Positions 1 through 64,000 of a stretch of 64,000 nucleotides of DNA are shown one piece after another. Below the pieces are notes generated by a model, which saw only the letters and a program-made list of their open reading frames with translations, made no database searches and had not been told where the DNA came from. How positions within the stretch are numbered: the stretch's first letter is position 1; the number at the start of each line of letters is the position of its first letter. Origin of the DNA: Hyphococcus flavus. GTDB taxonomy: Bacteria; Pseudomonadota; Alphaproteobacteria; Caulobacterales; Parvularculaceae. The stretch is taken from contig NZ_CP118166.1 of assembly GCF_028748065.1 (NCBI RefSeq), forward strand, positions 1,379,501 through 1,443,500, in the 5' to 3' direction. The position numbers were made by a program, and so were the translations under genes.

Positions 1-2
1 CC

Positions 3-623
3 GACGTTCTAGTGCTGAATGACCCGCGAGCAATACGCGACGCGCCTGAAAAGTTATTCGTTACGGAGTTTCAGGACCTTACGCCGCCAACCCTCATTAC
101 GAGCGATTTGTCAGCGGTTCGGGAGTTTCGATCCGTACACAACGATGTCATCATAAAGCCGCTCTATGGAAACGGTGGTGCGGGCGTCTTTCGCATGCGC
201 CCTGATGACGGAAATTTTAACGCGCTTTTGGAACTGTTTGAGCAGAGTTTTCGTGAGCCGATGATCGCCCAGAAATTCATCCCCGCCGTCACCAAAGGTG
301 ACAAGCGCATTATTCTGCTGGATGGCGAGGCGGTTGGCGCGATTAACCGAGTGCCCGCAGCAGGTGAAACGCGTTCTAACATGCATGTCGGCGGCAAGGC
401 CGAGCCAGTCGAAATGAATGAACGTGATCAAGAGATATGTGACCGGATTGGTCCGGTGTTGTCTCAGCGAAGACTGGTTTTCGCAGGTATAGACGTCATC
501 GGCGACTATCTTACGGAAATTAATGTCACTTCGCCAACTGGCGTCCAGGAAGTGCGCCGCTTCGGTGGTGCAGATATCTCGGCTCTTTTCTGGGATTGGG
601 TGGAAGGGCAGCGGGACGGTTAA
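3..623 (+). CDS. gshB: Glutathione synthase, C-terminal part (cut by window edge)
   Basis: Cytoplasmic ATP-grasp ligase that adds glycine to gamma-glutamylcysteine, the last step of glutathione synthesis. The frame is open from the first in-frame codon at base 3, so the true start lies to the left. About 206 residues are visible of a usual ~315. Visible family features in order: 'RDAPEKL' near the edge, the glycine-rich ATP loop '[13 protein letters not shown]', 'IAQKFIP', '[11 protein letters not shown]', 'NMHVGGKAE' and the metal/ATP end motif 'EINVTSPTG'. It ends 108 bases before the glycosyltransferase start on the same strand. The family call is firm; only the N-terminal substrate domain is unseen. 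Confidence 0.93.
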
Positions 624-731
624 AGGAAACTGGTGCTGGAAGGCATCAAACGGTTGATCCTTCTGCTAGATAATGCTTTTTTCGCCCCTTGCCGAAAAAA
701 GCTTTCCGTAAGCGGTCACCGAGAAACCAGA

Positions 732-1949
732 ATGAACGCGCCCGAAAAGGCTCCGAAAAAAAAGCTGCGCGTAGCCCTGTTCTCAGGAAACTATAACTAT
801 GTGATGGATGGACCAGTACGGGCGCTCAATATGCTGGTGGCGTATCTGGAACGTCAGGGTCATGAAGTTCTTGTTTTTGCGCCCACAAGCAGGAAGCCCG
901 CATTTCAACATTCAGGAACGCTTGTTTCCGTTCCTTCAGTCGCTTTCCCTGGCAAACGCAGTGAATATAGACTGGGTCTTGGGCTGAGGGGAGGCTTGAA
1001 ACGTAGACTAAAAGAGTTCTCTCCTGACATCATCCATATCGCGGCGCCCGACTACACAGGCAAAAGTGCGCTTGGTTACGCTGGTAAAAACAATATACCC
1101 GCAGTCGCATCCTTTCATACGCGTTTCGATACCTATCCGCGTTATTATAAAATGAGCTGGCTGGAAAAGCACCTCACAAACTATATGCGGCGCTTTTATG
1201 CGCGATGCGAACATGTTTATGCACCGTCTCATTCAATGGTCGACGAATTGCGGGCGGATGAGATCGGTCGTGACATTCGCTTATGGACGCGCGGAGTTGA
1301 CGGTGCGTTGTTTAACCCTGGCAAGCGCGACGTTGGCTGGCGTCGTGCAAATGGGATTGCAGACAGCGATGTCCTTGTTGCTTTTGTCGGCCGGCTTGTT
1401 CTGGAAAAAGGCATCGATATTTTTGCTGACGCCTTCAAACGAGCTCAGGCAAAGAATTCATCATTAAAGGCGCTCATCGTTGGCGACGGGCCGGAACGGC
1501 AGGCATTTGCTGAGTTGTTGCCAGGCGCAGTGTTCGCAGGTTATTTGCAGGGAGAAGATCTTGCGCGAGCCTATGCGAGCTCAGATATGTTTTTTAACCC
1601 AAGCATTACAGAGACTTTTGGCAATGTTACATTGGAGGCCATGGCCTCAGGATTGCCATCCATTGGCGCCGCGGCCGCCGGAAGCAAATCCCTTATAGAA
1701 GACGGTGTGACAGGTTTTGTTGCTGATCCGTGTGCGAAGGGCTTTGCCGAGAAGATCTCCTTTTTGGCGTCAGACGCTGAGCTTCGTCGACAGCTGGGCG
1801 CTACAGCGCGACAGCGCAGTGAGCGGTATTGCTGGGATGCGATACTTGCGGAACTTGTCAAGCATTACTACGAGGCCATCGAAAACTTCGCACTATCAGA
1901 GCAAAAAGAAAATGCATCGCGCGCTTCGGTGCGACCGCATGTGGCCTGA
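732..1949 (+). CDS. Glycosyltransferase family 4, GDP-mannose/UDP-sugar type
   Basis: Retaining GT-B glycosyltransferase of about 405 residues, probably acting at the inner membrane on a lipid or polysaccharide acceptor. The N-terminal domain starts 'LRVALFSGNYNYVMDGPVR' and contains the 'AVASFHTRFDTYPRYY' acceptor-side region. The C-terminal domain carries 'FVGRLVLEKGIDIF' and the EX7E-type donor motif 'ETFGNVTLEAMASGLPS', as in GDP-mannose-dependent and sulfolipid-synthase-like GT4 enzymes. The frame is open from a GTG at 633, but I chose ATG 732 because homology begins just after it and the extra 33 residues look non-coding. Followed 11 bases later by a membrane protein that could be its partner. 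Exact sugar and acceptor unknown. Confidence 0.85.
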   Translation: MNAPEKAPKKKLRVALFSGNYNYVMDGPVRALNMLVAYLERQGHEVLVFAPTSRKPAFQHSGTLVSVPSVAFPGKRSEYRLGLGLRGGLKRRLKEFSPDIIHIAAPDYTGKSALGYAGKNNIPAVASFHTRFDTYPRYYKMSWLEKHLTNYMRRFYARCEHVYAPSHSMVDELRADEIGRDIRLWTRGVDGALFNPGKRDVGWRRANGIADSDVLVAFVGRLVLEKGIDIFADAFKRAQAKNSSLKALIVGDGPERQAFAELLPGAVFAGYLQGEDLARAYASSDMFFNPSITETFGNVTLEAMASGLPSIGAAAAGSKSLIEDGVTGFVADPCAKGFAEKISFLASDAELRRQLGATARQRSERYCWDAILAELVKHYYEAIENFALSEQKENASRASVRPHVA

Positions 1950-1960
1950 GAGAATTCTCA

Positions 1961-2923
1961 ATGGTTCTAGAAGCGCTGAAAACGGCTGGAACAGCAGCGC
2001 GGCATCGATGGGCGTTACTGCGTGAGCGCGAAGATGTTCAGCGCGCGTTAAAATTTATCCAATACGGGCTTTTGGCTCTTATTATCATCTACTTGCTTTT
2101 TAAGCTTAGTCAGGTCGGCTGGGTCGAGGTTCTGGGCGCGCTACCGGAATCTCCATGGTTTTATTTCTTCTTTGTGCTGCGGTTTCTCGCCGTCCCCGTT
2201 TCTGAAGTTGCGCTTTATGAAATCATTTGGTCACTGCCTTTGATACGTCATTTTTTTGTCTTCATTCGCAAGCGGGTCTATAATTTCGCCGTCATGGGCT
2301 ATTCCGGCGAAGCTTTCCTCACATTATGGGCGCGCCGAAGGTTAGGGCTTCAAAGCAAGGAAATTCTCGTTGGCGTAAAAGACAATAACCTGTTGTCAGC
2401 TTTTGCATCGAATGCGGCGACAGTGGTTTTAGTCATCGCCCTTGCGCTAACTGGCGGCTTGCAGGCTGGCCTTGAGGCCTTTCCTGGGGCTGGCTGGTTG
2501 TTTTCGTTGGCGTTTTTATCCGCCGGAACGCTCTCGGTACTGGTGCTGGTGTTTCGCGACAAGCTCATGGCCTTGCCTAAAGGCGTTATGCCTAAGCTCA
2601 TTGGGGTTCATAGTGGGCGGCAGCTCTTAATCATTATCTTGCATGCGGCGATGTATTCGGCGGCCTTGCCGGGGGCGCCGCTGATGGCGTGGATGACATT
2701 TATCGCCATGCAGCTCGTTCTAAGCCGGGTGCCGTTCTTGCCAAACCAGGACATCGTCTATTTAGGGGCTGCGTTAAGCCTTTCACCGATCGTCGGGGCG
2801 CCGGAAGCCGCTGTCGCCGGTATGTTGGTGGCGGAGGCGGGATTGTCTCAACTATTTAATATCGCCATGTTCTTCGCTACCGCGCATCTGGCGAAAACCG
2901 AGTATCGGACGTCACCTGCATAA
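1961..2923 (+). CDS. Polytopic membrane protein, unknown function
   Basis: About 320 residues with roughly seven hydrophobic segments, for example around 'YGLLALIIIYLLFKL', 'NAATVVLVIALALTGG', 'LFSLAFLSAGTLSVLVLVF' and the C-terminal 'LFNIAMFFATAHL'. I do not recognise a family motif. ATG 1961 is preferred over longer in-frame starts because those overlap the glycosyltransferase, and 1961 lies 11 bases after its stop, so the pair is probably co-transcribed. A role in moving or modifying a glycolipid made by the upstream enzyme is inference from position only. The next gene, lptF, begins 129 bases later. Confidence 0.75.
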   Translation: MVLEALKTAGTAARHRWALLREREDVQRALKFIQYGLLALIIIYLLFKLSQVGWVEVLGALPESPWFYFFFVLRFLAVPVSEVALYEIIWSLPLIRHFFVFIRKRVYNFAVMGYSGEAFLTLWARRRLGLQSKEILVGVKDNNLLSAFASNAATVVLVIALALTGGLQAGLEAFPGAGWLFSLAFLSAGTLSVLVLVFRDKLMALPKGVMPKLIGVHSGRQLLIIILHAAMYSAALPGAPLMAWMTFIAMQLVLSRVPFLPNQDIVYLGAALSLSPIVGAPEAAVAGMLVAEAGLSQLFNIAMFFATAHLAKTEYRTSPA

Positions 2924-3052
2924 GAATACCGGATTTCCATGGACCGGCTTCCGAATTGGTCCGGAATTCGCTACAGACGCTAAGTCTTGCGATCTTCGGA
3001 ACCACCGTTGTCGCTTCATTGTAGCCAATTTGGCAGGTGCGCCCCCCGCTGC

Positions 3053-4234
3053 ATGCATCTCATTGACCGTTATATTCTCCGCGCTGTAGCGACCCCCTTG
3101 ATTCTGGCGCTTATGGTGGCAGGCATGCTGCTCCTTCTGGAGCATATGCTCAGGCTGTTTGATTTTGTTTTGGCCGAGCAGGGGCCTGTGGATGTTGTCT
3201 GGCGCATGTTGGCGAATCTGGTGCCGCACTATTTTGGGCTGGCGTTGCCGCTCGGGACGTTTCTCGGTGTTATGCTGGCGTTCCGGAACTTTTCAATGTC
3301 GAGCGAGCTGGATGCGCTCAGTTCCAGCGGAGCCTCGTTCGGACGGTTGATGCGTCCCATCTACGTTCTGATTGCGTTCATCATGGTGCTTGACTTTTTG
3401 CTGGTGTCATATGTTCAGCCATTTGCCCGGTATGAATATCAGCAAATTCGTTTCGATGTGACCAGTGGCGCGCTCGGGATAAAAATCCCGGCGGGTGAGT
3501 TCATCGACATCAGCGACCGCGTGACGATCCGGCTTGGAGAGATTAATCCCGAAACCAGAGATGCGCGGGAGATTTTTCTGGAACGGCGCAGTCTAGATGG
3601 CGGGAAAACCATCATTACGGCCCGCTACGGGGCGATTTCAACCACGCCTGAAATTTCTTCGTTGTTGCTCAAATTGACGGATGGCCGTCAGGTAATTCTG
3701 AACCCCCTTGGGGACCGGATTCAAACCTTGAACTTTGAAACTTTTGATTTGGAAGTTGACTTGCCCGCTATCGGCGTTTTTCGCGAGCGCGGTGGTGACG
3801 AACGTGAGGCGACCATCACTGAAATTGTGAGGCTTTTAGCAAGCGAATCGCCGCAATCGTCACCACTTTTTTATGAATATCGTGCTGGTTTGCACTGGCG
3901 TATTCTGCATCCGTTGACGTTTCTGGTGTTGCCAATACTTGCTGTGGCGATGGGGGTTACCGGGCGGCGGCGCGCTTCTAATTTAAAACCTGTAATCGGT
4001 ATCGCCATCTTGATTGTCTATCACGAGCTCTTGGAAGAGTGGGGCAAGGTTGTCGCACAGGACGGAATTTTGTCTCCATGGATTTCCATGTGGGGCATAT
4101 TTGCAGTTTTCATAATGCTCTCTCTATCGCTCTATGTCGGATCAATAGATAAGGCCAGAACAACGAAGGTTATGGCGAGGCGGTCTCAAGATACGGTGCG
4201 TATTGCGGCGCCGGCAACGGATATCGCCGAATGA
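3053..4234 (+). CDS. lptF: LPS export permease LptF
   Basis: Inner-membrane permease of the LptB2FG ABC exporter that extracts lipopolysaccharide and feeds the periplasmic bridge. About 393 residues. N-terminal 'MHLIDRYILRAVATPL' leads into three membrane helices, then a periplasmic beta-jellyroll around residues 105-260, then three C-terminal helices ('ILHPLTFLVLPILAVAMGV'). YjgP/YjgQ family architecture. ATG 3053 is chosen because the family N-terminus starts there; an upstream in-frame start at 2987 adds unrelated residues. Overlaps lptG by four bases (ATGA at 4231), so translation is coupled. Confidence 0.93.
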   Translation: MHLIDRYILRAVATPLILALMVAGMLLLLEHMLRLFDFVLAEQGPVDVVWRMLANLVPHYFGLALPLGTFLGVMLAFRNFSMSSELDALSSSGASFGRLMRPIYVLIAFIMVLDFLLVSYVQPFARYEYQQIRFDVTSGALGIKIPAGEFIDISDRVTIRLGEINPETRDAREIFLERRSLDGGKTIITARYGAISTTPEISSLLLKLTDGRQVILNPLGDRIQTLNFETFDLEVDLPAIGVFRERGGDEREATITEIVRLLASESPQSSPLFYEYRAGLHWRILHPLTFLVLPILAVAMGVTGRRRASNLKPVIGIAILIVYHELLEEWGKVVAQDGILSPWISMWGIFAVFIMLSLSLYVGSIDKARTTKVMARRSQDTVRIAAPATDIAE

Positions 4235-5322
4235 ATTTCGCAGGCCAGATTTTTACCCTTTATGTAGGGCGCTTGTTTCTGGTGCGCTTTCTCGCGCTGT
4301 TGATATTTTTTGTGTTGATTCTGCAGATGCTCGACCTTTTGAACAGGTCTGAAGATATACTGTCAGCGGAAGGTGCAGGTATCAGTTCCGTATGGCGTTA
4401 CATATCATTACGCGCGCCACAGATCGCCAGCCAGTTTACGCCATTTGCGGCTTTGCTTGGAATTGTTTTCACGCTGGCTGGCTTAAGCCATACGAGTGAA
4501 ATCACCATTATGCGCGCAGCTGGCATGTCTATTCATCGCGTGCTGTTTCCGTTAGGTTTTACCTGCGCGCTGATCGCGCTCAGCCATTTTGTTTTTCATG
4601 AAACGGTCACCGTGCCAGCATCGGAAAAGTTGGATTATTGGGCGTTCAATGAATACGCTGTCGACCTGCCTCCCGAAAGCGATACGCGTACAGGTGTGCG
4701 TATCAGCTACGACGGAGAGTTTATTCGTTCTGCCAGCGCTGCGCGAATTGGTGAGGATGTATTGCTTACTGATGTCACGATATACAGTGTGGATTCATCG
4801 GGATTGATCACCAACATAATCGAGGCGCGCAACGCCAGGTATCACGAAGGCGGTTGGCGGTTGTTTGGAGCGCGTACGCTTGGCGCTCTATCTCTCGAGG
4901 TGAGCAACAGTGAGAGCGTCATCTGGACAAACACGCTCGATCCGGAGCTTTTGTTCGCACTCACGCTTGAGCCGGACCAGACCAGCATAAGAGAACTGGT
5001 GGCGAAAGTTCGCCAACTCAGTCAGGACCGTGCTGACACGCGAAGCGCGATGACTTCGCTGCTCAGCCGGTTTTCAAAACCTTTAGCCACGCTCGTCATG
5101 CCGTTGCTTGGGGCGATCGCCGGCTTTGGCGTTCATCGTCAGGGCGTCTTGTTGGTTCGGGCCGTAACCGGGGCCGCTCTTGGGTTTGGCTACTTTGTGG
5201 CTGAAAATCTGGCGTTGGCGCTCGGGTCGCTAGGGGTGGTCCCGGCCATCATCGGAGCGTTTTTTCCAATTGCTCTTTTTATGGTGGTTGGTTTTTCAAT
5301 CATCCTGGCAATGGAAAACTAA
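4231..5322 (+). CDS. lptG: LPS export permease LptG
   Basis: Second permease subunit of the LptB2FG exporter, 363 residues. It starts 'MNFAGQIFTLYVGRLFLVRF', followed by 'MLDLLNRSEDIL' and the YjgQ-family segment 'SHTSEITIMRAAGMSIHRVL'. A periplasmic domain covers about residues 125-270, then the C-terminal helices 'KPLATLVMPLLGAIAGFG'. Start codon overlaps the lptF stop. The gene that often follows in proteobacteria, lptD, is not here; the next gene is flbT. That suggests the permease pair was separated from the rest of the LPS cluster in this lineage. Confidence 0.93.
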   Translation: MNFAGQIFTLYVGRLFLVRFLALLIFFVLILQMLDLLNRSEDILSAEGAGISSVWRYISLRAPQIASQFTPFAALLGIVFTLAGLSHTSEITIMRAAGMSIHRVLFPLGFTCALIALSHFVFHETVTVPASEKLDYWAFNEYAVDLPPESDTRTGVRISYDGEFIRSASAARIGEDVLLTDVTIYSVDSSGLITNIIEARNARYHEGGWRLFGARTLGALSLEVSNSESVIWTNTLDPELLFALTLEPDQTSIRELVAKVRQLSQDRADTRSAMTSLLSRFSKPLATLVMPLLGAIAGFGVHRQGVLLVRAVTGAALGFGYFVAENLALALGSLGVVPAIIGAFFPIALFMVVGFSIILAMEN

Positions 5323-5438
5323 GTCTATTCCTTCGGCTAGTAATGTGACGCCTTGCGTTTCTTCACGGCATGGTTGTATGTTATCAACCAAGGGTTGCAT
5401 ATCTGTGGAGCGCTATAGCTGCTTGGAGGAAAGATGCT

Positions 5439-5843
5439 GTGAGCGGGTTGGTATTAAAGTTACGTCCTCACGAAGAGCTGATGATTAATGGCGTTCTGGT
5501 TGAGAATGGTGACCGGAACACACGTCTGTGCGTCAAATCCGATGGCGCGTATATACTCCGTTTGCGTGATGCATTGCGTCCCGAAGAAGCGACGACCCCT
5601 CTAAAACGTGCTTATTACATTGCCCAACTCGCTGTATCCGGCCAAATAACCAGCACCGAGGCCGCGTCAATTTTGAAGAAGGCTCTTGAGGAAAGGCCTG
5701 ATCTCGATCCGACAGAGGCGCTAATCAGGAGTATTAGAGAGCATGACTTTTATCAGGTTATGCGTGCTTTAAGAACCGAAGCATTAGCTGATCGCGCGCA
5801 TGCAGTCTCGTCACCAGAATGTGCCGGTACACGCAGGGCCTGA
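5439..5843 (+). CDS. flbT: Flagellin translation regulator FlbT
   Basis: 134-residue FlbT-family protein. In Caulobacter FlbT binds flagellin mRNA and destabilises it until the hook is complete. The sequence carries the family core: 'LVLKLRPHEELMINGVLVE', 'GDRNTRLCV', 'ILRLRDALRPEEATTPLKR' and 'YYIAQLAVSGQI'. GTG 5439 is fixed by a strong ribosome binding site, GGAGGA at 5425-5430, eight bases upstream; the longer frame from 5370 runs through that site. The usual partner flaF and other flagellar genes are absent nearby, so flbT is isolated behind lptG. Family call confident; whether the cell has flagella cannot be seen here. Confidence 0.9.
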   Translation: MSGLVLKLRPHEELMINGVLVENGDRNTRLCVKSDGAYILRLRDALRPEEATTPLKRAYYIAQLAVSGQITSTEAASILKKALEERPDLDPTEALIRSIREHDFYQVMRALRTEALADRAHAVSSPECAGTRRA

Positions 5844-5898
5844 AAAATTCTCTCGCCGCTTGTTGTGCTTGGGGCTTTGATCGCTCAAATAGCCCCTT

Positions 5899-7158
5899 AT
5901 GTCAGATCCAGATGAAATAATAACGTTGGGATGCCGTCTTAATCTGGCGGAAAGCGAGATGATGCGGCGGCTGTCTCGCGAAAACGGATGCTGCGACTCG
6001 ATTATTATCAATACCTGTGCGGTAACAAACGAAGCTGTCCGTACAGCACGCCAGCGTATTCGGCGTACGAAGCGTGACCATCCTAACAGCAGAATAATTG
6101 TAACGGGATGCGCCGCGCAAACCGAGCCGGACACTTTCGCCAGCATGACGGAAGTTTCTGCTGTCCTTGGCAATCATGAAAAGCTGAACCCAGATCACTG
6201 GCGCAAATTGGCTGCAACGGAAGATCAAGTCATCCAGGTAAATGACATTCTGTCAGTCCGCGAGACAGCCGGTCATTTGCTGGACGGATACGGCGATCGT
6301 GCTCGGGCGTTTGTGCAGATTCAAAACGGTTGTGACCATCGGTGCACGTTCTGCATCATACCCTACGGTCGCGGGAACTCCCGCTCTGTGCCTATTGATA
6401 CAATTATTGAACAGACGCACCGCATGGTTGACGCGGGACATCGGGAGGTTGTTCTAACCGGTGTTGACATAACGTCTTACGGCGATGGCCTTGAAGGCGC
6501 GCCAACTCTTGGAACCTTAGTAGGGTCTCTACTGGATGCCGTGCCCGAATTATACCGTTTGCGTCTTTCGTCGATTGACGGGGCGGAAATCGATGAAGCC
6601 CTGTTGGAACGTATTATTGGCGATGAACGTGTAGCGCCACACCTTCATTTGTCGTTACAGGCTGGCGACAATCTGATATTAAAACGAATGAAACGCCGAC
6701 ATACGCGCGAGCAAGCTATTGAGTTGTGCCGCACTGTTCGTGAGCGCCGTCCTGAAGTTGCCTTTGGCGCTGATATAATCGCTGGTTTCCCGACAGAAAC
6801 CGACGACATGTTCGAGCGCAGTCTTGGTATTATCTATGAGGCAGGACTGCAGTTCCTGCACGTCTTTCCATTCTCTCCTCGTATGGGCACGCCGGCAGCG
6901 CGGATGCCCCAAGTTCCGGGAAAAATTGCAAAGGAGCGTGCTCGCCGCCTTAGAGAGGCGGGTTCAAAGAACCTAAAAAAGTTTTTAGACCAACAAGTTG
7001 GAAAGACATTTGAGGCCATTCAGGAAAGCGGCGGTACTGCGCGGCTCGGCAACTATGCGCAAGTCGGCCTGAATGACTCGCAGGTTAATCCAGGCGAGGT
7101 TGTTAAGGTAAAAGTTTCCGCCCGTGATGGAGAACGTCTTGTTGGCGCCCTCGTTTAG
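5899..7158 (+). CDS. mtaB: tRNA t6A37 methylthiotransferase MtaB
   Basis: Radical-SAM methylthiotransferase converting t6A37 to ms2t6A37 in tRNAs reading ANN codons; 419 residues. The N-terminal UPF0004 domain supplies three cluster cysteines ('LGCRLN', 'NTCAVT', 'TGCAAQ'). The radical-SAM domain has CxxxCxxC in 'CDHRCTFCIIPYGRG'. The C-terminal TRAM-like part follows 'GKTFEAIQESGG'. 'GCRLN' and 'PYGRGNSRS' separate it from MiaB and RimO. It stands alone on its transcript side with a terminator hairpin 20 bases after the stop. The mtaB-ftsY-ispZ order is common in alphaproteobacteria. Confidence 0.93.
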   Translation: MSDPDEIITLGCRLNLAESEMMRRLSRENGCCDSIIINTCAVTNEAVRTARQRIRRTKRDHPNSRIIVTGCAAQTEPDTFASMTEVSAVLGNHEKLNPDHWRKLAATEDQVIQVNDILSVRETAGHLLDGYGDRARAFVQIQNGCDHRCTFCIIPYGRGNSRSVPIDTIIEQTHRMVDAGHREVVLTGVDITSYGDGLEGAPTLGTLVGSLLDAVPELYRLRLSSIDGAEIDEALLERIIGDERVAPHLHLSLQAGDNLILKRMKRRHTREQAIELCRTVRERRPEVAFGADIIAGFPTETDDMFERSLGIIYEAGLQFLHVFPFSPRMGTPAARMPQVPGKIAKERARRLREAGSKNLKKFLDQQVGKTFEAIQESGGTARLGNYAQVGLNDSQVNPGEVVKVKVSARDGERLVGALV

Positions 7159-7177
7159 GCCAGGTGGTAAAAGAAAA

Positions 7178-7205
7178 GCCGCCTTTTGGAAGGGCGGCTC
7201 TTTTT
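7178..7205. terminator. Bidirectional rho-independent terminator
   Basis: Six-base GC stem GCCGCC (7178-7183) / GGCGGC (7193-7198). It is followed by a T-run on the + strand and preceded by an A-rich run that becomes a T-run on the - strand. It would stop both mtaB and the small convergent gene at 7223-7321. Confidence 0.8.
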
Positions 7206-7222
7206 CTGAACGGCAATGGGGG

Positions 7223-7321
7223 TTATTTGGCGGGTTTGCCGACTGGTTTCGCGGCTGGCTTGCCACCGGGCTTTGTGGTTGGCTTTGCTGCGGGTTTAGC
7301 TTGGGGTTTTGCGTTGGCCAT
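7223..7321 (-). CDS. 32-residue Lys-Pro-Ala repeat protein
   Basis: Very small gene encoding a peptide built almost entirely of a four-residue period, K-P-x-x, repeated about seven times ('AKPQAKPAAKPTTKPGGKP', ending 'KPAK'). The repeat resembles the basic tails of bacterial histone-H1-like proteins, so binding to DNA, RNA or another anionic surface is a reasonable inference. ATG 7321 has a good ribosome binding site (GGAG five bases upstream in GGAGAGCCTT). The gene ends 18 bases before a terminator with a T-run in its direction. It is divergent from ftsY and convergent with mtaB. No family recognised. Confidence 0.6.
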   Translation of the reverse strand: MANAKPQAKPAAKPTTKPGGKPAAKPVGKPAK

Positions 7322-7391
7322 AAGGCTCTCCATAAGCAGCTGAAGAAGTTCAGCGGCAATATGATAATTACACCGTATAGAAACTTTTCAA

Positions 7392-8489
7392 GTGGGTTTG
7401 CGGCCAGTGGCGAATAAATTTTTCTCCGGACTCTTTAAAAGGCAGCCTGAAGGGGAATCGGATAAGGCGGCTGGTGAGCCAGAGCCGTTAGGCGAGGGCC
7501 GGGATGTCCAAGCTGGGCCGGGCCTAAAGGCGAGCGAAAAGAAGTCGGGAGAAAAGAAAAGCGGCTGGTTCTCGCGCCTGCGCTCGGGGCTATCAAAGTC
7601 ATCCAATAGACTGGCCGATGGCGTCACAGCCATATTCACGAAACGCCGCCTAGATGATGAAACTCTGGAAGAGCTGCATGATCTGTTGGTAACGGCGGAT
7701 TTGGGTGTGCCGGCGGCCACGCGTATTACTGAAGCGCTCGCAAAAGATAAATTCGACAAAGAAATCTCAGATGTGGAGGTGCGTGAAGCCTTGGCGTCCG
7801 AAGTGGCGATGTCGTTAACCCCCCTGGAGCAGAGCCTAACGATTGATAGGGAAAAAAAGCCTCACATCTTGCTTATGGTAGGCGTCAATGGCGCCGGAAA
7901 AACAACCACAATCGGTAAGCTCGCCCGGAAGTTTGCAGACGAAGGGTTGAGTGTCATGCTGGCTGCAGGTGATACGTTTAGGGCGGCGGCAATCGAACAA
8001 CTATTGGTATGGGGTGAGCGTACTGGCGCGCCTGTCGTCACAAAAGAGATAGGGGCAGACGCGGCAGGTCTCGCTTATGACGCGGTCAAACGAGCGCAAG
8101 AATCGGGAACGGATGTTCTCATGATCGACACGGCTGGCCGCCTTCAGAATAAGCGCGAACTAATGGACGAACTGGCTAAAATCGTTCGTGTCATCAAGAA
8201 GCTTGACGCGACCGCCCCGCACAATGTGGTTTTGACGCTCGATGCTACCGTGGGACAGAACGCGCTCAGTCAGGCAGAAGCCTTTCAAGAGATTGCCGGC
8301 GTTACCGGTCTTGTCATGACAAAGCTTGACGGCACGGCCCGCGGCGGCGTGCTGGTGGCGCTTGCAGATAAATTTTCCCTGCCAATCCACTTTATCGGTG
8401 TTGGTGAGGGGGTTGAAGATTTGCAGGAATTTCGTGCTGACGCATTCGCAAGGGCGCTTTCGGGCGCTGCTGAAGAGCTGAATCACTAA
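7392..8489 (+). CDS. ftsY: Signal recognition particle receptor FtsY
   Basis: SRP-receptor GTPase that docks ribosome-SRP complexes at the inner membrane. An acidic/basic N-terminal A region covers about residues 1-65, then the four-helix N domain, then the GTPase domain with G1 'GVNGAGKTTTIGKLA', 'DTFRAAAIEQL', G3 'DTAGR', G4 'TKLDGTARGG' and closing 'GVGEGVEDL'. 365 residues from GTG 7392. A second GTG at 7407 gives 'MANKFFSGLF'; neither has a clear Shine-Dalgarno sequence. Followed 13 bases later by septation protein A, so probably one transcript. Confidence 0.94.
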   Translation: MGLRPVANKFFSGLFKRQPEGESDKAAGEPEPLGEGRDVQAGPGLKASEKKSGEKKSGWFSRLRSGLSKSSNRLADGVTAIFTKRRLDDETLEELHDLLVTADLGVPAATRITEALAKDKFDKEISDVEVREALASEVAMSLTPLEQSLTIDREKKPHILLMVGVNGAGKTTTIGKLARKFADEGLSVMLAAGDTFRAAAIEQLLVWGERTGAPVVTKEIGADAAGLAYDAVKRAQESGTDVLMIDTAGRLQNKRELMDELAKIVRVIKKLDATAPHNVVLTLDATVGQNALSQAEAFQEIAGVTGLVMTKLDGTARGGVLVALADKFSLPIHFIGVGEGVEDLQEFRADAFARALSGAAEELNH

Positions 8490-8502
8490 TTACGGAGCAG
8501 GG

Positions 8503-9213
8503 ATGACAGGTACAACAATCAACCAAGGGCAAAGGCTGACAGGCGGAGCGAAGCTGGCAGTGGATATGGGCCCGCTTGCTGTGTTTATGATCGCCTACTT
8601 TCTCGGGCAACGCCTCGCGCCTTTCGCAGGTGGTCTTATCGGAGAGGATTGGTCCATTGCTGATGGCGAAGAGATGTTTCTTGCCGTCGGACTTTTCATG
8701 CCGGCGTTTTTAATCGCATTTATTTATTCTGTTTGGAAAGAACGACGGGTTGCGCCGATGTTACTCGTGACCGGCGTGATAGTTGGCGTTTTGGGTTCAT
8801 TGACCCTAATTCTGCACAATAAGACATTTTTTTATATGAAGCCGACCATTGTGTACGCCCTTTTTACGTCGGTGTTGACTGCGGGTATCGTAACCCGGCA
8901 AAATTTTTTGAAAATTCTTTTCGACGGCGCCTTTCATATGCCAGATGAAGCATGGCGAAAGCTTACTAAAAGGTATGCGATTTTTTTTGCGGTTCTTGCT
9001 GTCGCAAATGAAATCGCCTGGCGTTATTTCATGCGCGATTGCGACCTAGCTGGTGGGGCGGCCTGCAGCGGCGAAAAGCACTGGGTGAACTTGAAAGTCT
9101 TCGGTTTCACTATCATCAGTTTAGTGTTCACCGGGTTTCAGGCGCCGCTAATCGCCAAGCACATGCCTAGGGAAGAAGACGAAAGCGGAAAATCCGATCA
9201 AAGTCCTTCCTGA
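8503..9213 (+). CDS. yciB: Inner-membrane septation protein A (YciB/IspZ family)
   Basis: 236-residue polytopic inner-membrane protein of the YciB/IspZ family, needed for normal septation and envelope integrity in the enteric bacteria where it was studied. The N-terminus 'KLAVDMGPLAVFMIAYFLG' matches the family start (usually 'KLLLDFLPLLLFFIVYK'). Five to six hydrophobic segments follow, including 'LLVTGVIVGVLGSLTLIL', and 'YAIFFAVLAVANEIAWR' matches the conserved late region. ATG 8503 has GGAG upstream. Its 3' end overlaps the convergent Nudix gene by 16 bases. Confidence 0.88.
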   Translation: MTGTTINQGQRLTGGAKLAVDMGPLAVFMIAYFLGQRLAPFAGGLIGEDWSIADGEEMFLAVGLFMPAFLIAFIYSVWKERRVAPMLLVTGVIVGVLGSLTLILHNKTFFYMKPTIVYALFTSVLTAGIVTRQNFLKILFDGAFHMPDEAWRKLTKRYAIFFAVLAVANEIAWRYFMRDCDLAGGAACSGEKHWVNLKVFGFTIISLVFTGFQAPLIAKHMPREEDESGKSDQSPS

Positions 9214-9731
9214 GGATTGGAAAAAGGAGAAAATTGTTCAGCATTGATAACCTCGCGATAGTGCCTCAAGGCCCAGTCGACGCTCGGGAACGCGAGATCC
9301 GTCCAAGGGATTTCATTCCAGGGAAATAGTTTAACCTCTTGGCTTTCAGGGCCCGCTGCGATCTCATCTTGTTTCAATGTAGCGCGATATATTATCTGCA
9401 CTTGTGAAATACGCGGGATAGAATAAATCGCCAGCACCCGGTCGATTTCTATACTGGCGCATGCTTCTTCCTGAGCTTCGCGTTTTGCTCCAACCTCAGG
9501 CGTTTCATGTAGTTCCAGATAGCCTGCAGGTAACGTCCAAAAGCCGCTCCTTGGCTCGATAGAGCGGCGGCAAAGCAGGATTTTATCGTTCCAGGTTGTT
9601 ACGGAGCCGACAACGATTTTTGGGTTCTGATAGTCAACGAATCCGCATTCAGAGCATACGGACCGCTCCATATTATCCCCAGGCGGAACAGCGCGTTCGA
9701 AATTCGGTTCTCGTCCATACTGATCATTCAT
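9198..9731 (-). CDS. Nudix hydrolase with N-terminal zinc-ribbon-like segment
   Basis: 177-residue hydrolase of nucleoside diphosphate-linked substrates. The Nudix box is seen as 'GYLELHETPEVGAKREAQEE' (consensus Gx5Ex7REUXEE). It is preceded by 'SVCSECGFVDYQNPKIVVG', the short Cys pair typical of the NADH-pyrophosphatase/ADP-ribose pyrophosphatase-like group that has a zinc ribbon before the catalytic fold. Only one CxxC is present, so zinc binding is uncertain. Substrate unknown. Transcribed convergently with septation protein A and divergently from the MarR gene. Confidence 0.85.
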   Translation of the reverse strand: MNDQYGREPNFERAVPPGDNMERSVCSECGFVDYQNPKIVVGSVTTWNDKILLCRRSIEPRSGFWTLPAGYLELHETPEVGAKREAQEEACASIEIDRVLAIYSIPRISQVQIIYRATLKQDEIAAGPESQEVKLFPWNEIPWTDLAFPSVDWALRHYREVINAEQFSPFSNPQEGL

Positions 9732-9856
9732 GGTCGGCTTCCTGACAAAATAGTGATCGCTTGGTTGTAGAATATCCGTTTAGACCCTAATTTGGGGATT
9801 GACCGTAGGCGGTGCATTTTTGTAGATGACGCCAATAAGGTGACTTTAATCGTCAT

Positions 9857-9882
9857 GTTGAACATTCCGCACCGAGTATAAT
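9857..9882 (+). promoter_or_regulatory. Candidate promoter of the MarR-type gene
   Basis: A perfect -10 hexamer TATAAT lies at 9877-9882, about 150 bases before the MarR start. A weak -35-like TGTTG element is near 9856-9861. The surrounding 9732-10031 gap, between divergent genes, shows nothing else clear. Confidence 0.35.
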
Positions 9883-10031
9883 TTTGCACGCCAACCAGAA
9901 TCATGCAAAGCGAACCCCTCGCCAGCTCGCAGGAATTTACACCGCAAACAGACCAGCCATGTGCATAGTGCTTCTAAGTAACAGCCATGGCGTCGCTAAC
10001 CGCCTTTTTGAAGCCAAGTATGGAGAACAAG

Positions 10032-10589
10032 ATGGCTTATTCACTTAAGAATTCACCAGGACACCTGCTGCGCCGTGCGCAACAGTACGCCCACGACCTT
10101 TATTCGTCTTCTGTCGGCAACACAGGTCCGACGCCACGTCAATATGAAGTGCTGCATGTGGTCGCAAATAACGAAGGATTAAGCCAGACGGACCTTGTTC
10201 GGCACACAGGAATTGACCGCTCAACGCTCGCTGACATGATCGCGCGCATGATGAAAAAAGGGTTGCTGTCCCGCAAGCGCACCAAGGAAGACGCACGAGC
10301 TAACGCGGTCTCTATCACGGCTGCGGGCAAGCGCATGCTGACATCTGCAAACGCCAAGGTAGCGAAAGCAGAAAAGGCGGCCCTATCCGTTCTGCCAAAG
10401 ACGCAACAGGCCGGGTTTATGAAGGCGTTGCGGTCATATGCTGAGGCCCTCGATAAAATGGATGAGGCTGCCGCTGCTCCTGCAAAGCGCGCAAAGAAAA
10501 CGACACGCAAGAAAACAACAGCGCGTAAAACGGCTAAACGTAAAGCGCCGGCAAAACGTAAGACCAAACGCAAGACAAAACGCCGCTAA
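10032..10589 (+). CDS. MarR-family regulator with histone-H1-like basic tail
   Basis: 185-residue protein. Residues about 1-130 form a MarR winged helix: 'PTPRQYEVLHVVANNEG', helix-turn-helix 'SQTDLVRHTGIDRSTLADM', and wing region 'KKGLLSRKRTKEDARANAV'. The last ~35 residues are nearly all Lys, Arg, Thr and Ala ('AKKTTRKKTTARKTAKRK' and on to 'RKTKRR'), like the C-terminal tail of eukaryotic and bacterial H1-type proteins. ATG 10032 is preferred because GGAG (10022-10025) sits six bases upstream. It stands alone before a terminator. The tail suggests high-affinity, low-specificity DNA binding added to a sequence-specific domain; ligand and targets unknown. Confidence 0.85.
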   Translation: MAYSLKNSPGHLLRRAQQYAHDLYSSSVGNTGPTPRQYEVLHVVANNEGLSQTDLVRHTGIDRSTLADMIARMMKKGLLSRKRTKEDARANAVSITAAGKRMLTSANAKVAKAEKAALSVLPKTQQAGFMKALRSYAEALDKMDEAAAAPAKRAKKTTRKKTTARKTAKRKAPAKRKTKRKTKRR

Positions 10590-10610
10590 AAACAAACGGC
10601 TGTTTCTGAT

Positions 10611-10646
10611 AACGTCGCCGGTTCATCAGCCGGCGGCGTTTTCTGT
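10611..10646 (+). terminator. Rho-independent terminator of the MarR-type gene
   Basis: Eleven-base stem (10611-10621 with 10630-10640, one G-T pair) and an eight-base loop, followed by a T-rich run. It sits 22 bases after the MarR stop. Confidence 0.8.
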
Positions 10647-10650
10647 TGCT

Positions 10651-11163
10651 TTATTTCTGCCTTCTGACTTGGCGCCATTCTTCTCTTGGCGGTGCGGCTA
10701 GTGTTTTAGACCTAGGGCCGTATCCTCCAAGACTAATGGTACGGTCATACATGATGAGCGCCGCAGCCACGGATAGGTTGACGCAAAATCTGGTTGGAAT
10801 TTTTACAATAGTCCCGCACAGCATTTTGGCTTCAGGTGAAAGATCGCCTTTCTCTGGCCCCAGCAGATAGGCAGCATTCAATGGATGTTGAAACTGTGGC
10901 AGATCAATGGCGTTTTCATCCAGCTCAACGCCAACGAGCATGCAACCTTTCGGCAGGCGCATTTCATCAAGACTTTCCCATTCGTAGAGCGGCACGTGTG
11001 CCGCGCTCCTGGCCGTATCAGACAAGTTGATTTCCTTGGCTCGATGATGTGCTGCGATCGTGAAAGTAAAACTGGCGTTAAATGCATGTGCGGTGCGCAA
11101 AACGGCGCCCAAATTCATTGCTTTCGATATGCGTTCTGACCCGATTCCGAAATAGCCGCGCAT
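10651..11163 (-). CDS. TrmH/SpoU-family RNA methyltransferase
   Basis: 170-residue SPOUT-fold 2'-O-methyltransferase acting on tRNA or rRNA. The three family motifs are present: motif 1 'NLGAVLRTAHAF' (Asn/Arg pair), motif 2 'LLGPEKGDLS' and motif 3 'IPTRFCVNLSVAAALIMYDR', which form the trefoil-knot SAM site. It is short, lacking an N-terminal RNA-binding extension, like TrmL-type single-domain members. The substrate cannot be told from sequence. Convergent with the MarR gene. Confidence 0.85.
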   Translation of the reverse strand: MRGYFGIGSERISKAMNLGAVLRTAHAFNASFTFTIAAHHRAKEINLSDTARSAAHVPLYEWESLDEMRLPKGCMLVGVELDENAIDLPQFQHPLNAAYLLGPEKGDLSPEAKMLCGTIVKIPTRFCVNLSVAAALIMYDRTISLGGYGPRSKTLAAPPREEWRQVRRQK

Positions 11164-11258
11164 TGCCTGACCCTGTTGATACCCGTCTCTTGCGGTAATG
11201 TTGCCCGCGCGACGTGGTCAAGTAGACGCAGCAAGCCATTTCAGGGCATGATATACGT

Positions 11259-11768
11259 ATGAGCGATACTAAACTAGCGGACGAAGCCGACGAGGACGGA
11301 CGAATCAAATTTCTGTTGATCGCGTCTGATTGCCCTGAGGCAAGGCTAGCCGCCTTCTTTACGGGAAGGCGGGCAAAACGTTCCAATGCACGCGTTTTGG
11401 TGTTGCATGTGATGGAGCCGCCGGAGTTTGGGCATTGGGCTACGGTGGAAGAAACCATGCGCGCTGAGGCAGAAGAAAAAGCAGAAGCGCTGCTTAATGA
11501 ATTTGCAGCGGAGGTGAAGGCGCAAGCGGGCGAGGAGCCTGAGCTGATCATGCGTGAGGGCGCTATAGTCGATGAATTGAAGAAGCTGATTGAAGAAGAC
11601 AAAGAAATCGCGATTTTGTTTCTCGGTGCATCTGCAGGTCAAAAGGGTCCGGGTCCGTTAGTTTCGGCGCTTGCCCAAAAGCCAGCTTATCTTGGCGCCA
11701 GGCCTATCCCGGTCACTGTTGTGCCAGGTGCTATGACACGTGAAGAATTACGCCGCCTCGCAGGGTAA
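11259..11768 (+). CDS. Universal stress protein, UspA family
   Basis: 169-residue single-domain Usp protein. Starts a Rossmann-like strand at 'KFLLIASDCPEARLAAFFT', with 'NARVLVLHVMEPPEFGHW' as the second strand, and a long helix rich in Glu/Ala. The C-terminal part 'ILFLGASAGQKGPGPLVSAL' replaces the classical ATP motif G-2x-G-9x-G-S/T, so ATP binding is uncertain. A class V aminotransferase begins within five bases of its stop, so both are probably on one transcript. Confidence 0.8.
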   Translation: MSDTKLADEADEDGRIKFLLIASDCPEARLAAFFTGRRAKRSNARVLVLHVMEPPEFGHWATVEETMRAEAEEKAEALLNEFAAEVKAQAGEEPELIMREGAIVDELKKLIEEDKEIAILFLGASAGQKGPGPLVSALAQKPAYLGARPIPVTVVPGAMTREELRRLAG

Positions 11769-11772
11769 GATA

Positions 11773-12879
11773 GTGCGCGATCAGTTTCATTTTCCGGATA
11801 AGCATTACTTTCTATCGCATTCTGTAGGGGCTCAGCCGATATCATACGATAACTTTTTTCGTAATGGTTTCGCAGACCCGTGGGAAAAAGAAGGTTTTCA
11901 TGTTTGGGAGCCTTGGTTTGGCGCCATTGACGGATTCAAGCGGGGGCTATCGGCAATTATTGGTGCGCACCCGCAAGACATTTGTCCGCTATCCAACGTT
12001 TCGGATGGCGCATCTAAGATAATGCTTTCTCTGCCGGAACGGCGAAGAAGACGTAAGATCGTATTGACAGAGGACGACTTCCCCACAATGGGATTTGCCT
12101 TGGCGCAAGGTCGGCGGCTTGGCTACGAGATTGTTTTTTTACCGGGCGGAGCGCGGCTCGCCGATCCGGACGCATGGGCGCCAGCATTTGAAGATGACGT
12201 TCAGCTTGTGGCCGTCATGCAGGTTTTTTCAAATACATCTGTCCTCTCTCCTGTCAGAGAGATAGCCAGACGCGCCAGGGAAAAGGGCGTGTTCTGTTTG
12301 GTTGATGCGGCGCAAGCCGCTGGAGCTGTTCCTGTTCGGTTGAACGAATGGCGGCCTGATTTTGCCCTTGGAACGTCCTTGAAATATTTGTGTGGCGGTC
12401 CTGGTGCTGCCTGGATGTGGGCGGATAGGGAAAGCGCTAATCAGTGTGCGCCACTAAATGTCGGCTGGTTTTCTCACAAAGACCCGTTTGAGTTCGATAT
12501 AAAACATTTCAAATATGCAGAGGGCGTTGGCCGATTTACAGGCGGGACGCCTTCTGTCGCGCCACTCGCTGGGGCGCTGGCCGGCCAGAATGTTATCAAT
12601 GAATATGGTGTTGAGCGGGTTTATGAGCATAATCAACGGCTTCTGTCTCGTTTGGCCGACGCACTCCCTAAGGGCGCATTTCTTTCAACAATCCGGGAAG
12701 GAATGCGCGGCTCTGCTGTTTTGATAAAGGTAAAGGACTACGCAGCCGCAGCAGCTCATTTAGCACAGGCGGGCATTCACCATGACACACGACTTGGCGC
12801 GGTGCGTGTGTCATTTCATCTTTACAACGACGAAAATGATGTCGATGCGCTAGTGAAGGCGCTCGAACCGCATTTATAA
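11773..12879 (+). CDS. Class V aminotransferase-like PLP enzyme
   Basis: About 368 residues of fold-type I PLP enzyme, the group containing kynureninase, isopenicillin-N epimerase and cysteine desulfurase. The likely PLP lysine is in 'LGTSLKYLCGGPGAAWM'; the PLP-ring Asp is in 'CLVDAAQAAGAVPV'; 'RFTGGTPSVAPLAGAL' is the late substrate region. The length and 'NVGWFSH' segment look closest to kynureninase-like or uncharacterised members, but no catalytic Cys loop of a desulfurase is obvious. GTG 11773 lies four bases after the usp stop; an in-frame ATG at 11740 would overlap usp. Its 3' end overlaps xthA by six bases, tail to tail. Confidence 0.82.
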   Translation: MRDQFHFPDKHYFLSHSVGAQPISYDNFFRNGFADPWEKEGFHVWEPWFGAIDGFKRGLSAIIGAHPQDICPLSNVSDGASKIMLSLPERRRRRKIVLTEDDFPTMGFALAQGRRLGYEIVFLPGGARLADPDAWAPAFEDDVQLVAVMQVFSNTSVLSPVREIARRAREKGVFCLVDAAQAAGAVPVRLNEWRPDFALGTSLKYLCGGPGAAWMWADRESANQCAPLNVGWFSHKDPFEFDIKHFKYAEGVGRFTGGTPSVAPLAGALAGQNVINEYGVERVYEHNQRLLSRLADALPKGAFLSTIREGMRGSAVLIKVKDYAAAAAHLAQAGIHHDTRLGAVRVSFHLYNDENDVDALVKALEPHL

Positions 12880-13677
12880 ATCCAGTTTCAGCGAAACTGG
12901 CGCGTGATCGGACGGTCTCTCCCAGCCTCGGGCGTCTTCATGAATGGTGTATGCTGAGGGGCCGCCAAAGAGTGCAGGCTTTCTTAAAGCTGGGCTGACC
13001 CATATGTGATCAAGGCGTCGTCCACGGTTTGATTTCTTCCAATCCCGTGCTCTGTAAGACCACCAGGTATAAAGCTTCTCCGGTTCAGGGATAAGCTCGC
13101 GCGCGACATCGATCCAGCCGTGGGCGTCGACGACCTTGCCAAGCTTTTCAACTTCTACAGGCGTATGTGAAACCACTTTTAAAAGCTGTTTGTGAGACCA
13201 CACATCGTGTTCGAATGGCGCTACGTTCAAATCACCTACAAGTACGGACTTGGAGCGAGGTCCAAGCTCAGCGAACCATTCGGCCATCTCTTCAAGGAAG
13301 TCGAGTTTATGAGCGAACTTATCGTTCGTTTTGGGGTCTGGCTCGTCGCCGCCTGAGGGAACGTAAAAATTATGAATACGCACGCCACCCGGAAGGCTCG
13401 CAGCGACATGCCGGCAATCTCCCTTGGCGCAAAATTCACGCTTTTCAATTTTTTTAAGTGGCAAACGCGAGACGATAGCCACCCCGTGATACCCTGCCTG
13501 GCCTGAAATCGCATGATGCTCGTACCCCGCTTCATGGAGCGCTTTTGCCGGAAAGTTGTCTTCAAGGCATTTGATTTCCTGAAGGCACAAAACATCAGGG
13601 TCTTCTTGCGTCAAAAACTTTTTCACGAGATCGATACGTAGCCGGACGGAATTGATGTTCCAGGTGGTAATTTTCAT
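12874..13677 (-). CDS. xthA: Exodeoxyribonuclease III
   Basis: 267-residue AP endonuclease/3'-5' exonuclease of base-excision repair. Starts 'MKITTWNINSVRLRIDLV'. Metal-binding Glu is in 'LCLQEIKC', active-site region 'HGVAIVSRLPL', 'VLVGDLNVAP' (Asp/Asn), 'RRLDHIWVSP' and final His in 'RPSDHAPV'. All key catalytic positions of the ExoIII fold are present. Divergent from the TauE gene, with a 120-base gap that holds both promoters. Confidence 0.95.
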   Translation of the reverse strand: MKITTWNINSVRLRIDLVKKFLTQEDPDVLCLQEIKCLEDNFPAKALHEAGYEHHAISGQAGYHGVAIVSRLPLKKIEKREFCAKGDCRHVAASLPGGVRIHNFYVPSGGDEPDPKTNDKFAHKLDFLEEMAEWFAELGPRSKSVLVGDLNVAPFEHDVWSHKQLLKVVSHTPVEVEKLGKVVDAHGWIDVARELIPEPEKLYTWWSYRARDWKKSNRGRRLDHIWVSPALRKPALFGGPSAYTIHEDARGWERPSDHAPVSLKLDL

Positions 13678-13800
13678 ATATTTGCCAGATGGGATGACGG
13701 GTGGGCTCTGATCGGCATTAGGCCGAGGAATTTGGCGGCGTCAACCCGAGGATGAGAAAGGCGATTGCGGCGAAAGGCGGTGCGTCATATTACCCCCGAA

Positions 13801-14571
13801 ATGGCGATTGACCTCATACTCCTTCCGGAAAACCTTACGATTTGGGCTGCCGTAGCGGCCGTAATGGCCAGTTTTTTTACAGCAGCGCTGACAGCCGCCT
13901 TCGGGCTTGGCGGCGGACTGGCTCTTCTTGCTTTGATGAGCGCCGTTTTCCCGGCGCCAGCGGTGATCCCGGTGCACGGCGTCGCGCAAGCAGGGTCGAA
14001 CGCCGGACGATTTTATCTGCAACGAAAAGACGTAGTTTGGTCCATTGTGGTTATGTTCAGCGCTGGCGGGGTGATCGGCGCCGCCATCGGCGGACGGCTG
14101 GCGGTGGAAACGCCTGTCTGGCTATTGAGAGGCGGCGTAGGGCTTTTCATCCTCTATTCCGTCTGGGGTCCAAGCATCAAAAAATTTGCACCGGGACGGA
14201 TAACATTTTTTACGACTGGCGTTGTTGCGTCGTTTTTAACGATGTTTTTCGGCGCTACTGGTCCGATCGCCGCCACTATGCTCTCAGCAGCAAAACTCGA
14301 CAGGCTGAATCTTGTCGCTACTCATGCCGCCTGCATGGTGTTTCAGCATACGTTCAAGATTATCGCCTTTGGGGTATTGGGGTTTGCGTTCGCCGAGTGG
14401 GCTTTTGTTATTGTGGCGATACTGCTTTCGGGCTTTGCGGGCACATATGCTGGCACGCATTTCTTGCGCCGCATGCCTGAACGGACATTCAAGCGCGGCT
14501 TTAAGTATATCCTGACAGCGATAGCAATTTACTTGCTAATCGCGGCGGCGATTAATTTTAAAACAGGTTGA
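13801..14571 (+). CDS. TauE/SafE-family anion permease
   Basis: About 256 residues, seven to eight transmembrane helices, of the sulfite exporter TauE/SafE family. The family's glycine-proline-rich repeat is seen twice: near the N-terminus 'AAFGLGGGLALLALMSAVFP' with 'PVHGVAQAGSNAGRFYL', and in the second half 'LTMFFGATGPIAATML'. ATG 13801 is preferred; an upstream in-frame TTG at 13765 adds 12 residues before the first helix. The transported anion is not predictable. Its end overlaps the convergent hypothetical gene by 14 bases. Confidence 0.85.
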   Translation: MAIDLILLPENLTIWAAVAAVMASFFTAALTAAFGLGGGLALLALMSAVFPAPAVIPVHGVAQAGSNAGRFYLQRKDVVWSIVVMFSAGGVIGAAIGGRLAVETPVWLLRGGVGLFILYSVWGPSIKKFAPGRITFFTTGVVASFLTMFFGATGPIAATMLSAAKLDRLNLVATHAACMVFQHTFKIIAFGVLGFAFAEWAFVIVAILLSGFAGTYAGTHFLRRMPERTFKRGFKYILTAIAIYLLIAAAINFKTG

Positions 14572-15154
14572 ACGACGAACCTGTAATACTCACCGGCCAC
14601 CGACCGAATTCGAAAAGCCGAAACTTGGCTGCGAATGGATGGTTTTCAGCGTCGAAGTCGGTGTCCGCGGCGGCGATTAACGCCAGAGCGGCGCCGTTAG
14701 CCGCTTGAACGGCAGCGCCAACACCAAGGGTCTGGATCGCCTCGTCATCAAGATCGCTCAAATAGGAGAGCTCTTCGATGGCGTCCTTTGCCGGCGAAGA
14801 TACTTTTTCGGCGATCAGGGCCATTCCGATTCGCAGGGCGTCTTCTGATAATAGTTCCAGCGCACGGCCTGTTAGGTCCGCGCGTAAAGATTCTTCCGCC
14901 TCCCATGCCGGGCTTTGCCAGTCGAGGCTTTCCGCGGCGGCGGCGGCATCGTCCCAGTCGAGGAGCATTGCGATGTCAGCATCAGGAAAACCGAGGCCAG
15001 AACAATAATCGTCTGCGGCGGCCTTTGCGCCTGGCGTTAGCGCCTCGCCGATATTGGCGAACCACGGGATACGGTCCAGTGAACGTGCGAAGCGGGAAAG
15101 GCGTGCGAGGCCTGGCAGTTCGCGTTCGAGATCTTCGAGTTCTGTTTCGTCCAT
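14558..15154 (-). CDS. Hypothetical protein, acidic, alanine-rich
   Basis: 198 residues, no signal peptide or membrane segment, very acidic and Ala-rich ('LLDWDDAAAAAESLDWQSP'). It ends in a more basic, aromatic segment 'KFRLFEFGRWPVSITG'. The start 'MDETELEDLERELPGLARL' looks like the amphipathic first helix of a soluble helical protein. I do not recognise the family. Tail-to-tail overlap with the TauE gene. A strong - strand terminator lies 50 bases upstream of its start, isolating it from lolA transcription. Confidence 0.65.
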   Translation of the reverse strand: MDETELEDLERELPGLARLSRFARSLDRIPWFANIGEALTPGAKAAADDYCSGLGFPDADIAMLLDWDDAAAAAESLDWQSPAWEAEESLRADLTGRALELLSEDALRIGMALIAEKVSSPAKDAIEELSYLSDLDDEAIQTLGVGAAVQAANGAALALIAAADTDFDAENHPFAAKFRLFEFGRWPVSITGSSFNLF

Positions 15155-15204
15155 CGCGTTCGACTTTCAGATTCCGGCTGGCGCTTAGCGAGCGCTAACC
15201 AAAA

Positions 15205-15241
15205 GAAAAAAGGCGTCCGACCTTACAAAAGATCGGACGCC
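15205..15241 (-). terminator. Strong rho-independent terminator, - strand
   Basis: Perfect nine-base stem GGCGTCCGA / TCGGACGCC (15212-15220 with 15233-15241). In the - direction it is followed by a long T-rich run (15197-15211). It is 208 bases downstream of lolA, with the candidate small RNA in between. Confidence 0.85.
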
Positions 15242-15412
15242 AAGCTGCGCTGTTGCGCCTACGCCGGGAGGGGATATTCCGGCGACGCGACGGCTTATCA
15301 GGCCTGCAAGCGGGGGGGCAACGCCGGCCCGATCTTGAACGCCTATCGCGTACTGTTACATTAACGCATCACCGGCCAGTTTTTCAATAGAGGCGTCAAA
15401 AAAAACTTGCAT
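15212..15412 (-). ncRNA. Candidate small RNA (or mini-ORF transcript) with C-rich hairpin loops
   Basis: The 294 bases between lolA and the hypothetical gene hold no normal gene. Read on the - strand they show an ATG-started 18-codon frame (15356-15412, no Shine-Dalgarno). A run of six C follows near 15312-15318. Then a perfect six-base stem CGCCGG/CCGGCG (15262-15267 with 15279-15284) exposes an 11-base loop containing CCCCUC, and finally the terminator at 15212-15241. C-rich loops that pair with Shine-Dalgarno sequences are known in alphaproteobacterial sRNAs. No clear promoter seen, so this could equally be the lolA 3' UTR. Confidence 0.3.
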
Positions 15413-15448
15413 GTGACACTGTTACAAAATGGCAATTTAACCCTTCCT

Positions 15449-16201
15449 CTAACGATCCAGGAAGCGGCCGCCAGCGTCTGGCGCGCGGAATAATTCCCGA
15501 TCAAGGCGTTCGCCGACTTTCACATTGTCGAGAGTGACAACGGTTATACCGTTTTGGGCGTCGCGCACGATCCACCTGCGAAGGTCAAATTCAGGCGCTG
15601 ATGCGATCAGGGTCAACTCGCCTTCTGTTTCTTCATTGGTGGAGGAAAATGTGACGGCCACATTATCCACTCCGCGATCAACGCTTACGATTTTTGCATC
15701 GTCGCGATCAATTTCCCTGCTCAACAGGAATTTCAACGGTGTTTTTCCGACTGGGTATGAATCAGTTGTCTCGAGGTCTTGATCTCGTACATAAACGAGC
15801 CCGCCGTTAGCGACGATAAGGAGCGGTGTCGGCGGGTTATATTCGAAACGCAGGAAGCCTGGGCGCCGCAAATAGAACTTGCCGGAAGAAATCGCGCCCG
15901 ATGGAGCAATCTGCGTGAAATCCCCGTTTAGAGTGTCGAGATTTTCGATATAGCTGATGAGGTTTTCTGCGACGGTGTCATCATCCTCTTCTTCGAATAC
16001 AAGGTCGTCTTCTAACGGCAAACCCGCGGCTTCTTCGCGTTGTGAACTCTCCGCAGCGTCTTGCTGCGGCTGTGTTGATTGTTGTTGCGATGTTTCTTCC
16101 TGCACCATTGCGACAGCAATCGTATTGGATGCAGCCGCAGTTTGCGGCGCGACGAAGTCCGCGCATGTCAGCGAAATCATTGAAAGCAAGGCGAAACTCA
16201 T
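15449..16201 (-). CDS. lolA: Outer-membrane lipoprotein carrier LolA
   Basis: Periplasmic chaperone that takes lipoproteins from LolCDE to the outer membrane; about 250 residues. N-terminal signal peptide from ATG 16201 ('MSFALLSMISLTCADFV'). A Gln/Glu/Ser-rich linker covers about residues 35-75, then the LolA fold: 'LDTLNGDFTQIAPSG', 'GKFYLRRPGFLRFEYNPP' (the conserved PGKFRW-type segment), 'PLLIVANGGLVYVRD' and 'PLKFLL'. AAGGG stands eight bases upstream of ATG 16201; a longer frame starts at 16294 without such a site. The acidic low-complexity linker between signal and domain is longer than usual. Third gene after the OYE-like and GST genes on this strand. Confidence 0.87.
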   Translation of the reverse strand: MSFALLSMISLTCADFVAPQTAAASNTIAVAMVQEETSQQQSTQPQQDAAESSQREEAAGLPLEDDLVFEEEDDDTVAENLISYIENLDTLNGDFTQIAPSGAISSGKFYLRRPGFLRFEYNPPTPLLIVANGGLVYVRDQDLETTDSYPVGKTPLKFLLSREIDRDDAKIVSVDRGVDNVAVTFSSTNEETEGELTLIASAPEFDLRRWIVRDAQNGITVVTLDNVKVGERLDRELFRAPDAGGRFLDR

Positions 16202-16303
16202 TCCTTTTCCCTTCTCAATTAGAGATCTGACGATATTAGCGCCCGGAAAGTCAAAAACCCGCCGCAAATATGGCGGCGGCAAGGCCAGTACCACACAATA
16301 TTG

Positions 16304-16972
16304 TTATCGCATAAGAGCGTAGGGGCCGCCGCGCTCAAGCGCGCGCTGGTAAGCAGGACGTTGCTGTATCCGAGTAACTGCAGCTGCGACATTTGGATAA
16401 TTTTTAATATTTCCGCGAGCTGTGAACGCTTCCATAGGAAAACTCATGATGATGTCTGCTGCCGTCATATCCGGTCCTGCAAGCCATGCATCAGTACTCA
16501 GTTCGGCTTCCAGATAATCGAAAAGCGCCTTCATCGTGTGATCGAGATAGCCGTCTTTGACGCCTTTCACGAGCCGCTTGGCGAGCGGACGAACGAAAAA
16601 CGGCATCGGCGCCGTTTCCATCCGGTTCAGCATCAATGTCAGCACTAGCGGGGGCATGTAAGAGCCTTCCGCTGCATGCATCCAGTACCGGTATTTCTCA
16701 TAAAGTGCGCCGCCCTGCGGCGGGCGAAGCCGCCCATTCCCATACTGATCGACAATGTATTCCATCATCGCCCCAGTTTCCGCATAAATCGCACCACGAT
16801 CTTCGATGACGGGCGACTTCCCGAGCGGGTGAACTTTTTTCAGCGTTGCCGGGGCTAGATTGGTCTTTTTGTCCCGGTCGTAACGCTTGACCTCGTATTC
16901 GACGCCAAGTTCCTCAAGCAGCCAGAGGACGCGTTGTGAGCGGGAATTTTCAAGATGATGAACTGTAATCAT
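16304..16972 (-). CDS. Glutathione S-transferase family protein
   Basis: 222 residues. Thioredoxin-like N-terminal domain with 'MITVHHLENSRSQRVLWLL' (Ser as the likely catalytic residue), the cis-Pro segment 'HPLGKSPVIEDRG', and 'AETGAMMEYIVDQYG', the E/S glutathione-binding turn. A helical C-terminal domain follows, with 'AGPDMTAADIIMSFPME', the conserved N-capping box. Looks like a fungal/bacterial GST of the GstB/Ure2-like group. It starts nine bases after the OYE homologue stop, so the two are co-transcribed, suggesting electrophile or xenobiotic handling. Confidence 0.88.
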   Translation of the reverse strand: MITVHHLENSRSQRVLWLLEELGVEYEVKRYDRDKKTNLAPATLKKVHPLGKSPVIEDRGAIYAETGAMMEYIVDQYGNGRLRPPQGGALYEKYRYWMHAAEGSYMPPLVLTLMLNRMETAPMPFFVRPLAKRLVKGVKDGYLDHTMKALFDYLEAELSTDAWLAGPDMTAADIIMSFPMEAFTARGNIKNYPNVAAAVTRIQQRPAYQRALERGGPYALMR

Positions 16973-16981
16973 GGGTTTGCC

Positions 16982-18085
16982 TTATGAAAGTGTCGTGAGG
17001 GCGTCTTTCGAGAACGACATTAGTTCATCATGGCGTTCTGCTTTGATCTTTATTGCCCATTGCGGATCCTGTAAAAGCGCCCTTCCGACGGCGATAAGAT
17101 CAAATTCGCTGCTGTCCATGCGGTGAACAAGTTCGTCGAGATTTGCCGGCTCTGAGATTTCGCCAGCATAGGCGGCTGTAAACTCGCCAGTCAGTCCGAC
17201 AGAGCCTACTGAGATCGATGGCTTGCCCGTCAGTTTTTTTGCCCAGCCGGCAAAGTTAAGGCTCGAGCCTTCGAATTCCGGTTCCCAGAAGCGACGCTGA
17301 GAGCAGTGAATGATGTCAATTCCGGCATCAACCAGGGGCTTTAGCCATTTCTCAAGCTCATCAGGGTTATGCGCGTACTTTGCCGCAAAGTCCTGCTGCT
17401 TCCATTGGGACAGGCGAATGATGAGAGGAAAATCAGAGCCAACTTTCTGGCGCGTACGGCGAATAATTTCACAGGCAAAGCGCGAGCGCCCCGACCAGTC
17501 ACCGCCCCACTGGTCCGTTCGCTGATTGGTCTCGCTCCAAAAGAAACTGTCGATCAAGTAGCTATGAGCGCCATGAAACTCGACGCAGTCAAATCCAAGG
17601 TCCTTCGCTGTAACGGCGGCGTCCACAAACTCGGTAATCGCCGTTTCAATTTCAGTTTCCGTCATCGGTTTCCACAGCTGTTTGCCAGGCATTTTAAAAC
17701 CCGATGCAGACCATGACGGCGTATTCGGATGCTCGGTTTTCGCAGGGTTGCGAAATGGCCCCTCATGCCAGAGCTGAAGGCCCATTTTCCCGCCCGCCTC
17801 ATGAACGCCGGCAATGACTTTTTCCCATCCTGCCTTGGCCTCATCACTGACGATATTGGGCACATTCGGCGTGCCGGTGGCGGTGACGGCGTTTGTAGAA
17901 ACGCCTTCAGATAGGATCAGGCCGACACCACCCTCTGCCCTTCGGCGATAATAGGCCGCTACATCAGAGCCCGGCACATTGCCCGGCGAAAAACTTCGGG
18001 TCATGGGGGCCATGACGATGCGGTTGGGAAGGCTTAGTTGGCCATGCTCGAATGGTTGAAATAATATATTCGAGGTGTCAGTCAT
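16982..18085 (-). CDS. Old yellow enzyme-type NADH:flavin oxidoreductase
   Basis: About 367-residue FMN-dependent TIM-barrel ene-reductase. 'QPFEHGQLSLPNRIVMAPM' opens the barrel, 'GVGLILSEGVSTNA' follows, and 'FVDAAVTAKDLGFDCVEFHGAHSYL' region (about 165-190) holds the substrate His/Asn-type pair as H-G-A-H. 'SRFACEIIRRTRQKVG' is next, then the late FMN phosphate site 'DLIAVGRALLQDP'. ATG 18085 is preferred over 18142 because AAGGA lies six bases upstream and homology begins there. Likely reduces activated C=C bonds; real substrate unknown. Confidence 0.9.
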   Translation of the reverse strand: MTDTSNILFQPFEHGQLSLPNRIVMAPMTRSFSPGNVPGSDVAAYYRRRAEGGVGLILSEGVSTNAVTATGTPNVPNIVSDEAKAGWEKVIAGVHEAGGKMGLQLWHEGPFRNPAKTEHPNTPSWSASGFKMPGKQLWKPMTETEIETAITEFVDAAVTAKDLGFDCVEFHGAHSYLIDSFFWSETNQRTDQWGGDWSGRSRFACEIIRRTRQKVGSDFPLIIRLSQWKQQDFAAKYAHNPDELEKWLKPLVDAGIDIIHCSQRRFWEPEFEGSSLNFAGWAKKLTGKPSISVGSVGLTGEFTAAYAGEISEPANLDELVHRMDSSEFDLIAVGRALLQDPQWAIKIKAERHDELMSFSKDALTTLS

Positions 18086-18191
18086 TGAAATTCCTTGCTG
18101 CGGCTGGACGCTCAACATAGGCATGACGGCAAGAAATGACATCTATGGATTGCAGCAAATGAGTTTGGAGCGCGGGCTTCTAGGCCTATAA

Positions 18192-19241
<1,050 letters not shown>

Positions 19242-19309
19242 CCTCATTTGGCATTCGCGTATCGTGGCACTATGTAATCGTACTGAAACGCATCTTCTGA
19301 TTACCTGAC

Positions 19310-20923
19310 GTGGAAAGACGGGGCGGTTTGAAAACTAGCGGCAATAAAAATCGCCGTATTGGATTATTGGGCGGGTCTTTTAACCCTGCCCATGAAGGGC
19401 ATCGTGAAATTTCACGTTTGGCTCTTGAACGGCTTGGTTTGGACGCTGTTTGGTGGCTTGTAAGCCCCGGCAACCCTCTTAAAGATCAACGTAGCTACGC
19501 GCCTTACAGTGAGCGCCTAAAAACAGCACGTGAAGTTAGCTCTCACCCAAACATTATTATAAGTGATTTTGAAAACAGGCATGGCCTTCAATACACAGTC
19601 GAAACGTTGGACCATATCAAAGCACTTAACCCGGATGTTAATTTTGTTTGGTTGATGGGCGCGGATAGCCTTGAAAGCTTCCATCGTTGGAAAGACTGGA
19701 TGAAAATTGCGGCGGCTGTACCAATAGCCGTTTTTAATAGGCCAGGTTTTGAAGACCACGTGCTGAATAGTGAATACGCGAAGCATTTTTCGCAATTCCG
19801 GCAGTCAGAGGAAAGCGGGTGTGGATTGGCGAACCAAGAACCGCCAGTCTGGACGTTTTTCGAAGAAACGGAGAATCCGATTTCTTCAACTGAGATAAGG
19901 AAGAGAACGATCAGAAATTCTAATGAAACAGTCTCGCAGACGGATGATTTGCATGCGCCGTACGGCCCGCTTGCATATTTCCTTGATTTGCACCCGGACG
20001 TAGGTGATTTTAGCAAAGACGCTATTGAAGGCTTGTCAGCGTCGGTAAAGTCCATCTCGCCAAAATATTTTTATGACGAGCGCGGTTCGAAGTTATTCGA
20101 TCAAATCACCAAGCTTGAGGAGTATTATCCGACTCGTACTGAGAAGAAGGCATTTCTCAAACATGCGAAAGCAATTTCGAATTCTATTGGCGCCGGGGCC
20201 GCAATTTTTGAATATGGATCCGGGTCGAGTGAAAAAGTGGAGTGGCTGGCGCGCGGTATAGAAAATGCCTCGGCTTATGTCGCAATGGATATCTCAAGAG
20301 AACACTTGCTTGAGAGCGCCGAAACGCTCGCGTCGGTTTTGCCAGTGCCTGTCGCCGCAATATGTGCTGACTTCCATGCGCCTATTCATTTTCCGCAAGG
20401 TGTTTTACCGGAACCCGGCTGCTGGCTGGGATACTTTCCCGGCTCAACAATCGGTAACATGTTGCCGGAGACGGCTGTGGAGTTTTTGAAGCGCGCATCT
20501 GTTACTCTTGGTGAAGGCGCGCAATTTTTAATCGGAGTTGACCTCGTTAAAGACAAAGCGGTGTTGGAAGCTGCTTATAATGACAAGAAAGGCGTCACTG
20601 CGGCATTTAACAAAAATCTCCTTCTACGCATGCAAAATGAATTGGGCGCGCAACTCGAGATTTCCGATTTTGAGCATCATGCTTTTTATAATGAGAGTGA
20701 GAGCCGTATTGAAATGCATTTGCGTGCTGAAAGGCCAACTGCAATATCTCTTGACGGGCGCACCTTTTCTTTCGACGCTGGCGAGACATTACATACGGAA
20801 AATTCTCACAAGTTTACGGTTGATAGTTTTGAGACCTTGGTTAACCAGACGCCCTGGCGACTGGACAAGCATTGGACTGATGAGCGCGCTTGGTACGCTG
20901 CGTGCCTTTTGAGCAACAGTTAA
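19310..20923 (+). CDS. nadD: Fusion: nicotinate-nucleotide adenylyltransferase (NadD) + EgtD-like histidine methyltransferase
   Basis: 537 residues in one unbroken frame. Residues ~15-200 are NadD, which makes NaAD from NaMN: 'GGSFNPAHEGH' (21-31) and 'ISSTEIR' (191-197) are the nucleotidyltransferase signatures. Residues ~225-537 match the whole length of EgtD, the SAM enzyme that trimethylates histidine for ergothioneine: 'KYFYDERGS' (252-), 'YPTRTEK' (273-), 'EYGSGSS' (301-), 'FPGSTIGN' (376-), 'DLVKD', 'GVTAAFNKNLL', and 'TENSHKF' (496-) with the Glu/Ser that hold the substrate amino group. The linker is ~20 residues with no stop; an in-frame TTG at 19947 might allow internal initiation. 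Start GTG 19310 lacks a clear ribosome site; TTG 19328 is an alternative. No egtB in the window. Confidence 0.9.
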   Translation: MERRGGLKTSGNKNRRIGLLGGSFNPAHEGHREISRLALERLGLDAVWWLVSPGNPLKDQRSYAPYSERLKTAREVSSHPNIIISDFENRHGLQYTVETLDHIKALNPDVNFVWLMGADSLESFHRWKDWMKIAAAVPIAVFNRPGFEDHVLNSEYAKHFSQFRQSEESGCGLANQEPPVWTFFEETENPISSTEIRKRTIRNSNETVSQTDDLHAPYGPLAYFLDLHPDVGDFSKDAIEGLSASVKSISPKYFYDERGSKLFDQITKLEEYYPTRTEKKAFLKHAKAISNSIGAGAAIFEYGSGSSEKVEWLARGIENASAYVAMDISREHLLESAETLASVLPVPVAAICADFHAPIHFPQGVLPEPGCWLGYFPGSTIGNMLPETAVEFLKRASVTLGEGAQFLIGVDLVKDKAVLEAAYNDKKGVTAAFNKNLLLRMQNELGAQLEISDFEHHAFYNESESRIEMHLRAERPTAISLDGRTFSFDAGETLHTENSHKFTVDSFETLVNQTPWRLDKHWTDERAWYAACLLSNS

Positions 20924-20971
20924 TTTTGCGCCTTCGGTTGGAGCGTAGCCTGAAGCGTCTTATATTCAGCA

Positions 20972-21499
20972 ATGCGGGTATTTGCCCCGTGTGGCCCATG
21001 GAGGAAAACGCTGAATTCACAGCCCGGTAATGCAGCCGCCGGCAAGGCTGCCCTAAAGCTTGTTCCGCACAATACGCAGCATAGCGATGCTGATACGAAT
21101 GAGCATGTGTATGATGGCGAAATACTGCTTGCGGGATTATCGCCGGAAGAGCGCAGCAAGACAATTCTTAATCTTATTCTGCAGGAGTTGGATGACGACA
21201 AGGCCGAAGACGTCGTGACGATCAGCCTTGCCGGGAAGACTGATATTGCAGACACAATGATTGTCGCTAGCGGCCGGTCTCAGCGTCACGTCAGCGCTAT
21301 GGCCGACAAAGTTTTGCGTCGCCTCAAGGAGGCTGGATTTGGTCGCGCCAAAGTGGAGGGCGCTACGGCGAGTGATTGGGTGTTGATCGATGCCGAAGAC
21401 GTCATCGTTCATTTATTTCGGCCTGAGGTGCGTGCATTTTATAATCTTGAGCGGGTGTGGTCCGAAGCCGCGCATACTTCAGCCAAGGCTGACGCCTGA
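20972..21499 (+). CDS. rsfS: Ribosomal silencing factor RsfS (Iojap family)
   Basis: Binds L14 on the 50S subunit and blocks subunit joining in slow growth. The Iojap domain occupies about residues 60-165: 'ILNLILQELDDDKAEDVV', 'DTMIVASGRSQRHVSAMAD', 'VEGATASDWVLIDAEDVIVH' and 'VRAFYNLERVW'. Everything before residue ~55 is a variable extension, so the true start could lie further in than ATG 20972. Sits in the classic nadD-rsfS-rlmH order. Confidence 0.9.
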   Translation: MRVFAPCGPWRKTLNSQPGNAAAGKAALKLVPHNTQHSDADTNEHVYDGEILLAGLSPEERSKTILNLILQELDDDKAEDVVTISLAGKTDIADTMIVASGRSQRHVSAMADKVLRRLKEAGFGRAKVEGATASDWVLIDAEDVIVHLFRPEVRAFYNLERVWSEAAHTSAKADA

Positions 21500-21526
21500 A
21501 CACGGAAAAAAGTATTAGGTACCACT

Positions 21527-22006
21527 TTGCGACTCATAATCGCCGCTGTTGGAAAGATGCGCAGCGCCCCCGGAGCCGCTATGGTAGAGGATTATCTCAA
21601 TCGCAGTGCGGGTATGGGCAAATCGCTCGGTTTTTCTGCAATTAAACTTTTTGAAAAAGAGGCTCCAAAATCGCTTTCCGGCGCCGCATTGACGGACCGT
21701 GAGGGAGAACTTTTGATCGGGGCCGTTCCTGAGCGGGCGGAAGTCGCCGTACTCGATGAACGTGGAAAAAACTTCTCTAGTGAGAGCATGGCCGAATATC
21801 TGGATCATTTGAGGTTAGCGGGCCGGGATGTGGCTTTTCTGATCGGCGGCGCTGACGGACATGGAAGCGACGTCAAGGGACGAGCAGATAAACTAATTTC
21901 TTTTGGCGCGGCGACTTGGCCGCATATGCTTGTCAGGGTTATGCTGGCTGAGCAGCTTTATCGCGCCATTACAATTCTGGCGGGCCACCCTTACCATCGC
22001 TCATGA
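21527..22006 (+). CDS. rlmH: 23S rRNA pseudouridine1915 N3-methyltransferase RlmH
   Basis: 159-residue SPOUT methyltransferase acting on m3Psi1915 in helix 69. Begins at TTG 21527 ('MRLIIAAVGKM'). Conserved regions are 'VAVLDERGKNFSSESMAEYL', 'FLIGGADGHG' (SAM knot) and the C-terminal 'LVRVMLAEQLYRAITILAGH', with 'PYHR' as the family end. A TTG start is supported because homology begins at the very first residues. Stop overlaps the envC-like start (ATG at 22003). Confidence 0.95.
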   Translation: MRLIIAAVGKMRSAPGAAMVEDYLNRSAGMGKSLGFSAIKLFEKEAPKSLSGAALTDREGELLIGAVPERAEVAVLDERGKNFSSESMAEYLDHLRLAGRDVAFLIGGADGHGSDVKGRADKLISFGAATWPHMLVRVMLAEQLYRAITILAGHPYHRS

Positions 22007-23226
22007 TGCGCTTTTTCTTTGCATTCGCTATCGCCCTGTTTAGCATCGTCGGTGCAGCCGCTCAGGTTGAACCTGAAGACCTGCAAGAAGTGGAGCAGCA
22101 GCTCAGAGAACGCGCTGAAGAAGAAAAACGGCTGCGCAACGAAGCCGAAGCGCGTAAAAAAGAGGTAGCCGCGCTTCGCCATCGTCTGATCGAAACAGCG
22201 AATTCATTGCAGGATGCCGAACGTAAAATAGCCTCCCTCGAAGATTCGATTGCAGCGCTTGAAACTGAAAAAGCAGAAGCAGAAACAGCCTTGCGTAATG
22301 AAAGCGCAAACCTGTCAGAGGTTTTGGCGGCGTTGCAATCTCTCGAGCTGTCGCGGCCGCCCGCCCTGCTTGTGACGCCTGAAGATGCAAACAAGGCCGC
22401 AAGAGCGGCGATGCTACTCTCGGGCGCTGCGCCTGAAGTTGAGGCGCGTGCAGCGCGCCTTAGAGAGGCGATTGAGCGGCTTTCAGATCTTGCTGCTGAT
22501 CTCGACCGCGATCGCGCCAGCTATGCCGAGACGAACCAGGAGCTTATCGCACGGCGCGATGTCCTGGCCGAGTTGATGGCGCAAAAAGAACAGGAGCGAG
22601 ACGTCGCGGAGGCGCTCGCTGCATCGGCGCAACGCGAGACGGCGCGTATTGCGGCGCAAGCCAGTACGCTAAGGGAAATGATCGAGCGTCTTTCCCGGCT
22701 GGCGCATTCTATCACGCCGCGTATCAAACCAGCGCCGCCAAAAGCGAATGAACCTGAACGCGCGGCTCCAACCGCTCCGACTATCAAGAGGGAGGCCCCG
22801 CAACCTTTTGTCGGCTCGATGGCCTTCGACAAGGCGCTTGGGGCGCTTCGCCCGCCTGTCGCGGGCCGGGTGACAGGCGAGTATGGTAAACAGCGTCCTG
22901 AAGGCGGCAGATTTGAGGGCATGCGCTTTGCAGTTCGGGATCAAGCCATTGTGACCGCGCCGTTTGAGGGGCGGGTTCGCTTTGCCATGGAATGGCGGCC
23001 AGTCGGCAATATGATCGTTCTGGACGTTGGCGAGGGCTATCATATACTGTTGATCGGCGTCGGCCGAATTCTGGTTCAGGAACATCAGTGGATCACCGCT
23101 GGCGAACCGGTGGCGGAAATGGCTGGCGGGGGCGCTAGTCTGGATCTGGAGATCCGAAAAAATGGAGAGCCTGTTAACCCGGCGTTGTGGCTCTCGCGCA
23201 AGAGTATGGATGAGCTGGCGTTATAA
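22003..23226 (+). CDS. EnvC-like murein hydrolase activator (degenerate M23/LytM)
   Basis: 407 residues. Signal peptide 'FFFAFAIALFSIVGAAAQ', a long coiled coil (about 20-240, Glu/Ala/Arg heptads), a Pro/Ala linker (~245-270), and a C-terminal LytM domain from 'GRVTGEYGKQRPEGGRFEG'. The zinc ligands of active M23 enzymes (HxxxD and HxH) are missing: 'FEGMRFAVRD' aligns with EnvC's non-catalytic 'WKGMVIGAPE'. That fits an amidase activator that works at the septum through protein contacts. Translationally coupled to rlmH; ctpA follows in 29 bases, the usual alphaproteobacterial order. Confidence 0.88.
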   Translation: MMRFFFAFAIALFSIVGAAAQVEPEDLQEVEQQLRERAEEEKRLRNEAEARKKEVAALRHRLIETANSLQDAERKIASLEDSIAALETEKAEAETALRNESANLSEVLAALQSLELSRPPALLVTPEDANKAARAAMLLSGAAPEVEARAARLREAIERLSDLAADLDRDRASYAETNQELIARRDVLAELMAQKEQERDVAEALAASAQRETARIAAQASTLREMIERLSRLAHSITPRIKPAPPKANEPERAAPTAPTIKREAPQPFVGSMAFDKALGALRPPVAGRVTGEYGKQRPEGGRFEGMRFAVRDQAIVTAPFEGRVRFAMEWRPVGNMIVLDVGEGYHILLIGVGRILVQEHQWITAGEPVAEMAGGGASLDLEIRKNGEPVNPALWLSRKSMDELAL

Positions 23227-23255
23227 GCTGGCGGTAAACAAGGTGTTGGATTGGT

Positions 23256-24692
23256 ATGAGAAGAAGCCCCGTAACCCCGTCGCTCCGTGACCCGAAACGT
23301 TATTCCGGAGGCGCGCTTGTCGGCGCTGCTTGCGGCGGCGCGCTGATTTTCGGCGTTCTGTCGAGTGCTGTTTTCGCCCGGGCCTCTATTTCGGCGGATA
23401 CGTTCCGTCAGCTTGACCTGTTTGGAGAGGTCTTCGAGCAGGTTCACGAGAATTACGTATCCGCGCCTGATGACGCTGACCTGATCAAGGGCGCCATCGA
23501 CGGGATGCTCGATACGCTTGATCCGCACTCGAACTATTTGACAGCGGAAGACTTTAATACGGTTCAGGAGCAGACCCGCGGTTCTTATGCGGGGCTCGGC
23601 ATTACGGTGCAGATGGATAACGAAGGTCCTGACGAGGGGTACGTCAAGGTCGTTTCCCCGTTCGATGGCTCGCCAGCAAGTGAAGCGGGAATGCAGCCGG
23701 GTGACCTGATCGTCAAAATCAACGGTGAAGATGTCTATGGCATGTCGATTGATGATGCGACATCCCGATTGAAGGGCAAGCGCGGTACGAAAGTCGATAT
23801 CGCCGTCGTGCGTGATCGTGAAAAAGAGCCGTTTGACCTGACCATCGTGCGCGATGACATTACTGTCCCGTCGGTGACGGCGCGCGTTGAGGGCGACTTT
23901 GGATATGTGAGAATATCCTCTTTCAGCGAGCAGACCCAGAGTGGTCTTGAAGATGCGCTCAAGGAATTTGAAAAGGATATTCCTGGCGGGGCAAAGGGGC
24001 TGGTGCTCGATATGCGTAATAATCCCGGCGGGCTTCTCGACCAGTCCGTTTCGGTCGCCGACGTCTTCCTCAATGGCGGTGAGATCGTTTCCACCCGCGG
24101 CCGGCGTCCGCGCGACACCATGCGGGAGATGGGCCGGCCAGGCGACAAATTCGACGGCAAGCCGATTGTCGTTTTGATCAATGGCGGTTCTGCATCGGCG
24201 TCTGAAATCGTTGCCGGTGCGTTGCAGGACCGCAATCGCGCGCTGCTGCTTGGCACCAAGTCGTTTGGCAAAGGGTCTGTGCAAACGGTCATCCCTCTTC
24301 AGAATGGTCTCCAAGGCGCTTTGCGGCTGACCACGTCCAAATATTACACTCCTTCCGGTCGCTCGATTCAGGCCATGGGCATCGAACCTGATATTGCGAT
24401 GCCGGTGATTTATCCGGGGCAAGACGATGTGTTCGAGCGGCCTTCTGAAAGCGATCTGCCGAATGCCCTGACCTCTGAAGAAGAGCCCGAGGCCGAGGAA
24501 GCGCAGTCGGCGGATGCCGGCGCTGACGCCAGCGATACGCCGCTGGTTGAGCCTTTCATGTGCCGTTTTGAGGGCGAAGGCGATGATCGCGTTCCGGTTG
24601 ACTGCCAGCTTGAGCGCGCCCTCGAAATCCTGGCGGACGCCACACGCTATAATCAGGCGCTTGCCGATGCCGGGGCGGCCCGCACCGAATAG
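23256..24692 (+). CDS. ctpA: S41 carboxyl-terminal processing protease
   Basis: Periplasmic tail-specific protease, 478 residues. Signal/anchor helix at about 20-45 ('GALVGAACGGALIFGVL'). PDZ domain ~100-180 with 'SPASEAGMQPGDLIVKING'. Catalytic domain has Ser in 'NGGSASASEIVAGALQD' and Lys in 'KSFGKGSVQTVIPL', the S41 dyad. The C-terminal tail is acidic then contains two Cys ('FMCRFEG', 'VDCQLE') that could pair. Acts in the envelope on C-termini, often on murein hydrolases and their regulators, which fits the adjacent EnvC homologue. Ends before a terminator. Confidence 0.94.
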   Translation: MRRSPVTPSLRDPKRYSGGALVGAACGGALIFGVLSSAVFARASISADTFRQLDLFGEVFEQVHENYVSAPDDADLIKGAIDGMLDTLDPHSNYLTAEDFNTVQEQTRGSYAGLGITVQMDNEGPDEGYVKVVSPFDGSPASEAGMQPGDLIVKINGEDVYGMSIDDATSRLKGKRGTKVDIAVVRDREKEPFDLTIVRDDITVPSVTARVEGDFGYVRISSFSEQTQSGLEDALKEFEKDIPGGAKGLVLDMRNNPGGLLDQSVSVADVFLNGGEIVSTRGRRPRDTMREMGRPGDKFDGKPIVVLINGGSASASEIVAGALQDRNRALLLGTKSFGKGSVQTVIPLQNGLQGALRLTTSKYYTPSGRSIQAMGIEPDIAMPVIYPGQDDVFERPSESDLPNALTSEEEPEAEEAQSADAGADASDTPLVEPFMCRFEGEGDDRVPVDCQLERALEILADATRYNQALADAGAARTE

Positions 24693-24718
24693 GCGGCAAA
24701 AGGCCTGAGAATATCTCA

Positions 24719-24752
24719 CGGGACGCTGTCCAGCGGCGTCCCGTTTTCTTTT
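24719..24752 (+). terminator. Rho-independent terminator after ctpA
   Basis: Eight-base stem CGGGACGC/GCGTCCCG (24719-24726 with 24736-24743) followed by TTTTCTTTT. It closes the obgE-ctpA transcript. Confidence 0.85.
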
Positions 24753-24833
24753 GGTTAACTCTATGTTCACTAGGCTGCTGTCAGAAAAATCAGCGCGCAG
24801 AAAAGCGCGCCGTTTAACGCTGATAGGCCTATA

Positions 24834-26057
24834 ATGCCCCGCCGCCGATTTAAACTTCCCGTTATCAGCCGCCTGACCTGGGCTTGGCTGCTTGCCGGCA
24901 GCGCAACGGTGCTGGCGGGAGCGGTGTTTTTCAATGCGGCGTTCAGCAACGAAGGCGCAGCCCGCATCGCCCTGCCAGTGGGGCTGCCTGAAATGATGGC
25001 CCGGCCGCAAGAGGAACGCTTGGCGCCGCCCCCCGTTCCCGCATCCGGCGATGTAAGGAGGGAAGCGACCCAGTTGGCCGCGCTTGCCGAAGGCGAAGAG
25101 ACCGAAGACGGGTTGACCTTGATTTATCCGGGTGAAAGCACTCTTTATACGGAAGAAGAAGACTTTTCCGCCGATGAGGTGATCATCACTATTCCCGGCG
25201 CGAACAAACCGGCTGCGTCGGTACAGGCTGCTTCGCTCACGCCGGCGGCGCGAGCGATACCCGACCCCGACCCTGCACTGTTGCATTCTACGCCGCTGGG
25301 AAAAATTCCCCGCATCGCCCCCGACGGGAGAGCGGCGCTGCGGTACTATGCAAAGCCGTTTGACGGCGACCGTTCCGCCCCGCGCATATCCATAATTGTT
25401 GGCGGGCTCGGGCTGAACACTAAAGTGACGGAACAGGCGATTGACGACTTGCCGCCGGAAGTGTCGTTGTCCTTTGCGCCTTACGCCAAGAATCTCGAAT
25501 TCTGGACCGAAAAAGCGAGGCGAGCAGGGCACGAGGTTATCATTGAATTGCCAATGGAGGGCTATGGCGCGAATGCGCAGGCCCTCGGTGCGGCGGCATT
25601 GTTGTCGAGCCGGACGCCGGAAGAAAACCTGCAGCGCCTTGACTGGCTGATGTCGCGATTTGGCGGCTATTTCGCTGCAACGAATTACATGGGCGCCAAA
25701 TTCTCCGCTGATGAAGCTGCAATCGCTCCCGTGCTTCGCAAGCTGAAAGACGCGGGCGTCGCCTACATTGACGATACTGGCGCCGCACAACGGGCCGGAC
25801 AATCTGTCGGTATTCAGATGGCGAGCGTCACCCGCATGATCCCGGCGGCGGCGGGTGATGGCGAGCGCGACAAGGTTCGGCGTGAATTGCGCGCGCTTGA
25901 GCAAACGGCGGAAGAAAACGGCGTCGCTATCGGCAAAACCTACGCCTATGCGGCCACGATAGAGGAAATCGCGGCGTGGGCGAGATCGCTCGATGAAAAG
26001 GGCATTGCCCGCGCGCCGGCCTCTGCGCACTTGCGGGCGAGCGCCGCAGCCCGCTAG
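24834..26057 (+). CDS. Divergent polysaccharide deacetylase family protein (YibQ-like)
   Basis: 407 residues. One N-terminal membrane helix ('LTWAWLLAGSATVLAGAVFF') and a variable Pro/Ala/Glu-rich stretch to about residue 170. The divergent deacetylase domain follows: 'ISIIVGGLGLNTKVTEQAID', 'LSFAPYAKNLEFWTEKAR', 'GHEVIIELPMEGYGAN', 'NYMGAKF' and 'YIDDTGA'. Canonical NodB metal ligands are only partly kept, so catalysis is uncertain. Members commonly follow envC-ctpA, as here, and are thought to act on peptidoglycan or glycans in the periplasm (inference). Confidence 0.87.
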   Translation: MPRRRFKLPVISRLTWAWLLAGSATVLAGAVFFNAAFSNEGAARIALPVGLPEMMARPQEERLAPPPVPASGDVRREATQLAALAEGEETEDGLTLIYPGESTLYTEEEDFSADEVIITIPGANKPAASVQAASLTPAARAIPDPDPALLHSTPLGKIPRIAPDGRAALRYYAKPFDGDRSAPRISIIVGGLGLNTKVTEQAIDDLPPEVSLSFAPYAKNLEFWTEKARRAGHEVIIELPMEGYGANAQALGAAALLSSRTPEENLQRLDWLMSRFGGYFAATNYMGAKFSADEAAIAPVLRKLKDAGVAYIDDTGAAQRAGQSVGIQMASVTRMIPAAAGDGERDKVRRELRALEQTAEENGVAIGKTYAYAATIEEIAAWARSLDEKGIARAPASAHLRASAAAR

Positions 26058-26090
26058 GGAAGGCCTGTTCAAGCTGCTCTCGAGAGGGTC

Positions 26091-26600
26091 ATGGGTCAGG
26101 CTGATTTCATCAAACGTTTCCGGCCGAATGTCGGCGTCGTTTTGTTTAACGATCGCGCACAGGTTTTTTACGGTCGCCGGGTTGGCGGTTTTGCCGATCT
26201 GGGCGAGGGGCCGGATGACTACCGATGGCAATTTCCCCAAGGGGGCGTTGACCCGGATGAAGATCTTGCCGCCGCCGCCTTTCGCGAGTTGAAGGAAGAG
26301 ACCGGCGTTTTCTCCGCAAGGCTGCTGGCCATGACGCCCGGCTGGATCGCTTATGCGTTTCCTGCAGGGTACAAAAAGAAAAACTGGAAAGGTCAGCGGC
26401 AAAAATGGGCGGCGATGCTGTTTGAGGGTGCTGACGATGAAATCGATTTGCAAGCTGACGATCATCAGGAATTTGACGACTGGCGTTGGGGCGAGCTGGA
26501 AGAGGCGCCGGACCTGATCGTACCGTTCAAGCGCGAGGTGTATCAGGATCTTGTAACGGGCCTTCTTCCCTTGCGGGATTTTCTGCGCGCGCGGGGCTGA
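26091..26600 (+). CDS. rppH: RNA pyrophosphohydrolase RppH
   Basis: 169-residue Nudix enzyme that removes pyrophosphate from 5'-triphosphorylated mRNA to trigger decay, or hydrolyses dinucleoside polyphosphates (IalA/NudH group). 'FRPNVGVVLFNDRAQVFYGR' and 'WQFPQGGVDPDEDLAAAAFR' lead into the Nudix box 'ELKEETG'. 'KNWKGQRQKWAAMLFEG' and 'DEIDLQADDHQEFDDWRW' are RppH-specific segments. The RluA-type gene begins at the very next base, so expression is coupled. Confidence 0.93.
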   Translation: MGQADFIKRFRPNVGVVLFNDRAQVFYGRRVGGFADLGEGPDDYRWQFPQGGVDPDEDLAAAAFRELKEETGVFSARLLAMTPGWIAYAFPAGYKKKNWKGQRQKWAAMLFEGADDEIDLQADDHQEFDDWRWGELEEAPDLIVPFKREVYQDLVTGLLPLRDFLRARG

Positions 26601-27314
26601 ATGGCGTACCCGGCGGACTTCCTGCTCGACCGTCTTCTTTATCGCGACGGTCTGATGCTGGTGATCGACAAGCCCGCCGGTTTGCCGGTGCATGCAGGGC
26701 CCTCTTCCAGACAGGGCGGGGGCGATAATCTTGAAAATTATTTCGATGCGCTGCGTTTCGGTTTGCCGCGCATTCCTGCGCTGGCGCATCGCCTTGACCG
26801 TGACACGTCGGGCTGTCTGGTGCTCGGCCGCCATCCGAAAGCCTTGCGCAAACTCGGCAAGCTGTTTTCCGACGGCCGGATTGAAAAATCCTACTGGGCG
26901 ATCACGGCGGGCGTTCCTGAAAAACTTTCCGGCGCCGTCGATGCGCCACTGAAGAAGACGCAATGCGGGTCCGGATGGCGCGTTGAGATCGCCGCAGACG
27001 GCGATGAAGAGGGGCAGGAGGCGCGCACCACCTATCGCGTGCTGGCGCAACATGATGGCCGCGCCTTTATCGAGGCGAAGCCGAAGACCGGCCGTACCCA
27101 TCAGGTTCGCGTGCATCTTGAGTCCATAGGCGCGCCGATTATCGGCGACCCTCAGTATGGGGACTTGCCGGAAAATATGCGCAGGCAACCGATGATGTTG
27201 CATGCGCGCCGTGTCATCGTGCCGATTTCGAAAAACAAAGAGCCTGTTGTTGTCGAAGCCCCGCCGCCCGAAGCGATGGCGGCGTTGCTTGCGGAAATGG
27301 GCGCCAAGTTTTGA
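26601..27314 (+). CDS. RluA-family RNA pseudouridine synthase
   Basis: 237 residues. The catalytic Asp is in 'HRLDRDTSGCLVLGR' (motif II); motif I is 'VIDKPAGLPVHAGPSSRQGG'; 'TGRTHQVRVHLESIGAPIIG' is motif III. No S4 domain, so an RluA/TruC-like short member acting on tRNA or 23S rRNA. Start ATG follows the rppH stop with no gap. About 500 bases of non-coding DNA follow. Confidence 0.92.
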   Translation: MAYPADFLLDRLLYRDGLMLVIDKPAGLPVHAGPSSRQGGGDNLENYFDALRFGLPRIPALAHRLDRDTSGCLVLGRHPKALRKLGKLFSDGRIEKSYWAITAGVPEKLSGAVDAPLKKTQCGSGWRVEIAADGDEEGQEARTTYRVLAQHDGRAFIEAKPKTGRTHQVRVHLESIGAPIIGDPQYGDLPENMRRQPMMLHARRVIVPISKNKEPVVVEAPPPEAMAALLAEMGAKF

Positions 27315-27817
27315 CGGCGCACTGTCGCAGTTGAAATGGTTCAATGCGGGGCCCGTCGCCGCTTCCCTTTCCCGCGTCATCACTGACGTGCAGCGGTTTT
27401 TTGTACAATTTGCATCTGACGATTTGTACAACTTTTCCAACGCCTCGATTTTTCCTGTGTCTGTGTGCTGGACGAAGTGCGCGCAAAACTTTCCACGCAA
27501 TCAGGAAGCATCATAAGTGAGCGGGAAAAGTGGTGGATAACCGTCCACCAAAAGCGGGTTTCATGAAAGAATTCATCACATAGGCTGTAAAATTTCGGGG
27601 CCGACTCGCCTCAGCGTTGTGGTCAAATCTGGTGAAACGTTCGGCGTTCGAGCTGAAGCTGTGTGTCAGCTCTTGGCCCAAAACGGCTATTGAAGATCGG
27701 CCAACTTTGCGAGTGGTCGCCTTTTTTGATATCCGGGTGTGAAATGCGCCTAGTTGAGTTGGCAATTTGGTAAAGCCATATTTGTTGTCTAACGACCAGA
27801 GGTTCTAGAGACGCGGA
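27315..27817. other. Non-coding gap with an AT-rich centre
   Basis: 503 bases between the RluA-type gene and the orphan gene. No supported ORF, RNA gene or terminator. It holds the paired TTGTACAA palindromes (27401-27431) and a small GGTGGA/TCCACC inverted repeat near 27531-27548. Composition is more AT-rich than the flanks. Confidence 0.5.
27401..27431. promoter_or_regulatory. Candidate operator: two TTGTACAA palindromes 23 bases apart
   Basis: The eight-base palindrome TTGTACAA occurs at 27401-27408 and again at 27424-27431, about two helical turns apart, so dimers bound to both would lie on the same face. It is far from the next start (27818), so the regulated gene is unclear. Confidence 0.3.
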
Positions 27818-28195
27818 ATGAATGCAGAAACACTTTACCGTATGGTACAACAACTTTGGCCTGAGCGCGTAGACATTTCGGACGCGACTATCAGTGGGTC
27901 ATCAAGAGCCCGCTTTCCGAAGCTTTCGTATGCATGGGATAAAGCTGAATTGGCCGTCGAACCTGTGGGGGTCAACTATAAGAGGATACAAGACTCGTGG
28001 CGCGATCTCGGCGTATGGTGCTACTTCCAGGCATTTCACCAGTGTGCACACGATAACTATATGCTGGGACGTCGTGAAGTACAGCGAAGTGATGTTTCAC
28101 TGAATGATTTTAAGGCACGAATGAAAGCAGCGTTAGCAGTTGAAGGCTGGGAAAGAGAAAGGGTGCTTTACGAGGCAGCTAACGGCCAGAGTTAG
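27818..28195 (+). CDS. Orphan hypothetical protein, 125 residues
   Basis: Small soluble protein without signal or membrane segment. Aromatic- and Trp-rich for its size ('LGVWCYFQAFHQCAHDNYM'), with two Cys and several His. The C-terminal half is helical and charged ('NDFKARMKAALAVEGWERER'). I recognise no family. Flanked by long non-coding stretches on both sides and visibly more AT-rich than the neighbours, so it may be a recent acquisition. The start ATG 27818 has a weak upstream GCGGA. Coding nature is likely from length and composition, not proven. Confidence 0.5.
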   Translation: MNAETLYRMVQQLWPERVDISDATISGSSRARFPKLSYAWDKAELAVEPVGVNYKRIQDSWRDLGVWCYFQAFHQCAHDNYMLGRREVQRSDVSLNDFKARMKAALAVEGWERERVLYEAANGQS

Positions 28196-28311
28196 TAAGG
28201 CTTTCAACATTATAAGCCATTCATTTAGCAAAGCGGCAGGTATTAACGAACAGTCAATTTTAGACATGTCTCTGAACGGTCCGCTTTCGGCAAAAAGCTG
28301 ACGTTTATTTC

Positions 28312-29337
28312 CTAACCGTGATGCCCAGCAACGACGGGCGCTGTCAGTAGCGCCTCCGCCGCGCGTTCCGCGTCAGCAGTCCGTTTCTCCCACTCGGCGC
28401 CGGAGATAACGTCATAGGAAAGCTCCAGCGCATCGAGCCGCGCTTTTGCGGTGTCGAAGAACCACTGGCGCGTTTCCGGCGCCCCGGCGTAGCGGACGCC
28501 GTCATCGGCCCAGGGCGTGTCCGGCGAAAGCAAAAGATAATGGTCCGCCGGGTCCTCGCCCGCGAAGCGTTCAAGCGCCGGCAAGGGCTCGCCCAGCAGA
28601 TGTTCTGCCCAGACGGCGGTCTGGATCGCGTCAGTGTCCTCAATCAGCAGCGGCCCGGCGAGCGGCGACAGCGCCGCGCGCATGGCGGCGTGAGTTTCGG
28701 CGAGCACCATCAGGTCTTCGCCGGTCCAGTGCGTGCCTTTTGCATGATGCGACTGCTTGTAATAAACGTCATAGGCCCGCCCATATTCCGGCATCATCCG
28801 GGTCCGGAACTTTTCCGCAAGATGCGCGGCGAGGCGCGACTTGCCGGTGCTTTCAGGCCCCAGGATAGTGAGACGTTTTTGAAACCCGCTGCGCGCCGGG
28901 GCGGCGAGATCGTTCCAGTGCGCCGCCGGGTTATCGCGGATCGCCGTTCCCGAAACGCTGAACGCTTCGCGGTCGGGATCGATAATCACAGGCTCTGCGC
29001 CAAGTTCCTCGGCGAGGCGAAAGCCATAGGGCTCGCCCGCAAAGACCCGATCGATGGGTTCGGGATGGAACTCGCGAATGACCTCGCGCCAGATGCGCCA
29101 GAAATCCGGATGGTCTTCCGGCTGCTGCGGCAGGTCGCGGTGAAGGTGCAGCACGTTGGCGTAGGGCACGGCTTCCTGCATCCATAAATATCGGGCCTTG
29201 CCGGAGACGGGTTCGTCATCGGTCGAACAAACGAGCACGGTCAACTCGTCCACCATGCGCCGCGCCGTGTCGCAGATAAACAGATGCCCGCGATGGGGAG
29301 GCATGAACTTGCCGAGAAGAAAGCCTCTGGTCGTCAT
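28312..29337 (-). CDS. nadR: NadR-like NMN adenylyltransferase / ribosylnicotinamide kinase
   Basis: 341 residues, two enzymes in one chain. N-terminal nucleotidyltransferase (about 1-155): 'GFLLGKFMPPHRGHLFICD' with HxGH, and 'VSGTAIRDNP'. The C-terminal kinase (about 160-335) starts with the P-loop 'LTILGPESTGKSRLAAHLA' and contains 'MMPEYGRAYDVYY' and 'LLIEDTDAIQTAVW'. The helix-turn-helix repressor domain of enteric NadR is missing. Overlaps the pnuC stop by four bases, so transporter and kinase form a salvage pair: import of nicotinamide riboside, phosphorylation, then adenylation to NAD. Confidence 0.93.
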   Translation of the reverse strand: MTTRGFLLGKFMPPHRGHLFICDTARRMVDELTVLVCSTDDEPVSGKARYLWMQEAVPYANVLHLHRDLPQQPEDHPDFWRIWREVIREFHPEPIDRVFAGEPYGFRLAEELGAEPVIIDPDREAFSVSGTAIRDNPAAHWNDLAAPARSGFQKRLTILGPESTGKSRLAAHLAEKFRTRMMPEYGRAYDVYYKQSHHAKGTHWTGEDLMVLAETHAAMRAALSPLAGPLLIEDTDAIQTAVWAEHLLGEPLPALERFAGEDPADHYLLLSPDTPWADDGVRYAGAPETRQWFFDTAKARLDALELSYDVISGAEWEKRTADAERAAEALLTAPVVAGHHG

Positions 29338-29948
29338 GAGTCCACTGCCTCGCCTGATTTGTACGCCCTGCGCCAGTTGAAATAGCCGACCGTCGCGAGG
29401 ACAAGAAAGACAGCATAAAGCCCGGCGGTGGGGTAAAGCCCCTTCGCCCAGTAAACGCCGATGGCGACGATGTCCACGCCGACCCAGACGAGCCAGTTCT
29501 CAAGCCGCCGGCGCGCCAGCAAAATCTGCGCAATGATGCTGAAAACGAGGATGGTTGAATCCCAATAGGGGAGCGCTGCATCGGTCAGGCGCGAGAAAGC
29601 CGTTCCGATGACACCCACACCGCCCGCGCCGATAATGGCATAGGCGAACGCCTGGCTGCGCGTAATGCGCCGGACGATGACGAGGCCCGTTGCGTCGCGT
29701 TTATTGTGCCAGTGGATGAGGCCATAAATCTGTACAATGACGAAAAAGATCTGCAGCACCGTGTCGGCGTAAAGCTTCGCGTCATAGAAGATCTTCATAT
29801 AGAGGATCACCATGACGATGCCGAACGGATAGTTCCAGATCGACCGGCGGATCAGCAGCGTGATGTTGCAAAGCCCTAGAATGACGGCGGCGATCTCAAT
29901 CGGGCGCTCGCCGATCATGGCGTGGAGGAAGTCGAACGCCGCGCTCAT
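29334..29948 (-). CDS. pnuC: Nicotinamide riboside transporter PnuC
   Basis: About 204 residues, seven membrane helices (SWEET-like fold). 'LGLCNITLLIRRSIWNYPFG' and 'ADTVLQIFFVIVQIYGLIHW' are conserved family segments, and 'WVGVDIVAIGVYWAKGLY' holds the NR-binding region. ATG 29948 chosen; upstream in-frame codons to 30014 would overlap the neighbouring gene. Facilitates uptake of nicotinamide riboside, trapped by the coupled NadR kinase. Confidence 0.93.
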   Translation of the reverse strand: MSAAFDFLHAMIGERPIEIAAVILGLCNITLLIRRSIWNYPFGIVMVILYMKIFYDAKLYADTVLQIFFVIVQIYGLIHWHNKRDATGLVIVRRITRSQAFAYAIIGAGGVGVIGTAFSRLTDAALPYWDSTILVFSIIAQILLARRRLENWLVWVGVDIVAIGVYWAKGLYPTAGLYAVFLVLATVGYFNWRRAYKSGEAVDS

Positions 29949-29958
29949 GTTGCGGGTT

Positions 29959-30327
29959 TCAGACCGTCGGCTCGCGCGGCACGAAGAAATGAAGGCCGAT
30001 ATAGGCTGCGCCAATAAGGCCAGGCAGGAATGCGACAGACCATAGCGGCAGGTCGAGGAACTCGCCGCCTGCGAAATATCCGATAACGCCTAACGCGGCG
30101 GCGAGCGCCATCAACAAAATGCCCCGGCGTAGATCGGCGTTGGCGCCGATAGAATCATGGGTGATGGCGGAGATCAGTTTCGGGTCCGCCTCGCCGGTTT
30201 TTTCAACGCTGATTCTGATCGCTTCGTAGATAACGCGCCGGTTGCGGTGGCGGAAATAAAACGGCATCGCCACGATCAGTACGATGCTGGCGAAGACGAT
30301 CAGCGGCACGATGATGGCGACTTCCAT
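29959..30327 (-). CDS. Small membrane protein, DUF6249-like
   Basis: 122 residues with an N-terminal helix ('IIVPLIVFASIVLIVAMPF'), then 'HRNRRVIYEAIRISVEKTG', and two C-terminal helices. The layout (TM, basic segment, short helix with 'AIxxxxExG', paired TMs) resembles the DUF6249 group; I am not certain. Between coaBC (four bases after its stop) and pnuC (10 bases before its start), so in one - strand run. Function unknown. Confidence 0.7.
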   Translation of the reverse strand: MEVAIIVPLIVFASIVLIVAMPFYFRHRNRRVIYEAIRISVEKTGEADPKLISAITHDSIGANADLRRGILLMALAAALGVIGYFAGGEFLDLPLWSVAFLPGLIGAAYIGLHFFVPREPTV

Positions 30328-30331
30328 GGCG

Positions 30332-31567
30332 CTACTCCGCAGCTTTGACGAGGGTAGGTCCGCGCAATGTCTGTGCGATTCGCGATGCGAGTTCGCGCGC
30401 CACGTCAGCCTTCGACATTTCCGGCCAGGTTTCGTCGCCCTTTTCGGTGATCAGGATCACCGTGTTGCGTTCGCCGCCCATGGCGCAGTGTTCGCCGGGC
30501 GAGACGTCATTGGCGACAATCCAGTCGCATTTTTTGCGCGCCATCTTCGCTTCCGCATGACCGAGGACATCGTCGGTTTCCGCCGCAAAGCCGATGACGA
30601 GGCGCGGGCGGCCTTCCTTCATCTGCGAAATGGTTTTCAGGATGTCAGGGTTTTCCGTCAACGGAAGATCAGTGAGGCCGCCGCGTTCCTTCTTGATCTT
30701 GCGGTCTGTTTCTATGGACGGTCGATAATCGGCGACAGCGGCGCAGCAAACAGCACAATCGACCGGCAACGCTTTCTCGCTCGCCGCCATCATCTGACGC
30801 GCGCTTTCAACGCGGACGAGGTTGACGCCGGCAGGCGGTTTCTCGCTTGAGGGGCCAGTGACGAGGGTGACATCGGCGCCTAAATTTCTTAACGCTGCAG
30901 CGATGGCGTAGCCCTGTTTGCCTGATGACCGGTTGGCGATATAGCGCACCGGATCGATCGCCTCGACCGTTGGCCCGGCAGTGACGAGTACGCGCTTGCC
31001 CGTCATGGGCCCGCGCGTGCTTTTAAGGAAATAAGCTTCAACTTCATCGGCGATTGCCGCCGGCTCCGCCATGCGGCCGGGCCCGTATTCGCCGCAGGCC
31101 ATCTCGCCCTTGTCTGGGCCGACAATCATCAAGCCGTCTTTTTTCACCGTTTCGAGGTTACGCTGCGTCGCTGCATGCTCCCACATGCGCACATTCATGG
31201 CGGGCGCGAACATCACGGGTTTGTCGGTGGCGAGGAGCGCCGTTGAGGCAAGGTCGTTTGCAAGGCCGTTCGCCGCCTTCGCCATCAAGTCGGCTGTTGC
31301 TGGCGCAACAACAACAAGGTCCGCCGAACGCGAAAGCTCAATGTGACCCATCTCCGCTTCGTCAGTGAGGTCGAACAGATCCGTGTAACATTTCTCGCCG
31401 GTCAGGCTGGCGACCGATAAAGGTGTTATGAATTCGGCGCCCGCGCGTGTCAGGATCGCGCGGGTTTCAACGCCGCGTTTCGCCAGTTCACGGATCAGCT
31501 CAAGGCTTTTGTAGGCCGCAATGCCGCCGCCGATGATTAACAGAATGCGTTTTGTATCGTTCGCCAT
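30332..31567 (-). CDS. coaBC: Bifunctional CoaBC
   Basis: Phosphopantothenoylcysteine synthetase/decarboxylase, two steps of coenzyme A synthesis, 411 residues. The N-terminal flavin CoaC domain (1-~190) has 'GGGIAAYKSLELIRELAKRG' and 'APAMNVRMWEHAATQRN', where the catalytic Cys is in 'EMACGEYGPGRMAEP'. The C-terminal CoaB domain starts 'GKRVLVTAGPTVEAIDPVRY' and includes 'AAVADYRPS' and 'KKCDWIVANDVS'. Complete and normal length. In related genomes it follows ubiB; here a 200-residue unknown and an opposing gene separate them. Confidence 0.95.
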   Translation of the reverse strand: MANDTKRILLIIGGGIAAYKSLELIRELAKRGVETRAILTRAGAEFITPLSVASLTGEKCYTDLFDLTDEAEMGHIELSRSADLVVVAPATADLMAKAANGLANDLASTALLATDKPVMFAPAMNVRMWEHAATQRNLETVKKDGLMIVGPDKGEMACGEYGPGRMAEPAAIADEVEAYFLKSTRGPMTGKRVLVTAGPTVEAIDPVRYIANRSSGKQGYAIAAALRNLGADVTLVTGPSSEKPPAGVNLVRVESARQMMAASEKALPVDCAVCCAAVADYRPSIETDRKIKKERGGLTDLPLTENPDILKTISQMKEGRPRLVIGFAAETDDVLGHAEAKMARKKCDWIVANDVSPGEHCAMGGERNTVILITEKGDETWPEMSKADVARELASRIAQTLRGPTLVKAAE

Positions 31568-31599
31568 AACAGGGGTATAGATAGTCTTTCGCCGCCCTT

Positions 31600-32013
31600 A
31601 TGTCACGCACCCCGGGGAGGGCTAGGGAATTGAAACAAGGCCTGATTTTCATTGCGCTGACGCTGGCCGTCACAATGACGCTCGTTCATTTTTTCATAGG
31701 CGGGCGTCTGATCGCCCGGCCATTGCTGGAGAGCGATCTAGAAACCTTAGCCCGCATGACGCTTTACCTATGCTGGCACGGGATCACGATTGTACTGGCG
31801 GGCATGGCGTTGCTTTATGCGGATGCGCTGTTCTGGCGCAAGGATCCGAATAGCGCGCGGCTGGCCTCAGGGCTTGCAGCGGCGTTTTTCTTTCTGATCT
31901 GGTTTGTCATCGCCGCGTTCGGATTGGGTCCACTGCAATTGCCGCAGTGGATTGTGTTCGCCCCGATGGCCGTTTTCGGAGCGCTCGGCGTCAAACACGC
32001 CAATCGGGCTTAA
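31600..32013 (+). CDS. Small four-helix membrane protein, unknown
   Basis: 137 residues with four hydrophobic segments ('LIFIALTLAVTMTLVHFF', 'LYLCWHGITIVLAGMALLY', 'ASGLAAAFFFLIWFVIAAF' and the last around 'WIVFAPMAVFGALGV'). ATG 31600 or TTG 31630 both fit; the first is only 33 bases from the divergent coaBC start. No family recognised. Four-base tail-to-tail overlap with the next gene. Confidence 0.65.
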   Translation: MSRTPGRARELKQGLIFIALTLAVTMTLVHFFIGGRLIARPLLESDLETLARMTLYLCWHGITIVLAGMALLYADALFWRKDPNSARLASGLAAAFFFLIWFVIAAFGLGPLQLPQWIVFAPMAVFGALGVKHANRA

Positions 32014-32615
32014 GCGATCTGTTCTATCCGCGCGCCTTCGCATAAGGGATAGGAATCGAGAAACGGCTGCAACGCTGCTTTCATTTCCTCGAAAGAACGT
32101 CCGTAGCAATAAAGAGCGGTTTCTCGAGAGCCCTCCCAATAGCCGCGAAAGGCGCCCTTGTCGCCAAGTTGTCTGTCGAATTCGTCAACCACATGGTTGA
32201 TGTCGCATTCGGCGTAAACCTTATCGGGAAGGTCCGAGCCATTAAGAAAAACGCCGATGCCCTCGTTTACGCCGAAGGGAATTTCTTTTGCGGTTTCTTC
32301 AATGATCAGTTTCGACCCCTTAGGCGCGCCAAGGTCGTTCAGACGCTTGATGATCGTCGCAAGCGTTTCTTCATTCGCTTCGTTGACGCAAATCTCGAGA
32401 TCGCAGAATTCGATCCCATAAGGCTCATCGGCCATTTGCGTGCCGCCGCCTGTAACATCGCCGAGCCCGGCGCCCTCAAGTGTTTCGCATAACGGGTCTT
32501 CATAGTATTCGCCGCGATCAATCGGCTGCACTTTGGCGTTCAACCGGGCAATGACGAATTCACCTTTTGGCGCTTCAGCCTGCGGTTTCGCGCCGCCAAT
32601 TTTGATGCCGAACAT
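32010..32615 (-). CDS. Conserved-looking hypothetical soluble protein
   Basis: About 201 residues from ATG 32615 ('MFGIKIGGAKPQAEAP'); a longer frame to 32660 is less likely because AGAGGAG stands just upstream of 32615. Acidic, no membrane segment. Shows two ferredoxin-like alpha/beta units ('IEFCDLEICVNEANEETL' and 'SRETALYCYGRSFEEMKAA'), resembling proteins with paired small beta-alpha repeats. Function unknown. Between ubiB and coaBC on their strand, so possibly co-transcribed with ubiB. Confidence 0.65.
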   Translation of the reverse strand: MFGIKIGGAKPQAEAPKGEFVIARLNAKVQPIDRGEYYEDPLCETLEGAGLGDVTGGGTQMADEPYGIEFCDLEICVNEANEETLATIIKRLNDLGAPKGSKLIIEETAKEIPFGVNEGIGVFLNGSDLPDKVYAECDINHVVDEFDRQLGDKGAFRGYWEGSRETALYCYGRSFEEMKAALQPFLDSYPLCEGARIEQIA

Positions 32616-32686
32616 GATCGCTCTCCTCTGTGAAGAGGCGACTTTGCCGCCATAAGGCAAACAAAGCGTAATTTTAAACGACAGTT

Positions 32687-34219
32687 TTAGCGAGTGGCGA
32701 TTAACGCCGCGAGCGTCAGCGCGGCGAGGCCCAAAACCCAGACGGCGAGACGGGCGTTGCCCCCGGTTTTCGCTGCTGGCGCGTTAAGGCCGTTCTCATT
32801 GATTTTTTGCGCCGCCTTGCCGATGGCGTCCACATATTCGGGCAGCTTTGGCGCCACCTCGATGGCTTTGACCGTCGCTGCTTTCAGCTTCTCGGCCTGC
32901 GCCTTAACGCCGATGGCGTTGTTCACATGGTCCTTCACCACTGGCGTCGCCGCCGCCCACATATCGATTTCAGGATCGAGCAGGCGCGCGACGCCTTCGA
33001 CCGTCACCATGGTGCGCTGAAGCAGCACGAGCTCGGGCCGCAGATGCATGTCGAACAGGGCCGTCACATCGAATAGCTGCTGCAGGACGCGGGACATATC
33101 GACCTGCGCCGCGTTGCGCCCCTGCAAGGGTTCGCCGACGGCGCGCAACGCCTGCGCAAACGCATCTAGTGAATGCCCTGGGCCGACGTACCCTGCGTCG
33201 AAATGAACTTCGGCGGTGCGGCTGTAATTGCGAGTGATAAAGCCGTAGATAATCTCGGCGAAAACATGGCGCGTTTTTTCATCGAGCCGGCCCATGATGC
33301 CGAAATCGACCAGGGCTAGGCGGCCGTCATTATCGACGATCAGGTTCCCCTGATGCATGTCGGCGTGGAAAAACCCGGTGTGCAGCGCCTGTTTCAGGAA
33401 CACGCGAATGACAAGTTGCGCGAGCGCCTTGCGATCGATCCCGCGCTTATCCAGCGCTTCAAGATCGCCCAAAGGCGTTCCGTCAATCCATTCGACGGTC
33501 AGAACGCGGCGTGCGGTGAGCGGCCAGATCACTTCCGGCACGCGAACGCCTTGTTCGTCACGAAGATTTTCCGCCAGTTCCGACGCCGCCCCGGCTTCCA
33601 TGCGCAGGTCAAGTTCGATCGCCGCCGCCTCTTTCAATGTCTCGATGAACTTTACCGGCTCCATCCGCCGGCCGGTGGCGGAAAGGCTTTCCACATGGCG
33701 CGCGGCTCTCGCGAATGCGCGAAACTCCTGCGACGCTTTTTGCTCAATCCGTGGGCGGAGGATTTTAACGGCGACGGCGCGCCCGTCCTGCAATTCGGCT
33801 TTGTGCGCTTGCGCGATGGAGGCGGCGGCGATGGGTGCGGAGAACGTCTTGAACAGCTCGCCTGCGGACTTGCCAAAGGCGTTTTGTATCTCCTGTCTCG
33901 CTTGCGTCTCTGAAAACGGCGGCATCTTGTCTTGTAGCCGCCCGAGATCGCCCGCGAGGTCGAAACCGATAATGTCGGGCCGCGTGGCCATGAACTGGCC
34001 GAGCTTCACATAGGCAGGGCCAAGTTGTTCGAATGACGCAGCAAGCCTCTCTCCCGGCCGTTTGTCCCGGCCCTTTGGAAAAATCCGCGTGACCGCGCCA
34101 AAGGCGCGGACCGGCCCCGGCGCCATATGCGCGTATTCGCGCGGGATCAGGGCGTCATGGCGGATCAGCGTCCATCCAGCGCGCAGCAATCGGGCATAAT
34201 CAGCGAGGGCGGAGATCAT
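32687..34219 (-). CDS. ubiB: UbiB, ABC1/ADCK-family atypical kinase for ubiquinone synthesis
   Basis: 510 residues. The N-terminal KxGQ-type motif is seen as '[19 protein letters not shown]', the Ala-rich nucleotide loop as '[13 protein letters not shown]', catalytic region '[25 protein letters not shown]' (about 280-305), and two C-terminal membrane helices ending '[18 protein letters not shown]'. Needed for aerobic ubiquinone synthesis, probably as an ATPase that helps extract lipid intermediates. Overlaps the ubiE stop by four bases. Confidence 0.94.
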
Positions 34220-34995
34220 ATCCGCCAGCCCGAATGAATGGCGGCGACCCCGCCGGTGAGGTTTTCATATTTGACGCGAGCAAACCCTGCATTGCGGATG
34301 CGGGCGGCGAACGCTTCCTGGCCCGGGAATTTACGAATCGATTCAACAAGATACTGGTAGGATTCTCGGTCATCGGCGACCTGCTCGCCGAGCCACGGAA
34401 TTACATTGAACGAATAGGCGTCATAGATTTTCTGCAGCCCTTCCGTAATCGGATGAGAAAATTCGAGGCAAAAAAATCTTCCCCCGGGCCTCAGTACACG
34501 GAAGGCTTCACACAGCGCTGCATCCATATCGGTGACGTTCCGGATGCCGAATGCAACCGTGTAGGCGTCAGCGCACTTATCCGGGAACGGAAGGCTTTCA
34601 GCGTCGCCGGTGACGCGGCTCAGGCGCTCGCCGAAAGCCGCCATGTCGGCGCGCGCCTCACCGGCTTTCAGCATTTCATAATTGATGTCGCAAATGGTTG
34701 CGGTGGCTGGCGTTTTGGCTTCCGCTCGGGCGCGCTCGTCGGCGCGGCGCAAAAATCCGGCGGCGACATCGCCAGTGCCGCCCGCCACGTCGATCAGTTT
34801 TTCGCCGGGCCGGGGCATGAGCCGGTCAAGCAGGACCGACTTCCAGATCCGGTGCACGCCGCCGGACATCAGGTCGTTCATCAGGTCGTAGCGTGAGGCG
34901 ACGCTGTCGAATACGTCACGCACAAGATGCGCCTTTTCGCCGGTCTTCACCGTACGAAAGCCAAAGGAAGTTTCGTCTTCGCCGCGTTGCGTCAT
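34216..34995 (-). CDS. ubiE: UbiE C-methyltransferase
   Basis: SAM-dependent C-methyltransferase of ubiquinone (and menaquinone) synthesis, 259 residues. '[20 protein letters not shown]' and '[12 protein letters not shown]' are the UbiE signature, the SAM motif is '[15 protein letters not shown]', then '[19 protein letters not shown]' and '[12 protein letters not shown]'. Complete. It starts the ubiE-ubiB operon; the upstream 136-base gap is shared with divergent ihfB. Confidence 0.96.
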
Positions 34996-35131
34996 GAAAA
35001 ATCCATATCTTTTCGTAGGTTAGGTGAGAAGCGCCTTGACGCCGCAGTCTGCTTTTGACAGGTTAACCACTTGATATTACCGGCGTTTCCGTGGTTTTGG
35101 GGTTGGGGGCGCTAACGAGACGGGGCGACAT

Positions 35132-35464
35132 ATGATCAAGTCGGAACTGGTGCAAAAGCTCGCCGACGAAAATCCGAACCTATTTCACCGCGATATCGAG
35201 CGGATCGTCTCGATCGTGTTTCAGGAAATATCCGATGCGCTGGCGCGCGGCGACAGGGTGGAGCTCAGGGGCTTCGGCGCATTTTCGGTAAAGCACCGGC
35301 CCGCCCGTACGGGCCGCAACCCGCGCAGCGGCGAGGCTGTCCATATCGAGGAAAAATGGGCGCCGTTTTTCAAGGCCGGTAAGGAACTGCGCGATCGGTT
35401 GAACAGTGAAGGCCGTTTTTCAGCAGGCGCCCAGCCGTTTCAGGGCGGCGATGCCCGCGAATGA
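35132..35464 (+). CDS. ihfB: Integration host factor subunit beta
   Basis: DNA-bending nucleoid protein, 110 residues. '[21 protein letters not shown]' matches IhfB starts. The beta-arm has '[18 protein letters not shown]' with the intercalating Pro in '[11 protein letters not shown]', and '[12 protein letters not shown]' ends the fold. About 15 extra residues at the C-terminus. A TTGACA element lies at 35055-35060 and a TTAACC half-site overlaps its 3' side, but no good -10 follows. Confidence 0.93.
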
Positions 35465-35503
35465 TCTTGAACTAATGTCCTCATTTCGGCGAAAATATCC
35501 GCA

Positions 35504-35872
35504 ATGATGAAATGGTTTTATCGTATTATCTGGATTCCGATACTGATCGTGTCGGTACTCTTCCTCTTTGCAAACCGTGCGCTGGTGGCGATCAGTCTTG
35601 ATCCGTTTAATGTTGAAGCTCCAGCCATGGCGACCCCGGCGCTTCCTTTGTGGTTCTGGCTGATGGGCATGTTGTTCATCGGTGTTGGTCTTGGTTCGTT
35701 CGGGATGTGGCTTTCAGGCGCCGAGCGACGAGCGCAGGCGCGCGATAACCGCCGCGAGCTGAAAGCCGTAAAGAAGGAAAACGCCGCGCTGAGTGCGAAA
35801 CTCGACGCGAGTAAAAAACAGGACGGCGGCGACACGGAAGAGCCGCCCAAGCTGGAGGCGACGTCCGTTTAG
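35504..35872 (+). CDS. lapA: LapA-domain membrane protein
   Basis: 122 residues: two membrane helices ('IPILIVSVLFLFANRALVAISLDP' region and 'LWFWLMGMLFIGVGLGSFG') followed by a basic coiled-coil tail with 'ARDNRRELKAVKKENAALSA'. This is the LapA (YciS) layout; in enteric bacteria LapA works with LapB in LpxC control. Position between ihfB and trpF is standard in alphaproteobacteria. lapB is not seen. Confidence 0.82.
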   Translation: MMKWFYRIIWIPILIVSVLFLFANRALVAISLDPFNVEAPAMATPALPLWFWLMGMLFIGVGLGSFGMWLSGAERRAQARDNRRELKAVKKENAALSAKLDASKKQDGGDTEEPPKLEATSV

Positions 35873-35884
35873 GGTCATGTCCGC

Positions 35885-36556
35885 ATGAGCGATCCCCTTG
35901 TTAAAATCTGCGGCGTCAAGGACGCCGAAACCGCGATTGGCGCCGCCCGCGCCGGCGCTGACTTTCTCGGGTTTGTTTTCTTTCGCAAAAGCCCGCGCTT
36001 TGTGAGCGCGGAGGCCGCTGAAGAGATCATTCTCGATCTCAAACAAGCCTCGTTCGACGAGGGGTTCGCCATGCCGCGGCTGGTCGGATTGTTTGTTGAC
36101 ACTGGCGAGAAAGAGCTATCCGTCGCCGCGCCGCTGCTTTCCCATTTTCAGTTTCACGGACACGAAAGCGCTGAGCGTTGCGAAGAGCTGGGCGCCGAAT
36201 TCGGTGTTGAAGTGATCAGGGCCATTCCGGTGACCGGGCCGGATGACGTGGCTGCGGCGAAAGAATTCGCCGAGGCCGCTGACATATTGCTGTTTGACGC
36301 AAAGCCGCCGCCCGGCGCGGTCCGGCCCGGCGGCTATGGGGCGTCATTCGACTGGTCGGCGCTCGCGTCTTATGACGGGGAAACGCCTTACCTGTTGGCG
36401 GGCGGTTTAGCGCCGGAAAACGTCGCCGATGCAATCGCCAGCCAGAAAGACCGGCCTGCGTTTCTTGGCGTTGATGTTTCGTCCGGCGTTGAATCAGCGC
36501 CGGGCGTGAAAGATGCTGAACGCGTCAAAGCATTTCTTGCTGCAGCGAAAAAATAA
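35885..36556 (+). CDS. trpF: Phosphoribosylanthranilate isomerase
   Basis: Tryptophan pathway TIM-barrel isomerase, 223 residues. 'VKICGVKDAETAIGAARAGAD' opens the barrel with the catalytic Cys, 'FVFFRKSPRFVS' follows, 'LVGLFVD' and 'FQFHGHES' are mid-barrel, 'LLFDAKPP' carries the Asp, and 'GVDVSSGVESAPGVKD' is the phosphate site. Complete. ATG 35885 is 12 bases after lapA. trpB, usually next, is separated by a phosphatase gene and a repeat. Confidence 0.95.
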   Translation: MSDPLVKICGVKDAETAIGAARAGADFLGFVFFRKSPRFVSAEAAEEIILDLKQASFDEGFAMPRLVGLFVDTGEKELSVAAPLLSHFQFHGHESAERCEELGAEFGVEVIRAIPVTGPDDVAAAKEFAEAADILLFDAKPPPGAVRPGGYGASFDWSALASYDGETPYLLAGGLAPENVADAIASQKDRPAFLGVDVSSGVESAPGVKDAERVKAFLAAAKK

Positions 36557-36570
36557 ACGAGGGGAATTTC

Positions 36571-37200
36571 ATGTTGAGGACTTTGTGTGTGGGCCTGGCT
36601 GCAGCATTTTTAAGCGGCTGCGCCACGGGCGCTCAAAAAAAGCCAAACGAAGCGGCGGAGTCTGTCGCTTTCGAAGCGTTGAAACGCGGCGGCTATGTCA
36701 TCGTCATGCGCCACGCCAACTCGCCCGGCGATCAGGCCGGGGCGGCGGGCCTTTCCGAAGGGTGCCGCCTGGCGCCGGGGCGGGGGCTCGACGCCAAGGG
36801 TTTTTATCAGGCGCGCAGTTTTGGCGCGATCCTCGCCGAAAACGATGTGCCGATCCTGAAGGCCTATACCAGCCGCATGTGCCGTTCATGGGATACGGCG
36901 GCGCTCACGGCTGGCGGCGCGCCAGTCGTGCCGCACGATTCCCAGATGTCCACTGACGCCAACACGGTCGCCGCTTTCAAGCGCGATGTGACGAGAGAAC
37001 TTAGCCAGAACCCGGGCCAGAACATTATCCTGTCGAGCCATTCGAACATCGCACCGCTCTATGGCGCGACCACGAAAAAGGGCGAAAAGGAAGTGCCTTC
37101 GGGCGTGATCTACATCGTCCACCCGCGCGACTGGGCGCCGATAGCCCGTATGGATTTGATCGCACGGCTGCCGGCGTCGCCATCGGTCGCAGTGGAATAA
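36571..37200 (+). CDS. Histidine phosphatase-family lipoprotein
   Basis: 209 residues. Signal peptide with lipobox 'AFLSGCATG', so probably a membrane-anchored periplasmic lipoprotein. The phosphohistidine motif RHG is present as 'VIVMRHANSP', and the second catalytic His in 'IILSSHSNIAPLYG'. Branch 2-like small member. Sits between trpF (14 bases) and trpB, an unusual place, with GGGG ribosome site ahead. Substrate unknown. Confidence 0.85.
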   Translation: MLRTLCVGLAAAFLSGCATGAQKKPNEAAESVAFEALKRGGYVIVMRHANSPGDQAGAAGLSEGCRLAPGRGLDAKGFYQARSFGAILAENDVPILKAYTSRMCRSWDTAALTAGGAPVVPHDSQMSTDANTVAAFKRDVTRELSQNPGQNIILSSHSNIAPLYGATTKKGEKEVPSGVIYIVHPRDWAPIARMDLIARLPASPSVAVE

Positions 37201-37222
37201 GCGACGGTCTTCACGTAGTAGT

Positions 37223-37333
37223 TCCTCATCCTGAGGCGCCCGGCGGTAGTCGGGCCTCGAAGGATGGCGGCGCAAATCAATTCATCCTTCGAGGCTCGCC
37301 CGGATTAGCCGGGCTCGTACCTCAGGATGAGGG
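37223..37333. repeat. Palindromic intergenic repeat (CCTCATCCTGAGG type)
   Basis: Two arms in inverted orientation: CCTCATCCTGAGG at 37223-37235 answers CCTCAGGATGAGG at 37320-37332. Inner segments TCGAAGGATG and CATCCTTCGA pair as well, and each arm carries its own CCCGG hairpin. This consensus is a widespread alphaproteobacterial repeat. Its right edge contains an ATG in frame with trpB that is not a true start. Confidence 0.85.
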
Positions 37334-37347
37334 GTGTCTTGAGTGAA

Positions 37348-38595
37348 ATGATCGAACCAAATTCCTACCGTCCAAATTCTTATAAAGAAGGGCCAGACGA
37401 AGAAGGCCGCTTTGGCATTTTTGGCGGGCGCTTTGTCGCCGAAACCCTGATGCCTTTGGTGCTGGCGCTGGAAAAGGAATATGAGGCCGCAAAGGCAGAC
37501 TCCAGCTTCCAGACTGAGCTTGAGTATTACCTGAGGCACTATGTTGGCCGGCCTTCGCCGCTCTATTTCGCTGAGCGTATGACCGACTATGTCCGCGAAA
37601 AATCAGGCCCTACCAAGGGTGCAAAAATATATTTCAAGCGCGACGAGCTGAACCACACCGGCGCGCACAAGATCAACAATTGCATGGGCCAGATCCTGCT
37701 TGCCAGGCGTATGGGTAAGACCCGCATCATCGCTGAGACCGGCGCCGGCCAGCATGGCGTCGCGACCGCCACCGTCTGCGCCCGCTTCGGTCTGCCCTGC
37801 ATCGTTTACATGGGCGAGACCGATGTGGAGCGGCAAAAACCCAACGTATTCCGCATGAAGCTACTCGGCGCCGAAGTAGTGCCGGTGACATCCGGTACGG
37901 CCACCTTGAAAGACGCCATGAACGAGGCGTTGCGCGACTGGGTCACCAATGTGGATTCAACCTTTTACATCATCGGTACGGCCGCCGGGCCGCACCCCTA
38001 TCCGGCGCTGGTGCGTGATTTCCAGTCGGTGATCGGCAAGGAAGCGAAAGAGCAGATGATGGAGGCCGAAGGGCGCCTCCCCGACGTCATCATGGCTTGC
38101 ATCGGCGGCGGCTCGAACGCCATCGGCCTTTTCCATCCGTTCCTTGACGACAAGGATGTGGAGATCATCGGGGTCGAGGCGGCGGGCCATGGTGTTGAAA
38201 CGGGCCAGCACGCGGCGTCGCTCACCGGTGGCAGGCCCGGCGTCCTCCACGGCAACCGCACCTATCTGCTTCAGGACGATGACGGCCAGATTCAGGACGC
38301 TCACTCGATCTCGGCGGGGCTCGACTATCCCGGCATCGGGCCGGAGCACGCCTGGCTGCACGAAACCGGCCGGGTGAAATACGTGTCGGCCACGGATGAG
38401 GAAGCGCTGGAGATGTTTCAGCTCTGTGCGGCGCTCGAAGGCATCATCCCGGCCCTCGAACCCGCCCACGCGCTTGCCCGCGCGGTCGAAAAAGCCGTCG
38501 AAATGGACCGCGAGCAGATTTTACTGCTCAACATGTGCGGGCGCGGCGATAAGGACATCTTTTCAGTGATGGACGCGCTGGGCGAGGGTCAGTAA
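37348..38595 (+). CDS. trpB: Tryptophan synthase beta chain
   Basis: PLP enzyme condensing indole and serine, 415 residues. '[19 protein letters not shown]', then the PLP lysine in '[13 protein letters not shown]'. '[16 protein letters not shown]', the phosphate loop 'GGGSNAIG' and '[23 protein letters not shown]' (loop about 290-312) follow. Complete. I chose ATG 37348 because the upstream in-frame ATG 37327 lies inside the palindromic repeat. trpA does not follow; an IS3 remnant does. Confidence 0.95.
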
Positions 38596-38689
38596 TTGCA
38601 GCGTACAACTTAGATTGTCGCAAATTATCAGTATACAAATAAATAATTGACGATTACGTATCGTAAGCTTTCGGGCCGGTCAATCCTAG

Positions 38690-38864
38690 ATAGGAAGCGC
38701 CGTCCTGGCTCGAACACGTCCGACAGAAAATCAAGCGACCAGCGATCGTTCGGCTTTGAGGGCGTGTTGATCGGCGCGCGAACGCCAGTGGCGCGCTTGC
38801 GGCCGCGCCGTCGCTTCACCGACAGGCGTTCCTCAGCATACAGCCTGCGTGTGCGTTCGTTAGG
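38690..38864 (-). pseudogene. IS3-family transposase OrfB fragment
   Basis: On the - strand, in frame: 'NERTRRLYAEERLSVKRRRG' then 'RKRATGVRAPINTPSKPND' and 'RWSLDFLSDVFEPGRRF'. This is the conserved helix-turn-helix-to-DDE junction of IS3/IS407-type OrfB proteins (commonly RLYREEGL...RWSLDFVSD). A stop precedes it at 38865-38867 and the catalytic domain is lost after GRRF, so only about 58 codons remain. No terminal inverted repeats recognised. It marks an old transposition event right after trpB. Confidence 0.8.
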
Positions 38865-38870
38865 CTATGA

Positions 38871-39599
38871 TCAATTCAACCGCTCAAGTTCGGCGTCAAT
38901 TTCCAATAGGAACGCTTCATTCTGCTTCTTGAAACGCGTCATTCGAGATGTCGCGGCTTGGTGCCAGCCTTCCGTCATGATTAACTGGCGACCAAATACC
39001 GGATCCTCGCAAAGCTCAGCCATAGGACGATGCAAGGCAATCAACGCGCGGCTAACATCCCCTTCCGGCGCTACGACGGACACCGAAGGATTTCGAAGAA
39101 CATGATCGTCCCACATGAGTTCGTAGTTTATCTTCAGTTGTGATCGTTCATCAGCCAAGCGAGAGTCATATATGTTCAATTCGGCCCGAAAGGCATCTGT
39201 CAACAATTCAAGATATTGGTCATTTCTAGCAAGCTCGCGCAGCGAATTGTCAACAAACGACGGAAGGATATCGCCGCTCATGACGTGAATGGTTTTAGTG
39301 ACGGCACTTATCGCCTCGGGGGAGTCATCGCATCTATCTAGGGCAAGTATAGCGCGATCGCGCGTGGAGCGACTTTCCCCTATCGACGCGATCCTTTCCT
39401 CCAACGCTATGGTGTTAAACGACACCTCATTCTTCAACCGTACTAGAGTATTTGTCGCGCCTTTCTTATTGGACTGCGCCTCACTCCAATTTGAGACCTG
39501 CAACGCGAGCAAAACGCCCGCTGCCACAATCACGAAATCCAATCCGACTGCGAACCAATTTTGCGTTTTGACGTGTTGAGCAACGCGACGCAGCAGCAT
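38871..39599 (-). CDS. Membrane-anchored protein of unknown function
   Basis: 242 residues. One N-terminal membrane helix 'AVGLDFVIVAAGVLLALQVSNW' after a basic start 'MLLRRVAQHVKTQNWF'. This pattern recurs in a family of uncharacterised proteins of marine alphaproteobacteria. The rest is helical and acidic, without recognised catalytic motif, and probably faces the periplasm. It ends four bases from the transposase remnant's upstream stop. More AT-rich than the genes on either side of 38.6-40.7 kb. Confidence 0.7.
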   Translation of the reverse strand: MLLRRVAQHVKTQNWFAVGLDFVIVAAGVLLALQVSNWSEAQSNKKGATNTLVRLKNEVSFNTIALEERIASIGESRSTRDRAILALDRCDDSPEAISAVTKTIHVMSGDILPSFVDNSLRELARNDQYLELLTDAFRAELNIYDSRLADERSQLKINYELMWDDHVLRNPSVSVVAPEGDVSRALIALHRPMAELCEDPVFGRQLIMTEGWHQAATSRMTRFKKQNEAFLLEIDAELERLN

Positions 39600-39664
39600 T
39601 TAAGATCCTCGGCATTGGCGCTCTGCCCCGAAAACACTAAGGGCGCGCATTTATAGTGTTTCTC

Positions 39665-40384
39665 TCAGGACATTGCCGCTTCGTTCCAACGCGCTTGATT
39701 GACGCCGAACAACGTGAGCCATAACGCAAGCGACGTTTCCGCTATTAGCGCGGGAAGAAGTAAGAATATCCCGAAGTCTCCCCTTAACTGCGGCGCTACG
39801 AACGTAGTTAGCGTATTGGTAATATAGCCAATTCCAGCGAACACCAACGCGAAGCCAATTATCCGCGGTATCAGGCCTGACCTGATGATCAACGATGCGA
39901 GGATAAGACAATGCGCGCCAAAGAAGGCAAGAGATAGCGCGAAACCCGCGTTGAACCTCTGAAAGGCGCTGTAGCTTAGCGCCGCGCGCTGGGATTCTGT
40001 GAGCCCGGCTAGGGCTTCTGCATTGATCAAATAATTCAGGGGTTCCAGGTAGCTCCCCAAATTCGCCACCTCGACAATGATGGCAGTCATGAATGTCAGT
40101 ACCAGTAGGATACTGATTGGTTGATCGAACACGCGAAACACACGGTAGAATACCCAAATCACCGGGATATTGCAGGCGAGAAACGCTATCGAAGCGCCAA
40201 TGCCAGTCCGGTAAAGGTTTTCGTGCTCAATGATGTTCGCCGCTGTCGCAGCCGCATCGCCCGCGACGATGAGCTGTCCACGGACAACGATTTCTGAAAA
40301 AAGGCCTCCCGCGATAATGACCAAGTAACAGATACCGGCCAACCGCGCCGGCGGGATCTTATCTTCCCGTTCTTGCGATTGCAT
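39665..40384 (-). CDS. DUF4386-family membrane protein
   Basis: About 239 residues, six to seven hydrophobic segments. 'ARLAGICYLVIIAGGLFSEI' is the typical DUF4386 opening, then 'YRTGIGASIAFLACNIPVIW', 'NAGFALSLAFFGAHCLILA', 'LIIRSGLIPRIIGFALVFAG'. ATG 40384 has GGGAGGG at ideal distance; a longer frame to 40468 has none. Function unknown; members occur in many bacteria next to stress genes. Confidence 0.82.
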   Translation of the reverse strand: MQSQEREDKIPPARLAGICYLVIIAGGLFSEIVVRGQLIVAGDAAATAANIIEHENLYRTGIGASIAFLACNIPVIWVFYRVFRVFDQPISILLVLTFMTAIIVEVANLGSYLEPLNYLINAEALAGLTESQRAALSYSAFQRFNAGFALSLAFFGAHCLILASLIIRSGLIPRIIGFALVFAGIGYITNTLTTFVAPQLRGDFGIFLLLPALIAETSLALWLTLFGVNQARWNEAAMS

Positions 40385-40570
40385 TTTCCCTCCCAAATGG
40401 GTGTCGCTATAGAAGCTGGGCTTACTCCTAATGTATAGCGAACGCATTCGAAATGCGATGATCAACAAGCGGATTGCGTTAGGCCGTTCACTCCAACGAG
40501 GTGCGTACCTTTCCCTGACATATTTCCATACATTGCCCCCGCGATTGACAGCCCTATTTACGCTGAGCCG

Positions 40571-40597
40571 TTTAACACTATTACCAATAGTGTTAAA
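40571..40597. promoter_or_regulatory. Perfect 12-base inverted repeat, operator-like
   Basis: TTTAACACTATT (40571-40582) and AATAGTGTTAAA (40586-40597) around a three-base centre. The outer half-sites TTTAACA/TGTTAAA recur in the site at 40668. It lies in the 340-base gap between the divergent DUF4386 and dienelactone hydrolase genes, which otherwise shows no gene. Confidence 0.6.
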
Positions 40598-40667
40598 TGA
40601 GAGCGTCTTAATACCCTACAATTTCAACGCCTTAGCAGGTGGTGCCGACGTGTGGCGGCTGGTTCGG

Positions 40668-40695
40668 TTTAACACTTCACCTACGTTCTGTTAAA
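40668..40695. promoter_or_regulatory. Second TTTAACA/TGTTAAA half-site pair
   Basis: TTTAACA (40668-40674) and TGTTAAA (40689-40695) with 14 bases between, against 13 in the upstream site. Ends 29 bases before the dienelactone hydrolase start, so a bound repressor would block it. The binding protein is not identified in the window. Confidence 0.5.
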
Positions 40696-40724
40696 TAAGC
40701 CCCCGTCACCCACAGGAGCCGCCC

Positions 40725-41609
40725 ATGAAACGCAAGACCGCCGCTGATTTCTCGCCCGAAATTCTCGATCTTTTCGATGGCTATGTGCACGGGGCCCTGA
40801 CCAAGCGTGAATTTCTGGAAAAGGCCGCGCGGTTCACCGCTGGCGCGGCGGGCGCGCTTGCGGCGTTCAATGCGCTGAAACCAAACTACGCGCTCGCCGA
40901 ACAGGTCTCGCCCGACGATCCCGACATCGACACCGGATGGGTGGAATATGCATCGCCTGACGGCCATGGAACCATCAAGGGGCTGATGGCGAAACCTAGA
41001 GCCAAGGGCCCGTTCGGCGCGGTGCTGGTGGTGCACGAAAACCGGGGGCTGAACCCATACGTTCAGGATGTGGTGCGCCGCGTCGCGAAAGCCGGCTATC
41101 TTGCGCTCGGGCCCGACGGCCTCACCCCCGCCGGCGGTTATCCGGGTAATGACGATGATGGCCGCGCCATGCAGCGCGAGCTCGACCGCGAAAAGCTGCT
41201 GGAAGATTTCTTTGCCGGGTTCGAACATCTCGTGAGCCACGAACACAGCACCGGCAAGGTTGGTGCGGTGGGTTTTTGTTACGGTGGCGGGGTCTGCAAT
41301 GCGCTCGCGGTCGCTTACGAAAACATGGCCTGCTCGGTGCCGTTTTACGGGCGGCAGGCAGACGTAGAAGACGTGCCTCAGATCAAGGCGCCGCTTATGC
41401 TGCACTATGCCGAAAACGACGAGCGGGTGAACGCCGGATGGCCAGCCTATGAGGCGGCGCTGAAAGAGCACGGCAAAACCTATGAGGCTTACTTTTATGA
41501 CGGCGCCAATCACGGTTTTCACAATAATACGACGCCCCGCTATGACGAAGCGGCGGCGACGCTCGCCTGGGAGCGCACGCTTGGCTGGTTCGGGAAGTAT
41601 CTGAGTTAG
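40725..41609 (+). CDS. Dienelactone hydrolase family protein
   Basis: 294 residues, alpha/beta hydrolase of the carboxymethylenebutenolidase group. The nucleophile Cys is in 'VGFCYGGGV', the Asp in 'HYAENDERVNAG' and His in 'DGANHGFHNNT', a complete Cys-Asp-His triad. The N-terminal ~60 residues contain 'KREFLEKAARFTAGAAGAL', like a Tat signal but with Lys-Arg in place of Arg-Arg, so export is likely though not certain. GGAG at 40709-40712 precedes the ATG. Substrate unknown. Confidence 0.9.
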   Translation: MKRKTAADFSPEILDLFDGYVHGALTKREFLEKAARFTAGAAGALAAFNALKPNYALAEQVSPDDPDIDTGWVEYASPDGHGTIKGLMAKPRAKGPFGAVLVVHENRGLNPYVQDVVRRVAKAGYLALGPDGLTPAGGYPGNDDDGRAMQRELDREKLLEDFFAGFEHLVSHEHSTGKVGAVGFCYGGGVCNALAVAYENMACSVPFYGRQADVEDVPQIKAPLMLHYAENDERVNAGWPAYEAALKEHGKTYEAYFYDGANHGFHNNTTPRYDEAAATLAWERTLGWFGKYLS

Positions 41610-41635
41610 GCGGGCTGTTCGTTTTCGGAAACCCA

Positions 41636-41718
41636 CTGGATGTCATTGCCGGACGTGTTCCGGCAATCCAGAGTAGGGGTTTGTTTTACTGGATCACCGG
41701 GACAAGCCCGGTGATGAC
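41636..41718. repeat. Two CTGGAT...-type palindromic repeats
   Basis: Hairpin one: 41636-41671, with TTGCCGGA/TCCGGCAA and outer CTGGAT/ATCCAG. Hairpin two: 41689-41718, ATCACCGGG/CCCGGTGAT with outer CTGG. Both belong to the class of short alphaproteobacterial intergenic palindromes also found at 61675-61778. Confidence 0.8.
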
Positions 41719-41740
41719 AATCAGGGGGCTTAGGTAAAAC

Positions 41741-42187
41741 TTACTCTTGCAGCATCAGTTTTTTGCGCAGCATAAAGCGCAGCAAAACGTAAAGCAGCAA
41801 ACCCACTGGCCCGAGCATGAAAGCAAGGATGAGACACGGTATGACCGCCAGATGCGGGACCCGATGTCTGATCGCGTCGCGCCCGATCCACGCGCCGACA
41901 AACAGGTCGAAAACGAGATAATGCGTCCAGCCGATGATGACGCCGTTCGGATGCGCGAAGATGGCGCGCACGCCCTCGATGCTGGTGAAATCAACGCCGC
42001 CGCTCGACTGGCCAAATGCGAAGGCGGCGACCATGCCTGCCAGGTAAACCCCGCCCAGCAATGCCGGGTAAAGCGCTGAATGAACAATCGCGCCGGTCAC
42101 TTTGCTGCGTGGCAAAAAGATCAGCAGCGCCCAGGCCGGCAATACTGATGCATTGATCGCGGTAAAAGCTGTGTTCCAGTCCATCAT
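41741..42187 (-). CDS. ABA4-like (DUF4281) membrane protein
   Basis: 148 residues, four helices. Conserved segments are 'LPAWALLIFLPRS', 'WTHYLVFDLFVGAWIGRDA', 'LAVIPCLILAFMLGPVGLLLY'. This matches the ABA4-like family, named after the plant neoxanthin-synthesis protein; the bacterial role is unknown, with links to carotenoid or membrane functions inferred. Followed by palindromic repeats. Confidence 0.88.
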   Translation of the reverse strand: MMDWNTAFTAINASVLPAWALLIFLPRSKVTGAIVHSALYPALLGGVYLAGMVAAFAFGQSSGGVDFTSIEGVRAIFAHPNGVIIGWTHYLVFDLFVGAWIGRDAIRHRVPHLAVIPCLILAFMLGPVGLLLYVLLRFMLRKKLMLQE

Positions 42188-42366
42188 CGTCCCTCCCGGT
42201 CACCAGACATTACCGCAAATAGCGCTTTGCTGCGACGCCTTGTCGGCCTGACCCGCCCGTGATTGGCCTTTCGCGCCAAAACCCGTTAAGCCCATCCTAA
42301 TATTGTGTGAGGAAACCGGCGGCGCGTTTTCACGTCTTCGTCGTCAAAAGCGAGTACATTTCTTTC

Positions 42367-43461
42367 ATGTCCAGTAAAGCCAATGCCGAGGCGTTCGCCG
42401 CCCCTGCCGACGACCGAGTCTCTACGCCTGCCGAAACCGCCCGCGCCGCCATGCTCCGCCGTATCGTTGAGCACTGCAAAAAATTTCAGGGCGTCGATCT
42501 AAAGCGCAGCATTTTACAGGCGAGCCTCAGCCTCGCGCTTTATATAGCTGCGGTGGGCGCCATGCTCGCTGCGGCGGCTAGCGGCGTATGGCTGGCGGTT
42601 GCGCTGATAGCGCCTTTTGCGGCGGGGCTTTTGGTAAAGCTTTTCACAATCCAGCATGATTGCGGACATGGCAGCTACTTCGAGACCAAACGGGCAAATA
42701 CGTTGCTTGGGTTCGCTATCAGCGTGTTGACCTTTACCCCTTACGGGTTCTGGCGCGACGCGCATAACCGCCACCATGCGAGTTCCGGCGACCTGGACCG
42801 GCGCGGCGTCGGCGGCGTCGATACGCTGACTGTTGAGGAGTTCCGCGCGCTCTCGCCAGCGAAAAAGATCATGTACAAGTTGTATCGTCATCCACTGGTG
42901 ATGATCATCTTCGGCGCGCCGTTGTATTTTCTTTTGTTACAGCGTCTGCCGCTCGCCGGGGCGATGCCGTTTGCGGAAACATATCAGGGCATGAAGCTAT
43001 CCCAGATCTGGAAAAGCGTTGTCGCGTTGAACATTGCGCTTGTGGTTTTTTATGGCGGGCTGTCGTTTTTCCTGGGCGCCGGCGTTGTTGCGGCGGTGAT
43101 CATTCCCGTGGTTACGATCTCGGCATGGATCGGCACCTGGCTGTTTTTTGTGCAGCACCAGTATGAGGACGCTTATTGGGCGCGGAAGCCGAAATGGAAT
43201 TTTGCTGAAGCCGCAATTTTCGGATCCTCCCACTACAAGCTGCCGCAACCGTTGCGATGGATCACGGGCAATATCGGCCTTCACCACATCCACCATCTCA
43301 CCAGTCGTATTCCCAACTACAAGCTGATGGAATGCTATCGCGCCAGCGAGGATTTGCTGGCGCTGCCGGTGATGACGATCCGCGAGAGCATCCGTTGCGC
43401 GCGGCTTGCGCTCTGGTGCCCAGTGCAACAAAGGATGGTCACCTTCGCTGCAGCAAGGTAA
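42367..43461 (+). CDS. Membrane fatty acid desaturase
   Basis: About 364 residues. Three His boxes of the di-iron desaturase fold: 'HDCGHGSYF', 'HNRHHASSG' and 'GLHHIHHLTSRIPNYKL'. Four helices between them. Introduces double bonds in acyl chains or related lipids, oxygen-dependent. ATG 42367 is chosen; the longer frame from 42307 lacks a ribosome site. Upstream, TTAAGCCCATCCTAA (42286-42300) is one base away from the CtrA consensus TTAA-N7-TTAA. The substrate class cannot be read off. Confidence 0.9.
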   Translation: MSSKANAEAFAAPADDRVSTPAETARAAMLRRIVEHCKKFQGVDLKRSILQASLSLALYIAAVGAMLAAAASGVWLAVALIAPFAAGLLVKLFTIQHDCGHGSYFETKRANTLLGFAISVLTFTPYGFWRDAHNRHHASSGDLDRRGVGGVDTLTVEEFRALSPAKKIMYKLYRHPLVMIIFGAPLYFLLLQRLPLAGAMPFAETYQGMKLSQIWKSVVALNIALVVFYGGLSFFLGAGVVAAVIIPVVTISAWIGTWLFFVQHQYEDAYWARKPKWNFAEAAIFGSSHYKLPQPLRWITGNIGLHHIHHLTSRIPNYKLMECYRASEDLLALPVMTIRESIRCARLALWCPVQQRMVTFAAAR

Positions 43462-43490
43462 GTATTGCCCCTCAAACGGGAGGGGCGTCC

Positions 43491-45206
43491 ATGAAGTTTC
43501 GGCTAGTCGTGCTTGCGTGCTTTACCGCACTTGCCGCATGCGGAAAAAAAGTTACCGCACCGCCCGCCCCAGAACCCGACGAAGCGACTGTCCGTCAAAC
43601 ATCACTTGGCGAGGTCATAGGCGTTTCAGTAGCCGAAGGCGCCCATGCCTGGCGCGGTCTGCCCTACGCCAAACCGCCGGTCGGCAACTTGCGCTGGCGC
43701 GCGCCGCAGCCGGCGGCAAATTGGGATGGCGTGCGCGTTGCCGCAGAATTCAGTTCGCGCTGCACCCAGATGTCAAACTGGTTTCACCAGTCGGAGGGCA
43801 TCGATCCGGGGCAAGTCATCGGGTCGGAAGATTGCCTCTACCTCGATCTTTATGCGCCCGCCGATGCGATGGAAAAAGCGGCGAGCGGCGAGCCGCTGCC
43901 GGTCATGGTATGGATTCATGGCGGCAGCAACGTCTGGGGCCGGTCAGCCAGCTATGTCGGCTCGAACCTTGCGCGCAATGAGGGCGTTATTGTCATCTCC
44001 GTTCAATACCGGCTTGGGCCGCTTGGGTTTTTCTCGCATCCGGCTTTACGCGCCGATGCGCAAACGTCGTTAGACAGCGCGGCGAACTTCGCAACACTTG
44101 ATCTTATCCAGTCGCTGAAATGGGTTCGTGATAATATCAGCTCTTTCGGCGGCGATCCGGAGCGCGTAACGGTTTTCGGCGAAAGCGCTGGCGGGCATAA
44201 TGTTGTGACATTGCTCGCTTCTCCGCTGGCGGCGGGCCTGTTTCATCGGGCGATCGTGCAATCGGGCAGCTTTGACAGTGTTTCCATTGCTGACGCCGAA
44301 AGCGCTGAAAGCGCTCTTTCCAATCCTTCCATGGTGGTGTCGGAACGGCTCGGCGCCGAAACGGCAAAGGATCTGCGTGCTTTATCGGCCGAGGCGCTGT
44401 TCGCCGCGTATGAAGGCGCCGAAGGCGCGACAACCGACATGCCTACCGTGATTGAGGACGGCGTCGTGCTGCCGTCCGGGGCCATGCGCGATGCGTTTTC
44501 CTCACCCGATACCTTCAACGCCGTGCCAATCATCACCGGCGTGAACCGTGACGAATTCAAGCTGTTCAATCTCGCCAATCCGCGTTTGACGAAACAGTTT
44601 CTGGGCTTGTTCACCACCTCGCGTGACAAGGAATTTTACGATGCGGCGTCAGAGTATCCCAGCCGCATCTGGCGTATAAGATCCGTCGACGAACCAGCAG
44701 TGCAAATGGCGGCTGGCGGCCATAACGAAGTTTACGCCTACCGTTTCGACTGGGACGAGGGCGGGCGGTTCATGTTCAGCGATCTCAAACATCTTCTGGG
44801 CGCAGCGCACGCCATGGAGATCCCGTTCGTATTTAACAGGTTTCAGCTCCTCGGCCGTCTCGACAAGGTGATGTTTCAAAAGAAAACCGCAGCATCGCGG
44901 GAGGAGCTCAGCCGCGCCATGGGCGCCTATTGGGCGGAATTCGCGCGAAATGGCGCGCCGGCGCCGGATGGTTTGCCGGCATGGCCCGAATGGTCCGCGA
45001 ATGGCGGGACGCTGTTGCGGTTTGATGGGCGCGAAGACGGCGGTATTGTCGCCTTTGCTGAAGAAGACAATTTGGCCATGGTCGCTTCGGATATCGTCGC
45101 CGATCAGCGGATGGACCAAAAAGAACGCTGTTACGTGATTGGCATTGTCGGCGTCTGGCTTCCGGAGCTGGCGAATGGTATCGCGGTCGAAACGGGATGC
45201 GCTTGA
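43491..45206 (+). CDS. Type-B carboxylesterase lipoprotein
   Basis: 571 residues, alpha/beta hydrolase. Lipobox 'FTALAACGKK' gives a lipid-anchored exported protein. 'GLPYAKPPVGNLRWRAPQP' is the family start, 'SEDCLYLDLY' follows, oxyanion loop 'HGGSNVWG', catalytic Ser in 'FGESAGGHNV', and His in 'GAAHAMEIPFVF'. Good ribosome site GGGAGGGG upstream of ATG 43491. Hydrolyses esters in the envelope or outside. The 3' end overlaps by a few codons a longer, unlikely frame of the next gene; the true gap is 26 bases. Confidence 0.92.
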   Translation: MKFRLVVLACFTALAACGKKVTAPPAPEPDEATVRQTSLGEVIGVSVAEGAHAWRGLPYAKPPVGNLRWRAPQPAANWDGVRVAAEFSSRCTQMSNWFHQSEGIDPGQVIGSEDCLYLDLYAPADAMEKAASGEPLPVMVWIHGGSNVWGRSASYVGSNLARNEGVIVISVQYRLGPLGFFSHPALRADAQTSLDSAANFATLDLIQSLKWVRDNISSFGGDPERVTVFGESAGGHNVVTLLASPLAAGLFHRAIVQSGSFDSVSIADAESAESALSNPSMVVSERLGAETAKDLRALSAEALFAAYEGAEGATTDMPTVIEDGVVLPSGAMRDAFSSPDTFNAVPIITGVNRDEFKLFNLANPRLTKQFLGLFTTSRDKEFYDAASEYPSRIWRIRSVDEPAVQMAAGGHNEVYAYRFDWDEGGRFMFSDLKHLLGAAHAMEIPFVFNRFQLLGRLDKVMFQKKTAASREELSRAMGAYWAEFARNGAPAPDGLPAWPEWSANGGTLLRFDGREDGGIVAFAEEDNLAMVASDIVADQRMDQKERCYVIGIVGVWLPELANGIAVETGCA

Positions 45207-45232
45207 AAGCGCACGAATATGGAGAGGGACCT

Positions 45233-46546
45233 ATGACTTACCTGAAATCACTGATGTTCAGCGCTGGCGCATTGGCGCTTGTCACGCCTGCTTTCGCGCA
45301 ATCGGATTTAAGCGCGTCTGTTGCTGCTGATTACGAAGAAAACCTGGAAGCGCTGTTCACTCATTTTCATCAAAATCCCGAACTCTCCCACCGTGAGTTT
45401 GAAACGTCGAAGCGCCTTGCAGCGGAAATCAGCGCTCTTGGCTATGACGTGACCGAAGGCGTCGGCGGAACCGGCATCGTCGCTGTCATGGAAAACGGCG
45501 ACGGGCCGACCGTGCTGATCCGCGCGGACATGGATGGCCTGCCGGTGAAGGAAGATTCCGGGCTTGCCTATGCCTCCACCGCGACGCAAGAAGACATCGA
45601 CGGCATCGTCAAGCCGGTGATGCACGCTTGCGGCCATGACATGCACATTACATCGCTTGTCGGTACGGCGAGGCAATTGGCGGCCCGCAAGGATGCATGG
45701 TCAGGCACGCTGGTGTTGATTGGTCAGCCTGCGGAGGAACGAATTTCCGGCGCGCGCGCGATGCTAGAAGACGGCTTGTACAAGAAGTTTCCAAAGCCCG
45801 ACTACGCCATGGCGCTGCATGTTTCCGCGCAAACGCCGTCAGGCCGGATCGAAGTGCCTCTCGGCATTCGCGCATCGAGCGCTGATAGCGTTGACATAAT
45901 CGTCCACGGCGTCGGCGCCCATGGCGCATCGCCCCACAAAGGGATCGATCCGGTACTGGTTGCCTCTCAGATCGTGGTTTCCCTGCAGTCTGTTGTGTCG
46001 CGCACCATCAACCCCCAGGCGGCGGGCGTGATTACGGTCGGCGCCATTCATGGCGGCACGAAACACAACATCATCGGTGACCGGGTTGAGATGCAGCTAA
46101 CCGTGCGTTCAAACGATTTCGAGATTCGCGAGCAATTGCTCGATTCTATTGATCGCGTGGCTGAAGGCGTCGCTGTTTCCCTTGGCGTGCCTGAAAATCT
46201 GATGCCGGAAGTGATCCGCTCCGAAACCGAAACAACGCCGCCGACGATCAATGACCGCGAAACGGCGCAGTTCGTTCGCGACGCCATCACCGCGCAAATG
46301 GGCGAGGGTGTCTTGATCGACAAACCGCGAGAGGGCATGGGCGCTGAAGACTTCGCCTATTTCGTCACGCCGGATACGGGCGTCAAAGGCGTCTACTTCA
46401 ATGTTGGCGGCACCCCGGAAGGCAAAGTCAAAAGCGCGGCATCCCATCACTCGCCGTTTTTCAAGATCGAGCCTGAGCCATCAATCAAGGCGGGCGTCGA
46501 AGCCATGACCGCCTCCGCCATCGCACTCTTCAATAAGTCAGAATAA
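45233..46546 (+). CDS. M20D amidohydrolase (hippurate hydrolase-like)
   Basis: About 437 residues. Signal peptide 'SLMFSAGALALVTPAFAQ' for export to the periplasm. Metal ligands: 'HACGHDMHITSL', 'PAEE', 'ALHVSAQTPSG' and a late His in 'SHHSPFFKIEP'. The lid dimer domain follows 'SVDIIVHGVGAHGASPHKGI'. Cleaves N-acyl amino acids or related amides. ATG 45233 has GGAGAGGG upstream. Likely co-transcribed with the esterase; terminator follows. Confidence 0.92.
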   Translation: MTYLKSLMFSAGALALVTPAFAQSDLSASVAADYEENLEALFTHFHQNPELSHREFETSKRLAAEISALGYDVTEGVGGTGIVAVMENGDGPTVLIRADMDGLPVKEDSGLAYASTATQEDIDGIVKPVMHACGHDMHITSLVGTARQLAARKDAWSGTLVLIGQPAEERISGARAMLEDGLYKKFPKPDYAMALHVSAQTPSGRIEVPLGIRASSADSVDIIVHGVGAHGASPHKGIDPVLVASQIVVSLQSVVSRTINPQAAGVITVGAIHGGTKHNIIGDRVEMQLTVRSNDFEIREQLLDSIDRVAEGVAVSLGVPENLMPEVIRSETETTPPTINDRETAQFVRDAITAQMGEGVLIDKPREGMGAEDFAYFVTPDTGVKGVYFNVGGTPEGKVKSAASHHSPFFKIEPEPSIKAGVEAMTASAIALFNKSE

Positions 46547-46554
46547 ACCGCATA

Positions 46555-46593
46555 AAAAACCCGGTGCGAACGATCAGTCCGCGCCGGGTTTTT
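46555..46593. terminator. Bidirectional terminator
   Basis: A-run and CCCGG (46554-46564) answered by CCGGG and T-run (46584-46593), with a GC-rich inner part. Serves the M20D gene and the convergent GSGD-repeat gene. Confidence 0.85.
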
Positions 46594-46610
46594 CTAAAGT
46601 CAGTTTGTTT

Positions 46611-47654
46611 TTAATCGTCGCCATATTGAACGCCGCTGATGCGCACGTCGCCATCGCCGCTCACTCGTACAGAACCTTCGTGACGGCGAATATAGACGTC
46701 GCCGGAGCGCGATGCGCGAACGTCCGGATTGGTCGCGACGCCGCCGAAGTCAAACCCGCCGGAACCATGGATTTCAACCCGCAGGTCTTCCGCGCGCCCA
46801 TCCCGGATGTTGATATAGCCAGACCCGTGCACTTTTGCGGTGGTTTCGCCATTGATGCTGGCGAGCGAGATATCGCCTGAACCATAGACGGAGGTTGCGG
46901 CCCCGCCGGCAACGTCGCCGGCGTCGATATCGCCCGATCCGTGGATGCTGGCGACGAACGAACCGTTGACGTTGCCGAGGGTTACGTCGCCTGAGCCATG
47001 GATCCCGACCGTCGCGTCGCCATTAACGTCTCTGAGATTGATGTCGCCGGAACCATGAATGGAGGCTTCGAGCGTCTCCACGGTCAGTGCTTCAAAGTCG
47101 CCCGATCCGTGAATGCCAATATCAAGGGCGCCTGCAACGACGCCTGTTTTAAGATCTCCTGAACCGTGAATCTTGATGTCGCCGCTCGCGATATCGCCAA
47201 TGACGCCATCGACGTGACCTTCGCGAACAGAAAGAGCGCCATTGGTGTTGTCTGCGGTGAGCTTCACCACCGCGCTGTCAAAGGATAGTGCTGCGCCGGC
47301 GGGAATGGTCAGGGTAATCGTCGGGTAATCTTCAAGGAAAACTTCAAAGGCCCGTTCTTCATAGCGGCGCCAATCAACGTCGCGATGCCAGCGGGTTTCG
47401 TCAGGATCTTCATAACTGCGGATGCTGAGAACGCCGTTATCCGTATCGACAATCACCGGATAGTCTGCATCGTCGCCGGGTTGATTATCGAGCCGCACGT
47501 CGCCGCTTGCTGCCGTTTCGATATTCACGGCGCCTATGAAATCTCTGATCTCTACAGTGTTGATGTTTTGATGCGTTGAGACTTCCGCGTGCGCCGCGCT
47601 TGCAAAAATGGCCGCCGCGCCGAAAGCCGCGGTCATGAATTGTTGAATAGGCAT
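46611..47654 (-). CDS. Exported GSGD-repeat protein (DUF2807/head GIN-type)
   Basis: About 347 residues from ATG 47654 with signal peptide 'MTAAFGAAAIFASAAHA'. The N-terminal half resembles the GIN domain, and from about residue 170 a ~19-residue unit repeats about eight times, each marked 'IHGSGD' or close variants ('VYGSGD', 'VHGSGY', 'IHGSGG'). Such repeats stack as a beta-helix or beta-prism in DUF2807 proteins. Surface exposure or polymer binding is inference. A longer frame to 47723 is unlikely. Confidence 0.85.
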   Translation of the reverse strand: MPIQQFMTAAFGAAAIFASAAHAEVSTHQNINTVEIRDFIGAVNIETAASGDVRLDNQPGDDADYPVIVDTDNGVLSIRSYEDPDETRWHRDVDWRRYEERAFEVFLEDYPTITLTIPAGAALSFDSAVVKLTADNTNGALSVREGHVDGVIGDIASGDIKIHGSGDLKTGVVAGALDIGIHGSGDFEALTVETLEASIHGSGDINLRDVNGDATVGIHGSGDVTLGNVNGSFVASIHGSGDIDAGDVAGGAATSVYGSGDISLASINGETTAKVHGSGYINIRDGRAEDLRVEIHGSGGFDFGGVATNPDVRASRSGDVYIRRHEGSVRVSGDGDVRISGVQYGDD

Positions 47655-47864
47655 GGTTGAGTACCCCCTTGGTTGCCAGGCTCTGCTTACCTTAATGCTA
47701 CCGTAGTAGCAGGCGTGTCGCAAACCGCTTGCCCCGGTTTCGCCATGAAATCACCGCGAAAAGACCTCGGCTCGTCGCGACGGAGCGCCAGTCAGCTTCC
47801 GTTTATATGTTCAGAGTGGCCCGGGCTTGGGGCAGGTCATCTCTTGAAAGCCATGGAGAACGGC

Positions 47865-48284
47865 ATGCTGAAGAAAGTTGCGTTTAGTGTTTTAGGGGCT
47901 GGATTTGTCATGATGAGCGCGCCGGCGTTTGCGGGCGAATGGAAGTTGAATGCACGCGCTTGTCCCGATCTTGTTGAAGATCGACTGGACCGGATTGAAG
48001 ACCGGCGAGACCGCCGCTTTACCACCAGCCGCAGGGATCGCCGCGAGGACCGCTATGACCGGCGCGAAAACCGCCGTGACGAAGCTGTCACCGTCTGCCC
48101 GGCCCGGGCGTTTTATTATCAACCCGATCGCCGGGAGCTAAAGCGTGCGGCGCGATATGATGAGCGCCGAGGCAGGTCGTACGGCAAGAACCAGCGGAGC
48201 TTTCGGTCTGAATTGCGTTGGGATCGCCGGATGCGAATGAACTATATCAGGATCGACGGCCGCAAGATTTACGTGCGCGGGTAG
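47865..48284 (+). CDS. Exported Arg/Asp-rich protein, unknown
   Basis: 139 residues. Signal peptide 'KKVAFSVLGAGFVMMSAPAFA', then an extremely charged segment with many R/D/E pairs ('EDRLDRIEDRRDRRFTTSRR' and 'RREDRYDRRENRRDE'). Two Cys flank it ('ARACPDL', 'VTVCPAR'). ATG 47865 has GGAG six bases upstream. The C-terminus 'RMNYIRIDGRKIYVRG' is a small strand-rich end. Resembles periplasmic RcnB-like charged proteins only in composition. Ends before a strong terminator. Confidence 0.75.
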   Translation: MLKKVAFSVLGAGFVMMSAPAFAGEWKLNARACPDLVEDRLDRIEDRRDRRFTTSRRDRREDRYDRRENRRDEAVTVCPARAFYYQPDRRELKRAARYDERRGRSYGKNQRSFRSELRWDRRMRMNYIRIDGRKIYVRG

Positions 48285-48311
48285 TCTGTGATCTGATAAA
48301 TACTAACGCAG

Positions 48312-48343
48312 GAAAAGCGGAGCAGTTGCTTCGCTTTTCTTTT
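48312..48343 (+). terminator. Rho-independent terminator
   Basis: Twelve-base stem (48312-48323 with 48328-48339, one G-T pair), tetraloop AGTT, followed by a T-run. Closes the Arg/Asp-rich gene before argG. Confidence 0.88.
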
Positions 48344-48390
48344 ACGCATGCGCGCGTTATAGGCCACTTGAAGGTTCAAGGGAGCAAAGC

Positions 48391-49614
48391 GTGACCTCAG
48401 GAAATGACGTCAAAAAAGTCGTTCTCGCCTATTCCGGCGGGCTTGATACGTCAGTCATTTTGAAATGGCTGGAAGTTGAATATGGATGCGAGGTCGTCAC
48501 CTTCACCGCAGACCTGGGTCAGGGCGAAGAGCTTGAGCCTGCGCGCCGCAAGGCCGAACGCGCCGGCGTCAAGGAAATCTATATCGAGGATCTGCGCGAG
48601 GAGTTCGTACGCGACTTCGTTTTCCCGATGTTCCGCGCCAACGCGGTTTATGAAGGACTCTATCTGCTCGGAACGTCCATCGCGCGCCCGTTGATCGCGA
48701 AACGTCTGGTTGAGATTGCGCGCAAAACCGGCGCCGACGCAGTCGCCCATGGCGCCACCGGCAAGGGCAACGATCAGATTCGTTTTGAGTTGAACGCCTA
48801 CGCCCTCAATCCGGATATTCGCGTGATCGCGCCGTGGCGTGAATGGGATTTGAACAGCCGCGAAAAATTAATTGCCTTCGCCGAAAAATATCAGATCGAA
48901 ATTCCAAAAGACAAACGCGGCGAGGCGCCGTTTTCCGTAGACGCCAATCTGCTGCACACGTCGTCAGAAGGTAAGGTGCTGGAAGACCCGGCTGATGAAG
49001 CGCCGGACTACGTTTATCAGCGTACGGTTGATCCGGAGGATGCGCCGGACAAAGCCGAGACCATTGAAATCGGGTTCGAGCGCGGCGACGCGGTTTCGAT
49101 CAACGGCGAAATGCTTTCGCCCGCGGCTTTGCTGACTAAGCTCAATGATTATGGCCGCAAGCACGGCGTTGGCCGTCTTGATCTGGTTGAAAACCGCTTC
49201 GTCGGCATGAAATCGCGCGGGATTTATGAAACCCCGGGCGGAACGATCCTGCTTGCCGCCCATCGCGGCATCGAGCAGATCACGCTCGATCGCGGCGCCG
49301 GGCACCTAAAAGACGAACTCATGCCGCGCTATGCGGAACTCATCTATAACGGCTTCTGGTTCGCGCCGGAGCGGGAAATGCTGCAGGCGGCCATAGACAA
49401 AAGCCAGGAGCATGTGTCGGGCACGGTGCGCGTCAAGCTCTATAAGGGCTCAGCCAATGTAGTCGGGCGTTCATCGCCAAACACCATCTATTCTCTCGCT
49501 CATGTGACGTTTGAGGAAGATGCGGTTTACGACCAGAAAGACGCAGAAGGCTTCATCAAGCTAAACGCGCTGCGCCTGAAACTCCTCGCCCGCCGCAACG
49601 CGCAAACGCGATAG
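48391..49614 (+). CDS. argG: Argininosuccinate synthase
   Basis: Arginine pathway ligase (citrulline + aspartate + ATP), 407 residues. '[18 protein letters not shown]' is the ATP-PP loop. '[17 protein letters not shown]', '[16 protein letters not shown]', '[18 protein letters not shown]' and '[18 protein letters not shown]' are all conserved. GTG 48391 with GGGAGC upstream. Complete, on its own transcript. Confidence 0.97.
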
Positions 49615-49623
49615 CATTCTAAG

Positions 49624-51126
49624 CTACTCACCTGATAGCCAGGCGGTCAGCAATGCGCGTTGATCAGCGGTTTGATCATCCCCTTGCTCGATTGGACCAT
49701 AAGTCTGTTCAGCTTCGTTCTTCTGCAAGAAAAGTCCGAAGTTGGCGAGGTACGGCGCGAGGTCAATCTTTTCTGATCGACGGATGTTGTTGGAGAGTAT
49801 CCCTTGAATGCTGACGCCAGTTGACTGTTTCACGAGCGTTCCCAATCGAGTTAGGGTCAAGGGCGAACCCCCATGGGTGCTCGCGACATGAATTGCTCGA
49901 ATGGCGTCATCAAGCGACTTGTCGCCACTTGTTTCGCTGCGAATTTTCAGGTCCATGGCGAACAGCGCGCTCATCCCGCCGTAGTAAATGAGATTGTAGC
50001 TGTCAGATGACTGATTCTTCGTTGCGGCTGCTGAGACAATTGTGCCTCCCGACTGCAATGCGCTTAGATACTGTCCGTGCCTGTCGAGAACCAGGCCCCA
50101 GAAAATTTCCTCATCGACATAATTCAGACGTAAGGCTGTAATCCATGCGTAATATTCCGCTGCGCCCTCTAAAAGCCATTCGAGCTCGCCCGCGCTTTCG
50201 TTCTGTCCGCCCCATCGAACATTCCAAAGATGAAAGCCCTCATGTGCGATGACATAAGCGGCAAGAAATTGACCGCTCGGGCCTAGTGCGTCCTCATTCA
50301 ATGACAGGCTGATAGTTCTGCCCAGAACGCCGCCGCCGAGAAATGATGCGTCTGCACCGACCAGCAAAAAGTTGTCTTTTGGCGTATCGTCAAACAACGC
50401 TGAAAAAGCGCCAAAGAAATTCTCGATAATTGGTTCATACACAGCGCCCAGTTCCGCCACAGGCGGTCCCAGCGCAATAATTGCTTTTGCATCGCCGAGA
50501 GCAATGTCGATCTCTTCATGCGCGCCTGCCAAGAACGCGGAATCAAGCAAAGCGTCCGTATTGCGCGGGAAAAATCTCGCGGGATTTGCCGCGTCTTGCC
50601 GCCAGGGCGTGCTGACCTTCCAGTCTTCAGGCAAGTCAAAATCGACGATGATATGGTCTGAGGGTGCGCCTTCCATAAACAGCGCCCGCCCGGTCCACAT
50701 CACGCCGTAGTCTCGGCCATAGGCAAGCTCGTCATCGCCCGGCTCGTTGCGAAAACGGTCGTGCTGAAGATTGAGCGCATATTGTACGGTAATCTCCCCG
50801 TGGGTGCGCCGCGCTAATCTCCAGACGCCCGGTGTTTCTTGAATCAAGCCAACGGGTTCGCCATCAGCGTCTTCCGCCGCCAGCTTCGTAATAAAGCCTG
50901 CCCAACCCTGATAGAGACCCGTGTCGCCGGCGGCGCGGGTCATCTGAATTCGCCCGCGATGGGGCGTAACCTTCGCCGCCACCTCAGCCCGTCGCAACGC
51001 CATATCATCGTCAGCGCGTTCCCTGGAAAAGCGGATCTCATAGCTATCCGCGAGAGCGGCGGATGGCGCGCAACTGACTGCGATGCACAATGAAAGACTA
51101 AGAGCAATAGAACCAATAACACGCAT
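49624..51126 (-). CDS. Exported M61-like metalloprotease
   Basis: About 500 residues. Signal peptide 'IGSIALSLSLCIAVSC' with GGAG eight bases ahead of ATG 51126. The zinc-binding HExxH is 'IAHEGFHLWNVRW', and 'LEWLLEGAAEYYAWITALR' supplies the downstream Glu, as in the M61 (glycyl aminopeptidase) family. The N-terminal half is a beta-rich domain typical of M61 members; no PDZ domain is obvious. More AT-rich than neighbours. Divergent from the LytTR gene across 233 bases, so the regulator may control it (inference). Confidence 0.8.
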   Translation of the reverse strand: MRVIGSIALSLSLCIAVSCAPSAALADSYEIRFSRERADDDMALRRAEVAAKVTPHRGRIQMTRAAGDTGLYQGWAGFITKLAAEDADGEPVGLIQETPGVWRLARRTHGEITVQYALNLQHDRFRNEPGDDELAYGRDYGVMWTGRALFMEGAPSDHIIVDFDLPEDWKVSTPWRQDAANPARFFPRNTDALLDSAFLAGAHEEIDIALGDAKAIIALGPPVAELGAVYEPIIENFFGAFSALFDDTPKDNFLLVGADASFLGGGVLGRTISLSLNEDALGPSGQFLAAYVIAHEGFHLWNVRWGGQNESAGELEWLLEGAAEYYAWITALRLNYVDEEIFWGLVLDRHGQYLSALQSGGTIVSAAATKNQSSDSYNLIYYGGMSALFAMDLKIRSETSGDKSLDDAIRAIHVASTHGGSPLTLTRLGTLVKQSTGVSIQGILSNNIRRSEKIDLAPYLANFGLFLQKNEAEQTYGPIEQGDDQTADQRALLTAWLSGE

Positions 51127-51359
51127 GCCAAATTCTCCTTTTTCGGGACGGCATGGCGCATCGAGGGGTTGATGTCTCTCGCTGTTATCCGGAAGCGTGT
51201 AGCGATTATGCAAACGCACCAACTGATTATGTGAACAGGCGTATTGCTTATGTGAATATGGCGCGGGTGTTCTGGCTTGGGCCTTGTGTAGCAGGATGAA
51301 ATGCAGAACTTTTTAAACGGAAGGCGAGACGTCAGATCAATTCACTGGAAAAGGCGACC

Positions 51360-52229
51360 ATGAGGTTTTTCAAGTCAAGGCCGGGAACGGCTTATTTGGA
51401 ACCGGTCATCTGGATTACGCTTTGCTCTGGCTGGATTTGGCTGATGGCGCGCGGAGATAGCAACGGCTTCGGTTACTTTAGCCAGCCGCAGAACAGCCTC
51501 GTCGCGCCGCTTATTATCGGCGGGCTTATTAATGCTGTGCTGTTCGTTACGAATGCGTATTATGTCGTGCCAAAATTTCTGGCTTGCGGCCGATGGCGGA
51601 CATATCTCTTCGCGATCAGCGCACTCCTGGTTGCAAGTGTGTTGCTACAGACGGCGACCCAGCGGTTGATTATCGTGCTTGCCGAGCCTGACCTGAGGTC
51701 GCTGACCTGGCCTGCATTGATCATGGAAAATCTGTATTTGGCCCCGTTCGTTCTCTTAACCTCGACGCTTTATAAATTTGGCCGCGACTGGGCGAGGCAT
51801 TTGCGTGAACGCCGTATGCTGGAGAACGAAGCGGCGTCTTTAAAAAAAGCGTTGTCTGATACTCAAAAAGAGATGCATGCTTTCGCCAGCGGCGGGGCGC
51901 CTGGTCAAAACTTTCTGCAGATTGAGTCCGGAAGCGAGAGTGTCCAAATTCCCGTAGACGCCATTTTGTTCGTTCAGTCCGCGGGCAACTACGCTAATGT
52001 CGTGACAGGCGAAAAGACGTTTATGGCCTATGGCGCCTTGAAGGACCTTATCGAACGCTTGCCGGAGACACGGTTCGCGCGTGCGCATCGCTCCTACATT
52101 GTCGGGATGGACCACATTAAAGCGATTAAAGGCGATCAGCTCTCCATTGGCGAGCAAGAGCTTCCGATTGGCGCATCTTACAAGAAAGACTTCATGGCGA
52201 AGTGGAAAGCCCGCAAAGGAACGGCTTGA
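51360..52229 (+). CDS. Membrane-bound LytTR transcription regulator
   Basis: 289 residues. Four membrane helices in the first ~140 residues, a short coiled coil ('ENEAASLKKALSDTQKEMHA'), then a LytTR DNA-binding domain at about 185-285: 'VDAILFVQSAGNYANVVTG', 'FARAHRSYIVGMDHIKAI' and 'ELPIGASYKKDF'. No receiver or kinase domain, so it likely senses through the membrane part. In this class a membrane partner often stands next door; here the divergent neighbour is an M61-like protease. Confidence 0.87.
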   Translation: MRFFKSRPGTAYLEPVIWITLCSGWIWLMARGDSNGFGYFSQPQNSLVAPLIIGGLINAVLFVTNAYYVVPKFLACGRWRTYLFAISALLVASVLLQTATQRLIIVLAEPDLRSLTWPALIMENLYLAPFVLLTSTLYKFGRDWARHLRERRMLENEAASLKKALSDTQKEMHAFASGGAPGQNFLQIESGSESVQIPVDAILFVQSAGNYANVVTGEKTFMAYGALKDLIERLPETRFARAHRSYIVGMDHIKAIKGDQLSIGEQELPIGASYKKDFMAKWKARKGTA

Positions 52230-52369
52230 TATAAGCGTGGCCATCGATGGAACGTTAGCGTTTCTTGATTGAGGCCCATTCTTCTCTGAGGGGTGATCTT
52301 TATTCGATTTCTAGCGTCCGGCACGCAAAGGACGGCCTTCATCCCGGCGTTTTGACGACCTTGAGCCTA

Positions 52370-52408
52370 TTAACCCTTTGTTAATCAGCCCTTTCGGGCT
52401 AATATAAC
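52370..52408 (+). promoter_or_regulatory. CtrA-type box overlapping a promoter
   Basis: TTAACCCTTTGTTAA at 52370-52384 fits the CtrA full site TTAA-N7-TTAA exactly. A -10-like TATAAC is at 52403-52408, so the right half-site sits at the -35 position, as in Caulobacter CtrA-activated promoters. It is 74 bases upstream of the gene at 52459. One such match is expected by chance in a window of this size; the location makes it credible. Confidence 0.5.
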
Positions 52409-52458
52409 TACCGCCTATTGTCGGGTTTTGGCCCAGAGCGGCGAGAGAGGGGTTTAAG

Positions 52459-52842
52459 ATGCGTAATATCGAAGCCATTTTCGGCGGTGTTCTGGCGCTG
52501 GTGGTGCTTGGCGTCGCTCTTTATGCCGTGATGAACACCAACTTCGCTGGAGCCGGCGGGGACGGGTCAAACAGCAGTCCCGGCAACACTTATTCCGGCG
52601 CTGATATGACGCCGACGCTGACCGCGACAACGGGACAGGATCTGATCTGCGAGTGTTATGACGCCGCCTTTCAGCTCGCCGGGCAAGTGGACGTGGTCTC
52701 ACCCGAATACAGAACCGGTTTTCAACAGTGTCGCGCTCGCGGCGGTGTCGATGGCGGCGACGCATGGACAGCCGGGTGGAACGCGCGTCTTTCAGCCCGT
52801 CCTTATGAGGCGAGCTGCCGGTCGTATAAGCGTCGCGGCTAA
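52459..52842 (+). CDS. Small protein with N-terminal membrane helix, unknown
   Basis: 127 residues. 'AIFGGVLALVVLGVALYAVM' is a membrane helix or uncleaved signal, then a Gly/Ser/Thr-rich spacer. The compact C-terminal domain has four Cys ('LICECYDAAF', 'GFQQCRARGG', 'YEASCRSYKR') that could make two disulfides. A good ribosome site GAGAGGGG precedes ATG 52459. With the CtrA-type promoter, this could be a cell-cycle-controlled envelope protein (inference). No family recognised. Confidence 0.75.
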   Translation: MRNIEAIFGGVLALVVLGVALYAVMNTNFAGAGGDGSNSSPGNTYSGADMTPTLTATTGQDLICECYDAAFQLAGQVDVVSPEYRTGFQQCRARGGVDGGDAWTAGWNARLSARPYEASCRSYKRRG

Positions 52843-52851
52843 TACATTTAT

Positions 52852-53862
52852 CTAGGCTTCAGATTTAAACGGTCTCGCCAGCAGGGCGGCGATGATCTCG
52901 TCCACGGTTTTCCGCCCGTTCACAAGGTTTGACACAGCTTCGCAGATCGGGGCTTCTACCCCTGCTTTTTCTGCAAGCGCATGTATGGCGTCAGCGGTGG
53001 CGACGCCTTCGCTCACTGTGTTTCGTTCACCCAGCACCTCTTCAAGGCTGCGTCCCTTGCCCAGTTCCATGCCCAGCGACATGTTCCGGGACTGGCTGGA
53101 GGAGGCCGTCAGGATCAGATCCCCAAGACCCGATAGCCCGGCCATGGTTTCTTTCTTGGCGCCTAGTGCAACGCCGAGCCGCTGAAACTCCGCAAACCCT
53201 CGCGCGATCAGTGCGGCGCGGGCGCTTTGGCCGAGCCCTCGTCCATCAACGACACCAGCGGCGATGGCGAGGACGTTCTTGATCGCGCCGCCAAGCTCTG
53301 CGCCGGTCAGGTCGTTTGACAGATACGGCCTGAAGTGAGCAGCCCCTATTGTCGCCATCCAACGCGCGCCCAGGTCTTTATTGGCGCAGGCGAGCGTCAC
53401 GGCCGTCGGTAATCCCATGGCGACGTCACGGGCAAAACTGGGCCCGGAAAGAACGGCTGGCTTAGCTTCCGGCCATACCCCGGACAGGACCTCCGTCATC
53501 AGTAGTCCCGAAGACCTTTCGATGCCTTTCGAGCAAAGCGCTACCGGCATGCCGGCGGTAGGGCAGGCGGCGCGCAAGTCGGCGAATACTGACCGGGCGA
53601 ATTGCGCGGGCACGACAAAAAGTAGGGCCTCTTTCTCGCCGGCCATACCCAATGAATCCGCGGCGTTCAGCGTTTTGGGCAGTGGAACGCCGGGCAGGTA
53701 TTCGGTGTTTTCGTGATGATTGTTAACCGAGTTTATGACGGCGCTTTCGCGCGCCCAGAGCGTCGTCGCGACGCCATTATTGGCGCAAACCGCCGCCAGC
53801 GCCGTACCCCAGGCGCCGCCGCCTATAACGCCAACGGAAGAGAAAGGCCGACCCGAATTCAT
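52852..53862 (-). CDS. gpsA: Glycerol-3-phosphate dehydrogenase [NAD(P)+]
   Basis: Makes sn-glycerol-3-phosphate for phospholipids, 336 residues. 'VGVIGGGAWGTALAAVCANNG' is the dinucleotide fold, the catalytic Lys is in 'LGGAIKNVLAIAAG', and 'GLGDLILTASSSQSRN' and 'VSEGVATA' are conserved late motifs. Complete. In many alphaproteobacteria tsaD and gpsA are adjacent on the same strand; here 1.8 kb of regulator genes separates them. Confidence 0.96.
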   Translation of the reverse strand: MNSGRPFSSVGVIGGGAWGTALAAVCANNGVATTLWARESAVINSVNNHHENTEYLPGVPLPKTLNAADSLGMAGEKEALLFVVPAQFARSVFADLRAACPTAGMPVALCSKGIERSSGLLMTEVLSGVWPEAKPAVLSGPSFARDVAMGLPTAVTLACANKDLGARWMATIGAAHFRPYLSNDLTGAELGGAIKNVLAIAAGVVDGRGLGQSARAALIARGFAEFQRLGVALGAKKETMAGLSGLGDLILTASSSQSRNMSLGMELGKGRSLEEVLGERNTVSEGVATADAIHALAEKAGVEAPICEAVSNLVNGRKTVDEIIAALLARPFKSEA

Positions 53863-53941
53863 AAGCTGGACTTCGCTTTGTTTGTTGCCGAATGACGAAT
53901 GAACGGTTTATATAGATTTCAGCGTAAACAATATACCGCAA

Positions 53942-54580
53942 ATGCCTACTGAGAATCTTGATGAAACCGCAAAGCAGATCCTGGACGCCGCTAGTCGGCG
54001 GTTTCTGCATTACGGGTATGGCAAAACAACCATGTCGGAGATTGCGCAGGACTGCAACATGTCCACCGGCAACCTCTACCGCTACTTCCCGTCAAAACTC
54101 GATATCGCGGAAATCTTCGTGCGCGTGTTGCGGCGCGAGCAAGTAGCCAGCCTCAGGGCGGTTCTGGAAAAGCCCGGGCAGTCGCCTTCGCAAAAATTGA
54201 GAGCCTTTTTCCTGCACAAGTTCAAGCTGGCCTATGACAGGTTCCACGATAAGCCCAAGGCCTACGAACTCTCACAAGAGCTTCTGAACTCGCGGCCAAA
54301 GGTTGGGATCGAATGGGAAAACGCCGAAGGCCGGGTCCTGTCGGAAATCCTGATCGAGGGTGATGCCGATGGGTCTTTCGCGGTTGAGGATGCGACCCGC
54401 ACGGCCAAAATTGTTCAGGACGCATTTTATCGCTTTACCAGCCCGGCCATTTTCCATGAGGGCGATTTCGAAGCGCTTGCCGCCGAGCTGGAAGAGGTGA
54501 TCAACCTGGTGCTTGACGGATTTTCGTGGCGCGCGGCGCGTAAAGCGGCAACCGAGAAGAGAAAACACGCACTTTTATAG
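53942..54580 (+). CDS. TetR-family transcriptional regulator
   Basis: 212 residues. N-terminal helix-turn-helix (about 8-55): 'ILDAASRRFLHYGYGKTTMS', 'IAQDCNMSTGNLYRYFPSKL'. The ligand domain is helical without recognisable signature. Divergent from gpsA with an 79-base gap, so it may control gpsA or itself. The basic C-terminus is 'AARKAATEKRKHALL'. Ligand unknown. Confidence 0.9.
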   Translation: MPTENLDETAKQILDAASRRFLHYGYGKTTMSEIAQDCNMSTGNLYRYFPSKLDIAEIFVRVLRREQVASLRAVLEKPGQSPSQKLRAFFLHKFKLAYDRFHDKPKAYELSQELLNSRPKVGIEWENAEGRVLSEILIEGDADGSFAVEDATRTAKIVQDAFYRFTSPAIFHEGDFEALAAELEEVINLVLDGFSWRAARKAATEKRKHALL

Positions 54581-54724
54581 AGCATTTGCTCTCCAAGATG
54601 ATCACAAAATAGCGATCACACACCAGCAGGCCTCCCTTCGAAACGCTTAATTCATTGATTTTACGAGAAAAATATCTGAGAGCGAGAATAAATCATAAAT
54701 AATGAATATTAATCAAAACGTTCA

Positions 54725-54753
54725 TTGACATATCTTCAGTAGGGCCTTATGTG
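54725..54753 (+). promoter_or_regulatory. Sigma70-type promoter of a small transcript
   Basis: Perfect -35 TTGACA at 54725-54730, 17-base spacer, -10-like TATGTG at 54748-54753. It sits in the AT-rich 54581-54832 gap after tetR, which otherwise holds no gene, and points at the 39-residue frame and the terminator at 55036. Confidence 0.5.
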
Positions 54754-54832
54754 CACCTGCGTGATCGGGGCGCTGCCCTTTCACAATCACAAAACCAAGA
54801 AACGCACTTTTGACCATTAGAAAGATCAAGCC

Positions 54833-54952
54833 ATGACGTCCTTTAGAAACCTTGCTGTCCAAGCCGCTCTCACGCTCTCCATCACCGGCGTTCTCGGCGC
54901 TCTTCTGTTTAACGTTGCGGATCTCGCAACCCGCGGCGTCGTTATCTCCTAA
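54833..54952 (+). CDS. Candidate 39-residue membrane or secreted peptide
   Basis: ATG 54833 to TAA 54952. 'MTSFRNLAVQAALTLSITG' then 'VLGALLFNVADLATRG' and a short end: a basic start followed by one hydrophobic helix, like a mini membrane protein or signal peptide. It lies between a promoter (54725) and a perfect terminator (55036), which supports transcription. No strong Shine-Dalgarno sequence. Could be real, or the transcript could act as RNA. Confidence 0.45.
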   Translation: MTSFRNLAVQAALTLSITGVLGALLFNVADLATRGVVIS

Positions 54953-54953
54953 C

Positions 54954-55074
54954 GCCGCCGACCTGTTCTTCGCTGCTGCGGCTCTGTCCCCTCCCCTTAA
55001 GGACACACCCTCCCCCGAACCGCAGCGGTTTGACTGGCGCGAAAGCCTGCCCAGGCTTTCGCGCCTTTTTTTTT
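54954..55074 (+). ncRNA. C-rich 3' part of the small transcript
   Basis: After the 39-codon frame, CTGCGG and CCGCAG arms (near 54977-54983 and 55018-55025) enclose a pyrimidine-rich stretch with CCCCTCCCC and CCCTCCCCC. The 3' end is the terminator at 55036-55074. Unpaired C-runs of this kind can bind Shine-Dalgarno sequences, as in Rhodobacter CcsR-type sRNAs that follow a small ORF. Function is inference. Confidence 0.35.
55036..55074 (+). terminator. Very strong rho-independent terminator
   Basis: Perfect 14-base stem (55036-55049 with 55052-55065), two-base loop CC, then nine T. The most stable hairpin I noticed in the window. Confidence 0.92.
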
Positions 55075-55168
55075 ATGCGTTACCCATAATTGAAACTGTG
55101 TCAGCTACACATTTACAAGGTTTTCGCGCTAGAGTGACGGCTCAAGCATTGCCTTAAGGAGATTTGCT

Positions 55169-55612
55169 GTGGCTGGTTCGACCCGGTTTGCCGTCGCGGC
55201 GCACATTCTGGCTCTCTTGGCTGCCAGTCGGCCTGTTCCCGTGACGTCGGAAACACTGGCCGCGAGCGCGAACACCAATCCTGCCGTGATACGGCGCCTT
55301 CTTGGTGCGCTTTCAAAGGCCGGACTGACTTCCTCACAGTTGGGGAAAGGCGGGGGCGCGACACTCGCCAGGGGGCCAAAGAAAATAACGCTCCGCGAAA
55401 TTCATCAGGCTGTCGAAGAACCCGGTCTCATATCCCTGCATCGGGCGGCCCCAAACCCTGATTGCCCCGTTGGAGCAGGCGTCCAGCAAGTGCTTTCAGG
55501 GGTAGCGGATGAAGCTGAAGCCGCGTTTTTGGGCCGGCTTGAAGGCGTCACGCTCAAGCAATTCGCCAGGGAAATTGCTGCGCAAAATGCTGCAGCAAAA
55601 AGCGCAGCATAA
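55169..55612 (+). CDS. Rrf2-family transcriptional regulator
   Basis: 147 residues. Winged helix at about 5-75: 'RFAVAAHILALLAASRP', 'LAASANTNPAVIRRLLGAL' and 'LTSSQLGKGGGATLARGP'. Only one Cys ('NPDCPVG') is left where IscR/NsrR have three, so a 2Fe-2S cluster is unlikely and it may belong to the YwnA/SaiR-type cluster-free group. GTG 55169 has AAGGAG eight bases upstream. The Ala-rich tail 'AREIAAQNAAAKSAA' contains the repeat shared with tsaD. Convergent with tsaD. Confidence 0.88.
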   Translation: MAGSTRFAVAAHILALLAASRPVPVTSETLAASANTNPAVIRRLLGALSKAGLTSSQLGKGGGATLARGPKKITLREIHQAVEEPGLISLHRAAPNPDCPVGAGVQQVLSGVADEAEAAFLGRLEGVTLKQFAREIAAQNAAAKSAA

Positions 55613-55668
55613 ACTGAAAATGCCGCACCTCATGCTGCAGCAAAAATGTGCACAATTTTACGCCTTCT

Positions 55669-56766
55669 TTATGCCTTCGGGCCTTTCCGCCCGCTGCCCA
55701 GCTTGCCGCCATCCTCGTGAAGCGCCAGCGGCCAGCGGGCCCGCGGCGCAAGGCGCATGGCTTCTGCTTGATCCGGTATCAGCCCTGCAGCCAGTCTTTC
55801 CGCGCCAGCCCAGGCGATCATGGCCCCGTTGTCTGTGCAGTATTTGGGCGGCGGGACGATCAAGCGCCAGGAATTTGCTGCGCACAATTGCTGCAGCATT
55901 TTTTTGATGGTGCAGTTTGCGGCGACCCCGCCCGCAGCGACCAGCCGGCCCTCGCCATGCGATCCCATGATCCCCATGGCTTTTTCCGTGCGCTGGGCAA
56001 GATGCCTCGCCGCAGCAATCTGGAACGATGCGGCGATGTCGGCCACATCCTGTCCGGTAGGGCTTGGGATGCCCTCGGCCGCTTCACGTACGGCGGTCTT
56101 AAGTCCTGAAAATGAAAAATCGCATCCCTCACGGCGTTTCAGCGGTTCGGGCAAAGCGAACCGGTCCGTGCGGCCACCAACCGCCGCCGCCTCGATCATG
56201 GGTCCGCCCGGCGCACCCAGGCCCAGCAACTTTGCCGTCTTATCGAACGATTCCCCGGCGGCATCGTCTATGGTCGTGCCAAGCCGTTCATAATCGCCAA
56301 CGCCGGCGACACGGATCAACTGGGTATGGCCGCCGGAAATCAGCAGCAGTAAATACGGAAAAGCCGCTTTCTCGGTCAGCCTGACCGACAAGGCATGCCC
56401 TTCGAGGTGATTGATCGGGAACAGCGGCAGGTCATGGGCCAGCGCAACGGCCTTTGCCGCGGTCAGTCCGACCATGACCCCGCCAACCAGGCCAGGGCCG
56501 GCCGTTGCGGCTACGGCTGCTAGCTGATCATAGTCAACGCCTGCTGCTGCAACGGCTTTTTCGATAGTTGCGTCGAGACGCTCCACATGAGAGCGCGCCG
56601 CAATCTCGGGCACCACGCCGCCGTAAGCTGCGTGATCGTCATGTTGCGCCCAGACTTCATTCGACAATATTCGGCAGCTTCCGTCAGCGCGTCGAAGCAC
56701 AACGGCGGCGGCGGTGTCATCGCAGCTTGTCTCAATGCCGAGGACGTATGATTCCGATGCGCTCAT
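55669..56766 (-). CDS. tsaD: tRNA t6A37 threonylcarbamoyltransferase TsaD
   Basis: Universal enzyme transferring threonylcarbamoyl to A37 of ANN-decoding tRNAs, 365 residues. 'VLGIETSCDDTAAAVV' opens the ASKHA fold, metal His pair in 'PINHLEGHALSVRL', 'LLISGGHTQLIRV', and 'CTDNGAMIAWAG' near the end. Complete. It makes the t6A that the MtaB product at 5899 then methylthiolates. Divergent from hemC with a 116-base shared upstream region. Confidence 0.97.
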   Translation of the reverse strand: MSASESYVLGIETSCDDTAAAVVLRRADGSCRILSNEVWAQHDDHAAYGGVVPEIAARSHVERLDATIEKAVAAAGVDYDQLAAVAATAGPGLVGGVMVGLTAAKAVALAHDLPLFPINHLEGHALSVRLTEKAAFPYLLLLISGGHTQLIRVAGVGDYERLGTTIDDAAGESFDKTAKLLGLGAPGGPMIEAAAVGGRTDRFALPEPLKRREGCDFSFSGLKTAVREAAEGIPSPTGQDVADIAASFQIAAARHLAQRTEKAMGIMGSHGEGRLVAAGGVAANCTIKKMLQQLCAANSWRLIVPPPKYCTDNGAMIAWAGAERLAAGLIPDQAEAMRLAPRARWPLALHEDGGKLGSGRKGPKA

Positions 56767-56882
56767 CTGGCGGCTTGCTTATCCCTTTGGGCTCGCGTTA
56801 AGCGCTTGGACATCAAAAGCGCAACGTCACGCAAGGGGCATGCGCTATAATAGCGCCCCAAACAGTTCTCAAGGCGAAACCA

Positions 56883-57836
56883 GTGCCAGAACAGAAACAT
56901 TTTCCTATCGCCAGCCGCCGTTCGCCTCTTGCCATGAAACAGGCCGAACTGGTGCAGGCGATGATTGCGAACACTGCTGATGTTGATGCCTCACAGGCGC
57001 CGGTGAGGGATTTTGTTTCGAGCGGCGACAAGAACCTTTCAGGTTCGCTGGCGGAAATCGGCGGAAAGGGCCTGTTCACCAAAGAGATTGAAGAAGCCTT
57101 GCTCACAGGCGAGGTGCGGTTCGCGGTGCATTCAATGAAGGACATGCCGGCGGTCTCGCCGCCGGGACTCGTGATGGCGGCGATACCCGCACGTGAGGAT
57201 CCGCGCGATGTGTTTATCTCTTCGGCGGCGGCTTCGCCATGGGATTTGCCGCAAGGCGCGAAGATCGGATCAGCTTCGGTGCGGCGCATTGCTCAGGTGT
57301 TGGCGCGGCGCCCGGACATATCAGCAGTGACTTTACGCGGCAATGTCCAGACCCGACTGCAAAAACTGAAAGACGGCGTTGCCGACGGGACATTCCTTGC
57401 CCTTGCGGGGCTCAATCGGCTTGGTATGGCCGCAAAAGCCACGGCCATACTTGAGCCTGATGACATGCTGCCGGCGGTCGGGCAGGGCGCTTTGTGTGTC
57501 CAGTGTCGGGAAGACGATAAGGAGGCGCGTGAAATTGCTGCGGCCTTTCACTGCAGCAAAACTGCAGCATGCATTGCTATCGAACGGGCGTTCCTGGCCG
57601 GTCTCGACGGCTCATGCCGCACTCCGATCGCCGGCCTTGCTGTTATCGAGCACGGTGAAATCAAGTTCCGGGGCGAGTTATTGTCGCTTGATGGTATGCG
57701 ACGTTTCACGGTCACTTGTTCTGTTCCGTATACAGAAGGGAGTAACGACAAAGCAGAAAAAGCGGGCGCGGCGGCGGCGGCGGAAATTCGCGCAGAGGCA
57801 GGCGAGGCTTTTTTCGAACAACTGGCCCATTTATGA
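56883..57836 (+). CDS. hemC: Porphobilinogen deaminase
   Basis: Makes hydroxymethylbilane, 317 residues. 'IASRRSPLAMKQAELVQAM' start, 'GGKGLFTKEIEEALL', 'AVHSMKDMP', 'SVRRIAQVLARRPDI', and the dipyrromethane cofactor Cys in 'GSCRTPIAGLAV'. GTG 56883. First gene of a hemC-hemD-Mic60-hemY operon. The stretch 'AAFHCSKTAACIAIER' has two Cys not usual there. Overlaps hemD by four bases. Confidence 0.96.
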   Translation: MPEQKHFPIASRRSPLAMKQAELVQAMIANTADVDASQAPVRDFVSSGDKNLSGSLAEIGGKGLFTKEIEEALLTGEVRFAVHSMKDMPAVSPPGLVMAAIPAREDPRDVFISSAAASPWDLPQGAKIGSASVRRIAQVLARRPDISAVTLRGNVQTRLQKLKDGVADGTFLALAGLNRLGMAAKATAILEPDDMLPAVGQGALCVQCREDDKEAREIAAAFHCSKTAACIAIERAFLAGLDGSCRTPIAGLAVIEHGEIKFRGELLSLDGMRRFTVTCSVPYTEGSNDKAEKAGAAAAAEIRAEAGEAFFEQLAHL

Positions 57837-58549
57837 GGGTGCTCGTCACCAGGGCCGAGCCCGGCGCATCTGTGTTTGCCGACCTGTGTCGAGCCAATGG
57901 TCATACGCCCGTGTTGGCGCCGGTGATGGAAATCGAGATTTACCAGCAACCGGTGGATGTTAGCGGCGCCGGCGCGCTTGCCTTCACTTCCGCCAATGGC
58001 GTGCGCGCCTTCGCGGCAAACGAGGAGCGGCGCGACCTGGTTGTTTTTGCGGTGGGCGCGGTCACTGCTGAGGCGGCGGTGGCAGCCGGTTTCAAGAACA
58101 TAAAAGTTGCTGAAGGTGACGTGCAAAGCCTTGCTGCTCATATCGAAGCCGAAAGGGCTATGGCGTCAAATGGCGTTTTGCACATCGCAGGCGATGATCG
58201 CGCTGGCGATCTCGTTGCCCTTCTGGCGTCTGCCGGGATCAGGGCGGAGCGCCTTACGCTCTATAAAGCCAGAGCGCTGAAAGCATTGCCGGCTGGCACG
58301 GCCACAATGATCAAAACCAATCCGCCGGAATGGGCGTCGTTTTTTTCGCCTCGCTCTGCGCGGTTGTTTCTGGAATTAGCAGAAAGCGCTGGCGTAAACA
58401 GCGCCCTGAAATCCATGAATGCCGCCTGCCTGAGCGAGGCTGTCGCTGACGCCGCTGGCGACATTTGGCGCAAAAAGCTTGTGTCGCCTGGACGCAATGC
58501 TGAAAGTCTCGTCAAAATGATTGCGGCTCAGAAGGACATGCGCGCTTGA
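57833..58549 (+). CDS. hemD: Uroporphyrinogen-III synthase
   Basis: 238 residues. 'MRVLVTRAEPGASVFADL' start, 'ALAFTSANGVRAFAA', 'FAVGAVTAEAAVAAGF', 'GDDRAGDLVALL' and 'FFSPRSARLFLELAE' match the two-domain HemD fold. Weakly conserved family, but position after hemC with an ATGA overlap settles it. Followed 61 bases later by the Mic60 homologue. Confidence 0.92.
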   Translation: MRVLVTRAEPGASVFADLCRANGHTPVLAPVMEIEIYQQPVDVSGAGALAFTSANGVRAFAANEERRDLVVFAVGAVTAEAAVAAGFKNIKVAEGDVQSLAAHIEAERAMASNGVLHIAGDDRAGDLVALLASAGIRAERLTLYKARALKALPAGTATMIKTNPPEWASFFSPRSARLFLELAESAGVNSALKSMNAACLSEAVADAAGDIWRKKLVSPGRNAESLVKMIAAQKDMRA

Positions 58550-58610
58550 GCCGCCACGCCTCGGGGCTTATCTACGAAACATTGTGAGAGTGTCCGGCAA
58601 GGAGTGAAGC

Positions 58611-60098
58611 GTGAGCGAGAACGGCAACAAGCCGGAAGATGACGCCGACAAGACTGGCGCGCCGGAAGTCGAAGCCGAAGTCGTCGAAGAGACGGATGGC
58701 GCTGCTTCCGCTTTTGACGAGACCCCGCCGGATGTTGAGGAAGCGCTCGCAGGCGCTGAAGAAGAATTAGGCGGGCGCAAGTCAACGCTGACGCCGGGCG
58801 TGATGTTGTTTTTTGCATTTGTAATCGTGGCGGTCATTGCGCTTGGCGTATGGCGATTTCAGTCAGCAGGCCAGACACAGGCTCCGACGCAAGATGAAAC
58901 CGGCTCTATCGATACAAATGTGAACGAGCGGTCTTCGGACCCTGACGAAGCAAACGAGCCTGTTGCGGTTCCCATTGAGCCCCAATCTTCCGTTGATGAT
59001 GCAAAAATCGGCAACTTACAGGGCGATGACCTGAAGCCCGAACAGTCGCCGCCAGCGCAAAACGGCGGGTTCCTGCCGCCTGTGACGAAGGAAGGCGCGG
59101 AAAAGCTCGCCAACAGCGTTGAGGAAGGTGCAAAAGAAGCCATGCGCCGGATACAGGAAGCTGAAGCAGCGGTTGAAAATGGATCGGAAAATCAGAGTGC
59201 GGATGAAGTAACCGGTTTTGACGTTGAAGAAGCTGAGACCGACAGTAATCAGTCCAGCGCCTCTTCGGATGCAGCCCCCGCCAACACGGAAAATGAGCCG
59301 CCGGTGATGGAGCAAGGTTTGGTTAATCGTGACGATCCGATTGTACAAGAACCGCCTGGGCTTGGGGCTGAGAAGCTCGCCAATGACCTCGACGACCTGC
59401 GCCGTGAAACCGCGCGGCTTGAAGGCGCGCTTAAAGCCGAGCAGGCTCGGAATGTCGAACTTGCTGCGGAGATCGCCAGCTTGAGGGAGAGTTTCGAAAC
59501 GGCGCTCGCGGCCCGCGATGAGCGTTATGCAGGCGAGATTTCCGCCATGCGTACGAGCCTTCAAAAAATTCAGAACACGGAAGTTGAGGGCGCGACGGAC
59601 AAGCTGAAAGCGACACTCGCGCTGCGCGCCCTACAGAGAAAGGTTGAGGCTGGCGCGCCGTTCGCAAGCGAGCTCACGGCGGTTGCGGAATATGCACCAG
59701 AAGAGGCCTCCAAACTCGCGCCTTATGCGCATGACGGCGTGCCGACCGAGATGGAGCTGCAGGAAGGATTTGACGCAGCCGCGCGCGCCGGGTTGGCGGC
59801 GGCGGGACTGGAAAAAGCGGGCGGCGGCGTTTCCGGCGTCATTGCACGTGCGCAAAGCCTTGTCTCCGTCAGGCCAGCAGCGCCGCAGACAGGCGACACG
59901 CCGCGCGCCGTCATTTCCCGTGCTGAGCACGCCCTCGGCGAGGGTGATTTAACCTCCGCTTTAAACGAACTTGCTAGTCTGCCGCCATCGGCCCAAGAGG
60001 CCATGACTGGCTGGGTGGAATTGGCGCGTAGTAGCAGTCTGGCGTCATCAGTCTTAAACACGCTGTCAGACCGATTTGCAGCCAACGGTTCGGAGTAA
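58611..60098 (+). CDS. Mitofilin/Mic60-family inner-membrane protein
   Basis: 495 residues. An acidic cytoplasmic N-terminus (1-62), one membrane helix (63-83, 'GVMLFFAFVIVAVIALGVW'), an acidic low-complexity spacer, a coiled coil at about 255-330, and the C-terminal mitofilin signature (about 385-495) with 'GVSGVIARAQSLVSVRP' and 'VISRAEHALGEGDLTSALNEL'. Alphaproteobacterial Mic60 shapes intracytoplasmic membranes and is the ancestor of the cristae protein; its gene is typically in the haem cluster, as here. GTG 58611 has AAGGAG. hemY follows after eight bases. Confidence 0.9.
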   Translation: MSENGNKPEDDADKTGAPEVEAEVVEETDGAASAFDETPPDVEEALAGAEEELGGRKSTLTPGVMLFFAFVIVAVIALGVWRFQSAGQTQAPTQDETGSIDTNVNERSSDPDEANEPVAVPIEPQSSVDDAKIGNLQGDDLKPEQSPPAQNGGFLPPVTKEGAEKLANSVEEGAKEAMRRIQEAEAAVENGSENQSADEVTGFDVEEAETDSNQSSASSDAAPANTENEPPVMEQGLVNRDDPIVQEPPGLGAEKLANDLDDLRRETARLEGALKAEQARNVELAAEIASLRESFETALAARDERYAGEISAMRTSLQKIQNTEVEGATDKLKATLALRALQRKVEAGAPFASELTAVAEYAPEEASKLAPYAHDGVPTEMELQEGFDAAARAGLAAAGLEKAGGGVSGVIARAQSLVSVRPAAPQTGDTPRAVISRAEHALGEGDLTSALNELASLPPSAQEAMTGWVELARSSSLASSVLNTLSDRFAANGSE

Positions 60099-60106
60099 CC
60101 GGTTAG

Positions 60107-61639
60107 ATGATCCGTATTCTGATATTTTTGCTGGGGTTGTTCTTTTTTGCCGGTGCAATCACTTATTTCGCCAGCCTTGATAGCCGTATTACGGGCGAAG
60201 CTTTCGGCATGCGTTTCGATGGGCCCTCAGGCCTAATCGTCGGCGGCATTATTCTGGCGTTCCTGGCGGCTATTTATCTCACGCACAAAATCAAGGACAT
60301 TATCGCTTTGCCGGCGAAAATCCGCGCCAAGGACGCAGCGTCGAAACGCGAACGTGGTATTGCTGCGCTGACACGCGGTTTTGAAGCAGTGGCGGTTGGT
60401 GATGGAAATGACGCCGCACACCATGCGCGCGTAGCGCGCCGTCATCTTGATGATGAGGCGCTGACGCGGCTCTTAAGGGCGCAAGCGGCGCAACTTTCAG
60501 GCGATACGGAAGCGGCGAAGGCGAGCTTTTCAGCCATGCTTGAGGCGCCGGAGTCCGAGTTTCTGGGGCTCAAGGGTCTTTATGCGCAGGCGATGGCGGC
60601 GGGCGATACTGCTGCTGCCAAAGGCTATGCGGAACGGGCCTTTCACTTACGCCCCAATGCCGCCTGGGCGTTCCAGTCTGTTTTCGACCTCGGTCTTGAG
60701 CGCGGCGCCTGGCGCGAAACGCGTGAGGCGCTCGCGAATGCGCGCAAAAACAACTTAATCGAAGAAGACAAGGCTAACCGCGCCCGCGCCGCCTTGCTAA
60801 CGGCCGACGCATACGCCTTGCGGTCGAGCAACAAGAGCGAGGCGCTTTCTGATCTCGAAACAGCTTTAAAACTTGCGCCCAGTTTTGCCCCAGCGGCGCT
60901 GCTCGCCGGTGAGTTGCACCTCGACGCTGGTCATAAGAACAAGGCGGCGCGCGTTGTTGAGACTGGCTTTACAGGTGCGGCGCATCCAGCACTCATCAAG
61001 TTTTATGACCGTCTTTATAAAGATGAATCGGCGGAAAAACGCGCAGAACGGCTCAAAAAACTTGCAGAGAAAAACCCTACATCGGATGAAGCGGCGTTGC
61101 TGCGTGCGCGCGCGGCGATGTTAAGCGAAGATTGGCAGACTGCGATTGACGCGCTAGAGCCGCTAGTTTCCGGCGGCGGCAGCGCGGCGGCTTATGCGTT
61201 GATGGCGAAGGCGATCGCCGGGCGCGACGGCGAGGAGGCGGCGAAACCATGGATGGAGCATGCCGCCTCCGCCCCGCGCGATCCGCGTCCTGGCGCTGAC
61301 GGCGAATTTCATCTGACCCGTGACGGCTGGGCTCGGCTGGTGCGCGAATATATGGATTACGCCCGGCTTTCCCCGCCGCCGATCGAGGAAGCGGCAGAAG
61401 GCCTTTCCGCCGATGAAGTGAGGCTGTTGTTGGCGCCGCCTGTTGCGGAGGAGCCGCTTCCTATTGATGAGGGTGAAGCCGCGCAAGAGATCGCTTCATC
61501 TCTGGGCGCAGAAAAGGAGCCGCGGGAACAGGAAGAAAAACTTTCCGCCGACTTCGGTTCTCTCGACGACGAAGACGATCACATTCATGATGATGAAGAG
61601 GCCGAGCGGGCCGCCGCGGCGGCCAGGAACGTTTCGTGA
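60107..61639 (+). CDS. hemY: HemY-type TPR membrane protein
   Basis: 510 residues. Two N-terminal helices ('IRILIFLLGLFFFAGAITYF' and 'GLIVGGIILAFLAAIYLTH') of the HemY_N domain, then TPR-like helical pairs from about 95 to 400. The C-terminus is acidic, ending 'DDEDDHIHDDEEAERAAAA'. This proteobacterial HemY is not the oxidase of the same name; it is thought to scaffold haem synthesis at the membrane. Last gene of the hem operon; palindromic repeats follow. Confidence 0.9.
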   Translation: MIRILIFLLGLFFFAGAITYFASLDSRITGEAFGMRFDGPSGLIVGGIILAFLAAIYLTHKIKDIIALPAKIRAKDAASKRERGIAALTRGFEAVAVGDGNDAAHHARVARRHLDDEALTRLLRAQAAQLSGDTEAAKASFSAMLEAPESEFLGLKGLYAQAMAAGDTAAAKGYAERAFHLRPNAAWAFQSVFDLGLERGAWRETREALANARKNNLIEEDKANRARAALLTADAYALRSSNKSEALSDLETALKLAPSFAPAALLAGELHLDAGHKNKAARVVETGFTGAAHPALIKFYDRLYKDESAEKRAERLKKLAEKNPTSDEAALLRARAAMLSEDWQTAIDALEPLVSGGGSAAAYALMAKAIAGRDGEEAAKPWMEHAASAPRDPRPGADGEFHLTRDGWARLVREYMDYARLSPPPIEEAAEGLSADEVRLLLAPPVAEEPLPIDEGEAAQEIASSLGAEKEPREQEEKLSADFGSLDDEDDHIHDDEEAERAAAAARNVS

Positions 61640-61674
61640 CAATGGCGCGTTTTGTTTTCGATCATCCATACTCT

Positions 61675-61778
61675 CCCGCTCATCCCGGTGAAAACCGGGA
61701 TCCAGCAAAAAGAACGAAGCCGGGCAAAGCCCGACATTATTAGTCAGACTGGGCCCCGGCTTGCGCCGGGGTGAGCGG
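61675..61778. repeat. Cluster of three palindromic repeats
   Basis: Arm one (61675-61706) contains ATCCCGGT/ACCGGGAT. The central hairpin (61717-61735) is CGGGC/GCCCG. Arm three (61747-61778) contains CCCCGGC/GCCGGGG. Arms one and three are the same family in opposite orientation, with CCGCTCA and CCAG ends. Lies between hemY and the convergent DUF2283-like gene and may end transcription. Confidence 0.8.
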
Positions 61779-61827
61779 AGATTGTCAAACGATCAATTCC
61801 TCAACCAGTTCTAGGCTGTTTAGTGGA

Positions 61828-62031
61828 TCACTTTGGACTAGTGGGTTTGGGTGGTGGCGGCATTGCAGGATCAATGATTTCTATGCCAGCCAGAGTTCCA
61901 TCATCTGCTACGTCTATTATGGCCTCAACAAATATTTGCTCTCTGTAGGGATGAGATTGCCTCTCAGTTGGCGCAAAATAGTAAGCGTGAACTGTAGAGT
62001 CATATGTCCAATACGCATTTCGTTTTTTCAA
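61828..62031 (-). CDS. Small DUF2283-like protein
   Basis: About 67 residues from TTG 62031 ('KKRNAYWTYDSTVHAYYF'), with 'IFVEAIIDVADDGTLAGIEI' and a Pro-rich end. The pattern YD...A.Y...(V)..IDVxxDGxLxGIEI is that of DUF2283. It begins 10 bases after the stop of the acyl-activating gene, so likely co-transcribed. A weak GTGAGTG precedes the start. Longer in-frame starts run into the upstream gene. Function unknown. Confidence 0.55.
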   Translation of the reverse strand: MKKRNAYWTYDSTVHAYYFAPTERQSHPYREQIFVEAIIDVADDGTLAGIEIIDPAMPPPPKPTSPK

Positions 62032-62041
62032 ATTACACTCA

Positions 62042-63877
62042 CTACTCCGCCGCGTTTTTAAAGTCCTTGGAATCGTCATTGGCGGCTTTGGGACTTTCAC
62101 CGGATTCTTCCGGACCATGCGCAGTTTTCTCTGGTGCCTGCGCAACAGAATTAGCCTCAACCTCTGTCGTTTTAGCTGACTTTTCCGCTTCCTTCGCGGC
62201 GGCTTTGGCTTCCTTTACGAGTTTTTTCTTCTCTGCCTTTTCCGCTGCTTCGCGTTTCTTGCGCTCTTTCTTGTCAAAGGCGGTCATGGGTTCGGCTGGG
62301 GCCGTTTTCGCTGCTTCCATGGCGATCAGCCCCTCTTCGGCCATGGTTTTGACCTTCAGATAATCAACCTTGCCGGTGCCGAGGACAGGAATTTCATCGA
62401 CAATGACGATCTTTTTCGGCACGGCGATTTCCGGCACGCCGTGACTTTGCGCCCAGGTAAGAAGAAGCCCGCGCGGCGCCTCCTTGCGATCGGTGACGAG
62501 GATCACCTGTTCGCCTTTTTTTGGGTCCGGCATAATTGCGGCTGCGTGCATGTTGTCGGGCCACACGGCCGAGGCGCAGTTTTCCACGACAGCGAGGGAT
62601 ACCATCTCGCCGCCGATTTTCGCGAAGCGTTTCAAACGACCGCGGATCGACATGTAGCCTTCGTCATTGATGGAAACGATATCGCCCGTATCGTGCCACC
62701 CTCCCTCCAGCGGGATGACAACACCAGGGTTGTCGGGAGATAAATAGCCCTTCATGACATTCAGGCCGCGTACGAATAATCGTCCGGCGCCTTCCAGCCC
62801 TTCGACCGGCTCAAGTCGCGGTTCAATGCCAGGAAGAAGTTTGCCTACCGTGCCGGAGCGGATGTCGCCCGGCTGGTTTGCTGCGATGACGGGCGAGGCT
62901 TCGGTAACGCCGTAACCTTCAAGCACTTCAAAGCCGAAGCGTTTTTCCGCCGCCTGCCGCGTTTCATCGCGCACGCGTTCGGCGCCGCAAACCGCGATGC
63001 GTAATGACGACATGCCGCCATCGGGGCTTGCGCGCATATATTGCGACAGGAACGTATCCGTCGCGAAGAGAACCGTTGAGCCGGTCTCGAAAATGCGTTT
63101 CGGGATGATCTTCGTCTGCAGCGGTGAGGGGTGAAAGACCACCGGATAGCCATTGAGCACAGGCCACAGCGCGCCGGCTGTCAGGCCGTAACAATGAAAT
63201 GTCGGCAGCGGGTTGAAAAAGATATCCGTCGGCAACAGCTCTACGTGCTCAGAAATCTGTTCAATATTGGCGATGATGTTGCGGTGAGAAAGAACGACGC
63301 CTTTCGGCGCGCCCTCGGTTCCTGACGTGAAAAGAATGACGCCCGGCTCTTCCGGATTTGGCGTCGCCGCAAGAATGCTGGGGAATAGCGGCCCCGCCAA
63401 AGCTAGCGCTTTGTCTTGCGGTTTGATCTGTTCACGAACATCTTCGAGGTGGATGATTTCAAGATCATTTTCGAGTTCGCCGATCAGCTTTTCGAGCCCG
63501 GCAAGTTCAATAAACTTTTTTGCTGTGACGATTTTCGTCACCTCGGCGGCTTTACAGGCGGCGATAAGGTTTTTGGAGCCAGCGGTGAAGTTCAGCATCG
63601 CCGGAACGCGCCCGCGCGACAGCAACGCAAAAAGTGCGATGACGGCGCCTGCGCCAGTCGGCAGCAAAATGCCGACGCGCTCTTCTTTTGATGTTTGCCT
63701 CGCGAGCGCCCCACCGAGCGCGAATGCGCCGCGTGTTATTTCCTTGTGAGTGAGTTTTCGTCCATCACCGTCAGTAACGGCGATTTTGTCTGCTTTTTCC
63801 TTACGCGCATTTTCCAGATAGGCCTGAAAAATGGCTCTTCGCGACCGGCGCTCAACGCGCTTTACCGGATCACCCAT
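62042..63877 (-). CDS. Aas-type acyl-activating (AMP-binding) enzyme
   Basis: 611 residues. AMP motif 'ILFTSGTEGAPKGVVLSHRN', 'EGYGVTEASP', 'GGWHDTGDIVSIND' and 'RGRLKRFAKIGGEMVSLAVV' match the C-terminal half of Aas (acyl-ACP synthetase of lysophospholipid re-acylation). The acyltransferase half is absent here; it may be separate to the right or missing. After about residue 515 comes a ~95-residue tail rich in Lys, Glu and Ala ('KKERKKREAAEKAEKKKLV'), not part of the fold. Probably activates fatty acids for ACP or phospholipid repair. Confidence 0.87.
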   Translation of the reverse strand: MGDPVKRVERRSRRAIFQAYLENARKEKADKIAVTDGDGRKLTHKEITRGAFALGGALARQTSKEERVGILLPTGAGAVIALFALLSRGRVPAMLNFTAGSKNLIAACKAAEVTKIVTAKKFIELAGLEKLIGELENDLEIIHLEDVREQIKPQDKALALAGPLFPSILAATPNPEEPGVILFTSGTEGAPKGVVLSHRNIIANIEQISEHVELLPTDIFFNPLPTFHCYGLTAGALWPVLNGYPVVFHPSPLQTKIIPKRIFETGSTVLFATDTFLSQYMRASPDGGMSSLRIAVCGAERVRDETRQAAEKRFGFEVLEGYGVTEASPVIAANQPGDIRSGTVGKLLPGIEPRLEPVEGLEGAGRLFVRGLNVMKGYLSPDNPGVVIPLEGGWHDTGDIVSINDEGYMSIRGRLKRFAKIGGEMVSLAVVENCASAVWPDNMHAAAIMPDPKKGEQVILVTDRKEAPRGLLLTWAQSHGVPEIAVPKKIVIVDEIPVLGTGKVDYLKVKTMAEEGLIAMEAAKTAPAEPMTAFDKKERKKREAAEKAEKKKLVKEAKAAAKEAEKSAKTTEVEANSVAQAPEKTAHGPEESGESPKAANDDSKDFKNAAE

Positions 63878-63965
63878 ATCCCTGAAATGTCCTCACCTGT
63901 TCGGCGCATGTCCCCACGCCTTTCTTTCCCGTAATGTTAGGGCATTAGGACGGAAACTTCCAGAA

Positions 63966-64000
63966 AAACGAAAAAAGCCGCCGCCAGTGGGGCTGGCGGC
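63966..64000 (-). terminator. Terminator of a - strand gene beyond the window
   Basis: Stem GCCGCCAG/CTGGCGGC (63980-63987 with 63993-64000), loop TGGGG. The A-run at 63971-63976 becomes a T-run on the - strand. The gene it serves starts to the right of base 64000. Confidence 0.75.

Follow-up and report, generated by a model that had tools for sequence, protein, structure and literature searches.

The window, meaning the whole stretch of 64,000 nucleotides analysed here, belongs to the genome of Hyphococcus flavus (Parvularculaceae), which consists of one contig of 3.47 Mb and is 99.88% complete. Between obgE and rsfS it holds a reading frame with a GTG start (19310-20923, forward strand) that is open throughout and encodes a protein of 537 amino acids, in which a NadD domain is followed by an EgtD domain. 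The features of the locus are as follows:

18198..19241, + strand: obgE, upstream (Pfam GTP1_OBG, 214.6 bits)
19310..20923, + strand: nadD-egtD fusion gene, the sole nadD match and the sole egtD match in the genome
19364..19906, + strand: NadD domain, residues 19-199 (Pfam PF01467, NF000843 and motif residues)
19907..20011, + strand: linker, residues 200-234, between the domain bounds, with pLDDT below 50 at residues 202-213
19949..19951, + strand: in-frame TTG, residue 214, the first in-frame ATG, GTG or TTG past residue 195
20012..20914, + strand: EgtD domain, residues 235-535 (Pfam PF10017, 329.7 bits; TIGR03438; histidine-site residues)
20972..21499, + strand: rsfS, downstream, start codon uncertain (Pfam RsfS, 109.2 bits)
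21527..22006, + strand: rlmH-like open reading frame, downstream, presumably rlmH; the rsfS-rlmH order is the same in relatives (tblastn)

The NadD half matches Pfam CTP_transf_like with 83.1 bits (cut-off 21) over residues 19-199 and two NCBIfam models, NF000843 with 252.3 (cut-off 240) and TIGR00482 with 129.2 (cut-off 112.45). The EgtD half matches Pfam Methyltransf_33 with 329.7 bits (cut-off 23) over residues 235-535 and the NCBIfam equivalog TIGR03438 with 351.5 against a curated cut-off of 290.9. A preliminary description of this DNA, made from its letters, had proposed that NadD and EgtD share one frame at the site of nadD. This is borne out: both domains pass curated NCBIfam cut-offs, the motifs it cited for the two enzymes are present in the 537-residue frame (for NadD, GGSFNPAHEGH at residues 21-31 and ISSTEIR at 191-197), and the Pfam matches place obgE upstream and rsfS downstream. 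The protein shares with known NadD (NF000843, TIGR00482) the whole domain, the HxGH and SSTxxR motifs and the obgE-nadD-rsfS setting, but differs in having a second enzyme at its C-terminus. With known EgtD (TIGR03438; 4pim and 4uy6 from M. smegmatis, 7scf from M. tuberculosis) it shares the whole domain, the fold and the histidine-site residues, but here EgtD forms the C-terminal part of a fusion with NadD and lies away from egtB. The NCBIfam model PRK07152 (profile length 361) is also NadD with an extra C-terminal domain, which we take to be an HD domain, and the fusion protein matches its NadD part only, with 100.8 bits against a cut-off of 315.

The NadD-EgtD fusion is real. That an assembly or sequencing artefact joined two separate genes is next to impossible and was rejected, as the genus has the same join, in one frame without a stop, in 14 more genomes. 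The frame also runs across the junction in the window without a break, and a frameshift or misassembly is very unlikely because the genome is a single contig and the frame is unbroken in those 14 genomes. Within the genome the EgtD family and the NadD family each have a single match, in both cases the fusion gene, which answers in the negative the question of a second nadD that the first reading of the sequence had raised. The same reading had pointed to an in-frame TTG at 19947 as a possible start for a free EgtD. Such a codon exists, but at 19949, and a free EgtD from it is unlikely, since a Shine-Dalgarno-like stretch was looked for in the 20 bases upstream and none was found.

The residues described for the histidine site of EgtD are Y39, F47, Y56, T163, N166, Y206, T213, E282 and S284 (PMC8593015, as given in the part of that paper available to us). 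Mapped by alignment to the solved M. smegmatis enzyme, the equivalents in the fusion protein are Y255, F263, Y272, T380, N383, Y423, T430, M469, E497 and S499, and all ten positions are unchanged. M469 stands for M252, which we take to be the tenth residue of the site and which also appears in the title of PDB 4pip. Over an alignment of 34 rows (28 from the genus, three from genus g7 and three from related nadD-egtD loci), the column of T430 varies in one row and that of E497 in two, and the other eight columns are invariant. The NadD motifs, whose roles are presumed here as commonly understood, retain H28, G30, H31, S192, S193, T194 and R197 in the fusion protein, and between 32 and 34 of the 34 rows conserve each motif column tested.

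These results bear on a further idea of the preliminary description, namely that the C-terminal domain had shifted to another substrate. For the window protein such a shift, for example to a nicotinate derivative, was rejected and is very improbable: all the histidine-site residues tested are kept, the score of 351.5 lies above the equivalog cut-off of 290.9, and egtB is present in the genome, against which stands only the odd company of a NadD partner. The EgtDs of two g7 genomes, G048 (L134) and G047 (L007), have a serine at the position of E282, so that an altered substrate preference is conceivable in these two relatives.

An AlphaFold2 model built on a 37-row alignment (mean pLDDT 88.5, pTM 0.62) predicts two firm domains and a loose tether, with no trustworthy contact or orientation between the domains at that pTM. 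Its best PDB matches are EgtD 4uy5 (E 1.7e-29) and then NadD 5deo (E 3.1e-9); the best 15 matches listed are EgtD chains with TM scores of 0.87-0.91 by target length, and NadD chains come next.

The best explanation of these observations, to which we assign a probability of about 0.7, is that the gene encodes a bifunctional tethered enzyme in which the dosage of EgtD would be tied to an essential NAD gene, with no channelling between the halves. The NadD half would convert nicotinate mononucleotide and ATP to deamido-NAD, to be completed by NadE, of which there is one gene over its cut-off in the genome. The EgtD half would trimethylate histidine, forming hercynine in the opening step of ergothioneine synthesis, from which EgtB would continue. 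The two reactions have no common intermediate, and channelling is not expected because of this and of the flexible tether. Fungal Egt1, which unites EgtD and EgtB in one chain, resembles the window's protein as a case of EgtD inside a fusion protein, but it joins two steps of one pathway, whereas the partners here come from different pathways.

How the fusion may have arisen can be followed within the genus, where egtD directly follows nadD on the same strand in all 28 genomes, fused in 15 and separate in 13. In genus g7, nadD and egtD are adjacent and separate in three genomes; in G016 of genus g4, NadD and the first part of EgtD lie in one open frame that is ended by the contig end. A fusion outside the family was looked for in 299 phylum-level genomes and none was found; among the matches listed (E up to 1e-40), only the window's own covers both halves.

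The form of the gene pair has changed several times in the genus. A two-domain tree (33 rows, junction left out) has at least five changes between fused and separate forms, in a count that does not separate gain from loss. A single clade of all 15 fused species is rejected (AU test, p 0.00015), as is a clade of G040, G023, G031 and the G024 group (p 0.00003), and a clade of G023, G031 and the five-member G024 group is not rejected (p 0.134); the tests of the smaller groups carry less weight because these groups were defined with the tree already in view. A second tree, built from EgtB, NadK and two neighbours (21 genomes of the genus, two g7 rows as outgroup, 1235 columns), has four changes and places G031 with the G024 group (100/99), and the two trees disagree in their backbone. 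Given the p of 0.134 and the pairing of G031 with the G024 group in the second tree, about four changes are probable, with three to five possible. They would correspond to about four fusions: in the group of seven species that includes H. flavus (the window's group), in the G024 group (six members with G031), in G040 and in G023. The direction was probably from separate to fused, because g7 and the outgroup rows are separate, and this may fail in places. Fused G040 is sister to the separate G045, G038, G037 and G035; in three of these four, which lack a usual start for egtD, only one stop codon (TGA, TAA and TAG, in the same position) separates nadD from egtD within a shared frame, and some of the separate forms beside G040 may be re-split fusions.

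The junctions are consistent with an origin in an operon with the start of egtD placed at the end of nadD, often overlapping it by four bases; small length changes would then have brought the two genes into one frame on about four occasions within the genus. In five of the 13 separate pairs the stop codon of nadD overlaps the start codon of egtD (GTGA or ATGA), the two genes having four bases in common. All six members of the fused G024 group retain a GTG or ATG, in frame, at the old start of egtD; GGAG and 11 bases precede this codon, a spacing also found in four separate species. Eleven bases are long for Shine-Dalgarno spacing, so that internal initiation, and with it a free EgtD, is possible in this group but not likely. 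The window's group has no start codon at the old place in any of its seven members, and the separate start would here have decayed; other in-frame starts near the junction are TTG in the window's genome (G000), G022 and G044, and ATG in G044. At the old place G023 has GTC and G040 has TTG. Because its own start has been lost, EgtD of the window's group is probably made only as the 1:1 partner of an essential NAD enzyme.

In the four separate relatives of G040, namely G038, G037, G035 and G045 (L093, L094, L099 and L100), the first ATG, GTG or TTG beyond the nadD stop lies within the conserved DLxxPM stretch, and each of the four carries a GGAG separated by eight bases from an ATC. An AUC start for egtD or the traces of a re-split fusion might explain this junction, which is only a lead; GGAG, seven bases and ATC also occur in five members of the window's group, at a different place.

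A serious rival to the tethered enzyme, though one we hold at clearly less than even odds, is neutral fusion, in which overlapping operon genes lost the stop by drift and the fused protein is no better or worse. With a four-base overlap in five of the 13 separate relatives, one small length change would have been enough; fused and separate species are intermixed in one genus, and the group beside G040 may even represent a re-split fusion. Rates of change point the same way for the domains. Six fused species pairs were taken, of which one (G000-G021) is saturated at synonymous sites; the other five have dN/dS of 0.06-0.15 for NadD and 0.05-0.17 for EgtD, and three separate pairs have 0.08-0.15, with no clear difference between fused and separate pairs. 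Against neutrality, the seven-species group retains the fusion over long branches, and its linker has low dN/dS in the two measurable pairs (0.04 and 0.06, compared with 0.27-0.37 in three G024-group pairs), a hint only, as each linker rate rests on about 30 codons. In the saturated pair, pN is 0.258 for the linker, above NadD (0.235) and EgtD (0.162).

The second ergothioneine gene of H. flavus also has a NAD(P) synthesis gene as its neighbour. The egtB about which the preliminary description had asked is found by one match over the cut-off (573.4 bits against 360; contig C1, 2408804-2410021), about 1 Mb from the fusion gene, so that the fused egtD does not adjoin it. It is divergent from a NAD kinase gene, and according to the ORF finder the starts of the two frames overlap head to head (L115:8886-11037). 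The product of this nadK matches both NAD kinase domains (38.2 and 36.4 bits; cut-offs 23.7 and 25.5). With egtD fused to nadD and egtB overlapping nadK, both ergothioneine genes that were sought therefore touch a gene of NAD(P) synthesis. Of the 28 genomes of the genus, 25 have an egtB above the cut-off; G033 and G045 contain pieces that score below it, and the fused G032 (84% complete) has a weak match only. The divergence from nadK was read in 21 genomes, the other seven of the 28 being left out for partial or weak egtB matches; it is present in 20 and the 21st is ended by a contig end. In genera g4 and g7 it was found in three of the four genomes read (G016, G046 and G048), and in G047 (g7) a nadK divergent from egtB was not found within the stretch read.

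Tandem egtB and egtD genes occur in a Methylobacterium strain, and deleting them abolishes ergothioneine (PMC4621440, as far as the part of the report available to us goes). For a wider view, 192 genomes were drawn at class level, of which 67 have an EgtD-family match; 60 neighbourhoods of about 5 kb on each side were read, some ended by contig ends, with the window's genome, six weak or broken matches and second matches left out. An egtB lies within about 5 kb of egtD in 50 of the 60, in agreement with the earlier remark that egtD commonly stands near egtB. nadD lies within the same distance in nine, from five families, in the order nadD-egtB-egtD-rsfS in seven and nadD-egtD-rsfS in two, and nadK in none of the 60. 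The nadD-egtD arrangement is thus older than the genus. An EgtD tree made by a quick method from 86 rows (57 from the 60 neighbourhoods and 29 others, G010 left out) places nearly all the nadD-downstream copies in one clade, with three changes in all, one of which is G016, scored as unlinked but with a contig that ends before nadD.

A different arrangement, in which egtBD or egtD is divergent from nadD, occurs in ten Parvularculaceae genomes, from genera g3, g5 and g8. Nine of the ten are in the EgtD tree, where they fall in another clade together with G013, in which no nadD was found and whose label in that tree as divergent from nadD is without evidence. In five further genomes of the family (G001, G006, G007, G008 and G057), neither nadD nor nadK was found in the egt loci read. 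One genome each of g3 and g8 has, between nadD and the egt genes divergent from it, a gene that on visual inspection of its sequence resembles a NAD-dependent epimerase (L121:6220-7197 and L128, about 4522-6180).

Seven class-level EgtD frames of 526-602 amino acids were considered as candidate fusions with nadD and rejected; egtB, not nadD, stands beside them. Single chains of EgtB and EgtD, with EgtB first, are found in seven genomes of family f3 and two of genus g2 in the order to which H. flavus belongs (L164-L168, L170, L258, L127 and L131), and they are a closer parallel to fungal Egt1 than is the window's protein.

The recurring NAD-egt neighbourhoods exceed what a tethered enzyme needs, and gene position suggests that NAD synthesis may be coupled to the redox buffer, as the preliminary description had proposed. 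On this second rival account, the NadD half would sense or set the output of EgtD, or the reverse, and the gene order in these Alphaproteobacteria would reflect selection for joint control of redox cofactors. It would explain why egt genes lie downstream of nadD in nine of the 60 neighbourhoods, in five families and nearly all in one EgtD clade; why they are divergent from nadD in ten genomes (g3, g5 and g8) whose EgtDs are of another clade; why egtB is divergent from nadK in 20 of 21 genomes of the genus and three of four in g4 and g7; and why there were about four changes between fused and separate forms. We nevertheless regard it as unlikely. In 51 of the 60 neighbourhoods there is no nadD within about 5 kb and in all 60 no nadK, the egt loci read in the five genomes of the same family named above have neither gene, and each type of adjacency may be one event kept by descent. 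The model (pTM 0.62) has no trustworthy contact between the domains, and the NAD genes were noticed after the fact. The broader proposition that Alphaproteobacteria couple NAD(P) and ergothioneine synthesis both physically and functionally, with egt genes in the nadD operon, egtB with nadK and NadD welded to EgtD several times in one genus of the Parvularculaceae, so that the thiol would be dosed with the pyridine nucleotides, is to be held tentatively, as a little less doubtful. Because there are three kinds of adjacency, a functional link between nad and egt genes is worth testing.

The preliminary description knew of no described NadD-EgtD fusion, and likewise none was found among the titles and abstract openings of the open-access literature, subscription papers lying outside that scope; nor did those titles and openings yield any tie of ergothioneine synthesis to nadD. 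As of 2022, the physiological function of ergothioneine was described as not yet understood (PMC9516567, in the part available to us). The NadD-EgtD fusion of H. flavus points to NAD(P) metabolism as somewhere to seek that function, and it offers a natural test of whether the NAD and ergothioneine pathways are coupled. One genus holds separate versions of this gene pair, fused versions with a start for egtD and fused versions without one, and because all three occur together, the question of whether an enzyme fusion across pathways is selected or neutral becomes directly testable.
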